From the NCBI GenBank assembly GCA_016342745.1, contig JAEINT010000016.1, forward strand, positions 94,480 through 158,479: DNA of 64,000 nt, in the 5' to 3' direction. A model generated the notes under the pieces. That model saw only the letters and a program-made list of their open reading frames with translations. It was not told where the DNA came from and ran no database searches. Numbering within the stretch: the stretch's first letter is position 1; each line of letters starts with the position of its first letter. A program made the position numbers and the translations under genes. This document shows positions 1 to 64,000 of this stretch, in pieces. This stretch comes from Labilibaculum sp. Lineage in GTDB: Bacteria; Bacteroidota; Bacteroidia; Bacteroidales; Marinifilaceae.

Positions 1-26
1 CTACCCTTACTTTTAAAAAGGACAAT

Positions 27-440
27 ATGAATTCGAGATTTACACTGCAAATTGAAGGTGTAATTTCAAATCAATTGGATCGAAAAGGAAATACAGGTAA
101 TTTTATTGTAATCTCCTTTGTTGATCCTCAATTGGTACAACCCATTTATGGATCTGTAAGTGATGGTAGAAATGAAGATAGTCTTGCCGAGGAAGGTGTT
201 CGCATTGCAATATCAGGTAAAAGTGTTGTAAACAATTATTTTACCATATCAAGAGAATTCAAATTGAGTCGCAAGTACAAAGATCAGCCTTTGCAAGTAA
301 TCGTTCAGGAGTATGAGGGCTCCTTAGTTAATTTGAATCGAGTTAATAGTATTTCTGAGGCCTCAGAAGAAAATCAACCTAGATTGGTTTATGCCGATGT
401 TTTTAAAATTAACGCACCTAATAAAGATAAAATTGATTGA
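27..440 (+). CDS. Hypothetical protein, 137 aa
   Basis: I do not recognise this protein. It is soluble, with no signal peptide or membrane segment, and is mixed polar/beta-rich. The first half reads like alternating beta strands (FTLQIEGVIS, FIVISFVDP, VRIAISGKS). The ATG at 27 follows an A-rich stretch and I see no Shine-Dalgarno sequence, which is normal for Bacteroidota. The stop lies 3 nt before the start of the DNA alkylation repair gene, so the genes are probably co-transcribed. Nothing in the sequence ties it to DNA repair beyond this position. Confidence 0.6.
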   Translation: MNSRFTLQIEGVISNQLDRKGNTGNFIVISFVDPQLVQPIYGSVSDGRNEDSLAEEGVRIAISGKSVVNNYFTISREFKLSRKYKDQPLQVIVQEYEGSLVNLNRVNSISEASEENQPRLVYADVFKINAPNKDKID

Positions 441-443
441 TAA

Positions 444-1151
444 ATGACAAAAGAAGAAGTATTTAAAGAATTGGAATTGTATGGAAATGAGGGCACCAAA
501 AAAGTTTTAATGAAACATGGCGCTCGCGAACCTTTTTATGGTGTAAAGGTTCAGGATTTGAAGAAGATTGTGAAGAAAATTAAGAAGGATTACCACTTAT
601 CTCTTGAACTATATGCAACTGGAAATTCCGATGCAATGTATTTGGCAGGTTTAATTGCAGATGCTGATTTAATGACCAAAGCTGATTTGCAATTATGGGC
701 AAAGGAAGCTTATTGGTATATGATTAGTGAATACACAGTGCCTTGGATTGCAGCGGAGAGTAATTTTGGTTACGAATTGGCATTGGAATGGATTGAATCG
801 GAAGAGGAGACAATTGCAGCTACAGGATGGGCTACTTTATCGAGTTTAGTTGGCATAAAAGAGGATGAGGTTTTAGATTTGAAGAAATTAAAAGACTTGC
901 TCTTAAAGGTGGAAAAAGAAATTCATGAAGCTAAGAATAGAGTTCGCTATACCATGAATGGATTTGTAATTGCTGTTGGAGCCTCTGTTGTCTCTTTAAC
1001 AGATGATGCAATGAAAGTTGCTTATAAGATTGGAAAAGTTCAGGTCGAAATGGGAGGAACATCCTGTAAAGTTCCTTACGCTCCCGATTATATTCAGAAA
1101 GTAATTAACAGAGGTAGTTTAGGTAAAAAACGAAAAATGGCACGTTGCTAA
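444..1151 (+). CDS. DNA alkylation repair protein (AlkD-like HEAT-repeat glycosylase family)
   Basis: The 235-aa protein has the all-helical, HEAT-like composition of the DNA alkylation repair family (AlkC/AlkD type), which removes N3- and N7-alkylated purines by gripping the DNA backbone. Recognisable family stretches are KHGAREPFYGVKVQDLKKIV near residue 24 and the C-terminal GGTSCKVPYAPDYI segment. The tail is lysine/arginine rich. It is probably cytoplasmic. It lies in a tight operon with a second, divergent member of the same family; its stop codon TAA shares an A with that gene's ATG. Family assignment is firm, substrate is not. Confidence 0.85.
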   Translation: MTKEEVFKELELYGNEGTKKVLMKHGAREPFYGVKVQDLKKIVKKIKKDYHLSLELYATGNSDAMYLAGLIADADLMTKADLQLWAKEAYWYMISEYTVPWIAAESNFGYELALEWIESEEETIAATGWATLSSLVGIKEDEVLDLKKLKDLLLKVEKEIHEAKNRVRYTMNGFVIAVGASVVSLTDDAMKVAYKIGKVQVEMGGTSCKVPYAPDYIQKVINRGSLGKKRKMARC

Positions 1152-1819
1152 TGGAAACAAAAATTATTGATACAGTTAAAATCGTAGATATCTATGAGAA
1201 AAATGCTAACCGAGAGCTAGCAATTAGAATGGAATCCTATATGAAAAATCACTTTTCGTTTTTAGGCATTCCAAAACCATTAAGAGCTCAATTGAGCAAA
1301 CCGTTTTTAAAGGAAAAAACAAAGGTCAAGATAATTGATTGGGATTTTGTTTTTCAAATGTTTGAAAAATCAGAAAGGGAATTTCAGTATTTGGCAATGG
1401 AATATTTGCGTAAGCTTGAAAAAACATTGCAAAAATCAGATATCGAAATGCTCGAGAAATTGATAAAAACCAAGTCGTGGTGGGATTCAGTAGATGCTTT
1501 AGCCCCATTAGTTGGTGTTTTGTGTCAAAAACATCCAGAGCTAAAAGAAGAAGTATTGATGAACTGGATGGAAAGTTCGGATATATGGCTAAAAAGGGTA
1601 AGCATCATTTTTCAATTGAAATATAAAGACCAAACAGATACCGAATTTCTTAAAAAGGCAATTCTAAGAAATAACATGACAAAAGAATTTTTCTTGAATA
1701 AGGCAATTGGATGGGCATTGAGACAATATTCAAAATTTAATCCTGATTGGGTAAAGATATTTATTTCAACTTATTCTTTAGCCCCACTCAGCATTCGAGA
1801 AGGAAGCAAATATTTATAA
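1151..1819 (+). CDS. DNA alkylation repair protein, second paralogue
   Basis: This is a 222-aa helical protein of the AlkD-like DNA alkylation repair family. Typical segments are FLGIPKPLRAQLSKP near residues 36-50, REFQYLAMEYLRK, the KSWWDSVDALAPLVG motif and the C-terminal GWALRQYSKFNPDWV block. The tryptophan/aspartate region (WWDSVD) corresponds to the part that binds the lesion in AlkD (family knowledge). I chose the ATG at 1151, which overlaps the upstream stop (TAATG). An in-frame TTG at 1145 would add only two residues. The overlap implies translational coupling with the first paralogue, although the two proteins are only distantly alike. Confidence 0.87.
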   Translation: METKIIDTVKIVDIYEKNANRELAIRMESYMKNHFSFLGIPKPLRAQLSKPFLKEKTKVKIIDWDFVFQMFEKSEREFQYLAMEYLRKLEKTLQKSDIEMLEKLIKTKSWWDSVDALAPLVGVLCQKHPELKEEVLMNWMESSDIWLKRVSIIFQLKYKDQTDTEFLKKAILRNNMTKEFFLNKAIGWALRQYSKFNPDWVKIFISTYSLAPLSIREGSKYL

Positions 1820-1854
1820 GTTTTAATATCAATGTAAATTAAAATAATGTCAAT

Positions 1855-2193
1855 ATGGAAGATATCTATCCCGAAATCATTAAAAATTTACCAGAGGCAG
1901 ACATTCCTTTTAAAGGAGTTAAGGCTTGGATCTCACAAGGAGAAAATCAGCAAATTGTATTTTTTGATTTTGATGGTATTGGTGAAATCCCAAGACATGC
2001 CCATGGTGCGAGGTGGGGAATTGTGATAACTGGTGATATGGAATTATGCATTGATGGTATAAAGAAGAATTATCGGAAAGGTGATTGCTACAGTATACCA
2101 GCTGAGGTTTTACATTCTGCTAAATTTAAATGCAGAACACTCTTAATGGACTATGTAGCAGAAAAGGATCGCTATAAGCCTAAAAAAGGATAA
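1855..2193 (+). CDS. Cupin-domain protein
   Basis: A 112-aa single-domain cupin. The first cupin motif reads PRHAHGARWGIVITGDMELC around residues 45-64, with two histidines as likely metal ligands. The second lies near GDCYSIPAEVLHSAKF, with a third histidine. Such small cupins are sugar-binding, sensory or isomerase-like proteins; the ligand cannot be deduced here. It is cytoplasmic, with no signal peptide. It follows the alkylation repair genes by 35 nt and converges on mscS. Its stop codon lies inside the stem of the shared terminator. Confidence 0.8.
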   Translation: MEDIYPEIIKNLPEADIPFKGVKAWISQGENQQIVFFDFDGIGEIPRHAHGARWGIVITGDMELCIDGIKKNYRKGDCYSIPAEVLHSAKFKCRTLLMDYVAEKDRYKPKKG

Positions 2194-2223
2194 TGAATTG
2201 TGGCTAGTGACTTATTCCTTTTT
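2183..2223. terminator. Bidirectional terminator between cupin and mscS
   Basis: AAAAAGGA (2183-2190) pairs with TCCTTTTT (2216-2223). The stem continues, after one bulged T, with TAA (2191-2193) pairing to TTA (2212-2214). Those two triplets are the stop codons of the two convergent genes, so the terminator overlaps both coding ends. Confidence 0.7.
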
Positions 2224-3045
2224 AAAATGGACATCCATTTGTGGAAAGGGAATGATAATGTCTTTTTCTGTAAACTTTTGAGTAATAATTTTTCTAATAT
2301 CACTCTTAACCTTACCAATTCTGAATATGTTTTTACTGAAAAATAATAGTTGAAAATCCAGAGATGAGTTGCCAAAATTTATTAAACGAGCTTCTATTGA
2401 TTCTCTTTCGTCAATATCAGGATGCTCAAATGCACTTTCTTCTAAAGTTTTTATGATCATGTCAACATCACTACCATAAGCAACTCCAATATCAATTCTG
2501 AAACGTGTTTTTTTAGATTGATGACTCCAATTAATAACCTTATTTGTTGTAATTAACGAGTTGGGAATGATAATTGAGATGTCGTCGCGATTTAAGCCTT
2601 TTGAGGTTCTCAAACCAATGCTTTGAATTTTTACAACGTCGCCATCAATTTCCAGTACATCGTCGATTTTAATAGATCGTTCGGAGAGCAAAATGATACC
2701 AGATATTACATCATTAAAGGTCTGTTGCAATCCCAAACCAACACCAACTAATAAAGCTGCAGAACCAGCAATAAGAACCGTCACTTTAATACTTAATGAT
2801 TCTAGAATAAGGCCTATTGCCATGACCCAAACAATATATTTAATGATTTGAAATAGAGCGTAAGTGTTACCCGTATCTAGCTTCTTACTTTTGCTTTTTC
2901 GGAATAAAGCTTTTTTTATGAGATAAAGTGCTATTCTGGTTATAATGTAAATAATAAAAATACTTACCAAGCTAAAGACTCTAACTTTATAAGTTCCAAT
3001 ATTTAAAAGTTCAAATTCTAAAATGTTTGTAATTGTTTCAATCAT
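2212..3045 (-). CDS. Mechanosensitive ion channel, MscS family
   Basis: A 277-aa small-conductance mechanosensitive channel. Three hydrophobic segments precede the pore helix, which is followed by the diagnostic GLGLQQTFNDVISGIILL segment (about residues 103-120) and the MscS beta-domain (SIKIDDVLEIDGDVVKIQSIGLRTS). The C-terminal cytoplasmic cage domain ends in PFPQMDVHFKKE, as is usual for this subfamily. It opens under membrane tension to release solutes on osmotic downshock. Length is normal for a minimal MscS. It is transcribed alone, convergent with the cupin gene. Confidence 0.93.
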   Translation of the reverse strand: MIETITNILEFELLNIGTYKVRVFSLVSIFIIYIITRIALYLIKKALFRKSKSKKLDTGNTYALFQIIKYIVWVMAIGLILESLSIKVTVLIAGSAALLVGVGLGLQQTFNDVISGIILLSERSIKIDDVLEIDGDVVKIQSIGLRTSKGLNRDDISIIIPNSLITTNKVINWSHQSKKTRFRIDIGVAYGSDVDMIIKTLEESAFEHPDIDERESIEARLINFGNSSLDFQLLFFSKNIFRIGKVKSDIRKIITQKFTEKDIIIPFPQMDVHFKKE

Positions 3046-3135
3046 ATTGGTCTTATTAAAAGAATAGTTCGATATATCGACTTTTTACGCTACCTACATT
3101 CGTAAAACTTCAATTTTTTTTATCGTAAATTGTAT

Positions 3136-3303
3136 ATGGATCTTAAAATTAAAACTAATAATTATTCTTCATCTTATTACATTTTAGATAAGGAATTAAT
3201 GGATTTTACATTGAAAAGGAGCGTAATAGTTCCTTTAGTTCAGGTTTACCGAAGAAATACAGGAGTTTACCGATTTTTAGGCATTTTTAAGCTTAATAAT
3301 TAA
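3136..3303 (+). CDS. Possible 55-aa small protein
   Basis: An open frame from ATG (3136) to TAA (3301-3303) encodes about 55 residues beginning MDLKIKTNNYSSSYYILDK and ending FLGIFKLNN. It is basic, tyrosine rich and partly hydrophobic in its second half (VIVPLVQVYR). I recognise no family. No TAnnTTTG box lies at a good distance upstream. The stop codon falls in the 15-bp palindrome. It may be a chance ORF; conservation in relatives would decide. Confidence 0.25.
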   Translation: MDLKIKTNNYSSSYYILDKELMDFTLKRSVIVPLVQVYRRNTGVYRFLGIFKLNN

Positions 3304-3323
3304 GCGTCAACTATCATTATTGG

Positions 3324-3331
3324 TACATTTG
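3324..3331 (+). promoter_or_regulatory. -7 box (TACATTTG) of MATE gene
   Basis: TACATTTG matches the Bacteroidota housekeeping -7 consensus TAnnTTTG. It lies 16 nt before the ATG at 3348, giving a very short leader. No clear -33 TTTG is visible. Confidence 0.55.
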
Positions 3332-3347
3332 CACACCAATTTTACTT

Positions 3348-4703
3348 ATGGATATAAATAGCAGAAATGTAGAGGCCTTGGAAAATACAAGTGTCAAAAG
3401 CTTGTTGTGGAAGTATTTTTTACCTGCTTTTACCGGAGTCGTGATTAATTCAATGTACAATGTTGTCGATAGAATATTTATCGGGCAAGGTGTTGGTGCA
3501 ATTGCATTATCGGGCTTAAGTGCAGTTTTTCCAATTATGTTAATCATGATGGCATTTGGAATGCTAATTGGTATTGGAGCAGGAGTACGAATTTCTATCA
3601 ATCTTGGGAAAAAGGACTTTGGACGAGCAGAGTGGGTTTTAGGTAATTCCTTTGTTTTAATGATTATTGTGTCTGCCATTATCACTATAGTTGGCTTTTT
3701 AATAAAAGATCCTTTACTGCGAATGTTTGGGGTTGGCGACGATACGATGTTTGTTGCCAACGAATATCTCAATATCATTCTTTACGGATCAATTTTTAGT
3801 GTAGTTGGCTTTTCTTTGAACAATTTAATCCGGTCCGAAGGAAATGCAAATATTGCCATGTACTCTATGCTGATTAGTGCGGGTACTAATATCATACTCG
3901 ATCCTATTTTCATATTTGCTTTAGACATGGGGGTTGCAGGTGCAGCTTGGGCTACAATTATATCTCAAATAATACTCTGTATATGGGTTATTCAACACTT
4001 TCGTGGATCTAAATCAGTAATAAAATTGCGAGCTGTTAATTTTAAATTGAATTGGCAAATTGTTTTTTACATTCTAACAATTGGTTTTGCTCCATTTTCG
4101 ATGCAGTTGGCAGGAAGTTTTGTTCATGCACTTTATAATGTTCAGTTAGTTGAATACAGTAACGATATTGCCATTGCTGCAATGGGCGTGATTAACTCTG
4201 TTGCTATGCTGATTGTAATGACAGTGGTAGCGATTAATATGGCAGCTCAACCAATATTCGGCTTTAATTATGGAGCCCAGAATTATGCAAGAGTAAAAGA
4301 ATGTTTAATTCTTTGTATGAAAGCGGCAACAGGAATCGTAATTGTTGGATTTTTAGTAGTTCAGTTGTTTCCAGAAATGATTGTAAAAGCGTTTAATAAT
4401 TCGAATACGGAATTGTTAGAGGTTGGAACATATGGATTGCGGATAATACTGATTGCCTTGCCAGTTGTTGGTTTTCAGGTTATTGTTGGGAATTACTTTC
4501 AATCGGTCGGAAGAGCGGGTATTTCTGTTCTATTAACCTTAATGCGCCAAGTAATATTATTAATTCCACTTTTGTTTATTCTGCCTAACTTTATGGGTCT
4601 TACAGGTGTTTGGCTAGCAAGTCCAATTGCCGATGTTGGTTCTGCAATGGTTTCAGGAACCTTTTTACTTCGTGAGCTGCGAAAGCTCAATCGCATGATT
4701 TAA
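3348..4703 (+). CDS. MATE family multidrug efflux transporter
   Basis: A 451-aa protein with about 12 transmembrane helices in two similar halves, as in the MATE (NorM/DinF-like) family. These are Na+ or H+ antiporters that expel cationic drugs. Family stretches include YNVVDRIFIGQGVGAIALSG near residues 37-56, LIRSEGNANIAMYSMLISAG, and NMAAQPIFGFNYGAQNYARV in the second half. It stands alone with its own promoter. A second MATE gene lies at 41615; the two are paralogues, not a recent duplication. Substrate is unknown. Confidence 0.92.
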   Translation: MDINSRNVEALENTSVKSLLWKYFLPAFTGVVINSMYNVVDRIFIGQGVGAIALSGLSAVFPIMLIMMAFGMLIGIGAGVRISINLGKKDFGRAEWVLGNSFVLMIIVSAIITIVGFLIKDPLLRMFGVGDDTMFVANEYLNIILYGSIFSVVGFSLNNLIRSEGNANIAMYSMLISAGTNIILDPIFIFALDMGVAGAAWATIISQIILCIWVIQHFRGSKSVIKLRAVNFKLNWQIVFYILTIGFAPFSMQLAGSFVHALYNVQLVEYSNDIAIAAMGVINSVAMLIVMTVVAINMAAQPIFGFNYGAQNYARVKECLILCMKAATGIVIVGFLVVQLFPEMIVKAFNNSNTELLEVGTYGLRIILIALPVVGFQVIVGNYFQSVGRAGISVLLTLMRQVILLIPLLFILPNFMGLTGVWLASPIADVGSAMVSGTFLLRELRKLNRMI

Positions 4704-4861
4704 GTATCAAAAATATTGCTTTGTACTAGAGATCATTTTTCTTCGTTATAATAATGGAAAACAACTTATTTCTTATTCTAAATAAGTGTTCTATGCGATA
4801 TTTTGAAATTTAATATTCGATTTTTTCGTAAATTATGGTTCATCACTTTACGACATGAATA

Positions 4862-7501
4862 ATGAAATATTTATCAACTTTCATATTAATCGGCTTCTTT
4901 TCCATTTCTTCTTTTCAGGTTTATGCTCAGGTGAATGCCAATAGACCAAGAATTGAGTTGGGTAAGGAGAGGTTTGATTGGTTGAAATCAAATATTTCGA
5001 GTGGCGATAGCGGAGATACTTACAGTTCTTTCAAGAATAGTTACGATAACAATTGGATTACCGATTCAGACCATTACTTGGCTGGATCAGATGCTAATCA
5101 ATGGTCTTACTCTTGGAACAGTACCGATGCCTTTGTTTTGTCAAAAATGACTGCTTTTTTGCTTCAATTGGGAAGCGATAATCTGGCAAAAGATCGTTGT
5201 GAGTTTATCATTGGAGAATACATTACCTACCTAGATGGAATAAACTTTAACAATTATTCTGGCGATACTCAAGAAAACCTGTTGAGAAATAATTGCGATT
5301 ATGGAGGAATTCTTCTTGATTGGACTTACGATCACATCAATTCAACTCTTCGTCAGGATTTAGCAGTCTCTTTTTATCGGATGTTGGAATTCTTCATGGA
5401 AAATTACATTTTAACTTCATCGGGGAACAGTTATGTGTCTAGCCATAATATTCGCAATTGTGTAATGACTATGCGTGCAGCCATTGCCTTGCATGGAGCT
5501 GATGGTCTATCATCATCTCAAAAAACACAGGTGAACTCGTGGTTTACAACTTTACTAGATAAATGGGAAAGTGGTATTCTTCCTGCATTTGCGCACTTTC
5601 GTGATGATGATGGTGCATGGAATTGGGGAGCTGCCTATGGAATGTTTGGTTTTCCTCCTCAATACCAGCTTTTTGATGATATGAAATATGGAACCGATCG
5701 TGATTATTATCAAAGTCAAGCTTGGATAAAGGAATCCATCAATCAGTATTGGTATTTTTATCGCCCTGATAATTATTGTATTCATTTAGGCGATGCCATA
5801 GTGAAATTAGATCAGGCAAATCGTGTAATGTATCGACATGCTGCCGAGTACGACGATGCCAGAAGCAAATACCTTGTACAGATGTACAATCAATCACAAT
5901 ATCTTCGAAACAGCAATTTGGTTTTTGCGAAGTTGATGTATAAGGATTTTACGCAGTCTACCGTACCGCATCCGCAACCACCATTAAACTATTGGGCCGA
6001 TAAAACAGGCTTATCAGTAAGTAGAACTTCTTGGAATGAGGATGCGACTATGCTTTGGTTTTACAATGCACCAGCAAAGCGTACCGATCATGAACATCGC
6101 GATAACAATACTTTTACCATTATTAAGGATAAGCCGTTGATCGTAGATGCAGGTTTCTACGATTCTTACGCAACATCGCATTATAACAATTACTACTCGA
6201 GAACCATAGCGCATAACTCAATTTGCGTGTACGATGGAACCGAAAGCTATCGGAATTTAGGTAGAAGTGTTTCCAATGATGGTGGACAAATAGAGTCCGA
6301 TCGATTGGAAAATTTAGATGACGTTTTTTCTGAAGAACACAAAAGAGGAAAGTGGATTCGTTACGCTTCCGCTGATCATTATTCTTACCAAGTTGCAGAT
6401 GCAGCTGACTCTTATCAATCAAATAAATTGGATCGTTTTGAGCGTCGTTTATTGTATCATAAACCCGATCGAGTTATTGTTTTGGATCATCTGCATTTAT
6501 TAAATACTAGTTCGAGAGTGCGTAAAGCTAAATACATTAATCACTTTGTAAATAAGCCAACAATTAATGGTAATGTTACCAATACGCAAGTCGCCGATCG
6601 AATAGTTACCTATAATGGTAAAGATTACAAAACCACGAATGGAAAGGGTAGTGTTGCCATTCGTACTTTACTTCCTGAGCTAACGTCTACCACATTAATT
6701 GGCGGAAGTGGATATGAATATTGGGTTGATGGAACTAACTATCCTCCAAATCAAAGTATTGATTTAGAAAATGAACATCCTGGCTATTGGCGTATTGAGG
6801 TTGAACCAACTGCTGTGAAAGAAAATCAGGTATTTTTACACACCATTAAAATTGCAGACAATACGAATCCAGCCAATGCTGGTGGAAAATTGCATTCCAA
6901 TGAAACAAGCATTGGTATCGATTGGGAAAATCACTTGTATTTGTTTCATGCAGAAGGTGATACTGCTTCAATATCTTATTCGGTGAGTGAGCTTCCTGGT
7001 AACCGAAGCATCACTGTTTTTGCCCTCGATTTAAAGAGCAATACAACTTTCGGAGTATTTATTGATGAGGTATTGAAACGAACAGGAGATTCCAACTCTG
7101 ATGGTATTTTGGAGTTGAATGTCGATCTTTCAGAGGGAAATCATACGCTTGTGGTTAAGGATACCATAGCTGGAGATCCTGATCCTGACGATCCCGATGA
7201 TCCCGACCCGGATGATCCAGATCCCGATGATCCAGATCCGGAAGAACCAAATGAGGAAAGATTAGGTCTTGTAAAAGTATATCCTAATCCAAATAATGGG
7301 GAATTTTCGATAGAAATCGATGAGGATGAGGTAAATGAATTTGTGGTGAATATATATGATTCCAATGGACGCATGATGTCTCAACATCAAGAATCGGGTA
7401 ATAGAGCTGATTTGGATTTAAGTGCTTTAACTGCAGGCCTTTATTTTTTGGTGATAAAATATATGGGGAAAACGGTAAAGAAAAAGATTGTAATAATCTA
7501 A
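4862..7501 (+). CDS. Secreted heparinase II/III-like polysaccharide lyase with T9SS sorting domain
   Basis: This 879-aa exported protein starts with a signal peptide (about residues 1-22, ending VYAQ). An alpha-helical toroid (about 30-370) precedes a heparinase II/III-like beta-sandwich with motifs HEHRDNNTFTIIKDKPLIVD and YYSRTIAHNSICVYDG. Families with this fold eliminate uronate-containing polysaccharides such as alginate, heparin or ulvan-like glycans. An Asp-Pro-rich linker (about 770-798) leads to a type IX secretion C-terminal domain (VYPNPNNGEFSI...GLYFLVIKYMGKTVKKKIVII). It is therefore likely released or surface-anchored. No SusC/SusD pair is nearby, and substrate is undetermined. 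Confidence 0.85.
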   Translation: MKYLSTFILIGFFSISSFQVYAQVNANRPRIELGKERFDWLKSNISSGDSGDTYSSFKNSYDNNWITDSDHYLAGSDANQWSYSWNSTDAFVLSKMTAFLLQLGSDNLAKDRCEFIIGEYITYLDGINFNNYSGDTQENLLRNNCDYGGILLDWTYDHINSTLRQDLAVSFYRMLEFFMENYILTSSGNSYVSSHNIRNCVMTMRAAIALHGADGLSSSQKTQVNSWFTTLLDKWESGILPAFAHFRDDDGAWNWGAAYGMFGFPPQYQLFDDMKYGTDRDYYQSQAWIKESINQYWYFYRPDNYCIHLGDAIVKLDQANRVMYRHAAEYDDARSKYLVQMYNQSQYLRNSNLVFAKLMYKDFTQSTVPHPQPPLNYWADKTGLSVSRTSWNEDATMLWFYNAPAKRTDHEHRDNNTFTIIKDKPLIVDAGFYDSYATSHYNNYYSRTIAHNSICVYDGTESYRNLGRSVSNDGGQIESDRLENLDDVFSEEHKRGKWIRYASADHYSYQVADAADSYQSNKLDRFERRLLYHKPDRVIVLDHLHLLNTSSRVRKAKYINHFVNKPTINGNVTNTQVADRIVTYNGKDYKTTNGKGSVAIRTLLPELTSTTLIGGSGYEYWVDGTNYPPNQSIDLENEHPGYWRIEVEPTAVKENQVFLHTIKIADNTNPANAGGKLHSNETSIGIDWENHLYLFHAEGDTASISYSVSELPGNRSITVFALDLKSNTTFGVFIDEVLKRTGDSNSDGILELNVDLSEGNHTLVVKDTIAGDPDPDDPDDPDPDDPDPDDPDPEEPNEERLGLVKVYPNPNNGEFSIEIDEDEVNEFVVNIYDSNGRMMSQHQESGNRADLDLSALTAGLYFLVIKYMGKTVKKKIVII

Positions 7502-7522
7502 ATCTTTACCGATGAAATAGAT

Positions 7523-7729
7523 TTATTCCTGAGTATATTCTAAAATGTCAGATGGCTGACATTCTAATATCTCGCAAATAGCTTCTAGAGTAGAAAACCT
7601 AATTGCCTTGGCCTTACCCGTTTTTAAGATGGATAGGTTGGCATTGGTAATTCCTATTCTTTCGGCCAATTCGTTACTTCTCATTTTACGTTTGGCCAGC
7701 ATTACATCTAAATTTACAATTATTGGCAT
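7523..7729 (-). CDS. XRE/Cro-type HTH regulator (YozG-like)
   Basis: A 68-aa protein that is essentially one helix-turn-helix domain of the XRE/Cro type, with LAERIGITNANLSILKTGKA (about residues 21-40) covering the recognition helix. Small regulators of this YozG-like type are habitually encoded beside DUF2975 membrane proteins, as here. The gene starts only 3 nt after the DUF2975 stop, so they form one operon. It probably binds the 17-bp inverted repeat at 8554-8602 that brackets the operon promoter (inference). Confidence 0.88.
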   Translation of the reverse strand: MPIIVNLDVMLAKRKMRSNELAERIGITNANLSILKTGKAKAIRFSTLEAICEILECQPSDILEYTQE

Positions 7730-7732
7730 GGC

Positions 7733-8539
7733 TTAAATTGTTAAATTATTTTCTTGTTCCAGCTTATTGCCCATTTTAAGTAATGAACTTAAAATTAAAA
7801 GGGATAAACCTACAATAAAAATAGTAATGTCAAAATCATATTGAGGATTGATATATAAGTGCATTGCTTCATCAAGATATTCATTATTTTTTGTTGATGA
7901 TATGATAACTGCACCAATTTCTCTGCTGATAATTATTGAAAAGAGTAATTTAAACAATTCAAATGAAATCAATATTAAGCCCAAGTAATTAACTCTTTTT
8001 GATATATTTTGTGTGAATGAGAAATTTCTTAACAATTGTTTAAATATTTTCATCAACTGATAAAAAATGAATATTATAAAGAGAAAACTTAAATATGACT
8101 TTCCTATTTGAAGTAAGTAGATATGAAACTTGGGTGATTTTACAATTGCATAACCATCTGCGTTAAATTCTGGATTAACTAATAGTTTGTTTGGATAAGT
8201 TCGAATTTCATTTCGAATGATTCCTTTTTTCGTATTAGGAAGTTGAAGAATGCTATCCGTTTCTGAATCGTGATTGCAAGTAGAATTATGATGATAATTC
8301 ACTGTGCCATTCATGTTATTGTTCCTATATTTAACAATGGAATCTGGAATTGATATTCTAATAGAAAAAGGAACCGAATATCCCACATTATGATGATTGC
8401 CAACTTGTAAGTTGTTCGCATGGCCATTTTTTGTGAAAAGTTCAAAGCTTATATTGAGTACTCCAAAACATAAAGTACCCCAAAATCCTATCGTAACAAT
8501 TAAATGCAAAATGCCGAGCAAAATTCTATTTTTTATCAT
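7733..8539 (-). CDS. DUF2975 membrane protein
   Basis: A 268-aa membrane protein. An N-terminal hydrophobic helix (about 8-30) is followed by a roughly 120-residue extracytoplasmic region rich in His and Asn. Three further membrane segments come after (about 150-170, 190-210 and 240-258), matching the DUF2975 layout of four helices. It precedes an XRE regulator in a two-gene operon, the usual DUF2975 arrangement. The large first loop (HHNVGYS, NYHHNSTCNHDSE) is an oddity and could bind metal, but that is speculation. Biochemical function of the family is unknown to me. Confidence 0.75.
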   Translation of the reverse strand: MIKNRILLGILHLIVTIGFWGTLCFGVLNISFELFTKNGHANNLQVGNHHNVGYSVPFSIRISIPDSIVKYRNNNMNGTVNYHHNSTCNHDSETDSILQLPNTKKGIIRNEIRTYPNKLLVNPEFNADGYAIVKSPKFHIYLLQIGKSYLSFLFIIFIFYQLMKIFKQLLRNFSFTQNISKRVNYLGLILISFELFKLLFSIIISREIGAVIISSTKNNEYLDEAMHLYINPQYDFDITIFIVGLSLLILSSLLKMGNKLEQENNLTI

Positions 8540-8553
8540 TTCAATTAAGGTAT

Positions 8554-8602
8554 TTATTGTTTTACGATAACAAATCTAATTAGAATTATCGAAAAACAAT
8601 AA
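8554..8602 (-). promoter_or_regulatory. Operator-promoter of DUF2975-XRE operon: 17-bp inverted repeat around -7 box
   Basis: TTATTGTTTTACGATAA (8554-8570) and TTATCGAAAAACAATAA (8586-8602) are inverted copies matching at 16 of 17 positions. The 15-bp spacer contains CAAATCTA (8571-8578), which on the minus strand is the -7 box TAGATTTG. A TTG (8599-8597) about 18 nt upstream serves as -33. One arm thus covers -33 and the other the transcription start, an arrangement suited to autorepression by the XRE protein. Confidence 0.8.
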
Positions 8603-8685
8603 AAAACAATCGTTAATTAATTATTTCCAATGATTTTTATCCTATAAAATTCTTTTATCTTTATACTTTACCAATTTTCATCTTC

Positions 8686-9813
8686 ATGTATCAAAACATT
8701 ATCCTTCTTTTTGTTTCAGTTCTGTTAATTGCAGCATGTCAAAACACTAAAAATAAAAAAACTGTGAACCAAAATAAATATTCCTTCTTCTTAGGAACCT
8801 ATACCGGTGGAGAATCCAAGGGGATTTATAAATTGGGAATGGATGAAAACGGTAAAATGAAAATGATTGGTTTAGCGGCAGAAACTAAAAACCCATCCTT
8901 TTTAGCTTTTGCCAACAAGCAGCAAACACTTTTAGCTGTAAATGAGATCAGTTTGGATAATCACATGGGTACGGTTGAGTCTTATGAAGTTAAAGATTCA
9001 TTGAAATTGATAAGTCGGAAGGAAAGTGGGGGAGCTCATCCATGCTTTGTGGCAGCAAATAGCGAAGGAGTCGTTCTAACAGCAAATTACACTGGAGGTA
9101 ATATTGGTTACCTAAAAGTAGATGATGAGGGAAAGTTGTCAGGTCTTATGGATGTGCAACAACATATGGGTAAGGGAACTCATCCTAAACGTCAAAATGA
9201 GCCACATGCTCATAGCGTTTGGTTTCAACCAAAATCCAATCAAATAATAGCTGCCGATTTAGGAACTAATGAATTATGGATTTCGAGTATCGATACCAAA
9301 ACAGATAAATTTGTGCCGGCCAATAAAAATAAACTATCCTTACCAGATAATTCTGGGCCACGACATTTGGCTTTTCACCCAAATGGAAAATACTTTTTTG
9401 TAATTAATGAGCTAAACAATACGATAAGTACTTTTGAAATAATTGAAGGAAAGGCATTTTTATTGAAGTCGAGTGTGAGTACTCTACCTACTGATTTTAG
9501 TGGGTTTAGCTTTACTGCCGACATTCGCATTTCTAGAGATGGTAAATTCCTTTACGGATCTAACCGTGGACACAACAGCATTGCCATTTACGAAGTGCAA
9601 AAGGATGGATCTTTAAAATTGCTTAGACATGAACCAACTCGAGGTGATCATCCTCGTAATTTCAGTCTGTCTCCCGATGATAAATTCCTTTTGGTAGCAA
9701 ACAAAAATGCGAATAACATTGTTTGCTTTGAAAGAAATCTGGAAACAGGCTTGTTAACTTTCGTTGATGAAATAAAAGCTCCAAGTCCTGTATGTATTCT
9801 CTTTAAAAAGTAG
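8686..9813 (+). CDS. Lactonase family (6-phosphogluconolactonase-like) beta-propeller lipoprotein
   Basis: A 375-aa seven-bladed beta-propeller of the lactonase/Pgl family. The N-terminus has a lipoprotein signal with lipobox LIAAC (Cys18), so it is membrane anchored outside the cytoplasm rather than being a cytosolic Pgl. Family motifs include FLGTYTGGESKGIY, GAHPCFVAANSEG, PHAHSVWF and the closing SPDDKFLLVANKNANNIVCF. The exported location makes classic 6-phosphogluconolactone hydrolysis unlikely; a sugar-lactone role is possible. It is transcribed alone between divergent and convergent neighbours. Confidence 0.85.
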   Translation: MYQNIILLFVSVLLIAACQNTKNKKTVNQNKYSFFLGTYTGGESKGIYKLGMDENGKMKMIGLAAETKNPSFLAFANKQQTLLAVNEISLDNHMGTVESYEVKDSLKLISRKESGGAHPCFVAANSEGVVLTANYTGGNIGYLKVDDEGKLSGLMDVQQHMGKGTHPKRQNEPHAHSVWFQPKSNQIIAADLGTNELWISSIDTKTDKFVPANKNKLSLPDNSGPRHLAFHPNGKYFFVINELNNTISTFEIIEGKAFLLKSSVSTLPTDFSGFSFTADIRISRDGKFLYGSNRGHNSIAIYEVQKDGSLKLLRHEPTRGDHPRNFSLSPDDKFLLVANKNANNIVCFERNLETGLLTFVDEIKAPSPVCILFKK

Positions 9814-9818
9814 GTTTT

Positions 9819-10130
9819 TTATTGGTGGATACACGTAAATTCGATTAGCATTAATTCATCCGATTCGTGAAGATTTGGGTAAAATGTACGAAGTGCATAC
9901 CACAATTCACCTTTAGAATGAAATCCATCTTTTTGAACATCTTCAGCATCCATATCATCAAATGTCTTGTAAGAAATAGCCTTAATTTCAATCGGGATGG
10001 CTCTTCCATCAGAAAAGATAGCTTCGCCTTTTCCTAAATTTGGAACAGGCTCATCTATTCTGGCTGTTTGTATTTTACTTCCCTTTAAAATTGCAATGTA
10101 AAAGTCTTCGTGAAAGTGGATTTGAGACAT
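9819..10130 (-). CDS. ASCH domain protein
   Basis: This 103-aa protein matches the ASCH fold, a PUA-like RNA-binding domain. The core is the ILKGSKIQTARIDEP region near residue 15, then the barrel strands (AIFSDGRAIPIEIKAISYKTFDD), ending in LMLIEFTCI. ASCH proteins are proposed RNA-binding cofactors of translation, and some hydrolyse N4-acetylcytidine. It is the last gene of a tightly spaced minus-strand group with NUDIX, VOC and SDR genes (gaps of about 12 nt). Confidence 0.75.
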   Translation of the reverse strand: MSQIHFHEDFYIAILKGSKIQTARIDEPVPNLGKGEAIFSDGRAIPIEIKAISYKTFDDMDAEDVQKDGFHSKGELWYALRTFYPNLHESDELMLIEFTCIHQ

Positions 10131-10142
10131 GGTTTTAGCATT

Positions 10143-10589
10143 TTATTTAGATGTAAAGATAGCTTTGTTTAAAGACATTGATACCTTCTCAAATACCAAA
10201 TTCTGAATGTTTGGATAGGTCAATTTTTCAGGGAGATCATTAAAAACCTTAATTTCTGTAATTTCCGATTGTGGCAATTCACCCAATTGCAGAATATTCG
10301 CGAAGAAAATCCGACCATACTTTTTTTCACCCTTCCAAACACATGAATAATCGCAAATGCAACGTAAAGAGAATTGTATTGCTCCTGTTTCTTCGTACAA
10401 TTCTCTTTTGGCAGCTGCAAGAGCCGATTCTCCATCTTCAATATGACCAGCTGGCATTTCCCACGTTTCTCGTTCACGATGTCGAACAAATACCCATTTA
10501 TTTTGATAGCGCGAGCATACAATAGAGTAGGTGAGCTCGTGCTCAAGAATGCTGAGTGAACTCAAAAAATCAACAATTGGTAGATTCAT
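10143..10589 (-). CDS. NUDIX hydrolase
   Basis: A 148-aa NUDIX pyrophosphohydrolase. The Nudix box is complete: GHIEDGE, then RELYEETGAI, fits Gx5Ex7REUxEExGU around residues 46-69, with the metal-binding glutamates present. Such enzymes cleave nucleoside diphosphates linked to another moiety (NDP-X), often for housecleaning. The spacing between this gene and its neighbours (13 and 12 nt) supports one transcript. Substrate cannot be read from the sequence. Confidence 0.9.
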   Translation of the reverse strand: MNLPIVDFLSSLSILEHELTYSIVCSRYQNKWVFVRHRERETWEMPAGHIEDGESALAAAKRELYEETGAIQFSLRCICDYSCVWKGEKKYGRIFFANILQLGELPQSEITEIKVFNDLPEKLTYPNIQNLVFEKVSMSLNKAIFTSK

Positions 10590-10600
10590 GTATTTGATAA

Positions 10601-11026
10601 TTATTCAGAGGTGGATTTGCCTTTATACATTTCGCTAAATGGTCCTTCAATAGGCTCCCAAAGTTCTACTTTATTACCTTCAGGATCAAGAATCCATCCA
10701 AACTTACCGTATTCAAACTCTTGCATTTCGCCAACAATTTCCACACCTTCTTCCTTTAGTACTTTCAAGAGTTCAACAAGGTTTTCAACGCGATAATTGA
10801 ACATGAAATCCTTTTTCGATGGCTGAAAATATTCTGTTTTTTCTTCGAACGGACTCCAAATTGTATAAGCTGTTTCTTCAGGTTTACTTGTTTTTTGCCA
10901 CTCAAACATTCCACCATATTCATCAGGACACTGAATTCCTAAGTGTTTGTTATACCATTCTCTTGTTGCTTTAGGGTTTTCACTTTTGAAAAATATACCG
11001 CCAATTCCCGTTACTCTTTTCTTCAT
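10601..11026 (-). CDS. VOC family (glyoxalase/bleomycin-resistance fold) protein
   Basis: A 141-aa vicinal-oxygen-chelate protein with two beta-alpha-beta-beta-beta modules. The first starts at GIGGIFFKSENPKATREWYN and the second at DFMFNYRVENLVELLKVLKE. It ends with the typical GKFGWILDPEGNKVELWEP motif, whose glutamate is the usual metal ligand. It may act in detoxification or as a small-molecule isomerase or dioxygenase; the exact reaction is unknown. It lies in the minus-strand group between NUDIX and the SDR-DUF2867 gene. Confidence 0.88.
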   Translation of the reverse strand: MKKRVTGIGGIFFKSENPKATREWYNKHLGIQCPDEYGGMFEWQKTSKPEETAYTIWSPFEEKTEYFQPSKKDFMFNYRVENLVELLKVLKEEGVEIVGEMQEFEYGKFGWILDPEGNKVELWEPIEGPFSEMYKGKSTSE

Positions 11027-11037
11027 ATTTTAGGAGG

Positions 11038-12495
11038 TTATAATTGTGATTCGTTTTTATTGTAACTAATAATTCCTTTTGCCATTCCTCTAAATATAAA
11101 TAGATGGAACGGATAACTCATAATCCAATACAATCTACCCATGATTCCTTTTGGACGAAAGATTGCTTTTTGAGAAATGTAATTTTCATCTTTCTCTTTT
11201 TTGATCGTAAATTCTAACCAAGCTTCTCCAGGTAGTACCATTTCGGCATACAAAAGCAACCTTCCATTTTCCTTATCGGCAAGTAAAACACGCCAAAAAT
11301 CCAGCGAATCGCCCATTACGATTTCTGTTGGATGTCTTCGCCCTCTGTTTAAGCCAACACCACCAAAAAGTTTGTCTAGTAATCCTCTCAATTTCCAAAG
11401 CCAATCTCCATAATACCAGCCTCTGTCTCCACCCAATGCCCAAATATTATCTACTATTCTTTCTGTGTTTTGTCCAATCTGAAACAGTTTATCATCAGTA
11501 AAGCAACCATAGGTTGGAGGTTCAACATATTTCATTTTTTCATTTGGAAGAATACCGCTGCTTAAGGCATCTTTCCATGAGGAGATAACCATTTGTTGCT
11601 TAATTTTACCAGTAGCTCTTTCGATGGACTCTTTGTATGGCATCAATCTTATTTGGAGTTTTGAAGCCAAATCGTTTGGTCGGCAAATAACCTCAATTTT
11701 CATGCTGTTTACTAGGTTAACAGCAAGATTGTAGGAAGTAGATGTAATGAAATACAACCAATATGATGAGAGACGTGGTGTCATTATGGGAAGACAATAA
11801 ATCCAGCGTTTTAATTTTCTTACTTCGGCGTATTGCAATAACATTTCCTTATAAGTTAGAACTTCAGGTCCACCAATGTCAAAGGTTTTATTCAAGCAAT
11901 CGTCGTGCTGAAGTACACCAATTAAAAAATCAATTACATTGCGAATGGCAATGGGTTGACATTTCGTTAAGAGCCAGTTTGGTGTAGTCATTATCGCCAA
12001 CTTCTCTACTAAATCTCTTATTATTTCGAAGGATGCACTACCTGATCCGACTATAATTCCCGCTCGTAATATGGTATAATAACTTCTACTTTGTTTTAAT
12101 ATGTCTTCTACCTGCTTTCGCGATTCTAAATGTTTCGATAATTTTTCAACATTTGCAATCCCACTCAAATAGATCACTTGTTTATTTTGAGTTTTATCAA
12201 TAAACTTCACGAAATTCTTTGCGCAGATACTTTCCAATTCTTCAAATCCATCCGTTCCGTGCAACATCGAGTGAATTAGATAATAACTAACTTCTATGTC
12301 GGTAGGGAGTTTGGAAAGTGATTTGTAATCGAGTAAATCTGCTTCGTACACTTGCAGATTGGGGTGGTTTATTTCTTTGGGAGAGAATCGTTCTTTGTTT
12401 CGAACACTGCAGACTACAACGTGTCCCTGATCCAAAAGGATTGGTAATAGTCGTTTTCCGATGTACCCGTTAGCGCCGGTTAGTAGTATTTTCAT
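11038..12495 (-). CDS. NAD(P)-binding SDR oxidoreductase with C-terminal DUF2867
   Basis: A 485-aa two-domain protein. The N-terminus is an atypical/extended SDR Rossmann fold with GANGYIG at residues 7-13 and a YLIHSM...YLSGIANVEK region. The last roughly 150 residues form DUF2867 (GGDRGWYYGDWLWKLRGLLD, ...PGEAWLEFTI...GRLYWIMSYPFHLFIF). This fusion is common in Bacteroidota and elsewhere, with unknown substrate. It is the first gene of the minus-strand group and diverges from the GntR-type regulator at 12629. A role in lipid or quinone-like reduction is possible but unsupported here. Confidence 0.85.
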   Translation of the reverse strand: MKILLTGANGYIGKRLLPILLDQGHVVVCSVRNKERFSPKEINHPNLQVYEADLLDYKSLSKLPTDIEVSYYLIHSMLHGTDGFEELESICAKNFVKFIDKTQNKQVIYLSGIANVEKLSKHLESRKQVEDILKQSRSYYTILRAGIIVGSGSASFEIIRDLVEKLAIMTTPNWLLTKCQPIAIRNVIDFLIGVLQHDDCLNKTFDIGGPEVLTYKEMLLQYAEVRKLKRWIYCLPIMTPRLSSYWLYFITSTSYNLAVNLVNSMKIEVICRPNDLASKLQIRLMPYKESIERATGKIKQQMVISSWKDALSSGILPNEKMKYVEPPTYGCFTDDKLFQIGQNTERIVDNIWALGGDRGWYYGDWLWKLRGLLDKLFGGVGLNRGRRHPTEIVMGDSLDFWRVLLADKENGRLLLYAEMVLPGEAWLEFTIKKEKDENYISQKAIFRPKGIMGRLYWIMSYPFHLFIFRGMAKGIISYNKNESQL

Positions 12496-12582
12496 ATCTT
12501 AAAAGCGATTGTATTCATAATTGCCAAAGATTCAATTTACTAAAATATAATTTTATAATAGATCAGATTAAATTATTATTTA

Positions 12583-12610
12583 TACTTTTGGAGCATAACA
12601 GAACAGAACA
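12583..12610 (+). promoter_or_regulatory. Promoter and likely operator of the GntR-type xyl regulator
   Basis: TACTTTTG (12583-12590) is a -7 box (TAnnTTTG). Immediately downstream, at the expected transcription start, lies AACAGAACAGAACA (12597-12610), a tandem AGAAC repeat also present after the xylB -7 box at 13674-13694. Shared placement suggests binding and autoregulation by the GntR-type protein. Confidence 0.7.
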
Positions 12611-12628
12611 CTAGAATAAGATACCCAT

Positions 12629-13624
12629 ATGAAAGCATTTCAATTTACACCAGATAGCAATTCTCCAACACCAAAATTCCAACAACTAATACAGGCATTT
12701 CAAGATGCTATTAGTCAGAAGATACTGGTTCCAGGAGATGTGTTACCATCTGTTAATCAGATGTGTAAGGAGTGCTCATTGTCGAGAGATACTGTTTTTA
12801 AAGCTTATGCAGAACTTAAAAAACGAAATGTAATTGAGTCTGTTCCAAATAAGGGATATTTTGTAGCAGGAGAGATTACCAGAGTCTTTCTGTTTTTGGA
12901 TACTTTTAAGGCTTATAAAGAAGTTCTTTACGATAGCTTTAGAAAAAGTTTGCCAGATAATGTTGCTGTAGATTTGCATTTTCATCATTACAATATCGAT
13001 GTATTTAAAAGTCAGATAAGAGAAAGTGTTGGGAAATACAGTACTTATATTGTTATGAATTTTGACCATCCTGAAGTAGTAGAGGCTTTGCAACAAATTG
13101 ATCCTAAAAAAGTATTAATAATTGACTGGAATGTTAACGCTAATGATCAACAATCGCAGATCTTTCAGGATTTTGGAGGATCGGTATTTGATTCCCTTCA
13201 GTTTGGTGTTGAGCGGATTAAAAAGTACGATCATTTCTGTTTGGTGTATCCAGATTATACCTATCATCCATACGAAACTGTTGAGTTTTTTCTTCGATTT
13301 TGCAAAGCCAATGGGGTTAAGCATTCTATCGTAACGGATTCTGATTCCATAGAAGTGAAGAAGAATACCGTCTACTTCTCGGTTAGTGATCGGGCGATGG
13401 TTAAGATTTTAGACAAAGCAAGAGCTAAGAATTTAGAGTTTGGTACTGATATTGGTTTGATTTCTTACAATGAAACGCCAATGAAAAAATATATAGACAA
13501 AGGAATTACAGTTATTTCTACAGATTTTGAAATGATGGGTAAAAAAGTTGCTGACTTTGTAAATAACTCAATAAGAGAATCATACTGCGTTCCAACCAAG
13601 CTTATTTTAAGAAAATCATTATAG
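12629..13624 (+). CDS. xylR: GntR-family transcriptional regulator with sugar-binding-like domain (probable xylose regulator)
   Basis: A 331-aa regulator. The N-terminal winged helix of the GntR family spans about residues 10-76 (PKFQQLIQAFQDAISQ, LSRDTVFKAYAELKK, ESVPNKGYFV). Residues about 85-331 form a periplasmic-binding/LacI-like effector domain, with the C-terminal GISYNE-like segment IGLISYNETPMKKYIDKGIT. It lies directly upstream of xylB-xylA-symporter in the same direction. Identical AGAAC repeats mark its own promoter and the xyl operon promoter, so xylose or xylulose is the likely signal (inference). The symbol reflects role by context only. Confidence 0.8.
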   Translation: MKAFQFTPDSNSPTPKFQQLIQAFQDAISQKILVPGDVLPSVNQMCKECSLSRDTVFKAYAELKKRNVIESVPNKGYFVAGEITRVFLFLDTFKAYKEVLYDSFRKSLPDNVAVDLHFHHYNIDVFKSQIRESVGKYSTYIVMNFDHPEVVEALQQIDPKKVLIIDWNVNANDQQSQIFQDFGGSVFDSLQFGVERIKKYDHFCLVYPDYTYHPYETVEFFLRFCKANGVKHSIVTDSDSIEVKKNTVYFSVSDRAMVKILDKARAKNLEFGTDIGLISYNETPMKKYIDKGITVISTDFEMMGKKVADFVNNSIRESYCVPTKLILRKSL

Positions 13625-13662
13625 TTTTTTGAAAGATTCTTTTTTTATTTCAAAAACAGTTA

Positions 13663-13694
13663 TATATTTGCCTCAGAACAGAACAGAGCAGAAC
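13663..13694 (+). promoter_or_regulatory. Promoter and operator of xylB-xylA-symporter operon
   Basis: TATATTTG (13663-13670) is a good -7 box. It is followed within 4 nt by four tandem AGAAC-type pentamers (13675-13694; the third reads AGAGC), ending 19 nt before the xylB ATG. Three such pentamers follow the regulator's own -7 box. A regulator bound here would cover the transcription start. No convincing -33 TTTG is present, which may mean activation-dependent or weak basal expression. Confidence 0.72.
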
Positions 13695-13713
13695 GGAATA
13701 AAAAGATTATAAA

Positions 13714-15195
13714 ATGTATTTACTAGGATTAGATATTGGAAGTTCATCCGTTAAGGCATCGTTATTAGATGCTAAGAGTAGCAAATGTTTAGCTACTGAC
13801 TTTTTCCCAAAAAAGGAAATGCAGATTACTGCGCATGAAATTGGTTGGGCAGAACAAGAGCCACAAATGTGGTGGGATAATCTTAAGCAAGCAATTAAGA
13901 GTGTAATGCAAACGGCAAATGTGGATAAGGAAATGGTGAAAGCCATTGGTATATCCTATCAGATGCATGGATTGGTTTGTGTTGATAAAGATTTACAGCC
14001 TGTTCGTTCATCTATCATTTGGTGTGACAGTAGAGCTGTTGCTATTGGTGATGATGCTTTTAATAGTATTGGTAAAGACAAATGTCTTTCGCACTTATTG
14101 AATTCTCCAGGAAATTTTACAGCAAGTAAATTAGCTTGGGTAAAAGAAAATGAGCCTGAAACATTCGCAAAAATTTATAAAATAATGTTGCCTGGTGATT
14201 TTGTTGCCATGCAATTAACTGGAAAAACTTGTACTACTGTTTCTGGTTTGTCAGAAGGTATTTTCTGGGATTTTAAAACAAATTCAGTATCCGAAGATAT
14301 TTTGAATACATATGGTATTTCGAAAGAGATGCTTCCTGAAATTGTTGATACCTTCTCAAACCAAGGACAGGTTCTTCCTGAAATTGCAGAGGAATTAGGT
14401 TTTTCAAGTAGTGCAGTAGTTTCATACCGTGCTGGCGATCAGCCGAACAATGCATTGTCTTTAAATGTATTGAAGCCAGGAGAAGTTGCTACAACAGCAG
14501 GAACATCAGGAGTTGTTTATGGGGTAAGCGATGAGGTGAAATTTGATCCTTATTCAAGAGTGAACTCTTTTGCTCACGTAAATCATACCGAAAAAGATAA
14601 TAGATTGGGAATTTTACTTTGCATTAATGGTACAGGAATCATGAATTCCTGGTTAAATCATAATGTTGCAAAAGGATTGTCTTATGCCGAAATGAACGAA
14701 AAGGCAATGGAAATACCTGTAGGTTCCGATGGAATAACAATTTTACCTTTCGGTAATGGTGCTGAGCGTGTGTTAAACAACCGTGAGGTAGGAGCTCAAA
14801 TTTCCAACTTAAACTTAAATCGTCATACTGATGCTCACATTTATAGAGCAGCACAAGAAGGTATTGCTTTCTCATTCCATTATGGAATGGAAGTAATGAA
14901 AGAAATTGGTGTGAAGCCAAACGTAATTCGTGCAGGCCATGCAAATATGTTTTTGAGTCCATTGTTCAGAGAGACCTTATCGACAGTATCGGGCGCAACT
15001 ATTGAGTTGTACGATACAGATGGCTCTTTAGGAGCAGCTCGTGGAGCAGGTTATGGCGCAGGCGTTTATTCTTCATTGGAAGAAGCATTCGCTGGATTGG
15101 AAAAAATCAGCACCATCAAGCCTGACGAAAGCGTGAGAGATGAGATGTTAGAAGCATACGCTCGTTGGAGTAAAGAATTGAAGAAGAATTTATAG
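13714..15195 (+). CDS. xylB: Xylulokinase
   Basis: A 493-aa FGGY-family sugar kinase. The N-terminal ATPase-fold motif GLDIGSSSVKASLLD (about residues 5-19) is followed by the xylulokinase-typical YQMHGLVCVD and SIIWCDSRA stretches. The second domain carries TTAGTSGVVYGVSD and HANMFLSPLFRETLSTVSGA. It phosphorylates D-xylulose to xylulose 5-phosphate in the cytoplasm, feeding the pentose phosphate pathway. It is the first gene of the xyl operon, 42 nt before xylA. Length is typical. Confidence 0.95.
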   Translation: MYLLGLDIGSSSVKASLLDAKSSKCLATDFFPKKEMQITAHEIGWAEQEPQMWWDNLKQAIKSVMQTANVDKEMVKAIGISYQMHGLVCVDKDLQPVRSSIIWCDSRAVAIGDDAFNSIGKDKCLSHLLNSPGNFTASKLAWVKENEPETFAKIYKIMLPGDFVAMQLTGKTCTTVSGLSEGIFWDFKTNSVSEDILNTYGISKEMLPEIVDTFSNQGQVLPEIAEELGFSSSAVVSYRAGDQPNNALSLNVLKPGEVATTAGTSGVVYGVSDEVKFDPYSRVNSFAHVNHTEKDNRLGILLCINGTGIMNSWLNHNVAKGLSYAEMNEKAMEIPVGSDGITILPFGNGAERVLNNREVGAQISNLNLNRHTDAHIYRAAQEGIAFSFHYGMEVMKEIGVKPNVIRAGHANMFLSPLFRETLSTVSGATIELYDTDGSLGAARGAGYGAGVYSSLEEAFAGLEKISTIKPDESVRDEMLEAYARWSKELKKNL

Positions 15196-15237
15196 AGATA
15201 GATATTTCACATTTGATAATTTAATAAGAAGAACATC

Positions 15238-16563
15238 ATGACTATTGTAAAAGGAGATAAAGAGTATTTTCCTGGAATCGGTAAGATTGCTTACGAAGGA
15301 CCAGAATCAAAAAATCCAATGGCTTATAAATGGTACGATGAAAATCGTGTTGTTGCAGGCAAAACTATGAAAGATCACTTGCGTTTTGCAGTGGCTTACT
15401 GGCATACTTTCTGCGGAGATGGTGGAGATCCATTCGGACCTGGAACTCAGAAATTCCCTTGGGGAACTGAGGCTAACGCAATTGATGCTGCAAAATCAAA
15501 AATGGATGCTGCTTTCGAATTTATTACGAAATTAGGCGCACCATTTTACTGTTTTCACGATACTGATGTTGTTGGAGATGGATCTGTTTTCGAAATTGAG
15601 AAGAGATTGGCTACAATGGTTGACTATGCAAAGCAAAAACAAGCAGATTCAGGCGTTAAGTTATTGTGGGGTACTGCAAATGCATTTTCGAATCCTCGTT
15701 ACATGAACGGAGCTTCAACAAATCCTGATTTTAATGTTGTTGCCAACGCTGGAACTCAGGTTAAAAATGCATTGGATGCTACTATCGCTTTGGGTGGTAC
15801 TGGTTATGTATTCTGGGGAGGTCGTGAAGGTTACATGTCTCTTTTCAATACTGACATGAAACAAGAATTGGATCATATGGCACAATTCCTGACTATGGCT
15901 CGTGATTACGGTCGTAAGAATGGTTTTGAAGGAACTTTCCTTATTGAGCCTAAGCCAATGGAGCCAATGAAGCACCAATACGATTTCGATACAGCAACCG
16001 TAATGGGATTCTTGAACAAATATGGTTTGGCTGATGATTTCAAAATGAATATTGAAGTAAACCATGCTACTTTAGCTGGTCACACATTTGAGCACGAATT
16101 GCAAACAGCTGTTGATAACAACATGTTGGGAAGTATCGATGCAAACAAAGGTGATTACCAAAATGGATGGGATACGGATGAATTCCCAACAAGCATTTAC
16201 GAGACTGTTGCTGCTATGTTGCCAATTTTAGAGAATGGTGGTTTCACTCACGGAGGTATCAATTTTGATGCGAGAATTCGTCGTAACTCAACTGATATGG
16301 AAGATATCTTTATCTCTCACATTGGTGGAATGGATGTATTTGCACGTGCTTTGGTAATTGCTGATAGAGTAAGAACAGAATCACCATACTTGAAATTGAA
16401 GAAAGATCGTTATGCTTCTTTCGAATCAGGAAATGGTAAAGCATTTGCTAATGGTGACCTTTCTTTAGAAGATCTTAGAAAGATTGCTAAAGATGCTGGC
16501 GAACCAACTGCAACAAGCGGAAAACAAGAAATGTTAGAGCAGTTAATCAACTGGTACATTTAA
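15238..16563 (+). CDS. xylA: Xylose isomerase
   Basis: A 441-aa class II xylose isomerase, a TIM barrel converting D-xylose to D-xylulose with two divalent metals. Signature segments include [10 protein letters not shown] with the catalytic His near residue 104, [31 protein letters not shown], and [14 protein letters not shown] containing metal ligands. The extended N-terminus ([15 protein letters not shown]) identifies the class II type. Codon usage is more C-ending than its neighbours, suggesting high expression. It lies between xylB and the symporter, followed by a perfect 11-bp hairpin. Confidence 0.97.
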
Positions 16564-16572
16564 TAACTACAT

Positions 16573-16606
16573 TTAAACTCTCGTGAGAAAACTTGCGAGA
16601 GTTTAA
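16573..16606 (+). promoter_or_regulatory. Perfect 11-bp hairpin between xylA and symporter gene
   Basis: TTAAACTCTCG (16573-16583) pairs perfectly with CGAGAGTTTAA (16596-16606) around a 12-nt loop. It starts 9 nt after the xylA stop and ends 16 nt before the symporter ATG. There is no U-run after it, so it is more likely an mRNA stabiliser, processing site or partial attenuator adjusting symporter level than a full terminator. Confidence 0.65.
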
Positions 16607-16622
16607 TTATAACTCCAAACTC

Positions 16623-18230
16623 ATGACTCAAACCCAAACACAAGGCAGTACATTGTTTATAATAGGAATTACTTTAGTGGCTACACTAGGGGGATTGCTG
16701 TTTGGTTACGATACTGCTGTAATTAGTGGCGCTACTGAAGCCCTAAAAGTATTTTTTGTTACTCCATTAGAATCCGATAGTGCACTTGCATTGCAAGTTT
16801 TAGGAGAATACAAGATTATTATTTCAATTTGTTTTATAGTGGTTTCCTCACTGATTTCTAGCTTCATGTTTCGCATGTATGGAAAACAAAAGGGGATTAT
16901 CTACAGTTCAATTCTAATTCTTGCAGGAATTGTAATTTGGTATACTCAATTTTGGGTATCCGTAAACGAACTTACCGAAAATACCTTAAATTCGATTAAT
17001 GGATTCACAATTTCCAGTGCTATAATTGGCTGTGTAATTGGAGGTTCTATTTGTGGTTATGTAAGTCAGAGATTAGGAAGAAAAAGAGGATTGGTTTTAG
17101 CTGCAGTACTATTTACAATTTCAGCAGTCGGTTCTGCAATGCCCGAAATCATGAACTTTTTCGGAGCAAGTACCATTAGCGCATTTATCTTTTATCGTAT
17201 TGTAGGTGGTATTGGAGTAGGTATTGCATCTATGCTTTCACCGATGTACATCGCCGAAATTGCACCCGCAAAATACCGTGGGACATTAGTTTCTGCTAAT
17301 CAGTTTGCAATTGTATTTGGGATGTTGGTGGTTTATTTTGTGAATTACACCATTTCTTTAAATGGTGATGCTAATTGGTTGAATGAAATTGGATGGAGAT
17401 ATATGTTTGCATCTGAGACAATCCCTGCATTTATCTTTTTAGTCATGTTATATTTTGTTCCTGAATCGCCACGATATTTAATCATGAAATCTCGTGAAGA
17501 GGAAGCAGAAAGTGTATTGAATAAAATAGTAGGAACAATTAAAGCTCCTCAGCTAATGGCTGATATCAAGGAGTCATTAAAAGAAAAAAATGCTCCATGG
17601 TTAACTTTTGGAGGATTAATTATAACAATAGGAGTTCTATTGTCTGTTTTTCAGCAATTTGTTGGTATTAACGTCGTATTGTATTATGCCGCTGAGATTT
17701 TTAGAAACTTGGGGAGTAGTACAGGAGATGCTTTGTATCAGACAATAATTGTTGGAGCAATAAATTTAATATTTACCGTACTTGCCATTTTTACAGTAGA
17801 CAAATTTGGTCGTAAGCCATTAATGATTATTGGTGGTGTAGGAATGGGAATCTGTATGTTTGCATTAGGTGCAGCCTTCTATTATAATCAATTAGGTTTG
17901 GTTGCCTTGTTTGCTATGTTAGGATACGTTGCTTTCTTTGCAATGTCATGGGGACCAGTTACTTGGGTGCTACTTTCGGAGATTTTTCCGAATTCAATTC
18001 GTAGTGCTATGTCCTTAGCGGTTGCTGCTCAGTGGATTGCAAATATGATTGTATCATGGACATTCCCAATGATGAATGATAACTCATGGCTAACAGGTAT
18101 GTTTAATCATGGATTTTCATATTGGATTTATGGTGCGATGGGAATATTATCAGCAATATTCGTTTGGAAAGTAGTTCCTGAAACCAAAGGAAAAACTTTG
18201 GAAGAAATGGGACGCTTGTGGAAAAAATAA
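16623..18230 (+). CDS. xylE: Sugar porter family MFS symporter (probable D-xylose/H+)
   Basis: A 535-aa, 12-helix major facilitator of the sugar porter family. Hallmarks are GGLLFGYDTAVISGA in helix 1, RLGRKRG after helix 2-3, VPESPRYLI at mid-protein, QQFVGINVVLYYA, FGRKPLMI and the terminal PETKGKTLEEMGRLW. The operon context points to xylose import. I start it at ATG 16623: a longer frame from TTG 16593 would begin inside the loop of the xylA-downstream hairpin and add ten unfamily-like residues. An insertion (about residues 50-130) makes it longer than E. coli XylE, as is usual in Bacteroidota. Confidence 0.9.
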   Translation: MTQTQTQGSTLFIIGITLVATLGGLLFGYDTAVISGATEALKVFFVTPLESDSALALQVLGEYKIIISICFIVVSSLISSFMFRMYGKQKGIIYSSILILAGIVIWYTQFWVSVNELTENTLNSINGFTISSAIIGCVIGGSICGYVSQRLGRKRGLVLAAVLFTISAVGSAMPEIMNFFGASTISAFIFYRIVGGIGVGIASMLSPMYIAEIAPAKYRGTLVSANQFAIVFGMLVVYFVNYTISLNGDANWLNEIGWRYMFASETIPAFIFLVMLYFVPESPRYLIMKSREEEAESVLNKIVGTIKAPQLMADIKESLKEKNAPWLTFGGLIITIGVLLSVFQQFVGINVVLYYAAEIFRNLGSSTGDALYQTIIVGAINLIFTVLAIFTVDKFGRKPLMIIGGVGMGICMFALGAAFYYNQLGLVALFAMLGYVAFFAMSWGPVTWVLLSEIFPNSIRSAMSLAVAAQWIANMIVSWTFPMMNDNSWLTGMFNHGFSYWIYGAMGILSAIFVWKVVPETKGKTLEEMGRLWKK

Positions 18231-18257
18231 ATATTTAGTTAGTGATTGTTAAAGTTA

Positions 18258-18316
18258 ATCCCTTATCGACAGTTAATAGATAAGTTGGTGGGTTTTATTG
18301 ATTTAAGATAAGGGAT
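18258..18316 (+). other. Long-range inverted repeat in 3' UTR of xyl operon
   Basis: ATCCCTTATC (18258-18267) is the exact reverse complement of GATAAGGGAT (18307-18316), separated by 39 nt. It lies just upstream of the strong terminator and may form a 3'-UTR stem. Function is unknown. Confidence 0.45.
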
Positions 18317-18321
18317 AATGT

Positions 18322-18350
18322 AAAGGATCGGCGGGGGCCGATCCTTTTTT
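18322..18350 (+). terminator. Strong intrinsic terminator after the xyl operon
   Basis: AAAGGATCGGC (18322-18332) pairs with GCCGATCCTTT (18337-18347) around a GGGG loop, followed by a T-run. It ends the xylB-xylA-symporter transcript. Confidence 0.92.
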
Positions 18351-18395
18351 TGTTTTTGATTGTCTTTTGAATGATATCTTAATGCTTCTTTTCTG

Positions 18396-18403
18396 TATAT
18401 TTG
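18396..18403 (+). promoter_or_regulatory. -7 box (TATATTTG) of GH92 gene
   Basis: TATATTTG matches TAnnTTTG and lies 83 nt before the GH92 ATG, implying a leader of about 75 nt. The -33 element is not clear. Confidence 0.55.
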
Positions 18404-18485
18404 CACACATAATCTCCAAAAGCCACATTTTCAATTTTATTTCTGATGCTATTAATTCATTAGAAGTTCAAATTAATAAAAGATT

Positions 18486-20672
18486 ATGAGATTATTCGCC
18501 ATTTGTTGGGCAATGATTGCTCTTTTTGGGTGCTCTGAAACGCAGCCTAAAGACAGTAAAAAAGTAACAGAATACGTTAACCCTTTTGTAGGAACCGACG
18601 GTCCTGGAAATACCTATCCTGGTGCAGTTTTGCCATTTGGAATGGTACAGTTGAGTCCCGATAATGGCTTGCCAGGATGGGATCGTATAGCTGGCTATTT
18701 TTGGCCCGATTCTACCATTGCAGGATTTAGTCACACACATTTAAGTGGAACCGGAGCGGGAGATATGTACGATCTGTTGCTAATGCCTACTAATAGTCGT
18801 TTTTCAGATAATCTTACACCAGATGACGATTTTCGTGCATATTCTAAATTTTCTCACGAAAGAGAAGAAGCCACACCTGGATATTACAAGGTGGATTTGT
18901 TGAGTTCGGGCATTGTTGCCGAATTAACCACAACAAAGCGTGTTGGTTTTCATCGCTATACTTTTCCTGAAGATAAAAAGTCACAGATCATTTTGGATTT
19001 AGGTTTCAAAATGAATTGGGATAATCCGTATGCAACAGAAATTACAATCGAAAATGATTCAACCATTTCTGGATATCGAAAATCAAATGGATGGGCGAGA
19101 GATCAGCATGTATATTTTGTAGCTCAGTTTTCAAAAGCATTTAGCAAAGTAGATTTATTCGAAGGCAATTTGAATTTGAATCAGAAGAAAGTGAATGGTC
19201 CTAAAACAAAAATGATCGCTAATTTTAATACGAAGGATAAGGAACAAATTTTAGTAAAAGTAGCAATGTCTTCCGCTTCGGTTGATGGAGCAAAGAAGAA
19301 CTTGCAGGCCGAACTTTCTGATTGGAATTTTGATGCTACAGTGCAAAAAGCGGATCAAGAATGGAATGAATTGCTTTCACAGATTGAAGTAAGTGGATCG
19401 GAATATCAGAAAGAAGTATTCTACACCAATTTGTATCACCTGTATCTTACGCCATCTTTGTTAAGCGATGTGGATGGAATGCACAAAGGAGCAGATGGGA
19501 AATATCACAAAGCCGAAGGATTTGATCGTTACGATACATTTTCTTTGTGGGATACTTACCGCACAGCTCACCCATTGTATACGATTCTTTGTCCCGATAA
19601 AGTAGAAGATTTTATCAAATCATTTTTAGCCCATTACGATGAAACAGGCTTGTTGCCAGTTTGGTCTTTGGCTGGAAATGAAACCAATATGATGATTGGT
19701 TACCACGCTGTTCCTGTTGTTGTAGATGCTTATTTTAAAGGAATTGAAATGGATGCTGAGAAAGCATTTCGTGCGTGTAAGGAATCTGCAATGGAAAAAG
19801 GCAGAGAGATTGATGAGTACATGAAATTAGGCTTTGTACCTACCGATGCTGAAGGAGAAAATTGGTCGGTATCTAAAACATTGGAATATGCATACGATGA
19901 TTGGTGTATTGCGCAATTTGCAAAAGCATTAAACAAAGAAGAGGATTACCAATATTTTTTAAAGCGAGGAGAGAATTGGAAGAATTTATACGATCCAAAA
20001 TCTACTTTCTTCCGTCCGAAAGACGAACATGGGAAGTTTATCCCGAATTTTGTTGCGAAGGATTATACAAACTACTTCTGTGAAAGTAATGCTTGGCAAT
20101 ATTTTTGGTATGTACCACAAGATATTCCGGAGTTTATTGCAACTGTTGGGAAAGAGAAATTTACAGCCAAGCTGGATTCAATGTTCACTTATTACCCAGA
20201 GGCAAGTGATGATCTTCCAATTTTCAGTACAGGTATGATTGGTCAGTATGCTCACGGAAATGAGCCAAGTCATCATGTGGCGTACCTTTACAATCATATC
20301 GGGCAACCAGAAAAAACACAAGAAATGGTTCGAAGAATTGTGACTTCTCAGTACACAAACAAACCTGATGGATACTGTGGTAACGAAGATTGTGGACAAA
20401 TGTCAGCATGGTTGGTGATGTCTTCTTTGGGTATGTATCCAACGAATCCCGCTAATGGCATTTATGACCTTACTTCACCATCTCTTGAAAATGGGGTAAT
20501 TCACTTGAAAAATGGAAAGACTTTTACGGTATCAACCGAAAATCAAGGGACTAAAAATCATTACATAAAAAAGATGTATTTGAATGGTAAAGAGTACAAA
20601 CAGCTAACAATTACGCACCAACAAATTATGGATGGTGGAGAATTGAAGTTTGTTTTGGGAGCTAATAAGTAA
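18486..20672 (+). CDS. GH92 family alpha-mannosidase lipoprotein
   Basis: A 728-aa glycoside hydrolase family 92 enzyme, a Ca2+-dependent inverting exo-alpha-mannosidase family prominent in Bacteroidota. It starts with a lipoprotein signal (lipobox ALFGC, Cys16). Signature stretches are YVNPFVGTDGPGNTYPGAVL, GFSHTHLSGTGAGDMYD, YDTFSLWDTYRTAHPLYTI, the MMIGYHAVPVVVDAY block and GNEDCGQMSAWLVMSSLGMYP, which carries catalytic and Ca-binding residues. It probably trims mannose from glycans at the cell surface or in the periplasm. It forms a likely operon with the EEP-fold gene 35 nt downstream; linkage specificity is undetermined. Confidence 0.95.
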   Translation: MRLFAICWAMIALFGCSETQPKDSKKVTEYVNPFVGTDGPGNTYPGAVLPFGMVQLSPDNGLPGWDRIAGYFWPDSTIAGFSHTHLSGTGAGDMYDLLLMPTNSRFSDNLTPDDDFRAYSKFSHEREEATPGYYKVDLLSSGIVAELTTTKRVGFHRYTFPEDKKSQIILDLGFKMNWDNPYATEITIENDSTISGYRKSNGWARDQHVYFVAQFSKAFSKVDLFEGNLNLNQKKVNGPKTKMIANFNTKDKEQILVKVAMSSASVDGAKKNLQAELSDWNFDATVQKADQEWNELLSQIEVSGSEYQKEVFYTNLYHLYLTPSLLSDVDGMHKGADGKYHKAEGFDRYDTFSLWDTYRTAHPLYTILCPDKVEDFIKSFLAHYDETGLLPVWSLAGNETNMMIGYHAVPVVVDAYFKGIEMDAEKAFRACKESAMEKGREIDEYMKLGFVPTDAEGENWSVSKTLEYAYDDWCIAQFAKALNKEEDYQYFLKRGENWKNLYDPKSTFFRPKDEHGKFIPNFVAKDYTNYFCESNAWQYFWYVPQDIPEFIATVGKEKFTAKLDSMFTYYPEASDDLPIFSTGMIGQYAHGNEPSHHVAYLYNHIGQPEKTQEMVRRIVTSQYTNKPDGYCGNEDCGQMSAWLVMSSLGMYPTNPANGIYDLTSPSLENGVIHLKNGKTFTVSTENQGTKNHYIKKMYLNGKEYKQLTITHQQIMDGGELKFVLGANK

Positions 20673-20707
20673 CTTACTGCCAGTTGTATAAAATTAAATA
20701 ATATTCA

Positions 20708-21544
20708 ATGAAAAATTATATCTTTTGCCTACTGGCAATCGTGCTATTCTCTTGCAGTCCAAAGGAACAGGTACAAACATTCATGACTTACAATTTGCGT
20801 TACAACAATCCAAATGATGGTGAAAATCGGTGGGAAGTGCGCAAAGAAAATGTAGCTGATTTAATTCTAAATTATCAACCTGATGTATTTGGAACACAGG
20901 AAGGTTTAAATGATCAGATTACCTGGTTGGATAGTGTATTGACAAACTATTCATACATCGGTGTTGGACGTGATGATGGAAAACAGAAAGGGGAATATTG
21001 TGCTATTTTTTACAAAACAGCTAAGTACAATGTTATTAAGCAATCGACTTTTTGGTTGTCTAAAACTCCAGAAGAAATATCAGTTGGTTGGGATGCAGCT
21101 TTAGAGCGAATTTGTACTTATTTTCTTTTGGAGAATAAGGAAACCAAACAGCGCTTTTATGTTTTTAACGCTCATTTTGATCATGTAGGTAATATTGCCC
21201 GATTGAATAGTTCTAAGTTGATCTTTAGTAAGATTACAGAGCATAATCCAGAGAATTACCCTTGTGTGCTAATGGGTGATTTAAACCTGTTGCCCGAAAC
21301 GGATCCAATTCTGTATTTAAGCATGCAAATGGATGATTCTAAAGGTTTAGCTGGTGAAAGTGTTTCAGGTGCTGAGGGAACCTTTAACGGCTTTAAACAT
21401 GATAAAACTGTTACCGATCGTATTGATTACATTTTTATCAGTAAAGGAGATGCTAAGGTAAAAGAATATAAGGTTATTGATGATCAGGTAGAGGAGAGGT
21501 ATCCTTCAGATCATTTGCCAGTTTTGGTTGAGGTGGAATTGTAG
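20708..21544 (+). CDS. Endonuclease/exonuclease/phosphatase-fold lipoprotein
   Basis: A 278-aa EEP-superfamily hydrolase exported as a lipoprotein (lipobox LFSC, Cys16). Motifs are MTYNLRYNNPNDGENRW with the first metal-site Asn, FGTQEG with its Glu, NAHFDHVG, MGDLNLLPETDP, and the terminal YPSDHLPVLVEV with the catalytic Asp-His pair. This subgroup is common beside glycan-degradation genes in Bacteroidota and is usually annotated as phosphodiesterase-like. Being downstream of GH92, it may remove phosphate or phosphodiester groups from host or algal glycans (inference). Confidence 0.88.
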   Translation: MKNYIFCLLAIVLFSCSPKEQVQTFMTYNLRYNNPNDGENRWEVRKENVADLILNYQPDVFGTQEGLNDQITWLDSVLTNYSYIGVGRDDGKQKGEYCAIFYKTAKYNVIKQSTFWLSKTPEEISVGWDAALERICTYFLLENKETKQRFYVFNAHFDHVGNIARLNSSKLIFSKITEHNPENYPCVLMGDLNLLPETDPILYLSMQMDDSKGLAGESVSGAEGTFNGFKHDKTVTDRIDYIFISKGDAKVKEYKVIDDQVEERYPSDHLPVLVEVEL

Positions 21545-21547
21545 GTT

Positions 21548-21705
21548 TGTTGAACCACTTCGTGGTTAGCCCGCACTTTGTGCTTTGCATTTGAAATCCC
21601 GAAGTGATTGAACCTGAATAAATGTAGGTGCAACCAATGGCTGTGATAGTAGATAAGGGAAAGACCACAGAATGGGGTTAAAGTCAAAAATGCTATAACA
21701 ATTTG
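21548..21705 (+). repeat. Interspersed intergenic repeat, copy 1
   Basis: This region is made of short palindromic modules: AACCACTTCGTGGTT, then GCACTTTGTGC, then ATCCCGAAGTGATTGAACC and a final AGAATGGGGTTAAAGTC block. The second half aligns with 26575-26702 (shared CTTTGTGCTTT, TCCC...GATTGAA, GAATGGGGTT, TCAAA..TG.). It looks like a degenerate dispersed repeat rather than a gene. Confidence 0.6.
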
Positions 21706-21712
21706 AGGAAAC

Positions 21713-21750
21713 AAAAAAGAGATACAACATGGAGTTGTATCTCTTTTTTT
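21713..21750. terminator. Bidirectional terminator
   Basis: GAGATACAAC (21719-21728) pairs with GTTGTATCTC (21734-21743) around a 5-nt loop, flanked by a matching A-run and T-run. It serves the EEP gene on plus and, read the other way, the glycine betaine operon on minus. Confidence 0.93.
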
Positions 21751-21778
21751 ATGAGTTAATAAAGCTTCTGCTTCTAGA

Positions 21779-22651
21779 TTATTTCATCCAAGAATCAACC
21801 AATACTTTATTAGCTGTATACCATTCAGTAGCTCCTGTTTCTTCTCCCTTTTCTTTAATCGCAGTCATTAATTCGTATAACTGCGCTTCTTCAAGTTTAA
21901 AGTTTTTGAAAAAAGTAGCAGCTGCAGGTTGATCTTTTTCAAATCCTCTTCTTGAAATGATTGTGCAAGCATCCTTTGGATAAATTCCTTTAGGATCCTC
22001 TAAATATTTCAAGTCATTTTTTGTCCATTTGAAATGAGGTTTCCAGCCAGTTACTGCAACCCACTCATTATGCTTGATTGCCTTCTCAAGACTAGCAACC
22101 ATTGCAGGTCCACTTGAAGTGATTTGTTCGAAATCAAGTTTATACTCGTCTATTGCTTTAAGCGTGTTGGCATGAATACCTGCACCACTACCAATACCAA
22201 TAATTTTACCTTCAAATTTATCTTTATTCGCATTCAACTCTTCAATAGAGTTAATTGTAACATACGCAGGAACTACCAAGCCAGTTGTACCTTCGCTAAA
22301 CGATTCTCCCAATTTCACTAGCTTATCACCATAGTCGGCCCAATAATCTTTGTGTGTATTCGGAAGCCACGCATCAAGAAATACATCACCTTTTGAATTA
22401 TCTTTTGATAATTCGCCATAGATCATTCCAGGGGCTAGATTGGTAATTTCTACTGCATAATCATTTGCTTCAAGTGCTGCTTTTGCCAAATAAGTGAAAG
22501 CAATTCCTTCACTCCAATTTGGATAAAAGATGCTAACTTCTTTTTTGTCTTCACTTTTTTCTTTTTTCTTCCCACTGTTGTTGCATGAACTAACTGAAAC
22601 AGTTAATACTACAGCTACAAGTAAGATTCCTAAATTTCTTAATTTAAACAT
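21779..22651 (-). CDS. proX: Glycine betaine/proline ABC transporter substrate-binding lipoprotein
   Basis: A 290-aa OpuAC/ProX-type binding protein. It has a lipoprotein signal (lipobox SVSSC) followed by a Lys/Glu-rich tether. Core segments are IFYPNWSEGIAFTYLAKAALE, AWLPNTHKDYW, GIGSGAGIHANTLKAI and VTGWKPHFKW. Tryptophans in such segments form the box that holds the trimethylammonium group (family knowledge). It is the last gene of the proV-proW-proX operon and delivers an osmoprotectant to the permease. Confidence 0.92.
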   Translation of the reverse strand: MFKLRNLGILLVAVVLTVSVSSCNNSGKKKEKSEDKKEVSIFYPNWSEGIAFTYLAKAALEANDYAVEITNLAPGMIYGELSKDNSKGDVFLDAWLPNTHKDYWADYGDKLVKLGESFSEGTTGLVVPAYVTINSIEELNANKDKFEGKIIGIGSGAGIHANTLKAIDEYKLDFEQITSSGPAMVASLEKAIKHNEWVAVTGWKPHFKWTKNDLKYLEDPKGIYPKDACTIISRRGFEKDQPAAATFFKNFKLEEAQLYELMTAIKEKGEETGATEWYTANKVLVDSWMK

Positions 22652-22675
22652 AATTTTATTTGTAAATTATTATAA

Positions 22676-23536
22676 TTATTTTTTTGCAATAGCTTGTGTT
22701 ATTCTGTCTAAAATAATGGCCAATATCACAATACCCAATCCAGACTCAAAACCTTTTGCAACATCGTTTTGCTGAATTCCTTGGTAAACAATACTTCCAA
22801 GTCCTTTAGCACCTACCATTGAAGCGATAACCACCATTGATAAAGCCAATAGTATTACCTGGTTAATTCCGGCCAAAATAGTCGGCATTGCTAAGGGTAA
22901 TTGAATTTTAAACAAAATTTGTTTTTCTGTTGCACCAAAAGCTCGACCTGCTTCGATCACATCCGAAGGGACATTATTAATTCCCAGACATGTTAAACGT
23001 ACTGCCGGTGGGAGTGAGAAAATTACAGTAGCAATAACTCCAGGAGTATTTCCCACACTAAAAAAGAAAATAGCCGGAATCAGATAAACAAAGGCTGGCA
23101 TGGTTTGCATTAAGTCAAGTATGGGTCTAATAATCAAATCTGCTGTTTTGCTTCTGGAAGCCACAATTCCCAGTGGAATACCTAAAAGTAGAGCAATCAC
23201 GGTTGAAACAATAACCAAGGTGGTTGTTTGTATCGATTCTTCCCAATATCCCATTGCGAATATCAGAAATAAGCCAAAAATGACAAATGCTGTCATTCCA
23301 CCACCTTTTTTTAATCCTTCTATTTTAAAAGCACTTTTTCTAGCATTAGCATAATAAGCAGCCAAGGCTACGGATGCAATAATGATATAAAAAGGAATGG
23401 CTAGAAAAACGTCATTCATACCATCAACAGTCCACGAGATTATGTCATCTATAGCACTCCATAATCCTGAAAAGTTCTCTTCCAGTTTATTAATTCCGTA
23501 TTCTATATATTTACCAAGATCAATTAATTTTTCCAT
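22676..23536 (-). CDS. proW: Glycine betaine ABC transporter permease
   Basis: A 286-aa permease of the ProW/OpuAB type with about six to seven membrane helices. The conserved coupling-loop motif is visible as EAGRAFGATEKQILFKIQLP (about residues 195-214). Upstream segments LLGIPLGIVASRSK and DLMQTMPAFVYLIPAIFFF are typical of this family. The N-terminal roughly 45 residues are cytoplasmic or periplasmic, as in ProW. Its start lies 1 nt downstream of the proV stop, implying coupling. Confidence 0.94.
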   Translation of the reverse strand: MEKLIDLGKYIEYGINKLEENFSGLWSAIDDIISWTVDGMNDVFLAIPFYIIIASVALAAYYANARKSAFKIEGLKKGGGMTAFVIFGLFLIFAMGYWEESIQTTTLVIVSTVIALLLGIPLGIVASRSKTADLIIRPILDLMQTMPAFVYLIPAIFFFSVGNTPGVIATVIFSLPPAVRLTCLGINNVPSDVIEAGRAFGATEKQILFKIQLPLAMPTILAGINQVILLALSMVVIASMVGAKGLGSIVYQGIQQNDVAKGFESGLGIVILAIILDRITQAIAKK

Positions 23537-23537
23537 A

Positions 23538-24782
23538 TTACATCTCGTTTGCTTGTTCTTTTAGTTCACTTATTTCCTTTTTTCCAAATCGAGTGGCTTC
23601 AATAATCAATGAAGTTTGAGATACTAGCCCAAGTAACTTTCCAGTTTCTTCTTCGATAACAGCCAAAGGATATTTAATCCCTGTGATCAGTGGTAACATA
23701 TCTTCTACAGAATAGGATTTATATACACTTGGGACATTTGTCTTCAGTATTTTCTCAATAGAAGATTCCTTTTCTTTTTCCAATTCTAGGCAATCTGTCA
23801 ACCAGACATAACCAAGAAATACTTTGTTTTCATCCTCCACAGGAAGGAAGTCAAGTCCAACAGTACGCATTTTACGGATGGATCCTCTAGGACCATCTTT
23901 GGGCATTTGAACAAGCGTATTCTTTTTAAACATCAGCGTTTCAGCCGTAATAATAGTTTTCCGATCCACTTTATTAACAAAAGCTTCAACATATTCAGTT
24001 GCTGGAGCTGTTAGAATCTCTTCTGCTGTTCCAATTTGGTTTACAACACCATCTTTCATAATAGCAATACGGTCACCAATTTTAATGGCTTCGTCCAAAT
24101 CATGAGTAATAAATACGATCGTTTTTTGCAATTTTTTTTGTATTGCAAGTAGCTCATCCTGCATATCCGATTTAATTAGTGGATCAAGTGCTGAAAATGC
24201 TTCGTCCATAAGCAAAACTTCAGGATCGTTTGCAAGGGCACGTGCTAAACCTACTCGCTGTTGCATACCTCCAGACATTGCTGATGGATATTGCTGTTCA
24301 TAACCTTTTAAGCCCACGGTTTCGAGTGCGACTTGGGCTTTAGCTTCGCGTTCCTGCTTTTCTTCTCCTCTAATTTCTAATCCAAAAGCAGCATTCTCAA
24401 TAATCGTTCTGTGTGGTAGTAGTCCAAACTTTTGAAATACCATACTCATTTCTGTACGTCTGGTTTCCAATAGTTCTTTATTTGTTTCACGAGTAATATC
24501 ATGATCATCGAAAATAACTTTACCGGCGGTAGGTTCGTTAAGTCGGTTCAAGCAGCGGATTAAAGTAGATTTTCCACTACCTGATAAACCCATAATAACA
24601 AAAATCTCTCCTTGCTTAATTTCAAAGTTAACCTTGTTTACCCCAACAGTACATTTTGTTTTCTTCAGAATTTCTTCTTTTGAAACCCCTTTATCAAGTA
24701 GGGTAAGGGCCTCTTGTTTGCGTTTTCCGAAAATCAGAGTTAAATCTTCAACCTTGATTTTTATTTTTCTATTATCCGCCAT
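23538..24782 (-). CDS. proV: Glycine betaine ABC transporter ATP-binding protein with CBS domains
   Basis: A 414-aa ATPase of the ProV/OpuAA family. Walker A GLSGSGKST is at residues 65-73, the signature MSGGMQQRVGLARAL follows, then Walker B VLLMDEAFSALD and the H-loop FITHDLDEA. Residues about 290-400 form a tandem CBS pair (LPVEDENKVFLGYVWLTDCL, ...YPLAVIEEETGKLLGLVSQ), which in OpuA senses ionic strength. It is the first gene of an operon for osmoprotectant uptake. Confidence 0.95.
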   Translation of the reverse strand: MADNRKIKIKVEDLTLIFGKRKQEALTLLDKGVSKEEILKKTKCTVGVNKVNFEIKQGEIFVIMGLSGSGKSTLIRCLNRLNEPTAGKVIFDDHDITRETNKELLETRRTEMSMVFQKFGLLPHRTIIENAAFGLEIRGEEKQEREAKAQVALETVGLKGYEQQYPSAMSGGMQQRVGLARALANDPEVLLMDEAFSALDPLIKSDMQDELLAIQKKLQKTIVFITHDLDEAIKIGDRIAIMKDGVVNQIGTAEEILTAPATEYVEAFVNKVDRKTIITAETLMFKKNTLVQMPKDGPRGSIRKMRTVGLDFLPVEDENKVFLGYVWLTDCLELEKEKESSIEKILKTNVPSVYKSYSVEDMLPLITGIKYPLAVIEEETGKLLGLVSQTSLIIEATRFGKKEISELKEQANEM

Positions 24783-24800
24783 AACATCTCATTTTTCTAA

Positions 24801-24972
24801 TAAACAGCTCTGGGCAAGCCCAAGAGGTATTTAATGGCATCTCACTTTTGTGAGACAAGCGTTTTAAGAGGAAAACCTCTCAAGTATTAGTGAAAATACG
24901 CTTCTTAAAAGCGTTATGAAAACCTGATATATTCAAATTTTCCTATCGTAACCTCGAGGCAAGCCTCGAGGT
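24801..24972. repeat. Hairpin-rich intergenic element flanked by two related palindromes
   Basis: Four hairpins occur in about 170 bp: CTCTGGGC-AA-GCCCAAGAG (24808-24826, one bulge), TCTCAC-tttt-GTGAGA (24840-24855), AGAGG-aaaa-CCTCT (24867-24880) and ACCTCGAGGC-AA-GCCTCGAGGT (24951-24972). The first and last share the GGC-AA-GCC core and a following GAGGTATT, so they appear to be diverged copies of one palindromic unit. It separates the porin gene from proV and may end or process the porin transcript. Confidence 0.6.
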
Positions 24973-24982
24973 ATTGTGTTGA

Positions 24983-26143
24983 TTAAAAGTAATATCCAAC
25001 GTTAATATTGAAACGCATTTCCCATTCAGCATCAGGAGTTCCATCAGCCAAAGCATTGGTCCATTCGGATCCTAACCAAGGTTGATCTTTTCCTGCAGCC
25101 AAATCAAAATAAGTGTAAATGTTACCTGCCGTGAACATGGCACCCGTTACATTCATCATAGAACTTTCAAAACTACTTTCAGCTTTATCCATATATCCAA
25201 AATCGTTATAGATAACAACACTAGATACAGGACCCCATTTTAGAGGGATAGAATAACTTAATCCAAGCGTATATATGTTAGCTTCGGCAGCAACCAAATA
25301 AGGTGCACCATAAGCAGTCATAGCAACAACATCATCGCGTTCACCATCTGGATTTTCTGGACTGTATTTGTAATTGGCAAATTGGGCTTTTACACCGAAT
25401 TTACCCGCCTTTAATTCGTAATAGGCAGCAAGGGCATAATGGTTTCCAGTTTCTTCGGTATCTAAATTGAATAGACCTCCGTATTGAGCAGATACACCTA
25501 AACGATGCTTAGCATTCTCATTACTAATCTTATAAGAAAAATCTCCATTCAATTGATTTACTTCTTTATTTCTGAGAATAAGATTTCCTGCTCCATCTTT
25601 AGTTGAACCAACATCGTAAGAGTAACGGCTATTCGATACATCAGAAGTATTTCCAAATTGAAGTTCTTCTGCATTTTTGAAGAAAGCCAGGCTGTAATCC
25701 CATTTCTCTCCTTTATGGGTATACTTTAGTCCCATATCATGATCATCTTCCAATCCTACATAGTAGTTTAAGCTAAAAAACCAGGAGTTTGAATTGTAAG
25801 TTGTGATACCGAAAGGTACTTGAGTTAAACCGAATTGCAGTTCGTCGTTTGCATTAAAATCGTATGCAATCCAACCTTGTTTTAACATTGCTCCACCAAA
25901 ACCTTCGGAATAAAAGCGGTATTCTGCGTTTAGTTTTAAGCCTTTGTATTTTGCTTTGGCATTTAATCTGAATACATCGAAACCCAAATCGCCTCCGCGT
26001 GTTTTTTGTGCTGATTTCCAGCTAGAATAATTGTAATTGAATCGCAATGCACCGCCAAGCTCAACAGTAGGTTTCTCTTGTGCCTGTACGCAAAGTGTGG
26101 ACACAAGGAAACAAATCCCCAGCCACGTTTTTAAATAAAACAT
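24983..26143 (-). CDS. Outer-membrane porin-like beta-barrel protein
   Basis: A 386-aa exported protein with signal peptide (about residues 1-21, ending CVQAQ). The rest alternates aromatic and polar residues typical of a 16-stranded outer-membrane barrel (LRFNYNYSS, LNAKAKYKGLKLNAEYRFYSEG, ...) and ends in the aromatic FNINVGYYF. It looks related to OprP/OprO-like porins, but substrate is unknown. It lies upstream of proV on the same strand across a hairpin-rich gap, so it might admit osmoprotectants (inference from position only). Confidence 0.78.
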   Translation of the reverse strand: MFYLKTWLGICFLVSTLCVQAQEKPTVELGGALRFNYNYSSWKSAQKTRGGDLGFDVFRLNAKAKYKGLKLNAEYRFYSEGFGGAMLKQGWIAYDFNANDELQFGLTQVPFGITTYNSNSWFFSLNYYVGLEDDHDMGLKYTHKGEKWDYSLAFFKNAEELQFGNTSDVSNSRYSYDVGSTKDGAGNLILRNKEVNQLNGDFSYKISNENAKHRLGVSAQYGGLFNLDTEETGNHYALAAYYELKAGKFGVKAQFANYKYSPENPDGERDDVVAMTAYGAPYLVAAEANIYTLGLSYSIPLKWGPVSSVVIYNDFGYMDKAESSFESSMMNVTGAMFTAGNIYTYFDLAAGKDQPWLGSEWTNALADGTPDAEWEMRFNINVGYYF

Positions 26144-26345
26144 AAATGTAAATTAGATGAATATAACATGCAATAAAATGAGTGCATGCAATTAGCTATC
26201 CCTTTTACAGGATATAATAGTTGATTTAATTAAAGGATGGTGGGAGGAATTTATCTGACAGAATTCTAAAAATAAGAAACTGAAAGCTATAGATTCGGGT
26301 ATTTCTTTTATCGTGAAGTCCACTTAATTTTAATCCCATAGCACG

Positions 26346-26375
26346 CAAAGGTAATTAATAATTACTATCTAGCAA
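26346..26375 (-). promoter_or_regulatory. Probable promoter of the porin gene
   Basis: On the minus strand, TACCTTTG (26353-26346) matches TAnnTTTG, with TTG (26375-26373) 19 nt upstream. The transcript would start near 26340, leaving an unusually long leader of about 195 nt before the ATG at 26143. Confidence 0.55.
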
Positions 26376-26574
26376 CATAATTACCTGATTTAGAAATATT
26401 TACAAATTACAGGAAGAGACGTTTCATTGTTTTTACTGTTCAGTTAAATTCTTGCTACCCGCTAATTGAAAGTTGGGTAGTGGTTTGTGATGGTTGCTTT
26501 TGTTGAACCAAATTATGCCTTCATTTAGTTTTTATTTGTCGCACGTATTTCATTCGATATTATTGTTTTTGGAC

Positions 26575-26702
26575 CTTTTTGTGCTTTAAGAAACTGGTTC
26601 TGTATTTAAGTCCCAGCGAGATTGAATTTGATTAAGGCAGACACATACAAAACACAAGAAAGAACCCCGAATGGGGTTTAATTTCAAATGTCTTATCAAA
26701 GA
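26575..26702 (+). repeat. Interspersed intergenic repeat, copy 2 (degenerate)
   Basis: It aligns with 21577-21705: TTTGTGCTTT, then TCCCAGCGAGATTGAATTTG, then AGAACCCCGAATGGGGTTT and TTTCAAATGTCTTATCAA. ACCCCGAATGGGGT forms a small hairpin. It abuts the 3' end of the ABC ATPase remnant. Confidence 0.55.
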
Positions 26703-26884
26703 ATAAATTTAACCAAGGTAAAGTAACTTTCTAGTTCAGTTAACATCTCTTAGGTATTGTCTTTATCCTGCACGATCACTCCATCCTCGAGTAGTATAAA
26801 ACAATTACAAACTACAGTTACATGATTTAGATCATGACTCGAAATAATAGAGGTAATTCCATTATCCTTTAGTTTCTTTGTGGC
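26696..26884 (-). pseudogene. Truncated ABC transporter ATP-binding protein remnant
   Basis: Read on minus from 26884, the frame gives ATKKLKDNGITSIISSHDLN then HVTVVCNCFILLEDGVIVQD, the unmistakable C-terminal third of an ABC ATPase. It includes the H-loop (SSHD) and the strand after it. An in-frame TAA (26752-26750) interrupts it, after which EMLTELESYFTL continues to a TGA (26698-26696). Walker A, signature and Walker B are missing and another stop lies just upstream. It is a decayed, 5'-truncated gene. Confidence 0.8.
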
Positions 26885-26979
26885 TTAATCTTTAAATTCC
26901 TTCCTATTTTTTTATTTTGCCCATTGCGGAAAGGAATAAAAAATAGTAACTTAAGTATTATTCACCTAAACTAGTTGTT

Positions 26980-27786
26980 ATGAGAAAAATAATACTACTT
27001 ATTTTCATGGCTATGTTTTGCAGTGTAAGCATGGCACAACATGAGAAATTTCTGGTTTTTGATTTTATGAAAGTTGCTGATAATCAGGATGCAAATTATT
27101 GGGAAACCGAAACATTTTGGGAGAAAATTCATGCCGAGCGCTTAAAAAGTGGTGATATAAAAGGATGGGATTTATGGTCGCTGAAGCCGGGAGGTGCCGA
27201 GCAAGGCTATCAATATGTAACGGTTACCATATATAATAGTGCAGTTAGTGCAATGGATCCAGGACAAATTATGGAGGCAGCACAAAGAGCATACCCATTA
27301 ATTTCCGATACTGATTTAGATAGTATTATTCAGGAAGGCTTGAAATCTAGGGAAATGAGTAAGAGAATGTTTGTAACAAGAATTGCGACTACCGATGATG
27401 ATTTTAAGATGGAATTGGGAACGGTAATGCGAATGAATTTTATGGATGCTCTTCCTGGTGAATACAAGGCATATGAGGATACTGAGAAGGAATATTTCTT
27501 ACCAATTCATCAGGAGAATGTGAAGAATGGTAACATGGAACATTGGGCTTTAGCGAGAGTATTAATGCCATCGGGAAGCAAGGTTAAAACAAGTCATCTC
27601 ACCTTCGATATGTTTAAGGATTTTAAGCAGTATTTTGCATTTTACGAAGCGGAAGCTGAAATGGACGTGGATGCCAAAACAAAGGCAAAGTTAGATGAAG
27701 CTTTAAAAACAAGAGATTTAAACTGGACCTATGTAGGAACTTTGGTGAAAACCGTAAAATATCAGGCTCCAGATAAGGATAAATAA
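26980..27786 (+). CDS. Secreted protein with internal duplication, unknown function
   Basis: A 268-aa protein with signal peptide (about residues 1-19, ending VSMAQ). I see an internal repeat: ETFWEKIHAERLKSGDIKGW (about 48-67) and KEYFLPIHQENVKNGNMEHW (about 170-189), each followed by a strand and a small-residue turn (LKPGG, LMPSG). Two tandem ferredoxin-like (dimeric alpha/beta barrel, NIPSNAP-like) modules would fit. No catalytic motif is evident. It is transcribed alone, with a strong terminator after it. Confidence 0.7.
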   Translation: MRKIILLIFMAMFCSVSMAQHEKFLVFDFMKVADNQDANYWETETFWEKIHAERLKSGDIKGWDLWSLKPGGAEQGYQYVTVTIYNSAVSAMDPGQIMEAAQRAYPLISDTDLDSIIQEGLKSREMSKRMFVTRIATTDDDFKMELGTVMRMNFMDALPGEYKAYEDTEKEYFLPIHQENVKNGNMEHWALARVLMPSGSKVKTSHLTFDMFKDFKQYFAFYEAEAEMDVDAKTKAKLDEALKTRDLNWTYVGTLVKTVKYQAPDKDK

Positions 27787-27868
27787 GTTGATTTTGAATA
27801 TTTGAGGTAGTATTCAAAATGTTACTAGTTAATTAGCCTTTTGGCTTTTTAACAGTTTGTTTAGGTTA

Positions 27869-27900
27869 AAGCCCGCATCGTAATGCGGGCTTATTTTTTT
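27869..27900 (+). terminator. Intrinsic terminator after the secreted-protein gene
   Basis: AAGCCCGCAT (27869-27878) pairs with ATGCGGGCTT (27883-27892) around CGTA, followed by ATTTTTTT. It reaches the 3' end of the convergent acyltransferase gene. Confidence 0.93.
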
Positions 27901-28987
27901 AAGGTAAACTGACTTTTAAAATTTGTTCTTTTTTATTTTTACTTTTTAAACCAAACAAAGGGCGTAAAATTGCAATTCTCTTAATAAGCAATTCGTATAC
28001 CGCAAAACAACCAATACTTGTAAAAGCAATAACCAGTAAAAACTTAGCAAATATCGGTAATGCTAAAGGTAAAATTAAAACAGATCCCCAAAACATGAAT
28101 ACCATGTGCAAAATGTAAATTGGATAAGCTCCCTGACTTAAATAGCTTAAGGCTTTGCTAGGGCGATTAAGGTATTTGTATGCAAATCCGAATACGGCAA
28201 AAATCCAAATGTTCGATTCGATAGCCATTAAAAAATTAGGCGTTTTTAGTTCAAAAGCAATCAGGCGAATTAGGTACATTGTTAGGGCAATGCCTAAGAA
28301 TAGCCATCTCCATTTAAGTATGGTTTGCCAAAAATTACTACCGCTTAAAACGAATAAGAAACCAAAGAAAAAGGCTAATAATCCTAAGAAGAATCCATGC
28401 CAAGTCATCGCATACATTTCGAATGGATCTGGATTTACGATAATGGCTTCCAAAACGAAAGGTAGAATAACTGCAAGTAAGCCTAATGGATATTTCATCA
28501 GCTTTTTAAACGCTTGTACGATTCGGCCATTTTCATTCTTTTTCAGAAAGAAAAATATTGGTGAAAGGATGAATACATAAAGGAATATATTCGCAAGAAA
28601 CCATAAATGACTTGGGTTTATTACATAATTTAAATCTTGCTTGTAATAGTTTTGCCAAATAAAAACATGCAATGGCACGATGAAAAACACACCAAACAAA
28701 AAGGGTAGTAGAATTCTTTTTGATCGTTCAGTCATCAGACTTTTCCAATCTCTTTTTCGGATTGCAAAACAAACGCCCATTCCCGATACAAAGAACAATA
28801 AAGGTATTCTCCAAATGTTTAAGGCTGACATTGGAATCCAAAGGCTTTCCAGTGACTGATTACTTTGAATAAATTGGATGAGTACTCCCCATGGTTGAAA
28901 TACAATGGCGATATGGTAAATTAAAAGCAATCCAATGGTTATTACTCGTAACCAGTCTATATCGTATCTTCTCTCTGCTCGTAACAT
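27899..28987 (-). CDS. Acyltransferase 3 family membrane protein (OpgC-like)
   Basis: A roughly 362-aa integral membrane O-acyltransferase with about ten helices. The family N-terminus DIDWLRVITIGLLLIYH includes the histidine typically needed for acyl transfer. Further features are IPLLFFVSGMGVCFAIRKR, the KRILLPFLFGV segment and the final helix pair. Such proteins acetylate or succinylate sugars or lipids at the membrane, for example glucans (OpgC). I chose ATG 28987 over an in-frame TTG at 29008, because the family motif starts seven residues after the ATG. Acceptor is unknown. Confidence 0.85.
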   Translation of the reverse strand: MLRAERRYDIDWLRVITIGLLLIYHIAIVFQPWGVLIQFIQSNQSLESLWIPMSALNIWRIPLLFFVSGMGVCFAIRKRDWKSLMTERSKRILLPFLFGVFFIVPLHVFIWQNYYKQDLNYVINPSHLWFLANIFLYVFILSPIFFFLKKNENGRIVQAFKKLMKYPLGLLAVILPFVLEAIIVNPDPFEMYAMTWHGFFLGLLAFFFGFLFVLSGSNFWQTILKWRWLFLGIALTMYLIRLIAFELKTPNFLMAIESNIWIFAVFGFAYKYLNRPSKALSYLSQGAYPIYILHMVFMFWGSVLILPLALPIFAKFLLVIAFTSIGCFAVYELLIKRIAILRPLFGLKSKNKKEQILKVSLP

Positions 28988-29087
28988 CTTGTTCGTTTTT
29001 AATGGCAATAAATCTCAATGGATTTCTGTCCTCTGTTAATTTTTAAGTTCTCCCCAGTAAGGGGAGAGATTATTCCAAATTAATCAC

Positions 29088-29702
29088 TTATAATTCTTCC
29101 TTATTTTCAAGCAATTTAGCAATTACAGGTCGAGTCTTTTCTAATTCTTTATAATCAAACTTTAAGCCAAAAGGGCCAAGATCTTTTCCAATTTGATCGT
29201 AGATTGCTTTAACACTTTCGAATGGTGCTTGTACCGATTCTAGGGCAGTTGATCCATAATTATTCTTGATACTTTTATCTGCACCTTTTTTTAGTAAGGC
29301 TTTTACTATTTCTGTACGTCCAAAGAAAGCTGCTGTATGCAAGGCTGTCGATCCATCATTACTTGGGATGTTTAATTTTGCACCTCCATCAATCAAAGCA
29401 ATAGCGATATCTGTTTTTCCAAAAGTCGCCGCAACCATTAATGGAGTAGAACCATACTGGTCTTTTGCATTGATATCGCTTCCTGCAGCAATGTGTTGTG
29501 TGGTTGCATTTACGTTACCCATAAAAGTGGCAGCATGAATATCAATACTTGGAGCTTTTACTTTGTTTTCAGTTTTAACTTGGTCTTCATTTGTTTTTTT
29601 AGCTGTGTTGTTGCAAGCACTCATACTTATAAGTAAGGCTGCAATCATGGATGTAATATAAAATCCTGCTAGCTTAATTGTAATACTTTGTTTCGTTTTC
29701 AT
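29088..29702 (-). CDS. Ankyrin-repeat lipoprotein
   Basis: A 204-aa protein with a lipoprotein signal (lipobox SMSAC, about residue 30) followed by about three and a half ankyrin repeats. The consensus turns are visible as DIHAATFMGNVNATTQHIAA, KDQYGSTPLMVAATFGKTDI, SNDGSTALHTAAFFGRTEIV and KNNYGSTALESV. It is anchored on the outer side of a membrane and probably mediates protein contacts. A similar exported ankyrin protein, AnkB, supports catalase in Pseudomonas, but no such partner is adjacent here. It is probably monocistronic. Confidence 0.88.
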   Translation of the reverse strand: MKTKQSITIKLAGFYITSMIAALLISMSACNNTAKKTNEDQVKTENKVKAPSIDIHAATFMGNVNATTQHIAAGSDINAKDQYGSTPLMVAATFGKTDIAIALIDGGAKLNIPSNDGSTALHTAAFFGRTEIVKALLKKGADKSIKNNYGSTALESVQAPFESVKAIYDQIGKDLGPFGLKFDYKELEKTRPVIAKLLENKEEL

Positions 29703-30040
29703 AACTTATCTATTTAAAAGTTCAACATTTATTTTCTACTGTAAAGATCTATCAAATCGTGATGCACAGCTAAACAGTTATGAAGCGAATGATATCAAGT
29801 TTTTTTACAGACTAAAAACTATGAAGCATGAGTATAAATTATGACGCATATGATGACGCATTGCGCCAATACAAGGCTTTTCGAGCTTATAAAAGGAAGT
29901 GTTTTTAACATTGTCATAAGGATAGTATATCAAGTTAATCGCCTAGGAAAATTTTCTTTAAGTGCTCTCAATTGTATCTTAGTTTTAGGATTCGTATCTT
30001 TTCCGAAGAATTATTTAATCCTATTTATTTAGACATAAAC
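29703..30040. other. Divergent intergenic region upstream of AraC-TPR regulator
   Basis: This 338-bp gap has no convincing gene; a 63-codon frame at 29841 lacks any family resemblance. Its main content is four direct ATGA[A/C]GC repeats, annotated separately. Confidence 0.5.
29780..29861 (+). promoter_or_regulatory. Four direct ATGA(A/C)GC(A/G) repeats, possible regulator sites
   Basis: ATGAAGCGA (29780), ATGAAGCAT (29821), ATGACGCAT (29841) and ATGACGCAT (29853) lie in the same orientation, with offsets of 41, 20 and 12 bp, close to whole helical turns for the first two. Direct repeats are the usual target form of AraC-type proteins, and such a gene starts at 30041. Confidence 0.4.
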
Positions 30041-32104
30041 ATGCCTGATCAATCCTCTGCCGAAAATGATTTTCTGTTAAAAATTACTGCTATTATTCAA
30101 GAGAATATCTCGAATGATAAATTTGGCGTGTCGGAACTTGCAGATGAAATTGGAATGAGTCGTTCTAATTTGTTGCGTAAAATCAAAAAAATAAATAATT
30201 TATCGGTAAGCCAGTTTATTCGTGAGGTACGTCTTAAATATGCAATGGAATTATTGCAAGATACTGATCTTAGTGTTTCTGAAATATCATATAAGGTTGG
30301 CTTTAGCAGTGTTTCTTATTTTATTAAATGCTTTGGCGATCATTATGGATACCCTCCAGGGGAAGCCACAAAACAAGAAAATAAAGTAGATGATTCGTAT
30401 TGGTTAGAACCAAAAAAAGGCAATAAGAGAAAATTGATACTTGCTGTATTCTTTATTTTGATACTCATTTCAGTTTTTGGCTATGTATTTCTAAAACCAG
30501 TAAAGCAAGAACCTCTTGGTTTAGAAAAGTCGATTGCTGTATTGCCCTTTAAAAATGATAGTAATGATTCTACGAATGTTTATCTGATTAATGGTTTAAT
30601 GGAATCTATTCTTACCAAGCTTCAACAAATTGAGGATGTAAGAGTGATTAGTCGTACTTCAGTGGAGAAATATCGAAACAATGCAAAATCCAGTGCCGAA
30701 ATTGCAGAGGAGTTGAATGTAAGTTATTTTGTAGAAGGTAGTGGGCAGAAAATAGGAGATCAGATTCAGTTAACTGTGCAGTTAATAGAAGCACCTACCG
30801 ATAAGCATTTGTGGGCAGAGCAATACAACAAAAAAACCAAGGATATTTTCGCTTTACAGCAAGATGTTGCCAAAAATATAGCAAGCGAAATAAAAGCAAT
30901 TATCACACCAGAAGAGGAAGAGCAGATTAATAAGGTGCCAACCGAAAATTTACTTGCTTATGACTATTTCTTGAAGGGTATGGAGTTTTTTCATAGAGGG
31001 AGTAGAGAGGGTTTAGAACAATCCATTATTTACTTCCAGAAAGCTGTTGCTGAAGATCCAGAATTTGCTCAAGCTTATGCAGATATAGCTATGGCTTACT
31101 ATTATTTAGATATTGCAAAAGCTCAGAAAAATCACACTTCTATTATCAATGAAAATGCAGATAAGGCATTACTCTTAGATGGGAAATTGCCACAATCCCT
31201 ATTGGCAAAGGCCTTATATTACATGAATATACGTGAATACGATAAGGCACTTCCCTATTTAGAAAAGGCATTGCACTACAATCCAAATTCAGCTCTTGCT
31301 ATTAATTTTTTATCGGATTATTATACTACTTATATGCCCAATACCGAAAAATATTTGGAGTATGCCTTACGAGGAATAGGTTTGGATATAGCAGCGCAAG
31401 ATTCGGTAACTGCTAGCTATGTTTATTTGCATGTTAGTAATGCACTTGTGCAATCGGGTTTTATTGAAGAATCCTTGTTTTACATTAATAAATCGACCGA
31501 CTACAATCCAAAAAATTTGTTCTCTGAATATTTGAAAGCCTATATTTTATATGCGAAAAATGAAGATTTAATAAAGACAAAAGATCTCTTAGTAGCTGCT
31601 TTTGAAAAAGACACAACTCGTTTAGATATTTTGCAAGAGGTTGGCAAAATGTATTACTATATTCGGGATTATGAAACCTCTTATGCATACTACAAGCATT
31701 TTGTTGCCGCCAGAGAAAATTACAAGCTAAGTATTTATCCTCATGAGGATATTAAGATTGCTTTGGTTATGGAAAAAACTGGACGAAAAGCAGAAGCTGA
31801 GAAATTATTTGCCAATTATTTCAAATACGCTACCAATGATAAATCCATTTATAAAAATGCAAGTTTAGCGGTGTATTTTGCGCACAAGGGAGATGTTGAG
31901 AAGGCTCTTGAACACTTAGATTTGTTTTCTAAGGAAGACAATTATCAGTTTTGGCTTCTTTTGTTTTTAGAGATCGATCCATTAGTTGATAATCTTAAGG
32001 ACCATCCAGATTTTAAGAAAATAGTGAAGAAGATCAATAATAAATTCTGGAAGGGCCATAAAGAGATTAAAAAGTCTCTTAAGAAAAAAGAACTGATAGA
32101 CTAA
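30041..32104 (+). CDS. Membrane-bound AraC-type regulator with TolB-like and TPR domains
   Basis: A 687-aa one-component membrane regulator. An N-terminal AraC helix-turn-helix pair (about residues 10-105; FGVSELADEIGMSRSNLLRK, DLSVSEISYKVGFSSVSYFI) is cytoplasmic. One membrane helix (about 120-138) follows, then a FlgO/TolB-like module (SIAVLPFKNDSNDSTNVYLI...VRVISRTSVEKYR...YFVEGSGQKIGDQIQLTVQL) and about eight TPR-like repeats outside. I start at ATG 30041 rather than TTG 29972, because the HTH begins soon after. The design suggests sensing of an envelope ligand; targets are unknown. Confidence 0.85.
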   Translation: MPDQSSAENDFLLKITAIIQENISNDKFGVSELADEIGMSRSNLLRKIKKINNLSVSQFIREVRLKYAMELLQDTDLSVSEISYKVGFSSVSYFIKCFGDHYGYPPGEATKQENKVDDSYWLEPKKGNKRKLILAVFFILILISVFGYVFLKPVKQEPLGLEKSIAVLPFKNDSNDSTNVYLINGLMESILTKLQQIEDVRVISRTSVEKYRNNAKSSAEIAEELNVSYFVEGSGQKIGDQIQLTVQLIEAPTDKHLWAEQYNKKTKDIFALQQDVAKNIASEIKAIITPEEEEQINKVPTENLLAYDYFLKGMEFFHRGSREGLEQSIIYFQKAVAEDPEFAQAYADIAMAYYYLDIAKAQKNHTSIINENADKALLLDGKLPQSLLAKALYYMNIREYDKALPYLEKALHYNPNSALAINFLSDYYTTYMPNTEKYLEYALRGIGLDIAAQDSVTASYVYLHVSNALVQSGFIEESLFYINKSTDYNPKNLFSEYLKAYILYAKNEDLIKTKDLLVAAFEKDTTRLDILQEVGKMYYYIRDYETSYAYYKHFVAARENYKLSIYPHEDIKIALVMEKTGRKAEAEKLFANYFKYATNDKSIYKNASLAVYFAHKGDVEKALEHLDLFSKEDNYQFWLLLFLEIDPLVDNLKDHPDFKKIVKKINNKFWKGHKEIKKSLKKKELID

Positions 32105-32541
32105 GATTGATTTATAAGGTTTAGTTGTTTGTCTTTTGCAGCAGCTTTTTTGTCCATGTTAGCACCAAGTGTCATTCCAACGACCAAACCAATGATTAAA
32201 CTGATTCCATTGTGGTCATAAAAGGTGGAAACAGCGACTCCTAAAGCCATTCCAATAGCCATATATAAATCACGGTAGTGGTTAATTGCCACCAATTCAA
32301 GTTCATTCTCTACAAGTTTTAAGGTTTTATATCGTATTTTCTTGATGTATTTCCTTAATTCAGTATCAGTACCTTCAAACGAATTAATGGATTCAATATC
32401 TCTATTAATGGATTGCTGAATTTCATCTGGAATTTGCTTTTCATTTAGAGCATCAATTAAAGATTGCATTTTTTGATACGCTTTGTTAAGGCGTCTATTG
32501 CCACCAGTATTTCTTAGGGGTACTATATTGTTAATCGTCAT
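32101..32541 (-). CDS. Small membrane protein with glycine-rich hairpin, sigma-operon member
   Basis: A 146-aa protein. The N-terminal two thirds are helical and charged (KAYQKMQSLIDALNEKQIPD, ...). The C-terminal part has two short membrane segments (DLYMAIGMALGVAVSTF and ISLIIGLVVGMTLGANMDKK) of glycine-zipper type. I do not recognise a named family. It is the third gene after an ECF sigma factor and a four-helix membrane protein, so it may take part in controlling or responding to that sigma factor. Its 3' end overlaps the convergent AraC-TPR gene by 4 nt. Confidence 0.6.
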   Translation of the reverse strand: MTINNIVPLRNTGGNRRLNKAYQKMQSLIDALNEKQIPDEIQQSINRDIESINSFEGTDTELRKYIKKIRYKTLKLVENELELVAINHYRDLYMAIGMALGVAVSTFYDHNGISLIIGLVVGMTLGANMDKKAAAKDKQLNLINQS

Positions 32542-32567
32542 ATTTTCAAGATTTTTTTTTAATTCGA

Positions 32568-33221
32568 CTAATTGATATCTGTGGCTCTTAATTCTTCAAT
32601 GTCTGTAATCAGCTCCTTCAGTTTACGGAAAATTGGTCCATACACTAAACCCACATCAAAATTGTAAATTCGATCGCCAAAATAAGCCAATAAACTGGTG
32701 ATGAAGATAATGGGTAATGTCCAAAGTACTGGTATTCCAAATAGTAAAGTTAGGTCATTCCCTTGTTCCATAAATTCGTTAAATTCACTCTGAATATCAT
32801 TTGAAAACCAAAAACCAAGCACCATAAATAGAAAGAATAAAGGATAATAAATTCTGGCTATTTTTCTATTGGCTTGCAACTGCTCTTTCATCCAATTATT
32901 GAAGGCATTTAAGTATTCATAGCTACTCACATTTTTATCTATTTTAAGCAAGCTTTTATTCAATTTTCGATTGAATATTACAATTCCGTTTAGGATAAAG
33001 AAATAGCCAACACCCATAACAGGTATTCCCACAAAATAAGAAGCAATTAGCACTACGAATGAGCCAATGAATATTGCATTCAAATTGATTTTGAACATCC
33101 TCTTAAATTTATCAATAATATGCTTTGATTTTTGATTGTATAAGTCGTTTAGTTTTGGAGCTACTAAGGCGTCATTTTTCAAAAATCCCTCTTTCCAAAT
33201 TGTTTCAATTGACTTTTCCAT
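32568..33221 (-). CDS. Four-helix membrane protein, putative anti-sigma partner
   Basis: A 217-aa protein. About 45 N-terminal cytoplasmic residues (SIETIWKEGFLKNDALVAPK) precede four hydrophobic helices, near residues 48-66, 70-85, 124-140 and 160-182, with a charged segment after helix 2 (NRKLNKSLLKIDKNVSSYEY). Its start overlaps the ECF sigma gene by 17 nt, which implies translational coupling. In Bacteroidota, membrane proteins in this position often act as anti-sigma factors, but I see no classical zinc anti-sigma motif, so this is inference from position. Confidence 0.65.
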   Translation of the reverse strand: MEKSIETIWKEGFLKNDALVAPKLNDLYNQKSKHIIDKFKRMFKINLNAIFIGSFVVLIASYFVGIPVMGVGYFFILNGIVIFNRKLNKSLLKIDKNVSSYEYLNAFNNWMKEQLQANRKIARIYYPLFFLFMVLGFWFSNDIQSEFNEFMEQGNDLTLLFGIPVLWTLPIIFITSLLAYFGDRIYNFDVGLVYGPIFRKLKELITDIEELRATDIN

Positions 33222-33690
33222 TTAGTATTTTTTTTAATCGTTCTTTAATTCGTTTAACTCTCACACCAATATTATTGGCATTGGTTCCAATTATAATTCC
33301 AATCTCTTGGTAACTTTTCTCTTCGAGATAAAGAAGTATAATTGCTCTGTCTACTTCTGACAATTGTTTGATCGCGACATACAGAAAGTTTAAAGATTCA
33401 TCGTCAAAATTGTTACACTCTTCAATTGCCACGTCTGGTATTTGATCTGATGCAACTTTTTGCTTGTTATTTTTTTTTAGAAGTGTAAGACAAACATTTA
33501 GACTAAGTCGATAGATCCATGTAGACCATTCAGATTGTCCTCGAAAATTTTCATTACTCTTCCATATTTGCAAACAGACTTCTTGATAATAATCTTCGAA
33601 ATCTTCTTGCGTATTTGTATATGCTCTACAAATCTTAATGATAATTGCAGCATAGGGTAAAATTGATGATGTATAAAAATCTGTACTCAC
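33205..33690 (-). CDS. ECF-family RNA polymerase sigma factor
   Basis: A 161-aa sigma-70 family ECF factor. Region 2 (YTNTQEDFEDYYQEVCLQIW, then SEWSTWIYRLSLNVCLTLLK) recognises the -10 region and core polymerase. Region 4 (LSEVDRAIILLYLEEKSYQEIGIIIGTN) is the -35-binding helix-turn-helix. It heads a three-gene minus-strand operon with two membrane proteins. It lies divergent from the GLPGLI/outer-membrane barrel pair, which could be its regulon (inference). Confidence 0.93.
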   Translation of the reverse strand: MSTDFYTSSILPYAAIIIKICRAYTNTQEDFEDYYQEVCLQIWKSNENFRGQSEWSTWIYRLSLNVCLTLLKKNNKQKVASDQIPDVAIEECNNFDDESLNFLYVAIKQLSEVDRAIILLYLEEKSYQEIGIIIGTNANNIGVRVKRIKERLKKILNGKVN

Positions 33691-33918
33691 GATAGCTTTT
33701 TCTTAATTAGTGGTAGAAATATAGGATTATTACACGTAAGGAATATTTTCTTTATACCTATAATCTCAAATAGGCATGTAAGGATTTAGTAATGAGTAGC
33801 TTAAAGGGTTCATGTAAAAATGATGTTTTTTATTTTTTTATTTTCTTGCTTGTCAATTAAACCATAATTAGATTTTACTGTCTTAGTATTGTGTTTCATT
33901 AAAAATAAATTATCTAAC

Positions 33919-34755
33919 ATGAGAAAACTTCTATTAACAGCCATGGGAATTTTGCTTGGCTTTAGCACAATAATTTCAGCACAAGGATTTCAGGGTAAGG
34001 CTGTATACGAAAGTAAAACAGTTATGAAGATGGATTTTTCGGGTCGAAACATTCCTGAAGACAGGAAAAAAATGATCATGGAAAGAATGAAGAAAGCTGG
34101 GGAGAAAACCTTTGTGTTAAGTTTTAACCAAATAGAATCGCTGTATAAGGAAGAGCAGAAGTTGGAACAGCCAGGCGAATCACGTGGAGGTATGAGATTT
34201 GGGATGATGGGATCTGGAGGAGAAGACTATTATAAAAGTATAAAAGATGGAACTTATGCAGTTAAGAAAGATCTTTTTGGCAAGATTTTTTTAGTGAAAG
34301 ATAGCCTACCGAAATTGGAATGGAAAATGAGTGGAGAGACTAAAATGATTGGCAAGTATACTGCATTTAAAGCTACTGCAACAAAAACAGTAAAACGCCC
34401 AAATATGTCTGCTCTTTTTAATCGAAACGAGAACAATAAAGGAAAAGAATTCACGGAGAAAAAAATCGATATTGTTGCATGGTATTCCATGGATATCCCA
34501 GTAAATCAGGGACCTGCTGATTATTGTGGTTTGCCTGGTTTAATTTTGGAAGTTAGTGATGATGTAACGAGTATTTTGTGTTCGCAAATTGTATTGAATC
34601 CAAAAGACAAAATAGAAATAAAAGCTCCATCAAAAGGGAAAGAAGTAACACAAGAAGAATTTGATACCATTTCAAGAAATAAAATGAAAGAAATGCGCGA
34701 GAGTGGTGCGTTTGGAAGAGGTCGTCGAGGTGGAGGAGGATCAGGACATCGATAG
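33919..34755 (+). CDS. GLPGLI family exported protein
   Basis: A 278-aa protein with signal peptide (about residues 1-22, ending ISAQG) and the eponymous GLPGLILEVSDD motif near residues 206-217. GLPGLI proteins are a Bacteroidota-specific exported family of unknown function, regularly encoded just before an outer-membrane barrel protein, as here. The C-terminus is an arginine/glycine-rich tail (GRGRRGGGGSGHR). I chose ATG 33919; a frame from 33889 would put ten charged residues before the signal peptide. Confidence 0.88.
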   Translation: MRKLLLTAMGILLGFSTIISAQGFQGKAVYESKTVMKMDFSGRNIPEDRKKMIMERMKKAGEKTFVLSFNQIESLYKEEQKLEQPGESRGGMRFGMMGSGGEDYYKSIKDGTYAVKKDLFGKIFLVKDSLPKLEWKMSGETKMIGKYTAFKATATKTVKRPNMSALFNRNENNKGKEFTEKKIDIVAWYSMDIPVNQGPADYCGLPGLILEVSDDVTSILCSQIVLNPKDKIEIKAPSKGKEVTQEEFDTISRNKMKEMRESGAFGRGRRGGGGSGHR

Positions 34756-34815
34756 TATTTGGAGGCTTTGAGATCTACAGTTAATTTTTTCCAAATTCAG
34801 TAAAATTTAATCCAA

Positions 34816-37506
34816 ATGAAGAAATATTTTTTCTTACTCTTATTAATTGTTTTCTCTGCGAAAGCATTTTCTCAAAAAATATCACTTACCGGTATTATAA
34901 GAGATAGCATCGGATCTGGAGTTGAAATGGCAAATATTATTGCGATTAATTCAGACACTAAAATAATGGAATCATATTGTGTTACCAACCATAATGGATT
35001 GTACAAGTTAGTTTTACAGGAAAACTCAAACTATAATGTTAAAGTTAGCTTTATTGGATTTGCCCCCAAGGAGTTTGTATTTAATTCAAAAGAAGTAGAT
35101 GCCGAAAGGAACATTCGTTTGTCTGAAGAAAATAGTATGCTTTCTGAGGTTGATGTTACTTATACCATGCCCGTATCGGTTCGAGGAGATACCATCGTTT
35201 ATGATACAGATTCGTTTACGACTGGGACCGAAAAGAAATTGAAAGATGTTTTGGTTAGTTTGCCTGGTGTCGAAATGAATGATGATGGACAAATTGAGGT
35301 AGAAGGGAAAACGGTTCAGAAGGTGATGGTTGAAGGAAAAGATTTTTTTGATGGTGATTCAAAAATTGCTGCAGATAATATTCCTGCTAATGCTGTCGAT
35401 AAAGTTGAAGTGCTCAGAAACTATAATGAAATTGGTCAGATGAAAGGCTTGACTAATGATGATGAAAGTATCGCTTTGAATATAAAATTGAAAAAAGGAA
35501 AGAACAAATTTTGGTTTGGTGAAGTAACCGCTGGTGCAGGCCCAGATGATAAATTTTTGGCTCATCCAAAATTGTTTTACTACAGCCCTAAATTTAGTTT
35601 GAACGTAATTACCGATGCAAATAACATTGGAGAAGTTCCATTCACAAGACGAGATTATATGAATTTTACTGGTGGCTTTAGAGGTTTTAACCGTGGTGGT
35701 GGAAGTTCTATAGGAGTTGGCTCTAATGGTTTGGGAATATCAACTGCGCAAAATAATCGTGCAAAAGATATTAATACAAGGTTTGCAGCAGTAAATTTCT
35801 CTTATTCACCAATAGAGGAATGGGATTTAAGTGGTTTTGGAATCTATTCTTACACAGCCACCGAAATGGAAACAAGAAGTACTACAACTTTTAAATTAGA
35901 CGATAATAAATCTAAGGTTGAAGAGGCAATCAATTATAACGATCAGAAAGTAAATTTAGGTTTACTGAAATTTAGTTCTGTTTACAAGCCAAATGCTAAT
36001 TTTCAATTCGATTATGATATTATAATGAAGCAGTCGGATGATGATGAAAAGGAAGAGGTAAATTCCAGTGTTGATGGGGGAAGTGATCAAATCAGTCAGT
36101 TTAAAAAGCAAAAACCAATATCGATTAATCAGAATACGAATATTTATTATACTGTAGATGAAAAAAATATCTTCTCTTTTGAAGCGCAACATCTTTATCA
36201 GGATGAAGATCCGTTTTACAATGCAGTAAGAGACGAGTTTGCTTTTGTTGATTTATTTCCTTTGGATGAATCTTTAGGTTTTTACAATATCAATCAGCAA
36301 AAGAAAATTATTAGTAATAAAGTGGATGCCAAACTCGAATATTATCACATTACGGGTGATCGTAGTAACATTCAATTTACTTTAGGAACGACTCAAAGCC
36401 ATCAAAATTTTGATTCTGATATTTTTCAAATTTTAGATGATGAATATAAGCTAAATATGGAGGGAAATGAATTTGAAAACGATGTGAAATTTAATGTGTC
36501 AGATTTGTTTTTCGGTTTTCATTACAAATTAAAAGCAGGAATATTTACTTTTAATCCTGGTGTAAGTTTGCACCAGTACAATGTGAAAAATACGCAATTG
36601 GGAACAACAATAAATGATGAATTAACATCCGTATTGCCTGATATGTACATTAATATGCAATTGAAAAAGTCTGAGAATCTTCGTTTTAATTATCGAATTA
36701 CCCGTTCGTTTACCGATGTTAGTAAGTTTGCTGAATCGTATGTCTTGAACAATTACAATTCGGTATATTCTGGGAATAGAGATTTGGAAAGTTCTTTAAA
36801 TCATAACATTTCTTTGAATTTCTTTAGTTTCAACATGTTCAATTTTACCAACATGTTTGCTAATGTAACCTACACCAAACGAATTGATGCCTTAAAAAAT
36901 GATGTAATGCCAATTGGTATTAATCAAGTTAGAACAACTATTAACTCAAACTTTAATGATGAATCGGTAAGTGCTAATGCACGATATCAAAGAACTTTTA
37001 AGAAAATAAAAGGATCGTTAAAGGCGAATTTCTCTTGGGCAAAAACCAATAATCTGGTTAATTCGAAACCAAGCGTGTCTGAATCCTTGAATCAGAATTA
37101 TAGTGGATCATTGGCAACAAATTTTAAGAAAGCTCCTAATTTAGAAGTGGGTTACAAATATGGAATTAGTCAGTACGATCGAGGTTCTACAACAACAACT
37201 TACTATACCAAAAGGCCATATGCGAAATTGGATGCAGCATTTTTGGGTGGCTTTATTTTCACGGCCGACTATGATCTATACAGCTATTCTGACAAGGACA
37301 ATACAATAGAAAACGAATATAGTTTTCTTGATGCTGCACTTACTTATCAGAAGAAAGATAGTCACTGGGAATTTGGTTTGAAAGGGAAGAATTTATTGAA
37401 CAACGATTCCTTAGACAAAAGTAGTGAGTCCGATTATTCATTCTCATCTTCAACCTATTTTGTGCAGCCTCGTTATTTGTTGTTTACTGTAAAGTATGAT
37501 ATTTAA
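34816..37506 (+). CDS. Outer-membrane beta-barrel protein with N-terminal carboxypeptidase-regulatory-like domain
   Basis: An 896-aa exported protein with signal peptide (ending AKAFSQ). A CarboxypepD-regulatory-like beta-sandwich (about 22-105; SLTGIIRDSIGSGVEMANII) is followed by a TonB-receptor-plug-like segment (TEKKLKDVLVSLPGVEMNDD, VEVLRNYNEIGQMKG). A long barrel then ends FTVKYDI. A glycine-rich insertion (GGFRGFNRGGGSS) lies near residue 285. This architecture belongs to TonB-receptor-like proteins paired with GLPGLI proteins. It is the partner gene 60 nt downstream of the GLPGLI gene; ligand is unknown. Confidence 0.85.
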   Translation: MKKYFFLLLLIVFSAKAFSQKISLTGIIRDSIGSGVEMANIIAINSDTKIMESYCVTNHNGLYKLVLQENSNYNVKVSFIGFAPKEFVFNSKEVDAERNIRLSEENSMLSEVDVTYTMPVSVRGDTIVYDTDSFTTGTEKKLKDVLVSLPGVEMNDDGQIEVEGKTVQKVMVEGKDFFDGDSKIAADNIPANAVDKVEVLRNYNEIGQMKGLTNDDESIALNIKLKKGKNKFWFGEVTAGAGPDDKFLAHPKLFYYSPKFSLNVITDANNIGEVPFTRRDYMNFTGGFRGFNRGGGSSIGVGSNGLGISTAQNNRAKDINTRFAAVNFSYSPIEEWDLSGFGIYSYTATEMETRSTTTFKLDDNKSKVEEAINYNDQKVNLGLLKFSSVYKPNANFQFDYDIIMKQSDDDEKEEVNSSVDGGSDQISQFKKQKPISINQNTNIYYTVDEKNIFSFEAQHLYQDEDPFYNAVRDEFAFVDLFPLDESLGFYNINQQKKIISNKVDAKLEYYHITGDRSNIQFTLGTTQSHQNFDSDIFQILDDEYKLNMEGNEFENDVKFNVSDLFFGFHYKLKAGIFTFNPGVSLHQYNVKNTQLGTTINDELTSVLPDMYINMQLKKSENLRFNYRITRSFTDVSKFAESYVLNNYNSVYSGNRDLESSLNHNISLNFFSFNMFNFTNMFANVTYTKRIDALKNDVMPIGINQVRTTINSNFNDESVSANARYQRTFKKIKGSLKANFSWAKTNNLVNSKPSVSESLNQNYSGSLATNFKKAPNLEVGYKYGISQYDRGSTTTTYYTKRPYAKLDAAFLGGFIFTADYDLYSYSDKDNTIENEYSFLDAALTYQKKDSHWEFGLKGKNLLNNDSLDKSSESDYSFSSSTYFVQPRYLLFTVKYDI

Positions 37507-37560
37507 ATAAAAGATGCCATTTGCATTTGTCAAAATACAATAGAGCAAAATGATTATATA

Positions 37561-37597
37561 AGCAGATACAAATTAAGTTTTGTGTCTGCTTTTTTAT
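37561..37597. terminator. Bidirectional terminator between barrel protein and MFS gene
   Basis: AGCAGATACAAA (37561-37572) pairs with TTTGTGTCTGCT (37579-37590, one G-U), followed by TTTTTTA. It terminates the plus-strand pair. The stem also serves the converging MFS gene, whose stop overlaps the T-run. Confidence 0.85.
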
Positions 37598-38904
37598 TGT
37601 AGCTGAGGATTTTTGGCTTTTACAGATAGAATTAAAAGTAATACTACAACAACTATTCCAATGTATCCAGCCAAACTGTAGCTGTTGGTTAGTGTAAATA
37701 TTCTACTGAAAAACAAGGGAGCAATGGCACTCGAAAATACAATTAGTGACATGGACAAACCACTGATTGCTCCTAAGTTTTCTCTTCCATAAAAACGAGG
37801 CCATGTAATTGCGGCAATAACCGAAAACAATCCGCCCATTACACCATTTCCCAGAATTAGTACATAAAATCCAATTTCATATTCAAGAATAGCAACACCT
37901 AAACTGGCAAGTAAACAACCAAGCAGAAATACGATCAGGATTTTTTGCATTCGAATGTAATCGCTAAGAATATTACCAGCAATAGCAGTTATGATAGAAA
38001 TGATGGATGCAGGAACAAAAACACTTAATGCTTTTTGTTCAGAATAACCACAAGACTCAAAAATAGAAATCACATTAAATGTAAAGCCTGTTATAAAAAA
38101 GGCATTAAAACTTAAGCCAAGTGCAAAAACCCAAAATACCCATGTGCTGCGAGCCTCTTTTAAGGTGTATTGTTTTTTTGTCTGAAATGTAGGATTGCTT
38201 TTTTGCTTAGGTGCAATTATTTTCCCATCAGGAATTAGTCCACATTCTTCTGGATTATCTCGGTAAAAAATATAGGCAAATAAGACAAATATTAGGGTAA
38301 GAAAAGCCAATATTTGATAAGCAATACTCCAATCGAATTGACTTATTATAAGAGCTATAAATAATGGGGAAACAGCAAATCCGAAAGATTGAAAAGCACT
38401 GGAAATACTATTTGCCAAACCTCTTCTTTGGTCGAACCATTTCATGATAAGATTTCGCGATGCCAGTGTTAATACGCCTTGTCCAGAAAAGCGTAGGAAA
38501 AAGAATAGAAGAGATATAAAGGTGAAGGAAACAATTGAATATTTAACCCCACTAAATTGCGATAAGGAACTAGAAACAGTATCTGAATAGGAAAATAGAA
38601 ACAAGGTGGCAGCCAAGCATAAAGCTGCCATTATAGCGGTAAATCGAGCACCATACTTATCGTAAATTTTTCCTGCATAAGTTAAGAATAATGAACTTCC
38701 TACTGTTCCTATCAAGTAGGCCGAACTCAATGCATCTCTGCTCAGTTGCAGCGATTCCATTAAGTAATTTGTAAAAACCGAAACGCCCATGGTTTGCCCT
38801 GGAATACTACACAATATACCTATGGTACCTGCAATCATACTCATCCATCCATAAAAGAATGGAAATTTTTTAGGAGCGAAAGGGAAATTCGGATTTCTTT
38901 TCAA
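37594..38904 (-). CDS. MFS transporter, OFA (oxalate/formate antiporter-like) subfamily
   Basis: A 436-aa 12-helix major facilitator. The N-terminus FFYGWMSMIAGTIGILCSIPGQTMGVSVF is typical of the OFA/monocarboxylate-like branch. Also visible are GKIYDKYGARF (the loop 2-3 motif), GVLTLASRNLIMKWFDQRRGLANSISS and the central YRDNPEECGLIPDG loop. Such carriers move small organic anions; substrate is not inferable. It converges with the barrel-protein gene and lies 23 nt from recQ on the same strand, so it may be co-transcribed behind recQ. Confidence 0.88.
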   Translation of the reverse strand: MKRNPNFPFAPKKFPFFYGWMSMIAGTIGILCSIPGQTMGVSVFTNYLMESLQLSRDALSSAYLIGTVGSSLFLTYAGKIYDKYGARFTAIMAALCLAATLFLFSYSDTVSSSLSQFSGVKYSIVSFTFISLLFFFLRFSGQGVLTLASRNLIMKWFDQRRGLANSISSAFQSFGFAVSPLFIALIISQFDWSIAYQILAFLTLIFVLFAYIFYRDNPEECGLIPDGKIIAPKQKSNPTFQTKKQYTLKEARSTWVFWVFALGLSFNAFFITGFTFNVISIFESCGYSEQKALSVFVPASIISIITAIAGNILSDYIRMQKILIVFLLGCLLASLGVAILEYEIGFYVLILGNGVMGGLFSVIAAITWPRFYGRENLGAISGLSMSLIVFSSAIAPLFFSRIFTLTNSYSLAGYIGIVVVVLLLILSVKAKNPQLQ

Positions 38905-38927
38905 AATAGTAATTTTTAAGATCTGTA

Positions 38928-40847
38928 TTATAAAGAGCTATTTTCTTTAATCCAATTGTAAACATCTTCGAAGCGATAGTTCTCAAGGAATGAAAAATGC
39001 TTTAACTGTTTTAATTTTAATCGAGTAAAACTTGGCGTGTTGATTCCACATAAATATTTAGTCAGCAATTCACTAGTGTATTTATCTTCTAACTTATCGA
39101 TTGCTTCTTGGCACAATTCATTAAAGTTGTGCTCATTTAAACCTTTTAAGTGATTTGAATTTTCAATTTTAACACTTCCAGTATTGCAAACAGAACAATG
39201 TCCACATTTTTGCCATTCAGGATCTTCACCAAAATAATTTGCTAAATTTTTACTTAAACAATTTTCTGATTCAAAAAGGGCTAGCATTTCACGAATTCGG
39301 TTAACTTCTACTTTTTCTTTAGCCTTGAAGCTAGAGTATAGTTCTTCGGAAAGTACATCAATGTCAAAATTTGGATTCGTTACGGCAAAAACATCAACCA
39401 TCACTTTTGCCTCCAAATTTATTATTTGTTGCGCATCAAAATATTCTAGAGCCGATACGATTCGATTTCGATCCGTTGTATAATTTTCACTGATGGTATC
39501 AAAATTTACGGTTATCCATTTTCTAGCTTTTTGGGAATGATCGAAAATGGCCTGAATAAATTTCTTTCGTTCTCCTTGAAAGTTTTCTACGATACTTTTT
39601 TCATCCTTATTTAAGCTAAATCGATAATCAGCAAAATAACTGAATTGAGGTTTGATAATACCACGCATCTCCATGTAAACCAGTAAGGTTTTAATTGGAA
39701 GAATACGAATATTACTAACAGATGGAAGGGTGTTTAACTTGATTTCCCAGCTAGTTTCAGCCTTTTTTATACGAGTGAGAATCTCTTTTATGCCTGATAG
39801 GGCAGGTGTGTCTCCAAATATGAAATTCTCAAGCACATTAACATTGTCGTGATTTGCCAAAACAATGCAATCGGATTTTTCTCCATCTCGTCCCGCTCTT
39901 CCAATTTCTTGCGAATAGTTTTCGGTAGATTTTGGTAAGTCGTAATGGATCACATATCGAATGTTACTTTTATCGATTCCCATTCCAAAAGCAATTGTTG
40001 CAACAACACAATTTATTTTGTTATCCATGAACTGATTTTGAATATCCTCTCGATTTTCACTTTTCAATCCAGCATGGTAAGCTTTTGAACTAATTCCTTT
40101 AGACGCTAAAATAGATGAAACTATTTCGGCTGTTTTTTGTTGGGTTACATAAACAATTCCGCATTCATTTTTTCTTGTGCTTAGCAAGGAGATTAGCTGT
40201 TCATTCTTTTTGGATTGAGTAACAGGAATTACCTCCAAATTTAGATTCGATCGATAAAATCCGGTAATGCTAACTTGCTCTTTCGGAATCGCAAACTTTC
40301 GTGACATATCCTCAATTACTTTTGGCGTTGCGGTTGCGGTAAGTAAGAGAACTTGCTTGGCTTTAAATTCTTTTTTATAATCGGGAAGCTTCAGGTAGTC
40401 AGGTCTGAAATTGTGTCCCCATTCCGATATACAATGAGCTTCGTCAACTACCATTAATGATATTGGAATTTCTTTTAGAAATCTGCGAAAGCGTTCATTT
40501 TTAAATCTTTCTACCGAAATCATTAGTATTTTATGTCGTTTGCCACGAATTCCATTCATGATATCTTGTTCCTCCTCTTTCGAGAGAGATGAATCTATAC
40601 GAACGGCCGATATATTTTTGGACTGCAAAAAATCAATTTGATCTTTTATTAAGGCCAGTAAAGGAGAAACGACTAAAGTTAGTTCAGGTAATTCAAGAGC
40701 TGGCAATTGATAGCATAAGGATTTACCTGAACCTGTTGGGAAAATTGCTATCGCTGATTTGCCATCGAGTACGTTAGAAATTACCTCTTCTTGACCTGGT
40801 TTGAAAGTTGAAAAGCCGAAATTATCCTCTAATAGATCGTGTAACAT
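38928..40847 (-). CDS. recQ: ATP-dependent DNA helicase RecQ
   Basis: A 639-aa superfamily 2 helicase with 3'-5' unwinding activity. Motifs run in order: FGFSTFKPGQEEVI (motif 0), FPTGSGKSLCYQLPA (Walker A, about residues 35-49), VVDEAHCISEWGHNFRP (DEAH box plus the RecQ aromatic loop), LLLTATATP, and IRYVIHYDLPKSTENYSQEI then GRAGRDG (motif VI). The zinc-binding region (CLSKNLANYFGE...CGHCSVC) comes next. The C-terminus is shorter than a full HRDC-containing RecQ. This is a Bacteroidota RecQ paralogue used in recombination and replication repair. Confidence 0.95.
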   Translation of the reverse strand: MLHDLLEDNFGFSTFKPGQEEVISNVLDGKSAIAIFPTGSGKSLCYQLPALELPELTLVVSPLLALIKDQIDFLQSKNISAVRIDSSLSKEEEQDIMNGIRGKRHKILMISVERFKNERFRRFLKEIPISLMVVDEAHCISEWGHNFRPDYLKLPDYKKEFKAKQVLLLTATATPKVIEDMSRKFAIPKEQVSITGFYRSNLNLEVIPVTQSKKNEQLISLLSTRKNECGIVYVTQQKTAEIVSSILASKGISSKAYHAGLKSENREDIQNQFMDNKINCVVATIAFGMGIDKSNIRYVIHYDLPKSTENYSQEIGRAGRDGEKSDCIVLANHDNVNVLENFIFGDTPALSGIKEILTRIKKAETSWEIKLNTLPSVSNIRILPIKTLLVYMEMRGIIKPQFSYFADYRFSLNKDEKSIVENFQGERKKFIQAIFDHSQKARKWITVNFDTISENYTTDRNRIVSALEYFDAQQIINLEAKVMVDVFAVTNPNFDIDVLSEELYSSFKAKEKVEVNRIREMLALFESENCLSKNLANYFGEDPEWQKCGHCSVCNTGSVKIENSNHLKGLNEHNFNELCQEAIDKLEDKYTSELLTKYLCGINTPSFTRLKLKQLKHFSFLENYRFEDVYNWIKENSSL

Positions 40848-41054
40848 GTTTTATTATAAAGATTTAAAGACAATAATTACTTGAGGCAAATAACATGTAT
40901 GCCTAAGAAATTACTTCATAAAATTTGAACATCGAAATTAGTCAATTATTAATAGATTATTGTAAAAACTAAGAAAACTAATGGTTGGTTACGCTTCTGT
41001 TAAAATAGTGTAAAGAATGAAATTTTCTTTGATCTAAGTTTAGTATTTCGTTAA

Positions 41055-41076
41055 TTTGTATCGCAAGCGATACAAA
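41055..41076 (+). promoter_or_regulatory. Perfect palindromic operator of the MarR gene
   Basis: TTTGTATCGC (41055-41064) and GCGATACAAA (41067-41076) are exact inverted repeats around AA, only 8 nt before the marR-type ATG. TAATTTG (41052-41058) could be a degenerate -7 box overlapping the left arm. Size and position fit autorepression by the MarR/OhrR-like dimer. Confidence 0.82.
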
Positions 41077-41084
41077 CAAAAGGC

Positions 41085-41534
41085 ATGGATAAAACAGATA
41101 ATAAAGAGGTAGATTTATTGAAATTGGAAAATCAATTGTGTTTTTCGATTTATGCGGCTTCTCGTTTAATGACAAGAATGTACCAACCTTACCTTGACGA
41201 CTTGGGAATCACCTATCCTCAGTACTTGGTATTGTTGATTTTGTGGGAGAAAGAGGGGATTGGTGTCAATGAAATTGCATGCAAGTTGTATTTAAATACC
41301 AATACGGTTACTCCATTGCTAAAGCGCATGGAGCAGCTTGATATAATAAAAAGAATTAAGTGTTGTGAGGACGAGAGGAAAGTTCTAATTTATCTTACTG
41401 ATAAAGGCAAATCTAGCAAGACCAAAGCACAACAAATCCCAATAGATATGGCGACTAATTTAGAGTGCGATATGGAAAAAGCAATGGGGCTTAAAAAGGA
41501 ATTGGATAATCTAATAGGCCGCATGCTTAAATAA
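41085..41534 (+). CDS. MarR-family transcriptional regulator (OhrR-like)
   Basis: A 149-aa winged-helix regulator. The OhrR-type N-terminus KLENQLCFSIYAASRLMTRM places a Cys at about residue 19, the position of the peroxide-sensing cysteine in OhrR. Next come YLDDLGITYPQYLVLLILWE and the recognition region VNEIACKLYLNTNTVTPLLKR, then the wing (EDERKVLIYLTDKGK). Organic peroxide sensing is therefore plausible. A perfect palindrome just upstream suggests autoregulation. The next gene is a MATE exporter, possibly a target; no ohr gene is visible nearby. Confidence 0.88.
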   Translation: MDKTDNKEVDLLKLENQLCFSIYAASRLMTRMYQPYLDDLGITYPQYLVLLILWEKEGIGVNEIACKLYLNTNTVTPLLKRMEQLDIIKRIKCCEDERKVLIYLTDKGKSSKTKAQQIPIDMATNLECDMEKAMGLKKELDNLIGRMLK

Positions 41535-41614
41535 TATATTGCTGTTATTCTTAGAAATTTGTTTCCTTACGATTTTTGTGCATATCTAAATGCCATCATT
41601 TTGAACTTTTGTTG

Positions 41615-42967
41615 ATGTTAAAATATATTACCAATTTTCTTAAAAAAGAACAAACCTATTCGGCTGTTGGAAGAAAGCTTTTAAAGCTTGCTTTTCCAAT
41701 TATTGGCTCATATTTGTTACACATGACTTATAATCTAACCGATATGATTTGGGTTGGTTATTTAGGTAGTGGTGCTGTTGCCGCAGTAGGTTCTGCAGGA
41801 TTCTTTTTACATCTAGGTTGGGCAATGGCCTCCATTGTAACTGTTGGTGCCAATGTGAAAATTGCTCATTCGGTTGGCGCCGAAAATATGGATGATGCAG
41901 GTCGATATTCAACTTCAGGTTTGTGGGGGATTGGTAGCATTGCCATTCTTTTTACTTCTGTATTTTTAGCAATACCAGAACAGTTTATCGGCTTTTTTCA
42001 AATGAAGGATGCTGCTGTTAATGAGATGGCTACTTCGTACTTGGTAATCAGTGCTTTTGGTATAATCATTAGCTTTGTTAACCTTCTTTTTATTAGCATT
42101 TTTAATGCGCATGGGAAAACCAAAATATCTTTTAAGGCTAGTGTTATCGGGACATTAATAAATATTGTACTCGATCCACTATTAATTATTGTTTTTGAGT
42201 TTGGTGTAGAAGGAGCCGCAGTTGCTTCTATTGTAGGAAGAACTTTTAGTTTGCTGTTTTTCTTATCTACCATGAAGAAGTTTGAGAACATTCGATTTAA
42301 TGGATTGTTTCCAAAATCGAGTAAATTAAAAACACTATTTGCGGTTGGTATGCCAGCTGCTGTGCAACGAATTTCCTTTTCTGTTATCTATATTTTTCTT
42401 GCAAGGATTATTGCTGATTGGGGACCAAATGCGATTGCCGTGCAAAAAATTGGTGTGCAAATTGAATCTATTACTTTTATGATTGTAGGAGGTTTAATGC
42501 AAGCTGTAACCATTATGGTTGGTCATAGTTATGGTGCAAAAAACTTAACCGAAGTTCCAAATATTTATCGCGCTGGTTGGCGAATAGCTTTTGTAGTTGC
42601 AATGGTTACAACCGCAATCTTTTTACTATTACCTCAAACCTTATTTTCCATATTCGTTCCAGAGGCGGAGAGTATACTAATGGGAAAAGATTATTTGATG
42701 ATTTTGGCAGCTTCGCAATTATTTATGTGTTTAGAGATGATATCTGCAGGGGTATTTAATGGATTAGGAAAAACAAAAATACCAGCTGCCGTGAGTGTTA
42801 TTTTCACATCACTTCGCTTGCCTGGAGCTTATTTTTTAGGTTTTTATACCTTCTTAAGTTTGAATGGGGTTTGGTGGAGTATTACAGGAAGTAGTATATT
42901 AAAAGGAATCGTCCTTTACTTTTTATTAAGAGCTTATTTTAAGAACAATACATTTGGTAAATTCTAA
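41615..42967 (+). CDS. MATE family efflux transporter
   Basis: A 450-aa, 12-helix MATE exporter. Recognisable parts are KLAFPIIGSYLLHMTYNLTD (helix 1), MIWVGYLGSGAVAAVGSAGF, LFISIFNAHGKTKISFKAS, and in the second half QAVTIMVGHSYGAKNLTEV and GVFNGLGKTKIPA. I start at ATG 41615; a longer frame from 41576 adds 13 residues lacking family similarity. It follows the MarR gene by 80 nt and precedes gshF by 5 nt. A redox or peroxide-linked export role with glutathione synthesis is a reasonable inference. Confidence 0.9.
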   Translation: MLKYITNFLKKEQTYSAVGRKLLKLAFPIIGSYLLHMTYNLTDMIWVGYLGSGAVAAVGSAGFFLHLGWAMASIVTVGANVKIAHSVGAENMDDAGRYSTSGLWGIGSIAILFTSVFLAIPEQFIGFFQMKDAAVNEMATSYLVISAFGIIISFVNLLFISIFNAHGKTKISFKASVIGTLINIVLDPLLIIVFEFGVEGAAVASIVGRTFSLLFFLSTMKKFENIRFNGLFPKSSKLKTLFAVGMPAAVQRISFSVIYIFLARIIADWGPNAIAVQKIGVQIESITFMIVGGLMQAVTIMVGHSYGAKNLTEVPNIYRAGWRIAFVVAMVTTAIFLLLPQTLFSIFVPEAESILMGKDYLMILAASQLFMCLEMISAGVFNGLGKTKIPAAVSVIFTSLRLPGAYFLGFYTFLSLNGVWWSITGSSILKGIVLYFLLRAYFKNNTFGKF

Positions 42968-42972
42968 TTGAT

Positions 42973-45285
42973 ATGGATCATTTGATTAATAATATAACTG
43001 AATCATTAAAGAACGAGGGAATTCAGAATAGCCTAATTAATGGGCAATTTGGGATCGAAAAAGAAAATGTAAGAGTCGATTACAAGGGAGGAATGGCTCG
43101 AACACCTCACCCGGGAATTTTAGGAGATAAGTTTCATCATCCTTTTATTACCACGGATTTTTCTGAAAGTCAGGTAGAAATGATAACACCTCCATTGCAA
43201 AGTGTTGCAGAGGTACATGGTTTTTTGGAAACCTTACAAGATGTTATTTCAGAGAATTTGGTAGATGAATTACTTTGGCCACAAAGTGCACCGCCATTGC
43301 TGCCGCAGGAGGAGGAAATTCCAATTGCAAAGTTTGGCGAAAAGGGAATTCATAAAGAAAAATACAGAGAAGAATTAGCCCATAAGTATGGCAAGGAAAG
43401 GCAAATGCTTTCTGGCATCCATTTTAATTTTTCACTTACTTCTAGATTAGAGCGCAAATTAAAAAAGGCTATCAAATGGAATGGTGATCTAGAAAAATTT
43501 AGAGAAACGATTTACCTTAAGATGGTTAGGAATTTCATGCGTCACCGCTGGATGTTGATTTGGTTATTTGGAGAAAGTCCGGTTTCAGATCCTTCCTTAA
43601 AGATGAAATCTTTGAAAACGGGAGAAAAAACTTCAATGGGCTGTAGCAATGCTATTTCAATAAGAAACAGTTCTGTAGGTTATCGAAATAAAGAAGAATA
43701 CTTCGTTGATTTTAATAGCTTAGATCGATATTTTTCATCACTTTCTAAATTGATCGAATCTGGAGATATTTTATCGGGAGATGAATTGTATTTGCCAATT
43801 CGCCTAAAATTTAATGAGGATAGTAAACAAATTTCACATTTAGAGGTTCGAATTCTCGATTTAGATCCGTTTGAAAAATCAGGAGTTTCTAAAAACAGAT
43901 TGTACTTTACTCATTTGTTTTTACTGTATTGTTTGTTCAAAGAGGAAAAGGATGCTTATCAAGATAAGGATCAAAAAATAGCAGCTAAGAATCAAGATTT
44001 AGTTTCCTGTTCGGGTATGAATCCAGATTTATTATTGATGAATACTGATGGGAATTCTACAGGATGTGATCAGATGTTAAACGATTTATTCGCTGACATC
44101 AAAAAATTTATGGCTGATTGTAAATTGAATGAAAATGAGGTGTATTCATCCGCATTATCCGAAGTGAAAGGATTGATTGACAATCCAAATGAAAGGTCGT
44201 CTTTCAAGGTTAAGGAAAAGGTTTTGGAGGAAGGGTTTATCAATTTTCATTTAAATAAAGCCAAACAACACAAAGAAGAAAGCGAAATGAGTGGTTTCCG
44301 TTTTCACGGATTTGAAGACCTTGAATTGTCATCCCAATTACTTATGAAAGCTGCTTTAAGAAGAGGAGTTGAATTCAATATTTTGGATAGAAGTGAAAAT
44401 TTTATCAGCCTAACTCAAGGTGATAAAATGGAATATGTAATGCAAGCAACTCGTACATCATTGGACAATTATTCGAGTGTATTAATGATGGAAAATAAGC
44501 TGGTTACAAAGAAAATATTAGAAGCAAGTTCGGTTCGTGTTCCTTGTGGACTCGATTATCAAAATGCCAAACAAGCTCGTTCTGATTTTGATTTGTTTGA
44601 AGGCAAACCAATAGTTGTAAAACCAAAATCAACCAATTTTGGTTTGGGAATTACAATTCTAAAAGAAAATAATAACCAAGAAGTATACAAAAGAGCGGTT
44701 GATATTGCTTTTGAACATGATGGAAGCATCTTAATTGAAGAATTTATATCGGGAAGAGAATTTAGATTTTTTGTGATTAACGATCAGGTTACAGGGATCT
44801 TACATCGTGTGCCTGCCAATGTGAAAGGAGATGGCGAAAAGTCGATTCGAGAATTGGTCGAAATTAAAAATCTGGATCCCTTGCGCGGAAGAGGATATCG
44901 AACTCCTCTTGAAAAAATTAGATTGGAAGAAGCTGAAGAAATGTTTTTGAAGGAGCAAGGCTTCAATTTTGAAAGTGTTTTAAAGAAGGATCAAATTGTT
45001 TATTTACGTGAAAATTCGAATATAAGTACAGGTGGAGATAGTATCGATTATACAGATGATATTCATCAGTCGTATAAGGATATAGCCATTCAGTCATCGA
45101 AGGCTTTAGACGTTAAGATAACAGGATTAGACATGATGATAGAAGATGTTACTGTTCCTGCTACGAAAGATAATTATGCAATTATTGAGATGAATTTTAA
45201 TCCTGCAATTCATATTCATTGTTATCCATATATTGGTAAAAATCGTCAGTTGAATGAGAAAATATTAGATTCTTTGGGATTTTAA
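42973..45285 (+). CDS. gshF: Bifunctional glutamate-cysteine ligase/glutathione synthetase
   Basis: A 770-aa fusion. Residues about 1-450 are a gamma-glutamylcysteine ligase (GIEKENVRVD, HPFITTDFSESQVEMITPP, SGIHFNFSL). Residues about 490-770 are an ATP-grasp domain making glutathione (VVKPKSTNFGLGITILKE, SILIEEFISGREFRFFV, TGGDSIDYTDDIH, IIEMNFNPAIHIHCYPYIG). Together they make glutathione from Glu, Cys and Gly without separate gshA and gshB. Length fits GshF of streptococci and Listeria. It starts 5 nt after the MATE stop, an operon with a MarR regulator upstream. Confidence 0.95.
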   Translation: MDHLINNITESLKNEGIQNSLINGQFGIEKENVRVDYKGGMARTPHPGILGDKFHHPFITTDFSESQVEMITPPLQSVAEVHGFLETLQDVISENLVDELLWPQSAPPLLPQEEEIPIAKFGEKGIHKEKYREELAHKYGKERQMLSGIHFNFSLTSRLERKLKKAIKWNGDLEKFRETIYLKMVRNFMRHRWMLIWLFGESPVSDPSLKMKSLKTGEKTSMGCSNAISIRNSSVGYRNKEEYFVDFNSLDRYFSSLSKLIESGDILSGDELYLPIRLKFNEDSKQISHLEVRILDLDPFEKSGVSKNRLYFTHLFLLYCLFKEEKDAYQDKDQKIAAKNQDLVSCSGMNPDLLLMNTDGNSTGCDQMLNDLFADIKKFMADCKLNENEVYSSALSEVKGLIDNPNERSSFKVKEKVLEEGFINFHLNKAKQHKEESEMSGFRFHGFEDLELSSQLLMKAALRRGVEFNILDRSENFISLTQGDKMEYVMQATRTSLDNYSSVLMMENKLVTKKILEASSVRVPCGLDYQNAKQARSDFDLFEGKPIVVKPKSTNFGLGITILKENNNQEVYKRAVDIAFEHDGSILIEEFISGREFRFFVINDQVTGILHRVPANVKGDGEKSIRELVEIKNLDPLRGRGYRTPLEKIRLEEAEEMFLKEQGFNFESVLKKDQIVYLRENSNISTGGDSIDYTDDIHQSYKDIAIQSSKALDVKITGLDMMIEDVTVPATKDNYAIIEMNFNPAIHIHCYPYIGKNRQLNEKILDSLGF

Positions 45286-45377
45286 TACGATCTGAAAGAA
45301 TCGAAATCATTGAGCTTATGTTGCAGGGCAATGTTTTAGAATAGCTAATTTATCGAACAGTAAACTGCAATTTATCT

Positions 45378-45385
45378 TATATTTG
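45378..45385 (+). promoter_or_regulatory. -7 box (TATATTTG) of the fumarase gene
   Basis: TATATTTG matches TAnnTTTG and lies 85 nt before the fumarase ATG. The leader of about 80 nt shows no obvious structured element. Confidence 0.55.
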
Positions 45386-45470
45386 TCTATGACAATAATC
45401 AAGGATAGATGTTTCCATTTTTGATTGTTGCAATTGATTTGTAAATACAAAATTATAAAAACATTATATC

Positions 45471-47075
45471 ATGTCTGATTTTCATTACCAGAAACCATTT
45501 CCAATAACAAAGGATACTACAAAGTATCGTTTGTTAACAACAGAATACGTTTCAACTATTGAAGTTGATGGAAGAAAAATTTTAAAAGTAGATCCAAAAG
45601 GACTTGAAATGCTTTCAAAAGAGGCATTTTCAGATGTATCTTTTTACTTGCGTCCTGCTCATTTAAATAAATTGAAGACAATTCTTCAGGATAGTGAAGC
45701 ATCAGATAATGATCGTTTTGTAGCTCATACCATGTTACTAAATCAGGTTGTTGCTGCTGAAGGTGAATTACCAACTTGTCAGGATACAGGAACAGCTATC
45801 GTTGTTGCTAAAAAAGGAGAAGATGTTTATACCGGAGCCGAGGATGCAGAGCATTTGTCTAAAGGAGTTTATGATACTTATCAAGAGAGAAATCTGAGAT
45901 ATTCTCAGGTGGTTCCTTTCTCGATGTTCGAAGAAAAAAATTCCGGAAATAACCTTCCTGCACAAATTGATATTTACGCTAACAAAGGAAACGCCTACGA
46001 ATTTTTATTTGTAACCAAAGGTGGTGGATCAGGAAACAAGACCTTCTTGTATCAGGAAACTAAAGCTCTTTTGAATGAAAAGAACTTAACTACTTTTATC
46101 ACCAATAAACTTCGTGATTTAGGTACTTCTGCTTGTCCTCCTTATCACTTGGCATTGGTGATTGGTGGAACTTCTGCCGAAGCTACTCTAGCAACTGTAA
46201 AGAAAGCGTCAGCTGGATATTACGATAATTTACCAACAGAAGGTAATGAAGGTGGTCAGGCATTCCGTGATTTAGAGTGGGAGAAAAAAATTGAAGAAAT
46301 TTGCCAAAAGAGTGAAATTGGAGCTCAGTTTGGTGGTAAATATTTCGTTCACGATGTAAAGGTAATTCGTTTGCCTCGTCATGCTGCTTCTTGTCCTGTA
46401 GGATTGGGTGTAAGCTGCAGTGCTGACCGTAATGTGAAAGCGAAGATCACTGAAGATGGTATTTATTTGGAAGAATTGGAAAGAAATCCATTCCAGTATT
46501 TACCAAAAGAAGCACCGCATTTGAAAGATGCTGTTGAAATCGATTTGGATCAGCCAATGGCAGATATTTTGAAAGAATTGACCAAGCACCCAGTTAAAAC
46601 AAGATTGAGTTTATCAGGAACTTTGATTGTGGCACGTGATATGGCTCATGCTCGTATTCAGCAAATGTTGAACGAAGGCAAAGAAATGCCTGAGTATTTC
46701 AAAAATCATCCTGTATATTATGCTGGACCTGCAAAAACGCCTAAAGGAATGCCTTCGGGAAGTTTTGGTCCAACTACAGCGGGTCGCATGGATTCTTATG
46801 TAGGACCATTTCAGAAAATGGGTGGTTCTATGGTAATGGTTGCTAAAGGGAATCGTTACAAGTCTGTTACCGATGCTTGTAAAGAAAATGGAGGATTCTA
46901 TTTAGGATCAATTGGAGGCCCTGCTGCAGTATTGGCTAAGAATAGTATTAAATCTATCGAGGTGATTGATTTCCCAGAGTTAGGAATGGAAGCGGTTCGT
47001 AAGATTCGTGTAGAGAATTTCCCAGCTTTTATTATTGTTGACGATAAAGGAAATGACTTTTTTGCAAATATGTAA
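45471..47075 (+). CDS. fumA: Fumarate hydratase class I (iron-sulfur)
   Basis: A 534-aa class I fumarase interconverting fumarate and malate in the TCA or reductive branch. It needs an oxygen-labile [4Fe-4S] cluster. Candidate ligands are Cys103 (ELPTCQDTG), Cys222 ([10 protein letters not shown]) and Cys316 ([11 protein letters not shown]). Their spacing of 119 and 94 residues equals what I recall for structurally studied class I enzymes. [13 protein letters not shown] and the C-terminal [20 protein letters not shown] are further hallmarks. Monocistronic, with a strong terminator downstream. Symbol by family (fumA/fumB type). Confidence 0.95.
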
Positions 47076-47099
47076 GAAGTCATTTTAGGACAAAAATAT

Positions 47100-47126
47100 A
47101 GGGTGATCCATTGGGTCACCCTTTTT
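47100..47126 (+). terminator. Intrinsic terminator after fumarase
   Basis: AGGGTGATCC (47100-47109) pairs with GGGTCACCCT (47113-47122, one G-U) around ATT, followed by TTTTG. It lies 6 nt before the end of the convergent arfB gene. Confidence 0.88.
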
Positions 47127-47131
47127 GTATT

Positions 47132-47548
47132 TTATAATTCAGGTTTTTTTCTACTTTCCTTTTTTTTAGCTTGAGCCTGTTTCCCTTCTAGTCTTTTTTC
47201 TTTTGAAGCCCTTGTTGGTCGAGTCTTTTTTCTTGGTTTAACTGGAGTTAACGCGATTTCAACCCATTGATAAAATTTTTCAATGGCAATTTCCTTATTC
47301 TGTACTTGAGATCTTTCATTTTGAGCCGTAACCGATAAAATTCCATCAGAATTGATGTGATGATATAATTTCACAAAAATAATTTGTTTCTCTTCATCAG
47401 TTAAAATTTTAGAATCAAAAAGTGGAAAGCGTAATTCTACTTTAGAATTTACTTTATTAACGTTTTGTCCCCCTGGTCCACTACTTCTTGAAGTAATGAA
47501 TTCGAATTCTTTTGATAAGTCTTTTGTAAATTTATATTGCTCTGCCAT
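47132..47548 (-). CDS. arfB: Alternative ribosome-rescue peptidyl-tRNA hydrolase ArfB
   Basis: A 138-aa class I release-factor-like protein with the catalytic GGQ in TSRSSGPGGQNVNKVNSKVE (about residues 19-38). The C-terminal tail is long and very basic (KPRKKTRPTRASKEKRLEGK, ...), the part that enters the empty mRNA channel of stalled ribosomes. It lacks codon-recognition domains, so it is ArfB/YaeJ rather than RF1/RF2. It rescues non-stop ribosomes by hydrolysing peptidyl-tRNA. Monocistronic, convergent with fumarase. Confidence 0.94.
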   Translation of the reverse strand: MAEQYKFTKDLSKEFEFITSRSSGPGGQNVNKVNSKVELRFPLFDSKILTDEEKQIIFVKLYHHINSDGILSVTAQNERSQVQNKEIAIEKFYQWVEIALTPVKPRKKTRPTRASKEKRLEGKQAQAKKKESRKKPEL

Positions 47549-47714
47549 AGTATTGTAAATATAAGTCGAAAATAGTAACTGAACAAAAGATATTTTTCTT
47601 GCTCAATTCCTGTTCAGATACAAACGTACAAAAATAGATTTTAGTATGAGAGATTAATGAGATATGAAAAATGCTATCCAAATTGGATGGCATTAATAAA
47701 ATATATTAATCTAT

Positions 47715-48917
47715 TTATTCTGGTAATCCATAAGTGTCAACAACAAAATCAAGATCTTTGTCGCCACGGCCACTTAAATTAACCAAGATTGATTGTTTCG
47801 GATTTGCTTTGGCCAATTTAATCGCGTAAGCTACCGCATGGGCACTTTCAAGAGCAGGAATAATACCTTCAGAACGACTTAGTTCATAAAAGGCATCAAT
47901 ACATTCTTTGTCTGTAACAGAGTGGTATTCAGCTTTATTTAAATCTTTTAACATTGAATGTTCCGGACCAACACCAGGGTAATCTAATCCACTTGCAACC
48001 GAATAAACAGGAGCAGGTTCTCCTTTTTCATCCTGCAAAAGGTAACACTTAAAACCATGTATTACACCAGGTCTGCCATATGTCATAGTTGCAGCATGCT
48101 CTCCAAGATCGAAAGAACGACCTGCAGGCTCAACACCATGTAATTTAGTTTCCTTATCGTCAAGAAAAGCAGAGAATATTCCTATGGCATTACTTCCACC
48201 TCCAACACAGGCTACCACATTATCTGGTAATTCACCAGTCATATCTTGAAATTGATCTTTAGCTTCGATTCCAACAACACGCTGAAATTCTCTAACCATC
48301 ATTGGAAAAGGATGTGGTCCCACTACAGAACCAATGCAATAGATTGTATTAATAGGATCTTCCAAGTAAGCCATAAAAGCAGAGTCAACAGCTTCTTTTA
48401 GTGTTTTTAATCCGTGTGTAACAGGAACTACTGTCGCACCCAAAATTTTCATTCTCATAACATTCGGATGCTCTTTGGCAATATCAACTTCACCCATGTG
48501 AATTTCACATTCCAAACCAAAGTAAGCTGCAGCTGTTGCTAGTGCAACGCCATGCTGACCAGCACCAGTTTCAGCAATTAATTTCTTTTTGCCCATGTAT
48601 TTGGCTAAAAGAGCTTCTCCCATGCAGTGGTTAAGCTTATGAGCTCCTGAATGATTTAAATCTTCTCTTTTTAGGTAAATTCTGCCACCATATTTATTAG
48701 ATAATCGGTTGCAATAATATACAGGAGTAGGGCGCCCTTGGAAATGTTTACGGATACTTCTTAGTTCAGAAATAAAGGCATGCGATTTACTAATTGAATA
48801 GTAAGCATCGTTGATTTTCTTCATTTCTTCTTCTAAAACTTCTGGAATAAAGCTTCCGCCGTAATCTCCAAAATATCCTTTTTCATCAGGATTTGTTTTG
48901 AAATAATTCGTTGACAT
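47715..48917 (-). CDS. trpB: Tryptophan synthase beta chain
   Basis: A 400-aa PLP enzyme of the TrpB1 type that condenses indole with serine. The PLP lysine is Lys94 in [10 protein letters not shown]. The [19 protein letters not shown] motif, the phosphate-binding [10 protein letters not shown] loop and the C-terminal [10 protein letters not shown] are intact. The gene stands alone: no trpA or other trp gene is in the window, though TrpB normally works with TrpA. Its leader carries an intrinsic terminator at 48984-49029, pointing to attenuation. Confidence 0.95.
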
Positions 48918-49139
48918 GTTATTAATAATTTTGGTTCGTATTTGATAATTGCATTTTACAATGCAAGTGGTTATTCACAATATAAAAATAACCGGATTCG
49001 TAAAGATTTAGTCTCTAGAGTCCGGTTATCAGACGTTTTACTTCTTTTCATCTCCAGCCAGGAATGCTATTGGAAAAGATTATAGATTACTCGCACCCCG
49101 ATAAGAAATTGCCAAAATAAAACGACAGAAACAAAGATA
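48918..49139 (-). promoter_or_regulatory. trpB promoter and structured leader with attenuator-like terminator
   Basis: On minus, TATCTTTG (49139-49132) is a -7 box, giving a leader of about 205 nt. ATAACCGGA (49029-49021) pairs with TCCGGTTAT (48996-48988) around a 24-nt loop and is followed by UUUUUAUAUU, a terminator about 70 nt before the trpB ATG. It resembles in position the Bacteroid-trp RNA motif described for Bacteroidetes trp genes, but I could not find a convincing leader peptide with tandem Trp codons, so the class is uncertain. Confidence 0.65.
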
Positions 49140-49288
49140 ATAAAAATAGTTCATTTACGCCCTTGATACATGTTCTTGCATTCTAAATTGGGAAGGAGTG
49201 TATAATTTACATTGCTATTGGACAAGGATATTTGTATTTTAGGTAGAATCAATTTAAATAATGGTTTGAATTAAAATAGGAGGTTGTG

Positions 49289-50053
49289 ATGAAGGAAATT
49301 AAAGTGTCCCCTCGAGGCAGGGTAGTCTTTATTAGTGGGGCTAACAGAGGAATCGGAAGAGCTATTGCCATTGAGTTACTTGAGAAGGGTGCTAAAAAAG
49401 TGTATGCCGGCGTTCGTGATTTAAAGTCTATGGATGACCTTAAACCCGAATATGGGAATCGTTTGGTACCTGTTTTTTTAGATTTACGAGATGATAAGTC
49501 AATAATTAAAACAACAAGGTTAACGAAGGATGTTGAAATATTAATTAATAATGCTGGGGTATATGAAGCAGGAGGCTTTTGTTCTGATGAGACTCTAGAT
49601 AGTATGGCAGTTAACTTTGAAGTTAATGTTTGGGGGCTGGTAAAGCTTACCGTTTCATTAATTGATCGTTTAAAACAAAGAGAATGTGCTGCAATTGTTA
49701 ATATTTCATCTGTTTTGGGTTTAGCGAGTATGCCTATTGCGGGTGCGTATTCCGCTTCTAAAGCTGCTGTTCATAGTATTACGCAAGGTTTACGAGGTGA
49801 GTTATTGATGAATAATATTTTAGTAATGGGCGTTTATCCTGGTCCAATTGAGACAGAGATGACGAAAGATCTGGATATGGAGAAAGATTCACCTATTAAT
49901 GTTGCTAAAGAGATTGTAAACGGATTGATAGAGGGGAAAGAATATGTGTTTCCAGATGTAATGTCAAAACAAGTTGGAGAATTATATCTTACAGAACCTG
50001 TAACTGTGGAGAAGCAATTTGCTCATTTTATATCCGAAGAAGAAAAAGTTTAA
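49289..50053 (+). CDS. SDR family short-chain dehydrogenase
   Basis: A 254-aa classical short-chain dehydrogenase. The cofactor motif is SGANRGIGRAIAIELLEKGA (TGxxxGIG type), with NNAG near residues 90-93. The catalytic Ser-Tyr-Lys set lies in NISSVLGLASMPIAGAYSAS and the following Lys. The YPGPIETEM segment is also typical. I choose ATG 49289 because AGGAGGT (49278-49284) sits 4 nt upstream; the GTG at 49286 would be too close. A strong Shine-Dalgarno sequence is atypical for Bacteroidota. It precedes the DUF134 cluster but is closed by its own terminator. Substrate unknown. Confidence 0.88.
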   Translation: MKEIKVSPRGRVVFISGANRGIGRAIAIELLEKGAKKVYAGVRDLKSMDDLKPEYGNRLVPVFLDLRDDKSIIKTTRLTKDVEILINNAGVYEAGGFCSDETLDSMAVNFEVNVWGLVKLTVSLIDRLKQRECAAIVNISSVLGLASMPIAGAYSASKAAVHSITQGLRGELLMNNILVMGVYPGPIETEMTKDLDMEKDSPINVAKEIVNGLIEGKEYVFPDVMSKQVGELYLTEPVTVEKQFAHFISEEEKV

Positions 50054-50080
50054 AATAGCTAAGTAAGAGTTTAAAATATT

Positions 50081-50107
50081 GAGGCCCGAGAAGGCCTCTC
50101 TTTTTTT
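50081..50107 (+). terminator. Intrinsic terminator after the SDR gene
   Basis: GAGGCC (50081-50086) pairs with GGCCTC (50093-50098) around CGAGAA, followed by TCTTTTTTT. It separates the SDR gene from the DUF134 cluster. Confidence 0.85.
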
Positions 50108-50138
50108 GTTTATTTGTCTTTAGATAGAATTGTAATTA

Positions 50139-50170
50139 TTTGTGAAATGAGAATATTCTCATTATATTTG
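50139..50170 (+). promoter_or_regulatory. Promoter of the DUF134/NifX cluster with 18-bp palindrome between -33 and -7
   Basis: TTTG (50139-50142), a 20-nt spacer and TATATTTG (50163-50170) make a textbook Bacteroidota promoter. The spacer contains AATGAGAATATTCTCATT (50146-50163), an 18-bp perfect palindrome. A bound dimer there would block polymerase. The DUF134 HTH protein encoded 17 nt downstream is the obvious candidate ligand (inference). GAAAATATTTC (50173-50183) is a weaker, related palindrome over the start region. Confidence 0.82.
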
Positions 50171-50186
50171 TTGAAAATATTTCCTT

Positions 50187-50591
50187 ATGCCGAGAAAAAT
50201 ACGATTAAGAAAAGTAGTGGAGCCTCCAAGATTTAAAGGTTATAGGCCTTTTGGAGTAAATGCAGGTACGAAAAAATCAATTGACTTGTTTTACGAAGAG
50301 TACGAAGCATTGAAGTTAGCAGATTATGATTTGCTAAATCATAAAGAGGCTGCGGAAATCATGGGCGTTTCTAGACCAACTTTCGCAAGGATTTATGAAA
50401 CTGCTCGCCGTAAAATAGCAACAGCACTAGTTGAAACAAAAATAATTAAGACGGTTTTTGGAAATGCAATTATGGATAAGGATTGGTATGTGTGTAATAA
50501 ATGTCATGCTCGTTTTAATATTCCTAAAACCATTGAGAATGATGCATGTCCAGCATGTAAATCAAATCTTATAGAATTAATTAACAAATAA
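50187..50591 (+). CDS. DUF134 helix-turn-helix regulator
   Basis: A 134-aa protein of the DUF134 family. It opens MPRKIRLRKVVEPPRFKGYR and carries a sigma-region-4-like helix-turn-helix (about residues 38-85; ALKLADYDLLNHKEAAEIMG, SRPTFARIYETARRK). A C-terminal zinc-ribbon-like knuckle has Cys103, Cys106, Cys121 and Cys124 (CNKC...CPAC), an extension over the minimal family that could bind a metal or iron-sulfur cluster and sense it. DUF134 genes habitually accompany NifX-like and MinD-ferredoxin genes. It is the first gene of the cluster, 4 nt before the first NifX-like gene. Confidence 0.88.
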   Translation: MPRKIRLRKVVEPPRFKGYRPFGVNAGTKKSIDLFYEEYEALKLADYDLLNHKEAAEIMGVSRPTFARIYETARRKIATALVETKIIKTVFGNAIMDKDWYVCNKCHARFNIPKTIENDACPACKSNLIELINK

Positions 50592-50595
50592 AAAT

Positions 50596-50913
50596 ATGAA
50601 GACAATAATAACATCAACAGGAGATCAATTGAATTCGATTTTTGATTTGCGTTTTGGACGAGCTGGTTGGTTCTGTTTATTTGATGAAGAAACAAAAGAA
50701 GTTCAGTTTTTCGAAAATGAAAGTATAAATGCAGCTTCGGGAGCAGGAACCAAGGCTGTTGAAACAGTCGCAGAATTGGGTGTTCAGAAGGTGATTTCAG
50801 GTGATTTTGGACCTAAAGCAAAAGAATTACTAGAAAAATTCAACATTCAAATGGTAATCTTAAAAGATGATAACAATACAGTTCAAAATATCATCGATAA
50901 TTTAAATTCTTAA
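50596..50913 (+). CDS. NifB/NifX-family Fe-Mo cluster-binding-like protein, copy 1
   Basis: A 105-aa single-domain protein of the dinitrogenase iron-molybdenum cofactor biosynthesis (NifX/NafY/ORP) family. Signature segments are DQLNSIFDLRFGRAGWFCLF and GAGTKAVETVAELGVQKVIS, ending LLEKFNIQMVIL. In NifX these domains carry cofactor precursors; in the sulfate-reducer orange protein they hold a Mo-Cu-S cluster. This copy has Trp-Phe-Cys (about residue 32) where other members have a His. No nif structural genes are in the window. Confidence 0.88.
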   Translation: MKTIITSTGDQLNSIFDLRFGRAGWFCLFDEETKEVQFFENESINAASGAGTKAVETVAELGVQKVISGDFGPKAKELLEKFNIQMVILKDDNNTVQNIIDNLNS

Positions 50914-50924
50914 AATTTCTCATG

Positions 50925-51110
50925 ATGCCAAAACTTGATGGAACAGGACCTGATGGAACAGGATTCCAAAAAGGACGAAAACTTGGCAAATGCACCTCTA
51001 ATGATATGCCAACGCTGCTAAAAAAATTAGGAGAAGGTCAAGGCCTAAAAAGAAAAAGTGGATGTGGTAAAGGTAGAGGGAAAAGATTAAAGAGCAATAA
51101 ATCGGTTTAA
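50925..51110 (+). CDS. DUF5320-type Gly/Lys-rich mini-protein, copy 1
   Basis: A 61-aa basic protein starting MPKLDGTGPDGTGFQKGRKL, then GKC, with a lysine/glycine-rich C-terminus (GCGKGRGKRLKSNKSV). The MP-x-LD-x-TGP-x-G-x-G...GR-x-LGKC pattern is the DUF5320 signature, shared with the next gene. These proteins are co-encoded with NifX-like and MinD-ferredoxin proteins; function is unknown. Cysteines (two or three) could donate or hold metal. ATG 50922 and 50925 are adjacent; I prefer 50925 to match the paralogue's MPRLD start. Confidence 0.78.
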   Translation: MPKLDGTGPDGTGFQKGRKLGKCTSNDMPTLLKKLGEGQGLKRKSGCGKGRGKRLKSNKSV

Positions 51111-51122
51111 AAGGAGGTAAAG
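51111..51122 (+). promoter_or_regulatory. Near-perfect Shine-Dalgarno sequence
   Basis: AAGGAGGT (51111-51118) lies 4 nt before ATG 51123 and immediately after the previous stop. Full anti-Shine-Dalgarno complementarity is unusual in Bacteroidota, whose ribosomes largely ignore it, and may reflect transfer of the cluster from another phylum. Confidence 0.75.
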
Positions 51123-51320
51123 ATGCCCAGATTAGACAGAACAGGCCCAAAGGGAAAAGGTTCCCGATCAGGAAGAGGATTAGGGAAATGCAATTCTCAA
51201 GGAGAAAAACAAGATGCCCAGAATGATTCTGAAGAAAAAGTTACGGGAAGAGGTTTGGGAAGAGGTTTTGGAGCAAAAAGGGGTAAGGGACGCGGACAAG
51301 GATTAGGGCGCGATCAGTAA
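51123..51320 (+). CDS. DUF5320-type Gly/Arg-rich mini-protein, copy 2
   Basis: A 65-aa, strongly basic protein beginning MPRLDRTGPKGKGSRSGRGL, then GKC. It repeats the pattern of copy 1, then runs into GRGLGRGFGAKRGKGRGQGLG repeats broken by a short acidic stretch (QNDSEEKV). Only one cysteine is present, in LGKC. It is probably intrinsically disordered. Tandem duplication followed by divergence from copy 1 is likely. It is followed by a hairpin at 51346-51387 that divides the cluster into two segments. Confidence 0.78.
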   Translation: MPRLDRTGPKGKGSRSGRGLGKCNSQGEKQDAQNDSEEKVTGRGLGRGFGAKRGKGRGQGLGRDQ

Positions 51321-51345
51321 ACAGACTTATCTTGAATAGCCTAAG

Positions 51346-51387
51346 CACAAGTGTATAAGAATTTGTTTTTGTATGCGCTTGTGTTTT
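51346..51387 (+). terminator. Hairpin with U-tail inside the cluster
   Basis: CACAAGTGTATA (51346-51357) pairs with TATGCGCTTGTG (51372-51383, two G-U) around a 14-nt loop, followed by TTTTATAATTTT. It could terminate or attenuate the first transcript before the second NifX-like gene. Confidence 0.65.
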
Positions 51388-51457
51388 ATAATTTTAAAAA
51401 TTGAATTATCAATAAGAAGGAAATTTAAAATCAGAATTTTCAATTAAAATATTTCGT

Positions 51458-51790
51458 ATGAAAATTGCAGTACCAGTAAAAGAAGGTGTATTAGATGCAC
51501 ATTTTGGACATTGTAGCCATTTTGCATTAATGGAAGTTGAGAATCAGTCAATTGTTGCGGAAGAATTAATTGCAGCACCACCACATGAACCAGGTAAATT
51601 ACCTCCGTTTTTGGCGAATTTAGGTGTTACTGATGTACTTGCTGGTGGAATGGGTGGAAGAGCCATTCAGATTTTTAACAGCAACAATGTTAACGTATTT
51701 GTTGGTGCTCCGACTTTGGAGGCAAAGCAATTGGTAGAAGGATTTTTGAATAAGAGTATCAGTTTTACTGCAAACTGTTGTGATCACTAG
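51458..51790 (+). CDS. NifB/NifX-family Fe-Mo cluster-binding-like protein, copy 2
   Basis: A 110-aa NifX/ORP-type domain. It begins MKIAVPVKEGVLDAHFGHCS with the family's HFGHC motif (His and Cys near residues 15-19). The core VLAGGMGGRAIQIFNSNNVNV follows, and it ends with an unusual Cys-Cys-Asp-His tail (TANCCDH) that could add metal ligands. It is a closer match to the MinD-ferredoxin-associated NifX group than copy 1. It starts the second half of the cluster, just after the internal hairpin; the DUF89 gene follows with a 1-nt gap. Confidence 0.9.
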   Translation: MKIAVPVKEGVLDAHFGHCSHFALMEVENQSIVAEELIAAPPHEPGKLPPFLANLGVTDVLAGGMGGRAIQIFNSNNVNVFVGAPTLEAKQLVEGFLNKSISFTANCCDH

Positions 51791-51791
51791 T

Positions 51792-52652
51792 ATGAATACT
51801 GAATGTTTGGTTTGTCAAGCAAAAACGGTAAAACAGATTGTGGGGAAATTTAAACCTGAGCCAAGGCAGGCAAAGGAATTTTTCACAAAAGCAGATTATA
51901 TTATCACCAATAGTAGATCCTTATCAGCACCTTATATTTCTTTGCTCTTGCATCGTTTAGCAAAAAAAACCTTTGCAACAGAAAACTTATATGCTGATGA
52001 AAAGAAAGAAGCAAACGAATTGCTTTATTCGCAGTATAAAAATTGGCAAACGTTAGTAAATGAGGCCAAGGATCCATTGCATTTAGCTGCAAAATTAGCC
52101 GTAATAGGAAATATTATTGACTATGGAGCGCACTCTGTTCCTGATGATATTCTTGCTGAAATTGAAACGCTTCTAAAGAAAGAGTTTGCGACAGATGATC
52201 GATGCAAAATGTTCGATGCAATAAATAAGGCAAAAAGTGTTTTGTATTTAGGCGATAATGCAGGAGAAATTGTATTCGATAAGTTATTTATTGAAAGTTT
52301 AAAACATCCAAATTTAACATTTGTTGTTCGTGACGAACCTATTATTAATGATGTGACTCTTCAAGATGCTAATTCGATAGAATTACAGGATGTTTGTACG
52401 GTCATATCTAACGGACATGATGCTCCATCTACATTACTTGAGAATTGTTCTGAAAACCTACAATCCTTATTTGAGAGTGCTGATGTCGTGATTTCTAAAG
52501 GCCAAGGAAATTTTGAAGGTTTACTAAATGAGAAAAGAGAGAATCTATTCTTTCTTTTAATGGCTAAATGTGATTTAATGGCTAATAAACTTGGTGTAAA
52601 AAAGAGAGACTTGGTTATTACTGAAAATAAGAGAGGAAACTATGGCTTATAA
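51792..52652 (+). CDS. DUF89 (ARMT1-like, damage-control phosphatase fold) protein
   Basis: A 286-aa member of the DUF89 family. The N-terminal CLVCQAKT pair of cysteines is typical of the prokaryotic subgroup. The metal-site motif LGDNAGEIVFDKLFIESL (near residue 152) and the C-terminal SKGQGNFEGL are intact. DUF89 proteins are metal-dependent phosphatases acting on damaged sugar phosphates; this subgroup sits in MinD-ferredoxin clusters, with unknown substrate. I start at ATG 51792, one base after the preceding stop, rather than GTG 51780. Its end overlaps the next gene by 11 nt. Confidence 0.87.
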   Translation: MNTECLVCQAKTVKQIVGKFKPEPRQAKEFFTKADYIITNSRSLSAPYISLLLHRLAKKTFATENLYADEKKEANELLYSQYKNWQTLVNEAKDPLHLAAKLAVIGNIIDYGAHSVPDDILAEIETLLKKEFATDDRCKMFDAINKAKSVLYLGDNAGEIVFDKLFIESLKHPNLTFVVRDEPIINDVTLQDANSIELQDVCTVISNGHDAPSTLLENCSENLQSLFESADVVISKGQGNFEGLLNEKRENLFFLLMAKCDLMANKLGVKKRDLVITENKRGNYGL

Positions 52653-53517
52653 AGTTGCTATTGTTAGTGGCAAAGGAGGAACAGGTAAAACAACTGTTGC
52701 TGTTAATTTGTTTTCTGCAATTGACGAAAAATGGACAAAGAATGTTCAATTAGTAGATTGTGATGTAGAAGAGCCTAATGATTTACTATTTTTTAGAAAT
52801 ACGAATGTTGAAAGTCATGAGGTCGTTAATCAGCCTGTTCCTGAAATTAATACAGAGAAATGTACTTTTTGTAAAAAGTGTGAAGAGTACTGTGAATTTA
52901 ATGCAATTTCAATAATTCCCTCGGTGAATTATGCTGTTGTTGATCCGAACTTGTGCCATTCGTGTGGCGCGTGTCTTCATGCATGTAAATTTGATGCAAT
53001 TGCAGAAGTAGATCATACTATTGGAGAGATAACACATTATCAAACAGAGAATGGAGCTAGATTAGTTGAGGGAAGTTTGCGTATTGGCTCACCAATGCAA
53101 ACACGAATTATAAAAGATTTAAAATCAAGTATTGGAATAGAAGAGGGAATTATCATTTTTGATGCGCCTCCAGGTACCAGTTGTCCTGTGGTTGAAACGG
53201 TTTCCGAAGCAGACTTTGTAATTCTTGTAACAGAACCAACACCTTTTGGCTTATATGATTTGCAATTAACCGTAGACTTGATGAAAGAAATGAAGAAACC
53301 TTTCGGGTTGGTTATCAACAAGGCCGGTTTAGGAGATTTAGAGGTTTACAAATATTTAAAAGAGGAGAATATAGAATTGCTTGCAGAGATTCCTTTTGAT
53401 AAAGAATATGCAGTGCAATATGCAAAAGGGCAGTTGCTTACAAATATTCCACCGCTAATTGAACAAGAATATTTAAAATTGGCAATTTACTTGAAAAACA
53501 GAATGAAAAATGATTGA
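52642..53517 (+). CDS. MinD-superfamily P-loop ATPase with inserted ferredoxin domain, copy 1
   Basis: A 291-aa ATPase of the Mrp/MinD class with the deviant Walker A SGKGGTGKTT (residues 9-18). Inserted after the first switch region is a two-[4Fe-4S] ferredoxin with Cys74, 77, 80, 84 and Cys105, 108, 111, 115. Walker B/switch IFDAPPGTSCP and the LVTEPTPFGLYDL segment follow. Such MinD-Fer proteins probably couple ATP hydrolysis to electron or cluster delivery. It overlaps DUF89 upstream and copy 2 downstream, so the three genes are translationally coupled. Confidence 0.92.
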   Translation: MAYKVAIVSGKGGTGKTTVAVNLFSAIDEKWTKNVQLVDCDVEEPNDLLFFRNTNVESHEVVNQPVPEINTEKCTFCKKCEEYCEFNAISIIPSVNYAVVDPNLCHSCGACLHACKFDAIAEVDHTIGEITHYQTENGARLVEGSLRIGSPMQTRIIKDLKSSIGIEEGIIIFDAPPGTSCPVVETVSEADFVILVTEPTPFGLYDLQLTVDLMKEMKKPFGLVINKAGLGDLEVYKYLKEENIELLAEIPFDKEYAVQYAKGQLLTNIPPLIEQEYLKLAIYLKNRMKND

Positions 53518-54397
53518 AATTACCATACTTAGCGGTAAAGGCGGAACAGGAAAAACGGGATTAACTGCAGCTTTAGCTTCGGTTGCTTCCAATACAGTAT
53601 TTGCTGATATTGATGTAGATGCTCCAGATCTTCATTTAATTTTACAACCGAAAATCAAGGAGACTCATGTTTTTCAAGGTGCTCGAATTGCAAGTATTGA
53701 TACCGAGATTTGTACAAATTGTGGGATATGTAAAGCCGAGTGTCGCTTTGGGGCAATTCATTATAAAACGCAAGGTGGATTAGAGATAAATCCATTTGAG
53801 TGCGAAGGTTGCAGACTTTGTGAGAGAATTTGTCCTGTTCAAGCGATCGATTCGGAGCACAGTATAAATAACCATTGGTTCGTTTCTGATACTCGCTTTG
53901 GTTCTCTTTTGCATGCGAAAATGGGTCCAGGAGAAGAGAATTCAGGTAAGCTGGTTTCGGTTGTTAGAATAAAAGCCAAAGAAAAGGCTCGAAGTATAAA
54001 TGCTGATTTTATTTTGAATGATGGACCTCCTGGAGTTGGCTGCGCTGCAATTGCATCGGTTACTGGTGCCGATAAAATAATTTTAATTACGGAGCCAAGT
54101 AAATCGGGTTTTCATGATGCAATACGATTAATGGAACTGGTAAAGAGTTTTTCTGTTCCAATGTATGCGGTTATCAATAAGCACGATATTAACCCTGAAA
54201 TAACAGGACAAATGGAACGCTTCTTCACTATTCAAGGAGTTGAAGTAATTGGTAAAATACCTTTCAGCGAATGCATGGTAGAATCTATTGTAGTAAAGAA
54301 AACAATTGTTGAATTTGATCCTAAATCTAAAATTTCAGAAACAATTCGAGAAATTTGGCACAATGTTACAGAGCCAGTAATTGAAGAAAAGAAATGA
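53510..54397 (+). CDS. MinD-superfamily P-loop ATPase with inserted ferredoxin domain, copy 2
   Basis: A 295-aa paralogue of the preceding ATPase. Walker A is SGKGGTGKTG (residues 8-17). The ferredoxin insert carries Cys68, 71, 74, 78 and Cys98, 101, 104, 108, so both cubane clusters should form. Switch/Walker B is LNDGPPGVGCAAIASVTGAD, followed by LITEPSKSGFHDAIRL. The two copies probably form a heterodimer, as adjacent MinD-Fer genes always occur in pairs in ORP-type loci (family knowledge). Overlap with copy 1 is 8 nt and with the thioesterase 4 nt (ATGA). Confidence 0.92.
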   Translation: MIEITILSGKGGTGKTGLTAALASVASNTVFADIDVDAPDLHLILQPKIKETHVFQGARIASIDTEICTNCGICKAECRFGAIHYKTQGGLEINPFECEGCRLCERICPVQAIDSEHSINNHWFVSDTRFGSLLHAKMGPGEENSGKLVSVVRIKAKEKARSINADFILNDGPPGVGCAAIASVTGADKIILITEPSKSGFHDAIRLMELVKSFSVPMYAVINKHDINPEITGQMERFFTIQGVEVIGKIPFSECMVESIVVKKTIVEFDPKSKISETIREIWHNVTEPVIEEKK

Positions 54398-54810
54398 TAT
54401 CAGGCGAATATAAAATAAGACCACGTTACGACGAGGTTGATCAAATGGGATATGTGTATCACGGTAATTACGTGAGCTATTGTCATCAAGCGAGAACAGA
54501 ATTACTGCGTAATTTTGGTGTTAATGATAAAGTTTTGGAAGATAATGGGATTATGATGCCCGTAATTGAGATGAACTTGAAATATTTAAAGCCTTCAGGC
54601 TACGATAATGAGCTAACGATTAGGACATGTATTAAAAAGTTACCTACTACTCGTTTTTATATTGAGTTTGTTTTTGAAAATGACAAAGGAGAAAAAGTGT
54701 GCAAAGCCGATTCAACTGTTGTATTTGTAGATAAGGATAGTAGAAAGCCTCAACGTACTCCAGAATTGATTATAAATGCTTTACAAGCAGAGTTTGAAAT
54801 GGTAAGCTAA
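54394..54810 (+). CDS. Hotdog-fold acyl-CoA thioesterase (YbgC/4-hydroxybenzoyl-CoA type)
   Basis: A 138-aa hotdog thioesterase. The active-site motif is RYDEVDQMGYVYHGNYVSYC with the catalytic Asp at about residue 15 (D-x-M-G-x-V-x-x-x-x-Y), followed by the long helix ARTELLRNFG and strands through STVVFVDKDSRKPQRTP. It hydrolyses acyl-CoA thioesters; such genes are often found alone. It overlaps the second MinD-Fer gene by ATGA, so it is translated with that cluster, although a mechanistic link to metal-cluster proteins is not obvious. Confidence 0.9.
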   Translation: MISGEYKIRPRYDEVDQMGYVYHGNYVSYCHQARTELLRNFGVNDKVLEDNGIMMPVIEMNLKYLKPSGYDNELTIRTCIKKLPTTRFYIEFVFENDKGEKVCKADSTVVFVDKDSRKPQRTPELIINALQAEFEMVS

Positions 54811-54848
54811 TTAAATTGAACTTTTACGATTAGATTTCAAATATGAAA

Positions 54849-54885
54849 AAAACCGGACGATTAGCTTTTGCTTACGTCCGGTTTT
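54849..54885. terminator. Bidirectional terminator after the MinD-Fer cluster
   Basis: AAAACCGGACG (54849-54859) pairs with CGTCCGGTTTT (54875-54885), with A-run and T-rich flanks and a small inner AGC/GCT hairpin. It serves the thioesterase gene and the convergent sulP gene. Confidence 0.92.
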
Positions 54886-54889
54886 CCTT

Positions 54890-56521
54890 TTACTTTAAAA
54901 ATGCTTTTGCTGATTGAAGAGCGTCATCAAAATTATCGAAAATATCTTTTTGTGATATGAAATCGGCAATTTCGCTACGATTAATTTCTTGCAAAACTTC
55001 TTTGTTCACTCCAGATAAAATCACCTTTGTCTTTCTTTTTTCCATGCTTTTAATGATTTCGGTGAAGTTGTGAATTCCAGTTCCATCGATAAATGGTACG
55101 TGGCGCATTCGAATGATCAGTACAGCAGTTGAACCTTTAAGATTTCGCAATGTTTCCTGGTAACGCTTTGCAGCAGCAAAAAAGAACGGCCCACTAATTT
55201 CATATATTTCAATCTCCTTTGGAAGTTGATTGTAATTCTGAATTTCATCGGATTCGAATTCTGGTTGAAATACACCATTAATTTTCGACATACGATACAT
55301 GAAAATTAAGGCTGCCAAAACAATTCCCATTTCAATGGCTACAGTTAAATCTACCAATACCGTTAGAAAGAAAGTGGTAAGCAATACAATGATATCAAAT
55401 CTTGATCCTTTAAGTATTGAACGGAAAGATCGCCACTCACTCATGTTGTAGGATACTACAATTAAGATACCCGCAAGACAAGACATCGGAATTAATTTTG
55501 CCCACTGTCCGAAAATCAACATGATTAGAAGTAAAGTTAACGCGTGAATGATACCTGCAATTGGTGTTCTTCCGCCATTTTTTACATTGGTAGCTGTTCT
55601 TGCAATGGCGCCTGTTGCAGGAATACCGCCGAATATTGGTGAAAATAGATTTGCAACTCCCTGAGCTATTAATTCGGTGTTCGAACGATGATTTCCACCA
55701 ATCATACCATCGGCAACAACAGCAGATAATAAAGATTCAATTGCACCTAAAATAGCAATGGTAATGGCAGGTTGAAAATAATTTGGAAGTTGAGACCAAT
55801 CGAGGCTAGGCATATCAAAGCTAATTGAATTAGGAATGCTTCCATAAACAGATTCAATCGTATCTACTGGCATATCAAATACCTGTACTATTGCTGTCAT
55901 TGCGATAATTGCAATAAATGAACCGGGTATTTTAGGAATGATTTTACCAGCGAATAAGGTAAGTAGAATTGTACCTGCGCTAATCGCAACAGAATACAGG
56001 TTAATACTCGATAAATTTGAAAAATAGCAAACCCATTTAGCAATAAACTCTGAAGGGATTTCGTCTATTTGCAAGCCAAATGCAGCTTTCATTTGAGTAG
56101 AGAAAATCACTAAAGCAATACCTGAAGTGAAACCAACAATTAAGGGGTGAGGAATAAATTTTAAAACAGCACCCAGTCGCAAAAGACCAAATAGGATTAG
56201 AATAATTCCGGCTAAAAATGTCGAAATCATTAAGCCATCTACTCCATATTGGCTAACAATACCGTAAACGATAACAATGAAAGCACCAGTTGGACCTCCA
56301 ATTTGAACGCGACTTCCTCCCAAAAGGGAAATTATAAATCCAGCTACAATCGCTGTTATTAAACCTTTTTCTGGTGAAACACCCGAAGCAACAGCAAAAG
56401 CAATAGCCAATGGCAGTGCCACAATACCTACAATTATTCCTGCAAATAAATCTTTTTGAAAAGATTGAGCATTATAACCCTTGAGAACAGAGAATAATTT
56501 AGGTCTAAAAATAGACTTCAT
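54890..56521 (-). CDS. SulP family inorganic anion transporter with STAS domain
   Basis: A 543-aa SLC26/SulP transporter. The membrane domain (about residues 10-420, about 14 helices) shows AGIIVGIVALPLAIAFAVAS, GGSRVQIGGPTGAFIVIVYG, and NLFSPIFGGIPATGAIARTA. A cytoplasmic STAS domain (about 440-540) includes VLIIRMRHVPFIDGTGIHNF. It imports sulfate, bicarbonate or related anions; which one cannot be told. Monocistronic and convergent with the cluster at 50-54.8 kb. Confidence 0.94.
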   Translation of the reverse strand: MKSIFRPKLFSVLKGYNAQSFQKDLFAGIIVGIVALPLAIAFAVASGVSPEKGLITAIVAGFIISLLGGSRVQIGGPTGAFIVIVYGIVSQYGVDGLMISTFLAGIILILFGLLRLGAVLKFIPHPLIVGFTSGIALVIFSTQMKAAFGLQIDEIPSEFIAKWVCYFSNLSSINLYSVAISAGTILLTLFAGKIIPKIPGSFIAIIAMTAIVQVFDMPVDTIESVYGSIPNSISFDMPSLDWSQLPNYFQPAITIAILGAIESLLSAVVADGMIGGNHRSNTELIAQGVANLFSPIFGGIPATGAIARTATNVKNGGRTPIAGIIHALTLLLIMLIFGQWAKLIPMSCLAGILIVVSYNMSEWRSFRSILKGSRFDIIVLLTTFFLTVLVDLTVAIEMGIVLAALIFMYRMSKINGVFQPEFESDEIQNYNQLPKEIEIYEISGPFFFAAAKRYQETLRNLKGSTAVLIIRMRHVPFIDGTGIHNFTEIIKSMEKRKTKVILSGVNKEVLQEINRSEIADFISQKDIFDNFDDALQSAKAFLK

Positions 56522-56548
56522 TTCTTAAGTTTTGTTTGATTGAGCCTG

Positions 56549-56556
56549 CAAAAGTA
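56549..56556 (-). promoter_or_regulatory. -7 box of the sulP gene
   Basis: CAAAAGTA on plus reads TACTTTTG on minus, matching TAnnTTTG, 28 nt upstream of the sulP ATG. Confidence 0.5.
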
Positions 56557-56694
56557 ATGCATATTGGCTCTCGTTATCCTCAATACTTGCTATATTTTTA
56601 AAAAAGTGAAAAATTTATCAAAATGAAATATAAGATGATTGAAATATGTATTGTTTACTAGTTGATTTCTTTTGTCATATTTGCTCTAAGTGAA

Positions 56695-56723
56695 TTGTAC
56701 TGCCCAAATTAATTGTATTTTTG
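56695..56723 (+). promoter_or_regulatory. Promoter of the ThrE-type exporter gene
   Basis: TTG (56695-56697), an 18-nt spacer and TATTTTTG (56716-56723) form a plausible -33/-7 pair. The ATG follows at 56764. Confidence 0.55.
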
Positions 56724-56763
56724 TTCGATTTTTCGAAACAAAAGATTGGTTAAAAACTAGAAA

Positions 56764-57996
56764 ATGCAAATTCCAGAGAAATACAAATTTATAGTGCAGT
56801 TGGGCAAAGCACTACATACCTATGGTGTTCCTTCTTATAAATCTCAAATTTATTTAACTGAGATTGCAGAGAAGAAAGGGATTAAAGGCAGTTTTATGGA
56901 TACACCCACCTGGATAAACTACGTATTTTACGAGGAGGATGAGCAAACCTATAATTATGTAGAGTGTGTGCACCCAGGCGATTTAAATTTAGGTGCACTT
57001 TCTCGAATTGTGGAAATAACCAACGGTGTAATATCAAATGCGATTAGTTTTGAACAAGCTAAGGTTGAAATTGAAAGATTGAAGACAGCACCTTTGAGTT
57101 ATGGTAAAATATTGGAATCACTTGCTTTCATTTTATCGGCAGGTGCTTTTAGTATGATATTAGATACCAGTTGGGCTTCTGCTATAACTGCATCTTTTAT
57201 AGGTGCGATTATTTATGGGATTACAATTTTAGCTCAAAAATCGGGATATATTCGTAGTGCATTAGAGTCGCTAGTTGCTTTTGTAGCAACGGTAATTACA
57301 GGTTTGTTGTCTTTGCATTTTGAGCAAATCAATATTTCCATGACCATTTTGGCCTCAATCATTGTATTTATTCCAGGTTTATCGATTACAACAGCTTTGG
57401 AAGAAATTACTTCAAGGAGTTTGGTATCAGGAACGGCAAAGTTGTTTGATGCGCTGGTGTCTCTTTTTAAGCAATTTTTTGGAGTTGTATTGGGCTTAGC
57501 TATTTTGCCTTTGTTTATAGATTTACAGCCGAATCATGTGGTAAATGATGTTCCTGAATGGCTTGATTATTTTGCGATTATTACTTTGGCTCTTAGTCTT
57601 GGAATTGTATTTAAGGTTCGATCAAGAGATATAATATATTGTGTAATTGCTGGATTTGTAAGTTTTTATACGACCACATTGTTTGATTTTGCCGGTATAT
57701 TGGTGAGTATTTTTATTGGAACAATAGTGGCTGTAAGTATCAGTAAGCTATTTAGCAAAATTACACGTTCGCCTCAATTGGTATTTTTGGTTCCTGGAAT
57801 CATAATGCTTGTTCCGGGTAGCAAAGCATTTATAGGTTTAAGCAGTGTTTTTCTTGGTGCTGGAGGAGTACAGAGCAACATGGGAACGCAAGTGCTATAT
57901 ATATTTATGGGAATAATTGGTGGGTTAATTTTCTCAGGAAGTTTTATTGATAGTCATAATAAGAGGCCATCTACTAAAATTGCTAGTCAGAAATAA
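56764..57996 (+). CDS. Threonine/serine exporter family protein (ThrE-like fusion)
   Basis: A 410-aa protein combining the two ThrE-family halves, DUF1212-like and DUF3815-like. The cytoplasmic start LGKALHTYGVPSYKSQIYLT and the MDTPTWINYVFY segment are typical. About ten membrane helices follow, with the conserved FIPGLSITTALEEITSRSLV and SGTAKLFDAL near the middle, and FLVPGIIMLVPGSKAFIGLS in the second half. Members export threonine or serine in Corynebacterium; here the substrate may be an amino acid or dicarboxylate. Monocistronic with a strong terminator. Confidence 0.88.
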   Translation: MQIPEKYKFIVQLGKALHTYGVPSYKSQIYLTEIAEKKGIKGSFMDTPTWINYVFYEEDEQTYNYVECVHPGDLNLGALSRIVEITNGVISNAISFEQAKVEIERLKTAPLSYGKILESLAFILSAGAFSMILDTSWASAITASFIGAIIYGITILAQKSGYIRSALESLVAFVATVITGLLSLHFEQINISMTILASIIVFIPGLSITTALEEITSRSLVSGTAKLFDALVSLFKQFFGVVLGLAILPLFIDLQPNHVVNDVPEWLDYFAIITLALSLGIVFKVRSRDIIYCVIAGFVSFYTTTLFDFAGILVSIFIGTIVAVSISKLFSKITRSPQLVFLVPGIIMLVPGSKAFIGLSSVFLGAGGVQSNMGTQVLYIFMGIIGGLIFSGSFIDSHNKRPSTKIASQK

Positions 57997-58010
57997 GGAT
58001 ATATAAATTC

Positions 58011-58049
58011 AAAAAAAAAGGGACGTAAATCATCATTTACGTCCCTTTT
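58011..58049. terminator. Bidirectional terminator
   Basis: GGGACGTAAAT (58020-58030) pairs with ATTTACGTCCC (58035-58045) around CATC, with the stem extended by A/T pairs and flanked by A- and T-runs. It sits between the exporter gene and the convergent TPR-LuxR gene. Confidence 0.94.
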
Positions 58050-58054
58050 CATTT

Positions 58055-59692
58055 TTACCCTAATTGTTCAAGATGTTTAAACAAGTTATCAGCTCTAGCA
58101 AGTCCCATTTTCTTTCTTAAACGATAACGCAACGTGTGAACACTTTCATTCGATATACCCATTAATTTGGAAATGTCTTTGCTCGAAAAATTCAATCGAA
58201 CCAAAGCACACAATCTTAGATCTCCTGCGGTAAGCTTTGGGTAAGTACTGTTAATCTTCTTAAAAAAAGCTTGATTTACAGATACAAAACGAGCTTCGAA
58301 TTGCTTCCAGTTTTGTGCATTGCTAACCGAAATTGATTTAAATAGTTTGTTTACTTCAGATTCAGTTGGAGGAACAGGATTATTTGTTAAACTGGTCTTC
58401 AATTGTTTTAATAGCTCATCTTTTTCAATAAGTTGAAGAGCAGATATTGCTAATTCTTTATTTTTGAGTTCAAGCAATTCTCTATTCTTTCTATTTTCTA
58501 ACTCCCGTTTTTCTCTCGCTATTTTTTGTTGTGTTTGATGTCTGCTTTTTAAATATCGAACGTAAAATATTACCGCAATAAGGATGAAAATGATCGTACC
58601 AATCAGCAATAGTTTTTGTAAAAACCAAATGCGATCCTCTTGTTCTAGTTGAGCCAAACGTTGTTCTTGTATTAATTCATTTTGAGCTTCTTTAACCTTT
58701 CTAAATTCATCATTTATTTCAAATAAGGCTTTGTTGTTTTCACTTCTGCTGTCAAATAATTGTTCATTTAAGCGCTTGGCTTCCAGTAAATATTGGTGCG
58801 CATTTTTATAATTCCCTATGTTTATATAAAGCTCCGATAAATGCTCATACACTCTTGGGATGTAATTCATGTGACTTTTATAATTCTTACTTATTTCTAT
58901 AGATCTTTTATAGTAGCGTTCACTCTTATCGTATTGTCTTGTTTTTTTGTAGGCATCCCCTATAAATGAATAAAGCATTACCAGATAATCTGGTTGATTT
59001 TTTATAAACCATGGCTCAATGGAATGCATGCTTTCAAGAGCTTGAGTGTCATGATTTTGATTTAAGTGATAGTAGCTTTCTTCTGCTTGTAAGAACGGTT
59101 TATCTTGCTTAGAATCTCTTCCTGAGTAATGAATCATGAAGCAGCTATCTAGGTAAGCTTTTGATTTTAAAGGTTCATTCGTTTCTCTATAAAGTGTTGT
59201 AAGACCATAATAATTAGGGATTAGATTTTTTTTAGCTAATTCATTTTTTGCAATTAGTTGTTTCTTTATTTTTAAGGAAATTTGAAAATATTCAATTGCT
59301 TCTTCTTTTCTTTTGAAGGAGATGTATAGCCAAGCTAGGTCTTCTAAGGATCTAGCGGTAGTTTTTATGTCGTTCAATTCATCAGCTAATAAAAGAGCAT
59401 CCCAAAATTGCTGATAAGCTAAGGAATAGGATGCATGATTTGCATAAATGTTACCAAGCTTCGAAATGGTGTTTATTGCTTTTAAGGTATCACCATTAGC
59501 CATTTGTTTGGCGTATTGATTTTTTAATTCATACACTGTTTCTTCTGAGTATTTTTTGCTATACCGATTGTCTAAATTTAGAAAAACATCATCTGATTGT
59601 TTCGGATTCTGAATAGTAGTTACTGAGTCTTTTTGGCCGAAAAGGATGAATGGTTGAAGTAGAAACAGAAGGATGATTAGTCTATATGTCAT
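58055..59692 (-). CDS. TPR-containing membrane regulator with LuxR-type HTH
   Basis: A 545-aa protein with signal peptide (about 1-20, ending ILFGQ). Extracytoplasmic TPR repeats (about 50-320; TTARSLEDLAWLYISFKRKE, DKSERYYKRSIEISKN) are followed by a coiled segment, one membrane helix (about 351-372) and a long cytoplasmic coiled coil. A C-terminal LuxR/GerE-type helix-turn-helix ends the protein (LTAGDLRLCALVRLNFSSKD, ISKLMGISNESVHTLRYRLR). This sensor architecture is frequent in Bacteroidota. It is divergent from the GH2-GH117 pair and may control it (inference from position). Confidence 0.88.
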   Translation of the reverse strand: MTYRLIILLFLLQPFILFGQKDSVTTIQNPKQSDDVFLNLDNRYSKKYSEETVYELKNQYAKQMANGDTLKAINTISKLGNIYANHASYSLAYQQFWDALLLADELNDIKTTARSLEDLAWLYISFKRKEEAIEYFQISLKIKKQLIAKNELAKKNLIPNYYGLTTLYRETNEPLKSKAYLDSCFMIHYSGRDSKQDKPFLQAEESYYHLNQNHDTQALESMHSIEPWFIKNQPDYLVMLYSFIGDAYKKTRQYDKSERYYKRSIEISKNYKSHMNYIPRVYEHLSELYINIGNYKNAHQYLLEAKRLNEQLFDSRSENNKALFEINDEFRKVKEAQNELIQEQRLAQLEQEDRIWFLQKLLLIGTIIFILIAVIFYVRYLKSRHQTQQKIAREKRELENRKNRELLELKNKELAISALQLIEKDELLKQLKTSLTNNPVPPTESEVNKLFKSISVSNAQNWKQFEARFVSVNQAFFKKINSTYPKLTAGDLRLCALVRLNFSSKDISKLMGISNESVHTLRYRLRKKMGLARADNLFKHLEQLG

Positions 59693-59870
59693 TTCGAGTT
59701 GTTGTTAAGTCAGTGTAGTAGTGTATTGTCCATTTTTAAAGGTATAAATTTAAATGTAAAACTTTATTTGTTCAGTATTAAAAGCTTTTAAAATGGGCAT
59801 TGTTCAGTTTTTGTCCATGTAATTTTTGTGGTGTTGCACATCTATTGATGCATCTTCGGGTAATCGTAAT

Positions 59871-62420
59871 ATGAAATTAAGTAAAAGTATTCCCCGTATG
59901 ATTAATAAATTAATTCTAGGATTGTCAGTTCTCATTTTGTGCGCATGCCAATCAGTCCAGAAAATAGACCGAGAATCGGATTTTAATTTTGGATGGAAAT
60001 TTTCCTTAGAGAAAGTCAATGATGCCTATTTCTTAAACACAGATGATGCATCATGGCGTACCGTAGATTTACCGCACGATTGGAGTATTGAATTCCCTTT
60101 TGATTCAATTAATGGAGAAGGTTGTACTGGGTATCTTCCAGGAGGATTAGGATGGTATCGAAAGCATTTTTCGATAGATGCCAAAACGAACGAATCAACC
60201 TATATTTTATTTGATGGCATCTATAATAACTCTGAAATATGGCTTAATGGGAATAAATTAGGCAATCACCCTAATGGTTATACCCCTTTTTATTTCAATT
60301 TAACTCCCTATTTGAACGAGTCTGGAAAAGACAATGTAATTGCTGTAAAGGTTGATCATACAAGATATGCGGATAGTCGATGGTATAGCGGATCGGGAAT
60401 TTATAGGAATGTAAAGTTAATTACGGTCAACAAGCTACACATTCCAATTTGGGGAACTTTTGTAAGGACTCCTAAGGTATCTAAGGATGAAGCGACAGTT
60501 TCTATTGATGTAAAAGTATCAAATGAGTATGATGAGATGCAATCTTGCATAGTTAGTACTGCGTTTTTTAACCCTGCAGGAGTTAAAGTTGGCGAAGCTG
60601 TTTCAAATGTATTGAAACTAAAGAAAGGAGAAACGACTTTAATGCAATCTGTTTCAATTGAAAAACCTGAATTGTGGAGTATTGATTCTCCTAATTTATA
60701 TCAAGCCGTAACAAAAATTGTACAGTTAGATCAAACAATAGATTCCTATAAAACGACTTTTGGTATTCGCTCGATCCGTTTTGATAAGAAAGAAGGTTTC
60801 TTTTTGAATGGTGTCAACATGAAAATTAAAGGCGTATGTCAGCATCACGATGGTGGTTTGGTTGGCGCCGCAGTTCCTAAAGGTGTTTGGAGACGTCGTT
60901 TAGAGATCTTGAAAGATGGAGGATGTAATGCCTTACGTATTTCGCACAATCCAGCATCCGAAGAGTTGCTAGAGTTATGTGATGAAATGGGATTTTTGGT
61001 TCAAGATGAATTTTTCGATGAGTGGGACTATCCAAAAGACAAACGCTTAAACATGAATGAGCGTCATGATGATTACATTACTCGTGGATATACAGAGCAT
61101 TTTCAAGAATGGGCTGAATTTGATTTAAAGAATACCATCTTGGCTCATCGCAACCATCCATCTGTTTTTCAGTGGAGTATTGGTAACGAAATTGAATGGA
61201 CTTACCCTCGAAATAAAATAGCTACAGGATTTTTTAATAATATGGATTGGCAAGGTGGATATTTCTGGTCTCAACCTCCTTTTTCAACAGAAAAAATACG
61301 TTCAGTATACAATAGTCTTTCTGCAAAAGATCATAACATTGGCGCAACAGCTCAAAAATTAGCTTCATGGACAAAAGAGTTGGATACGAGCCGCCCAGTA
61401 ATTGCAAATTGTATCCTTCCATCGGCAAGTTTTGAAACAGGTTATGCCGATGCCTTGGATATTGTTGGCTTTAGTTACCGTCGTGTAATGTACGATTATG
61501 CAAGAAAGAACTATCCAGATAAAATTGTAATGGGAACTGAAAATTTAGGACAATGGCACGAGTGGAAGGCCATTCAGGAACGTCCTTCTGTTTCTGGTAC
61601 TTTTCTTTGGACTGGAACGGATTATTTAGGGGAATCGAACGGACAATGGCCACGCAAAGCTACCGAAAGTGGATTGCTCGATTTGGCTGGTTTCGAAAAG
61701 CCTAACTTCCATATGTACAAAACACTTTGGCAAGATGATGCTCATATCTATATCAGTTCTAACACACTTAAAAAATCTGAATACAAACTGCTAAATAAGA
61801 AGATTGTTGAGAAGAAAACAGGGAAATGGCAAAAACGTACTTGGGTTTGGTATCCTGTAGTAGAACACTGGAATTATAAGAAAGGACAAGATGTAATTGT
61901 TGAGGTAATTTCAAATTGCCCAAAGGTTGAGTTATTCCTAAATGGAAAATCTTTAGGTTCTAAAAATCTGATAGATTTTGAAGATCGTATTTACAAATGG
62001 TTTGTTCCTTTTCAAGAAGGAAAATTAGTAGCAAAAGGTGTTACAGGTGGCAAAGATACCTCTAGTCAAATTGCGACATCATCTGCGCCGGTAAGCATTA
62101 AACTAACTGTTGATAAAACAAGGTTAACTGCGGATGGATACGAAGTAGCTCATATTTTTGCTCAGCTTTTCGATAAGGATAATAACCCTGTGATTGCTGA
62201 TAATGCAAAAATTACTTTTGAGATAGAAGGAGATGTTAAATTGTTGGGCGTTGATAATGGTTCTGCTAGAAATACAGAAGATTATCAATCGAACAGTGTT
62301 ACAAGTCACAAAGGCCGTTGCATGATGATTGTTCAGTCAACAACCAAAACAGGCTCTGCTGAAATTTCAGCTTCATCAGAAGATATTAAGAGTAATACCA
62401 TTCAACTTTCAATTAAATAA
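59871..62420 (+). CDS. Glycoside hydrolase family 2 (beta-galactosidase-like) lipoprotein
   Basis: A 849-aa GH2 enzyme. The lipoprotein signal ends LILCAC (Cys about residue 27). The sugar-binding jelly roll ([17 protein letters not shown]...) and immunoglobulin-like domain precede the TIM barrel with acid/base Glu440 (IGNEIEW) and nucleophile Glu557 (MGTENLGQW). Further C-terminal Ig-like domains follow, including DUF4982-like ([18 protein letters not shown]). I prefer ATG 59871; ATG 59898 is also possible and 59826 is unlikely. With GH117 11 nt downstream, it probably acts on beta-galactosides from agar- or porphyran-type algal galactans. Confidence 0.92.
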
Positions 62421-62430
62421 TTAGATCGCT

Positions 62431-63729
62431 ATGAAAAAATATTTTCTATTTCTTGCAGGTATTGTAATTGCCTTGTCGGGATGTAATGATTCAAAACAAA
62501 GTGCTCGTCATGATGATTCTGATAGGACTGTTTATTCTTCGGAGGATGCGTTTCCTTTTAAACTTCCGAAAGAGAAACCAAAACGAGCCTTAAGTGCCGC
62601 AATGGAGCGTAACTACGATGCGTATATGGCACCAATCCCTCAGCAAAATGAGTTGTATACACAATTTAAATATACCGAGCTAAAAGGATTTGATTACAAC
62701 AATCATAATGGAACGATTTCTCGACGCGATCCTTCCAAAGTAATTTTTGCCAATGGAAAGTATTACGTTTGGTATACCTATCGCAATACGCCAACACCAC
62801 CGCAAGGAGCTGCTAAATGCAACGATACCATTCCATCAAGCGATTGGGATTTGTGTGAAATTTGGTATGCAACAAGTGAGGATGGTTTCACTTGGGAAGA
62901 GCAAGGAGTAGCAGTTCCTCGTCCGCCAAAGCCTCATGTGGGTTGGAGGTCGGTTTCAACAACTGATATTTTAGAATGGAAAGGGAAATATTACTTGTAC
63001 TATCAAGGCTTTATGCAAGCAAGTGGAAAGCGTGGAGACGATTGCCCGGTTGCAGTTTCTTATGCCGATTCGCCTGATGGACCATGGACGCCATACAATA
63101 AAATTGTGATTCCAAATGGAGCAGAAGGAGAGTGGGACCAGTATTCAATTCATGATCCGTATCCATTGGTATACAAAGGTAAAATTTACTTGTACTACAA
63201 ATCGGATGCGAATGGACAACCTAACTTGATTCGTATGCAAGGTTTAGCAACGGCAGATAATCCATTGGGACCATTTACAAAATGTTCGCTAAATCCGGTA
63301 ATTAACTCAGGACACGAAACCACACTCTTCCCATTTAAAGAGGGGATTGCAGCTTTGGTAATTCGTGATGGTAACGAGCACAATACCATTCAGTATGCCA
63401 AAGATGGAGTAAATTTTAACATTGCTTCAATCGTTTCGTTGATGCCTAATGCGGGTGGTCCATTTATTCCAGATGCTTTTACCGACACAAAAGATGGAAG
63501 AGGAATTACTTGGGGAATTTCACATTTAACAACGGTTACAACATGGAAAGAAAACCATGCGGTATTATTGCGTTTTGATTGTGATTTGAGTCTGGATGTG
63601 CATGAGGAGGGAATGAAGCAAAATCATATTTATTATAAACCTGAACATTATTACAAGCATGGCTTGAATGGACATCAAAAAGCACGTATTCTTGAGGAAA
63701 ACAAGGCACTTCAGGAGGCAAAAAAATAA
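62431..63729 (+). CDS. GH117 family alpha-1,3-(3,6-anhydro)-L-galactosidase-like lipoprotein
   Basis: A 432-aa five-bladed beta-propeller hydrolase exported as a lipoprotein (lipobox ALSGC, Cys18). The sequence NELYTQFKYTELKGFDYNN followed by SRRDPSKVIFANGKYYVWYT is characteristic of GH117 neoagarooligosaccharide hydrolases, with Asp100 as the expected general base. SIHDPYPLVY holds another active-site Asp, and His295 in NSGHETTLFPF is a candidate acid. GH117 removes terminal anhydro-L-galactose from agar oligosaccharides; relatives exist with other galactan specificities. It probably works after or before the GH2 enzyme in the periplasm. Confidence 0.88.
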   Translation: MKKYFLFLAGIVIALSGCNDSKQSARHDDSDRTVYSSEDAFPFKLPKEKPKRALSAAMERNYDAYMAPIPQQNELYTQFKYTELKGFDYNNHNGTISRRDPSKVIFANGKYYVWYTYRNTPTPPQGAAKCNDTIPSSDWDLCEIWYATSEDGFTWEEQGVAVPRPPKPHVGWRSVSTTDILEWKGKYYLYYQGFMQASGKRGDDCPVAVSYADSPDGPWTPYNKIVIPNGAEGEWDQYSIHDPYPLVYKGKIYLYYKSDANGQPNLIRMQGLATADNPLGPFTKCSLNPVINSGHETTLFPFKEGIAALVIRDGNEHNTIQYAKDGVNFNIASIVSLMPNAGGPFIPDAFTDTKDGRGITWGISHLTTVTTWKENHAVLLRFDCDLSLDVHEEGMKQNHIYYKPEHYYKHGLNGHQKARILEENKALQEAKK

Positions 63730-63757
63730 GCCTCTGAATCTTATTTTAGGCTAATGA

Positions 63758-63791
63758 AAAGGCCATTGCAATTCAATTTGTAGTGGCCTTT
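63758..63791 (+). terminator. Probable terminator after GH117
   Basis: AAAGGCCA (63758-63765) pairs with TGGCCTTT (63784-63791) around an 18-nt loop. The tail is T/C rich rather than a pure T-run. Confidence 0.55.
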
Positions 63792-64000
63792 CTCTGTGTA
63801 ACTCGGTGGTAAATGTTTTTCTCTGTGTTCCTCTGTGCCTCTGTGGTAAATGTTTTATTGTATCGTGGAATTAATTTCCTTTGTGTTCTTTGTGATATCC
63901 TTCGTTTACCTTTGTGGTTAAAATTTTTCTCTGTGTTCCTCTGTGCCTCTGTGGTAAATGTTTTATTGTATCGTGGAATTAATTTCCTTTGTGTTCTTTG
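63790..64000 (+). repeat. CTCTGTG/CTTTGTG heptamer repeat with 108-bp period
   Basis: 63816-63892 and 63924-64000 are identical over 77 bp at an offset of 108 bp, and the match runs off the window. A degenerate partial copy begins near 63790. Within each copy CTCTGTG recurs (CTCTGTGTTC CTCTGTGC CTCTGTGG), with CTTTGTG variants further on, and a GTGGTAAATG joint. It is non-coding on inspection. I have a recollection of similar heptamer-based intergenic repeats in other bacteria. Confidence 0.85.

Follow-up and report, generated by a model that had tools for sequence, protein, structure and literature searches.

The closest described relative of the locus analysed here is the ORP complex of Desulfovibrio vulgaris (Orp3, Orp4, Orp5, Orp8 and MrpORP; PMC6345978), in which NifX-domain proteins are accompanied by a couple of MinD-type ATPases, each bearing a pair of [4Fe-4S] motifs, under a sigma54 regulator. 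Orp3, Orp4 and Orp8 co-purify, and MrpORP localises to the pole and, in vitro, hands Fe-S clusters on to ORP proteins. A second point of comparison is IssA, the thioferrate storage protein of Pyrococcus furiosus (PMC5524996), found in a sulfide context, in which a NifX domain carries a cationic, Gly-rich, probably unstructured tail proposed to hold anionic metal-sulfide.

In the 64-kb stretch of Labilibaculum DNA analysed (the window), ORF and profile searches placed genes for DUF134, NifX1, two DUF5320 proteins, NifX2, DUF89, two MinD-ferredoxin ATPases and a thioesterase at 50187-54810 (Table 1), each with a Pfam or NCBIfam match above its curated cut-off. The first-pass annotation had named these same genes, with DUF134 at the head, DUF89 and NifX-like genes alongside the ATPase pair and an overlap between the two ATPase genes (8 bp, 53510-53517), all of which the ORFs bear out. 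Its Bacteroidota host likewise agrees with the nearest named protein matches of ATPase 1, which come from Marinifilum and Labilibaculum, and it noted no nif genes in view, while the host genome gave no PF00148 (nitrogenase-type) match; a nitrogenase link was therefore dropped. No Rfam elements or tRNA genes were found in the window, and within the locus the ORFs showed no regulator gene apart from DUF134. Since a terminator-like hairpin lies between the upstream SDR gene and DUF134 (one of 7 sites in a consensus scan, against 4.1 expected), DUF134 probably opens a separate transcription unit. The hairpin after DUF5320b (MFE -21, z -3.67, with 0/200 shuffles equally good) is a possible terminator or attenuator.

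Table 1 Features of the Labilibaculum locus (window coordinates)
Feature	Position	Strand	Basis
Terminator-like hairpin and T run, between SDR gene and DUF134	50081..50098	+	consensus match only
TTTG, -33-like element of Bacteroidota-type promoter	50139..50142	+	read from the sequence, columns aligned
Predicted DUF134 operator, perfect 16-bp palindrome ATGAGAATATTCTCAT	50147..50162		sequence reading, comparison of relatives
TATATTTG, -7-like element	50163..50170	+	read from the sequence, columns aligned
DUF134 regulator, sigma-region-4-like HTH and CxxC...CxxC ribbon	50187..50591	+	PF02001 72 bits
NifX1, FGRA type	50596..50913	+	PF02579 51 bits
DUF5320a, 62 aa, pI 10.5	50922..51110	+	PF17253 40 bits
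DUF5320b, 65 aa, pI 10.9	51123..51320	+	PF17253 44 bits
Hairpin between DUF5320b and NifX2, main stem 15 pairs	51343..51386	+	folding versus shuffles
NifX2, ORP-domain type, DAHFGHC and C-terminal CCDH	51458..51790	+	PF02579 60 bits
DUF89 (ARMT1-like) phosphatase	51780..52652	+	PF01937 198 bits
MinD-ferredoxin ATPase 1, Orp3/Orp4 kind, switch II Cys181	52642..53517	+	CbiA/ParA-type and paired Fer4 matches
MinD-ferredoxin ATPase 2, switch II Cys178	53510..54397	+	CbiA/ParA-type and paired Fer4 matches
YbgC/FadM-type thioesterase, overlaps ATPase 2	54394..54810	+	PF13279 66 bits, TIGR00051 86 bits

The ATPase pair and the NifX proteins beside it are thus as in D. vulgaris, whereas DUF134 takes the place of the sigma54 regulator, and the DUF5320 pair, DUF89 and the thioesterase are additions. 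The profile search found no MrpORP fusion in the locus: NifX2 matches the MrpORP model (NF041136) only over the ORP half (positions 265-364, 112 bits), far under the 450-bit cut-off and with the Mrp half absent, and the CxHFGHC motif of MrpORP is missing its first Cys in NifX2. The same ATPase pair adjoins an above-cut-off MrpORP in four other loci (L027, L028, L041 and L064), so the earlier comparison with ORP loci is upheld. Among 80 named loci retrieved via ATPase 1, ATPase 2 was present in all 80 and NifX in 75, followed by DUF5320 (43), DUF134 (33), DUF89 (21), the thioesterase (4) and the upstream SDR gene (2). From these counts the gene set is widespread, with DUF134, DUF5320 and DUF89 recurring beside the ATPase pair in several phyla, and the thioesterase is a local addition; it and the SDR were ruled out as parts of the system. 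Of the first-pass interpretation, ORP kinship and the conservation it had proposed to check therefore stand, while the idea of an expanded set peculiar to this genome does not. Judged by its sequence, the core of the locus is an ORP-type operon, whose use is likely to be the holding or building of metal-sulfide clusters; a metal-sulfur cluster of an unusual kind and electron delivery driven by ATP, as the first-pass annotation had them, are putative.

Both ATPases were said to have an intact two-[4Fe-4S] insert, and all eight ferredoxin cysteines are conserved in 96/96 aligned relatives of ATPase 1 and 88/88 of ATPase 2. They share their fold with the SIMIBI ATPases NifH/BchL and Mrp/ApbC, and both have a Cys after switch II, where NifH has a cluster ligand; Mrp paralogs have Asp there instead, and the ferredoxin insert is the ATPases' own. 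Fold scores made no single SIMIBI family stand out, and a decisive NifH-like fold was rejected. The DUF89 protein, the sole copy in the host genome and judged by eye to start more probably at ATG 51792 than at GTG 51780, matches PF01937 over its length and is a full-length match to the damage-control phosphatase PH1575 (2g8l), with which it shares an N-terminal CxxC. It falls under the NCBIfam equivalog cut-offs and, unlike PH1575 and AF1104 (2ffj), sits in an ORP-type operon.

The predicted regulation of the operon is what is new here, beyond the known ORP-type gene set. The predicted operator has as its core a perfect 14-mer palindrome, TGAGAATATTCTCA (50148-50161), inside the DUF134 promoter, whose TTTG and TATATTTG elements resemble the -33 and -7 (TAnnTTTG) consensus of Bacteroidota promoters. 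The palindrome also occurs in the DUF134 promoters of many relatives, and a perfect TGA(N8)TCA palindrome was found near 19/52 DUF134 genes as compared with 2/1176 control ORFs; 23 of the 52 have no such palindrome, most of them outside Bacteroidota. The exact 14-mer occurred 20 times in 21 locus-bearing genomes, 17 times before DUF134 and once before DUF5320; the 11 genomes that lack the locus gave a single site, which falls within an ORF. Within the host's family, operator frequency depends on the presence of DUF134: the 26 genomes with it contain 136 sites (1.09 per Mb) and the 30 without it contain 13 (0.14 per Mb), with two DUF134-positive genomes, holding 0 and 1 sites, as exceptions. 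We therefore predict from sequence that DUF134 binds this type of palindrome. Among the matches listed, titles and abstract openings in the open-licence literature searched revealed no study of DUF134 as a regulator, and the same literature gave no mention of the four operator strings or of DUF134 together with "transcriptional regulator" and "sulfide".

In the predicted recognition helix of DUF134, one residue changes in step with the half-site: Ala accompanies TGAG half-sites in 29/29 cases and Thr accompanies TGAAC half-sites in 6 or 7 of 8, while Gly occurs with mixed half-sites. At one locus (L236), a Thr-type DUF134 is adjoined by TGAACTATAGTTCA and the divergent DUF1847 gene keeps TGAGAATATTCTCA.

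The putative regulon was read in five genomes of the host's family, Marinifilaceae (G501-G505, with 9 of the 10 G505 sites read), and sites were only counted in G506-G516 and G522. The palindrome lies before genes for the fetAB iron exporter, a CoA-disulfide reductase-rhodanese, a PhsA-like molybdoenzyme and AhpC. All five genomes have sites before DUF134-NifX1, at fetAB with the divergent reductase and before AhpC; four have one before the PhsA-like gene and three before DUF1847, and a Dps-like ferritin is also among the putative targets. Before the PhsA-like gene, 13 operator columns are invariant in five genomes; this site is 262 nt away from the start codon and outside any recognisable promoter. 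The host genome has six sites, none at its AhpC; along the part that was read, its fetAB has no divergent reductase, and its operator-bearing PhsA-like gene adjoins a gene that by eye looks like mobA. Other Marinifilaceae sites were seen before a PNPOx-like gene (L235) and before further genes in L239/L249/L265 and L240/L250/L260. A one-mismatch search of 13 relatives gave 29 matches. Of the 25 retrieved, 22 lay inside ORFs of at least 100 aa (L183 and L195 within the first bases of theirs), and such matches were on that account rejected as a regulon outside the host's family; a reversed-pattern control exceeded the real count in G333 (6 versus 4). The other four of the 29 lay before DUF134 (L018, L138), before an octaheme cytochrome (L015) and after ATPase 2 (L142). 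Together, operator and regulon are indicative of a role in the handling of iron and sulfur.

The PhsA-like target bears on the reading that the operon matures molybdenum enzymes, with a Mo(-Cu)-sulfide cluster on NifX2 as a molybdenum store or delivery form, for example for this co-regulated enzyme. The operator precedes the gene in the host, beside the mobA-looking gene, and in 4/5 relatives; D. gigas-type ORP binds a Mo-Cu-S cluster, as told in a passage of PMC6345978, and a passage of PMC3949148 proposes a Mo-oxidoreductase role for AF2378-AF2380. The fetAB, AhpC and reductase-rhodanese targets have no link to molybdenum, and we regard this reading as unlikely. A system that carries or matures Fe-S clusters in general, and neither stores nor senses, is quite improbable. 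The in vitro transfer from MrpORP to ORP proteins and the stand-alone Mrp/ApbC-like gene that follows the ATPase pair in several Bacteroidales loci agree with it, but the locus in the window has no Mrp, the host's best Mrp being on contig C27, and both the regulon and the basic DUF5320 tails found on NifX suggest a system that handles metal-sulfide itself.

The palindrome itself could be a Fur/PerR-type box for another regulator, with DUF134 merely one target. The AhpC, Dps-like ferritin and fetAB targets do resemble a peroxide/iron regulon, the first two being also compatible with a peroxide response, and the half-site resembles Fur boxes. The Fur box is 7-1-7, however, whereas the palindrome is 7-0-7; its frequency tracks the presence of DUF134, its half-site tracks the DUF134 helix residue, and L236 has both half-site types side by side, all of which makes this reading very unlikely. 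That the ATPase pair serves cell division or positioning, as was first suggested of the ORP complex in Desulfovibrio ("putatively involved in cell division"; PMC6345978), draws on the MinD fold and polar MrpORP but is scarcely credible given the invariant ferredoxin cysteines and co-regulated genes for iron and sulfur, not division.

We instead lean, by a modest degree, towards a DUF134-switched ORP-type operon that holds or assembles metal-sulfide clusters within an iron/sulfide regulon, a model built on the operator, its recurrence and DUF134 dependence, the half-site/helix co-variation, the gene set and gene fusions. DUF134 would bind as a dimer across its own promoter and therefore probably repress itself. 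Because NifX-DUF5320 fusions above cut-off occur in six loci and DUF134-NifX fusions in two, we propose for DUF5320 the part of a detachable cationic tail like that of IssA, and for NifX1 that of sensing partner to DUF134. NifX2 would carry the metal-sulfide cluster and the DUF5320 proteins would retain anionic metal-sulfide, as proposed for the IssA tail; in IssA the aromatic-rich tail is part of one chain, whereas NifX2 has no such tail, the tail-like DUF5320 proteins are separate genes and storage is putative. By analogy with Orp3-Orp4-Orp8, the two ATPases may form a heterodimer sitting on NifX2 that spends ATP and uses its ferredoxin clusters to reduce or load the NifX2 cluster, with DUF89 as a putative accessory metal-dependent phosphatase and the thioesterase as a probable bystander. 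More doubtful is a further step, in which DUF134 and NifX1 would be a two-gene sensor of the metal-sulfide pool, acting via a NifX-bound cluster and switching a regulon for thiometallate store building and drawdown; the ATP-driven ferredoxin heterodimer, NifX carrier and detachable DUF5320 tails would then be the ORP-like machine, while iron export and persulfide reductases would trim the free pools.

Neither of the Pfam families DUF134 and DUF5320 has an assigned function. For DUF134, the operator, regulon and co-variation supply a testable DNA target, and for DUF5320 the fusions offer a testable role, as a cationic tail that can detach from a NifX protein carrying metal-sulfide. Operator and regulon also connect ORP-type machinery with iron export and reactive-sulfur handling and, if true, the DUF134 code (helix Ala with TGAGA, Thr with TGAAC) would let regulons be predicted in many bacteria.

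The nine genes of the locus each scored above the cut-off of some Pfam or NCBIfam model, and the gene list of the first-pass annotation was recovered in full; by gene content, the locus is of the orange-protein (ORP) type. No match to PF00148 (nitrogenase-type) was found anywhere in the 5.37-Mb host genome (59 contigs, the window being G000:C5:94480-158479). DUF89 has a single host copy, within the locus, and PF02579 genes number three, the third on contig C26. The closest named relatives of ATPase 1 are Marinifilum and Labilibaculum proteins, so the host family was treated as probably Marinifilaceae-like. DUF134 is preceded by a terminator-like hairpin, and the hairpin inside the locus may serve as an attenuator or mark a division of the locus in two units. 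A hairpin-like repeat also stands between the thioesterase end of the locus and the SulP-like gene.

Coordinates of the locus and related features (window positions unless prefixed; L, fetched stretch of DNA with local coordinates; C, host contig; G000, host genome; other G numbers, compared genomes)
Feature	Position	Strand	Context
DUF134, NifX1, DUF5320a, DUF5320b, NifX2, DUF89, MinD-ferredoxin ATPase 1, ATPase 2, YbgC/FadM-type thioesterase	50187-54810	+	nine genes, in this order
Perfect palindrome ATGAGAATATTCTCAT	50147-50162		between TTTG and TATATTTG, directly upstream of DUF134
14-mer core of the predicted operator	50148-50161
Hairpin, 15-pair main stem	51343-51386		between DUF5320b and NifX2; z -3.67
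SulP-like anion transporter gene (by eye)	54890-56521	-	convergent with the locus
Third NifX gene	L126:6776-7748		C26, from 208775; one-mismatch operator 41 nt upstream
Exact operator between mobA-like gene (by eye) and PhsA-like molybdoenzyme operon	L125:334-5550		C53
One-mismatch operator before octaheme cytochrome gene (tetrathionate-reductase family)	L015:727-3440		outside the family
Second, Thr-type DUF134	L236:1358-2656		adjoined by own palindrome TGAACTATAGTTCA
CGGC-domain genes near operator sites	L167:3364-6764; L274:1291-2013		two genomes; 274 nt from site in L274
NifX, DUF5320 and two [4Fe-4S] ferredoxin motifs in a single protein	L064:8383-9258

The sequences on either side of the palindrome form what we take to be a Bacteroidota-type promoter, and the 14-mer core is equally placed in many relatives, several having two copies 26-31 bp apart. 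The pattern TGA(N8)TCA was sought from -150 to +30 of genes in 101 stretches (80 named loci, 20 from further genomes and the window). The perfect pattern was found at 19 of 52 DUF134 genes against 2 of 1176 control ORFs (Fisher p 4e-26), and at least 6 of 7 pairs at 29 of 52 against 12 of 1176, leaving 23 of the 52 without such a palindrome in this range; these 52 genes are unevenly spread because 18 of the 20 added stretches were picked as close relatives. Exact 14-mers totalled 20, in 14 of 21 genomes picked for presence of the locus. Seventeen precede DUF134 genes, some of which are second copies that G443, G292 and G446 carry on other contigs; two lie within ORFs, and the one in G385 is upstream of a DUF5320 gene, after which comes a CoA-disulfide-reductase-like gene. 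Eleven genomes without the locus held a single exact 14-mer, internal to an ORF.

In a scan of 56 genomes of the family, DUF134 was above cut-off in 26, two of them of the same species. Operator sites numbered 136 in the 124.5 Mb of these genomes against 13 in the 92.6 Mb of the 30 without DUF134 (p 9e-10; p 0.008 on genus means), and reversed control sites numbered 10 and 8, respectively. At least three sites were present in 24 of the 26 against none of the 30; two DUF134-bearing genomes had 0 and 1.

The recognition-helix pattern S-[RQ]-x-T-x-X-R was compared with the best palindrome per gene. Ala-type DUF134 genes with a palindrome had TGAG half-sites in 29 of 29 cases and Thr-type genes TGAAC in 6 of 8 by script pick (p 1e-5), or 7 of 8 with the nearest site used for L236 (p 8e-7), the remaining Thr-type gene (L143) and the Gly-type genes (four with a palindrome) having mixed half-sites; these counts leave out nine off-pattern genes and genes without a palindrome, and the cases are not independent because the types follow clades. 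A telling contrast for the putative pairing is found in L236, where the Thr-type DUF134 has TGAACTATAGTTCA and the DUF1847 gene divergent from it retains TGAGAATATTCTCA. The predicted DUF134 structure (pLDDT 81.8) contains a three-helix part for which sigma region 4 was the best match, with none at E <=0.001, and a CxxC...CxxC ribbon occurs in 37 of 51 DUF134 proteins. DUF134 very probably reads the palindrome.

The host has six sites with at most one mismatch, against none for the reversed-pattern control. One is upstream of DUF134, others precede fetAB and a CusA/CzcA-type pump, and one is ORF-internal. The third NifX gene, also preceded by a site, is of the HFGHC type with a Cys/His-rich end, and the next gene encodes a 180-aa protein that matched no family; on C53, the PhsA-like gene, with a further site upstream, is followed by ferredoxin, NrfD-like and Sulf_transp (sulfur-transporter) genes. 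Contexts were examined for 38 of the 39 counted sites of family genomes G501-G505, and 30 of the 38 lay outside ORFs of at least 110 aa by script rule. DUF134-NifX1, fetAB and AhpC had a site in all five genomes, the PhsA-like gene in four and DUF1847 in three, one copy of each family having been run against the libraries and the remaining copies assigned by their likeness to it. One mismatch is present in the AhpC sites and in four of the five fetAB sites. AhpC stands behind a Dps-like gene in G502, and fetAB is accompanied by a divergent reductase gene, of which the copy tested (L242) combines CoA-disulfide-reductase and rhodanese parts with a TusA stretch narrowly below cut-off. Upstream of the PhsA-like gene, the site lies a constant 262 nt from the start codon in the host and four relatives, and the five-genome alignment has 13 consecutive invariant operator columns with adjacent flanks diverged on both sides; the gene-proximal stretch is likewise well conserved. 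Outside the family, besides the octaheme cytochrome case, a promoter-placed site in L167 precedes a DUF134 gene, then cydAB-like genes (by eye) and a CGGC gene.

A second half-like repeat accompanies the L015 operator, and a cytochrome-b-like gene also lies downstream of it. Two sets of one-mismatch sites are alike in position in G502, G503 and G505 (L239, L249 and L265; L240, L250 and L260).

The gene-neighbourhood search proposed in the first-pass annotation showed that the set recurs. A contig scan based on 19 aligned ATPase-1 proteins gave at least 593 candidate stretches, with 318 relatives among those listed, and the best 80 loci were retained, their record titles naming Bacteroidota, Deltaproteobacteria, Chloroflexota, Clostridia, Phycisphaerae, Spirochaeta, archaea and others. 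Among these best 80 of at least 318, ATPase 2 was present in 80, NifX in 75, DUF5320 in 43, DUF134 in 33, DUF89 in 21, the thioesterase in 4 and SDR in 2, all lower bounds because many stretches stop at contig ends. ATPase 1 was matched at 1e-20 in 108 of 295 genomes of the host's order, and found in 4 of 148 in an even phylum draw, the host's own counted.

The proposed likeness to ORP systems held up. MrpORP proteins above a 450-bit cut-off, which four tested stand-alone Mrp-like proteins (L012, L018, L024, L031) did not reach, adjoin the ATPase pair in L027, L028, L041 and L064, and NifX2 scored 112 bits against the MrpORP model; the pair is therefore of the Orp3/Orp4 kind and NifX2 is a detached ORP domain. 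NifX2 keeps HFGHC and the C-terminal CDH, whereas Asp replaces the first Cys of the MrpORP motif. PMC6345978 describes Orp4 and the NifX-type Orp8 of Desulfovibrio as co-purifying systematically with Orp3. IssA, as described in PMC5524996, is a NifX-domain protein produced under abundant iron and sulfide; its tail is cationic and Gly-rich, and the proposal is that anionic thioferrate is held there. The architecture of the window locus is that of neither MrpORP nor IssA.

A Cys after switch II (DxPPGxxC) is present in 99% of 96 ATPase 1 and 100% of 88 ATPase 2 proteins, and Mrp-like paralogs in the same stretches have Asp there in 27 of 35, 8 being off pattern. As we take this Cys place to be that of a NifH cluster ligand, an ATP-gated reductase is a plausible role for the pair, although the ATPase model (pLDDT 95.7) matched ApbC, MinD, BchL and NifH with near-equal scores. 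DUF89, which resembles PH1575 and AF1104, keeps its CxxC in 96% of 26; its role in the operon is a guess.

NifX1 is of the FGRA type, and NifX genes within 60 bp downstream of DUF134 comprised 15 FGRA, 11 other and 1 HFGHC. In L061 and L082, DUF134 and NifX are fused in one protein, and NifX1 could act as a ligand sensor for DUF134. Most DUF5320 proteins are basic (pI >9 in 63 of 72), and DUF5320 is fused to NifX above the Pfam cut-off in L027, L031, L033, L044, L054 and L064, a candidate fusion in L039 scoring under it; DUF5320 may thus be a separately made, IssA-like cationic tail. On balance, the operon seems rather likely to handle metal-sulfide, and any choice of particular metals is less likely than that.

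No paper on a DUF134 regulator, operator and regulon was found in the open-licence literature searched, and this prediction appears to be new. What is added here is a predicted regulator, its operator and the regulon that it would control.
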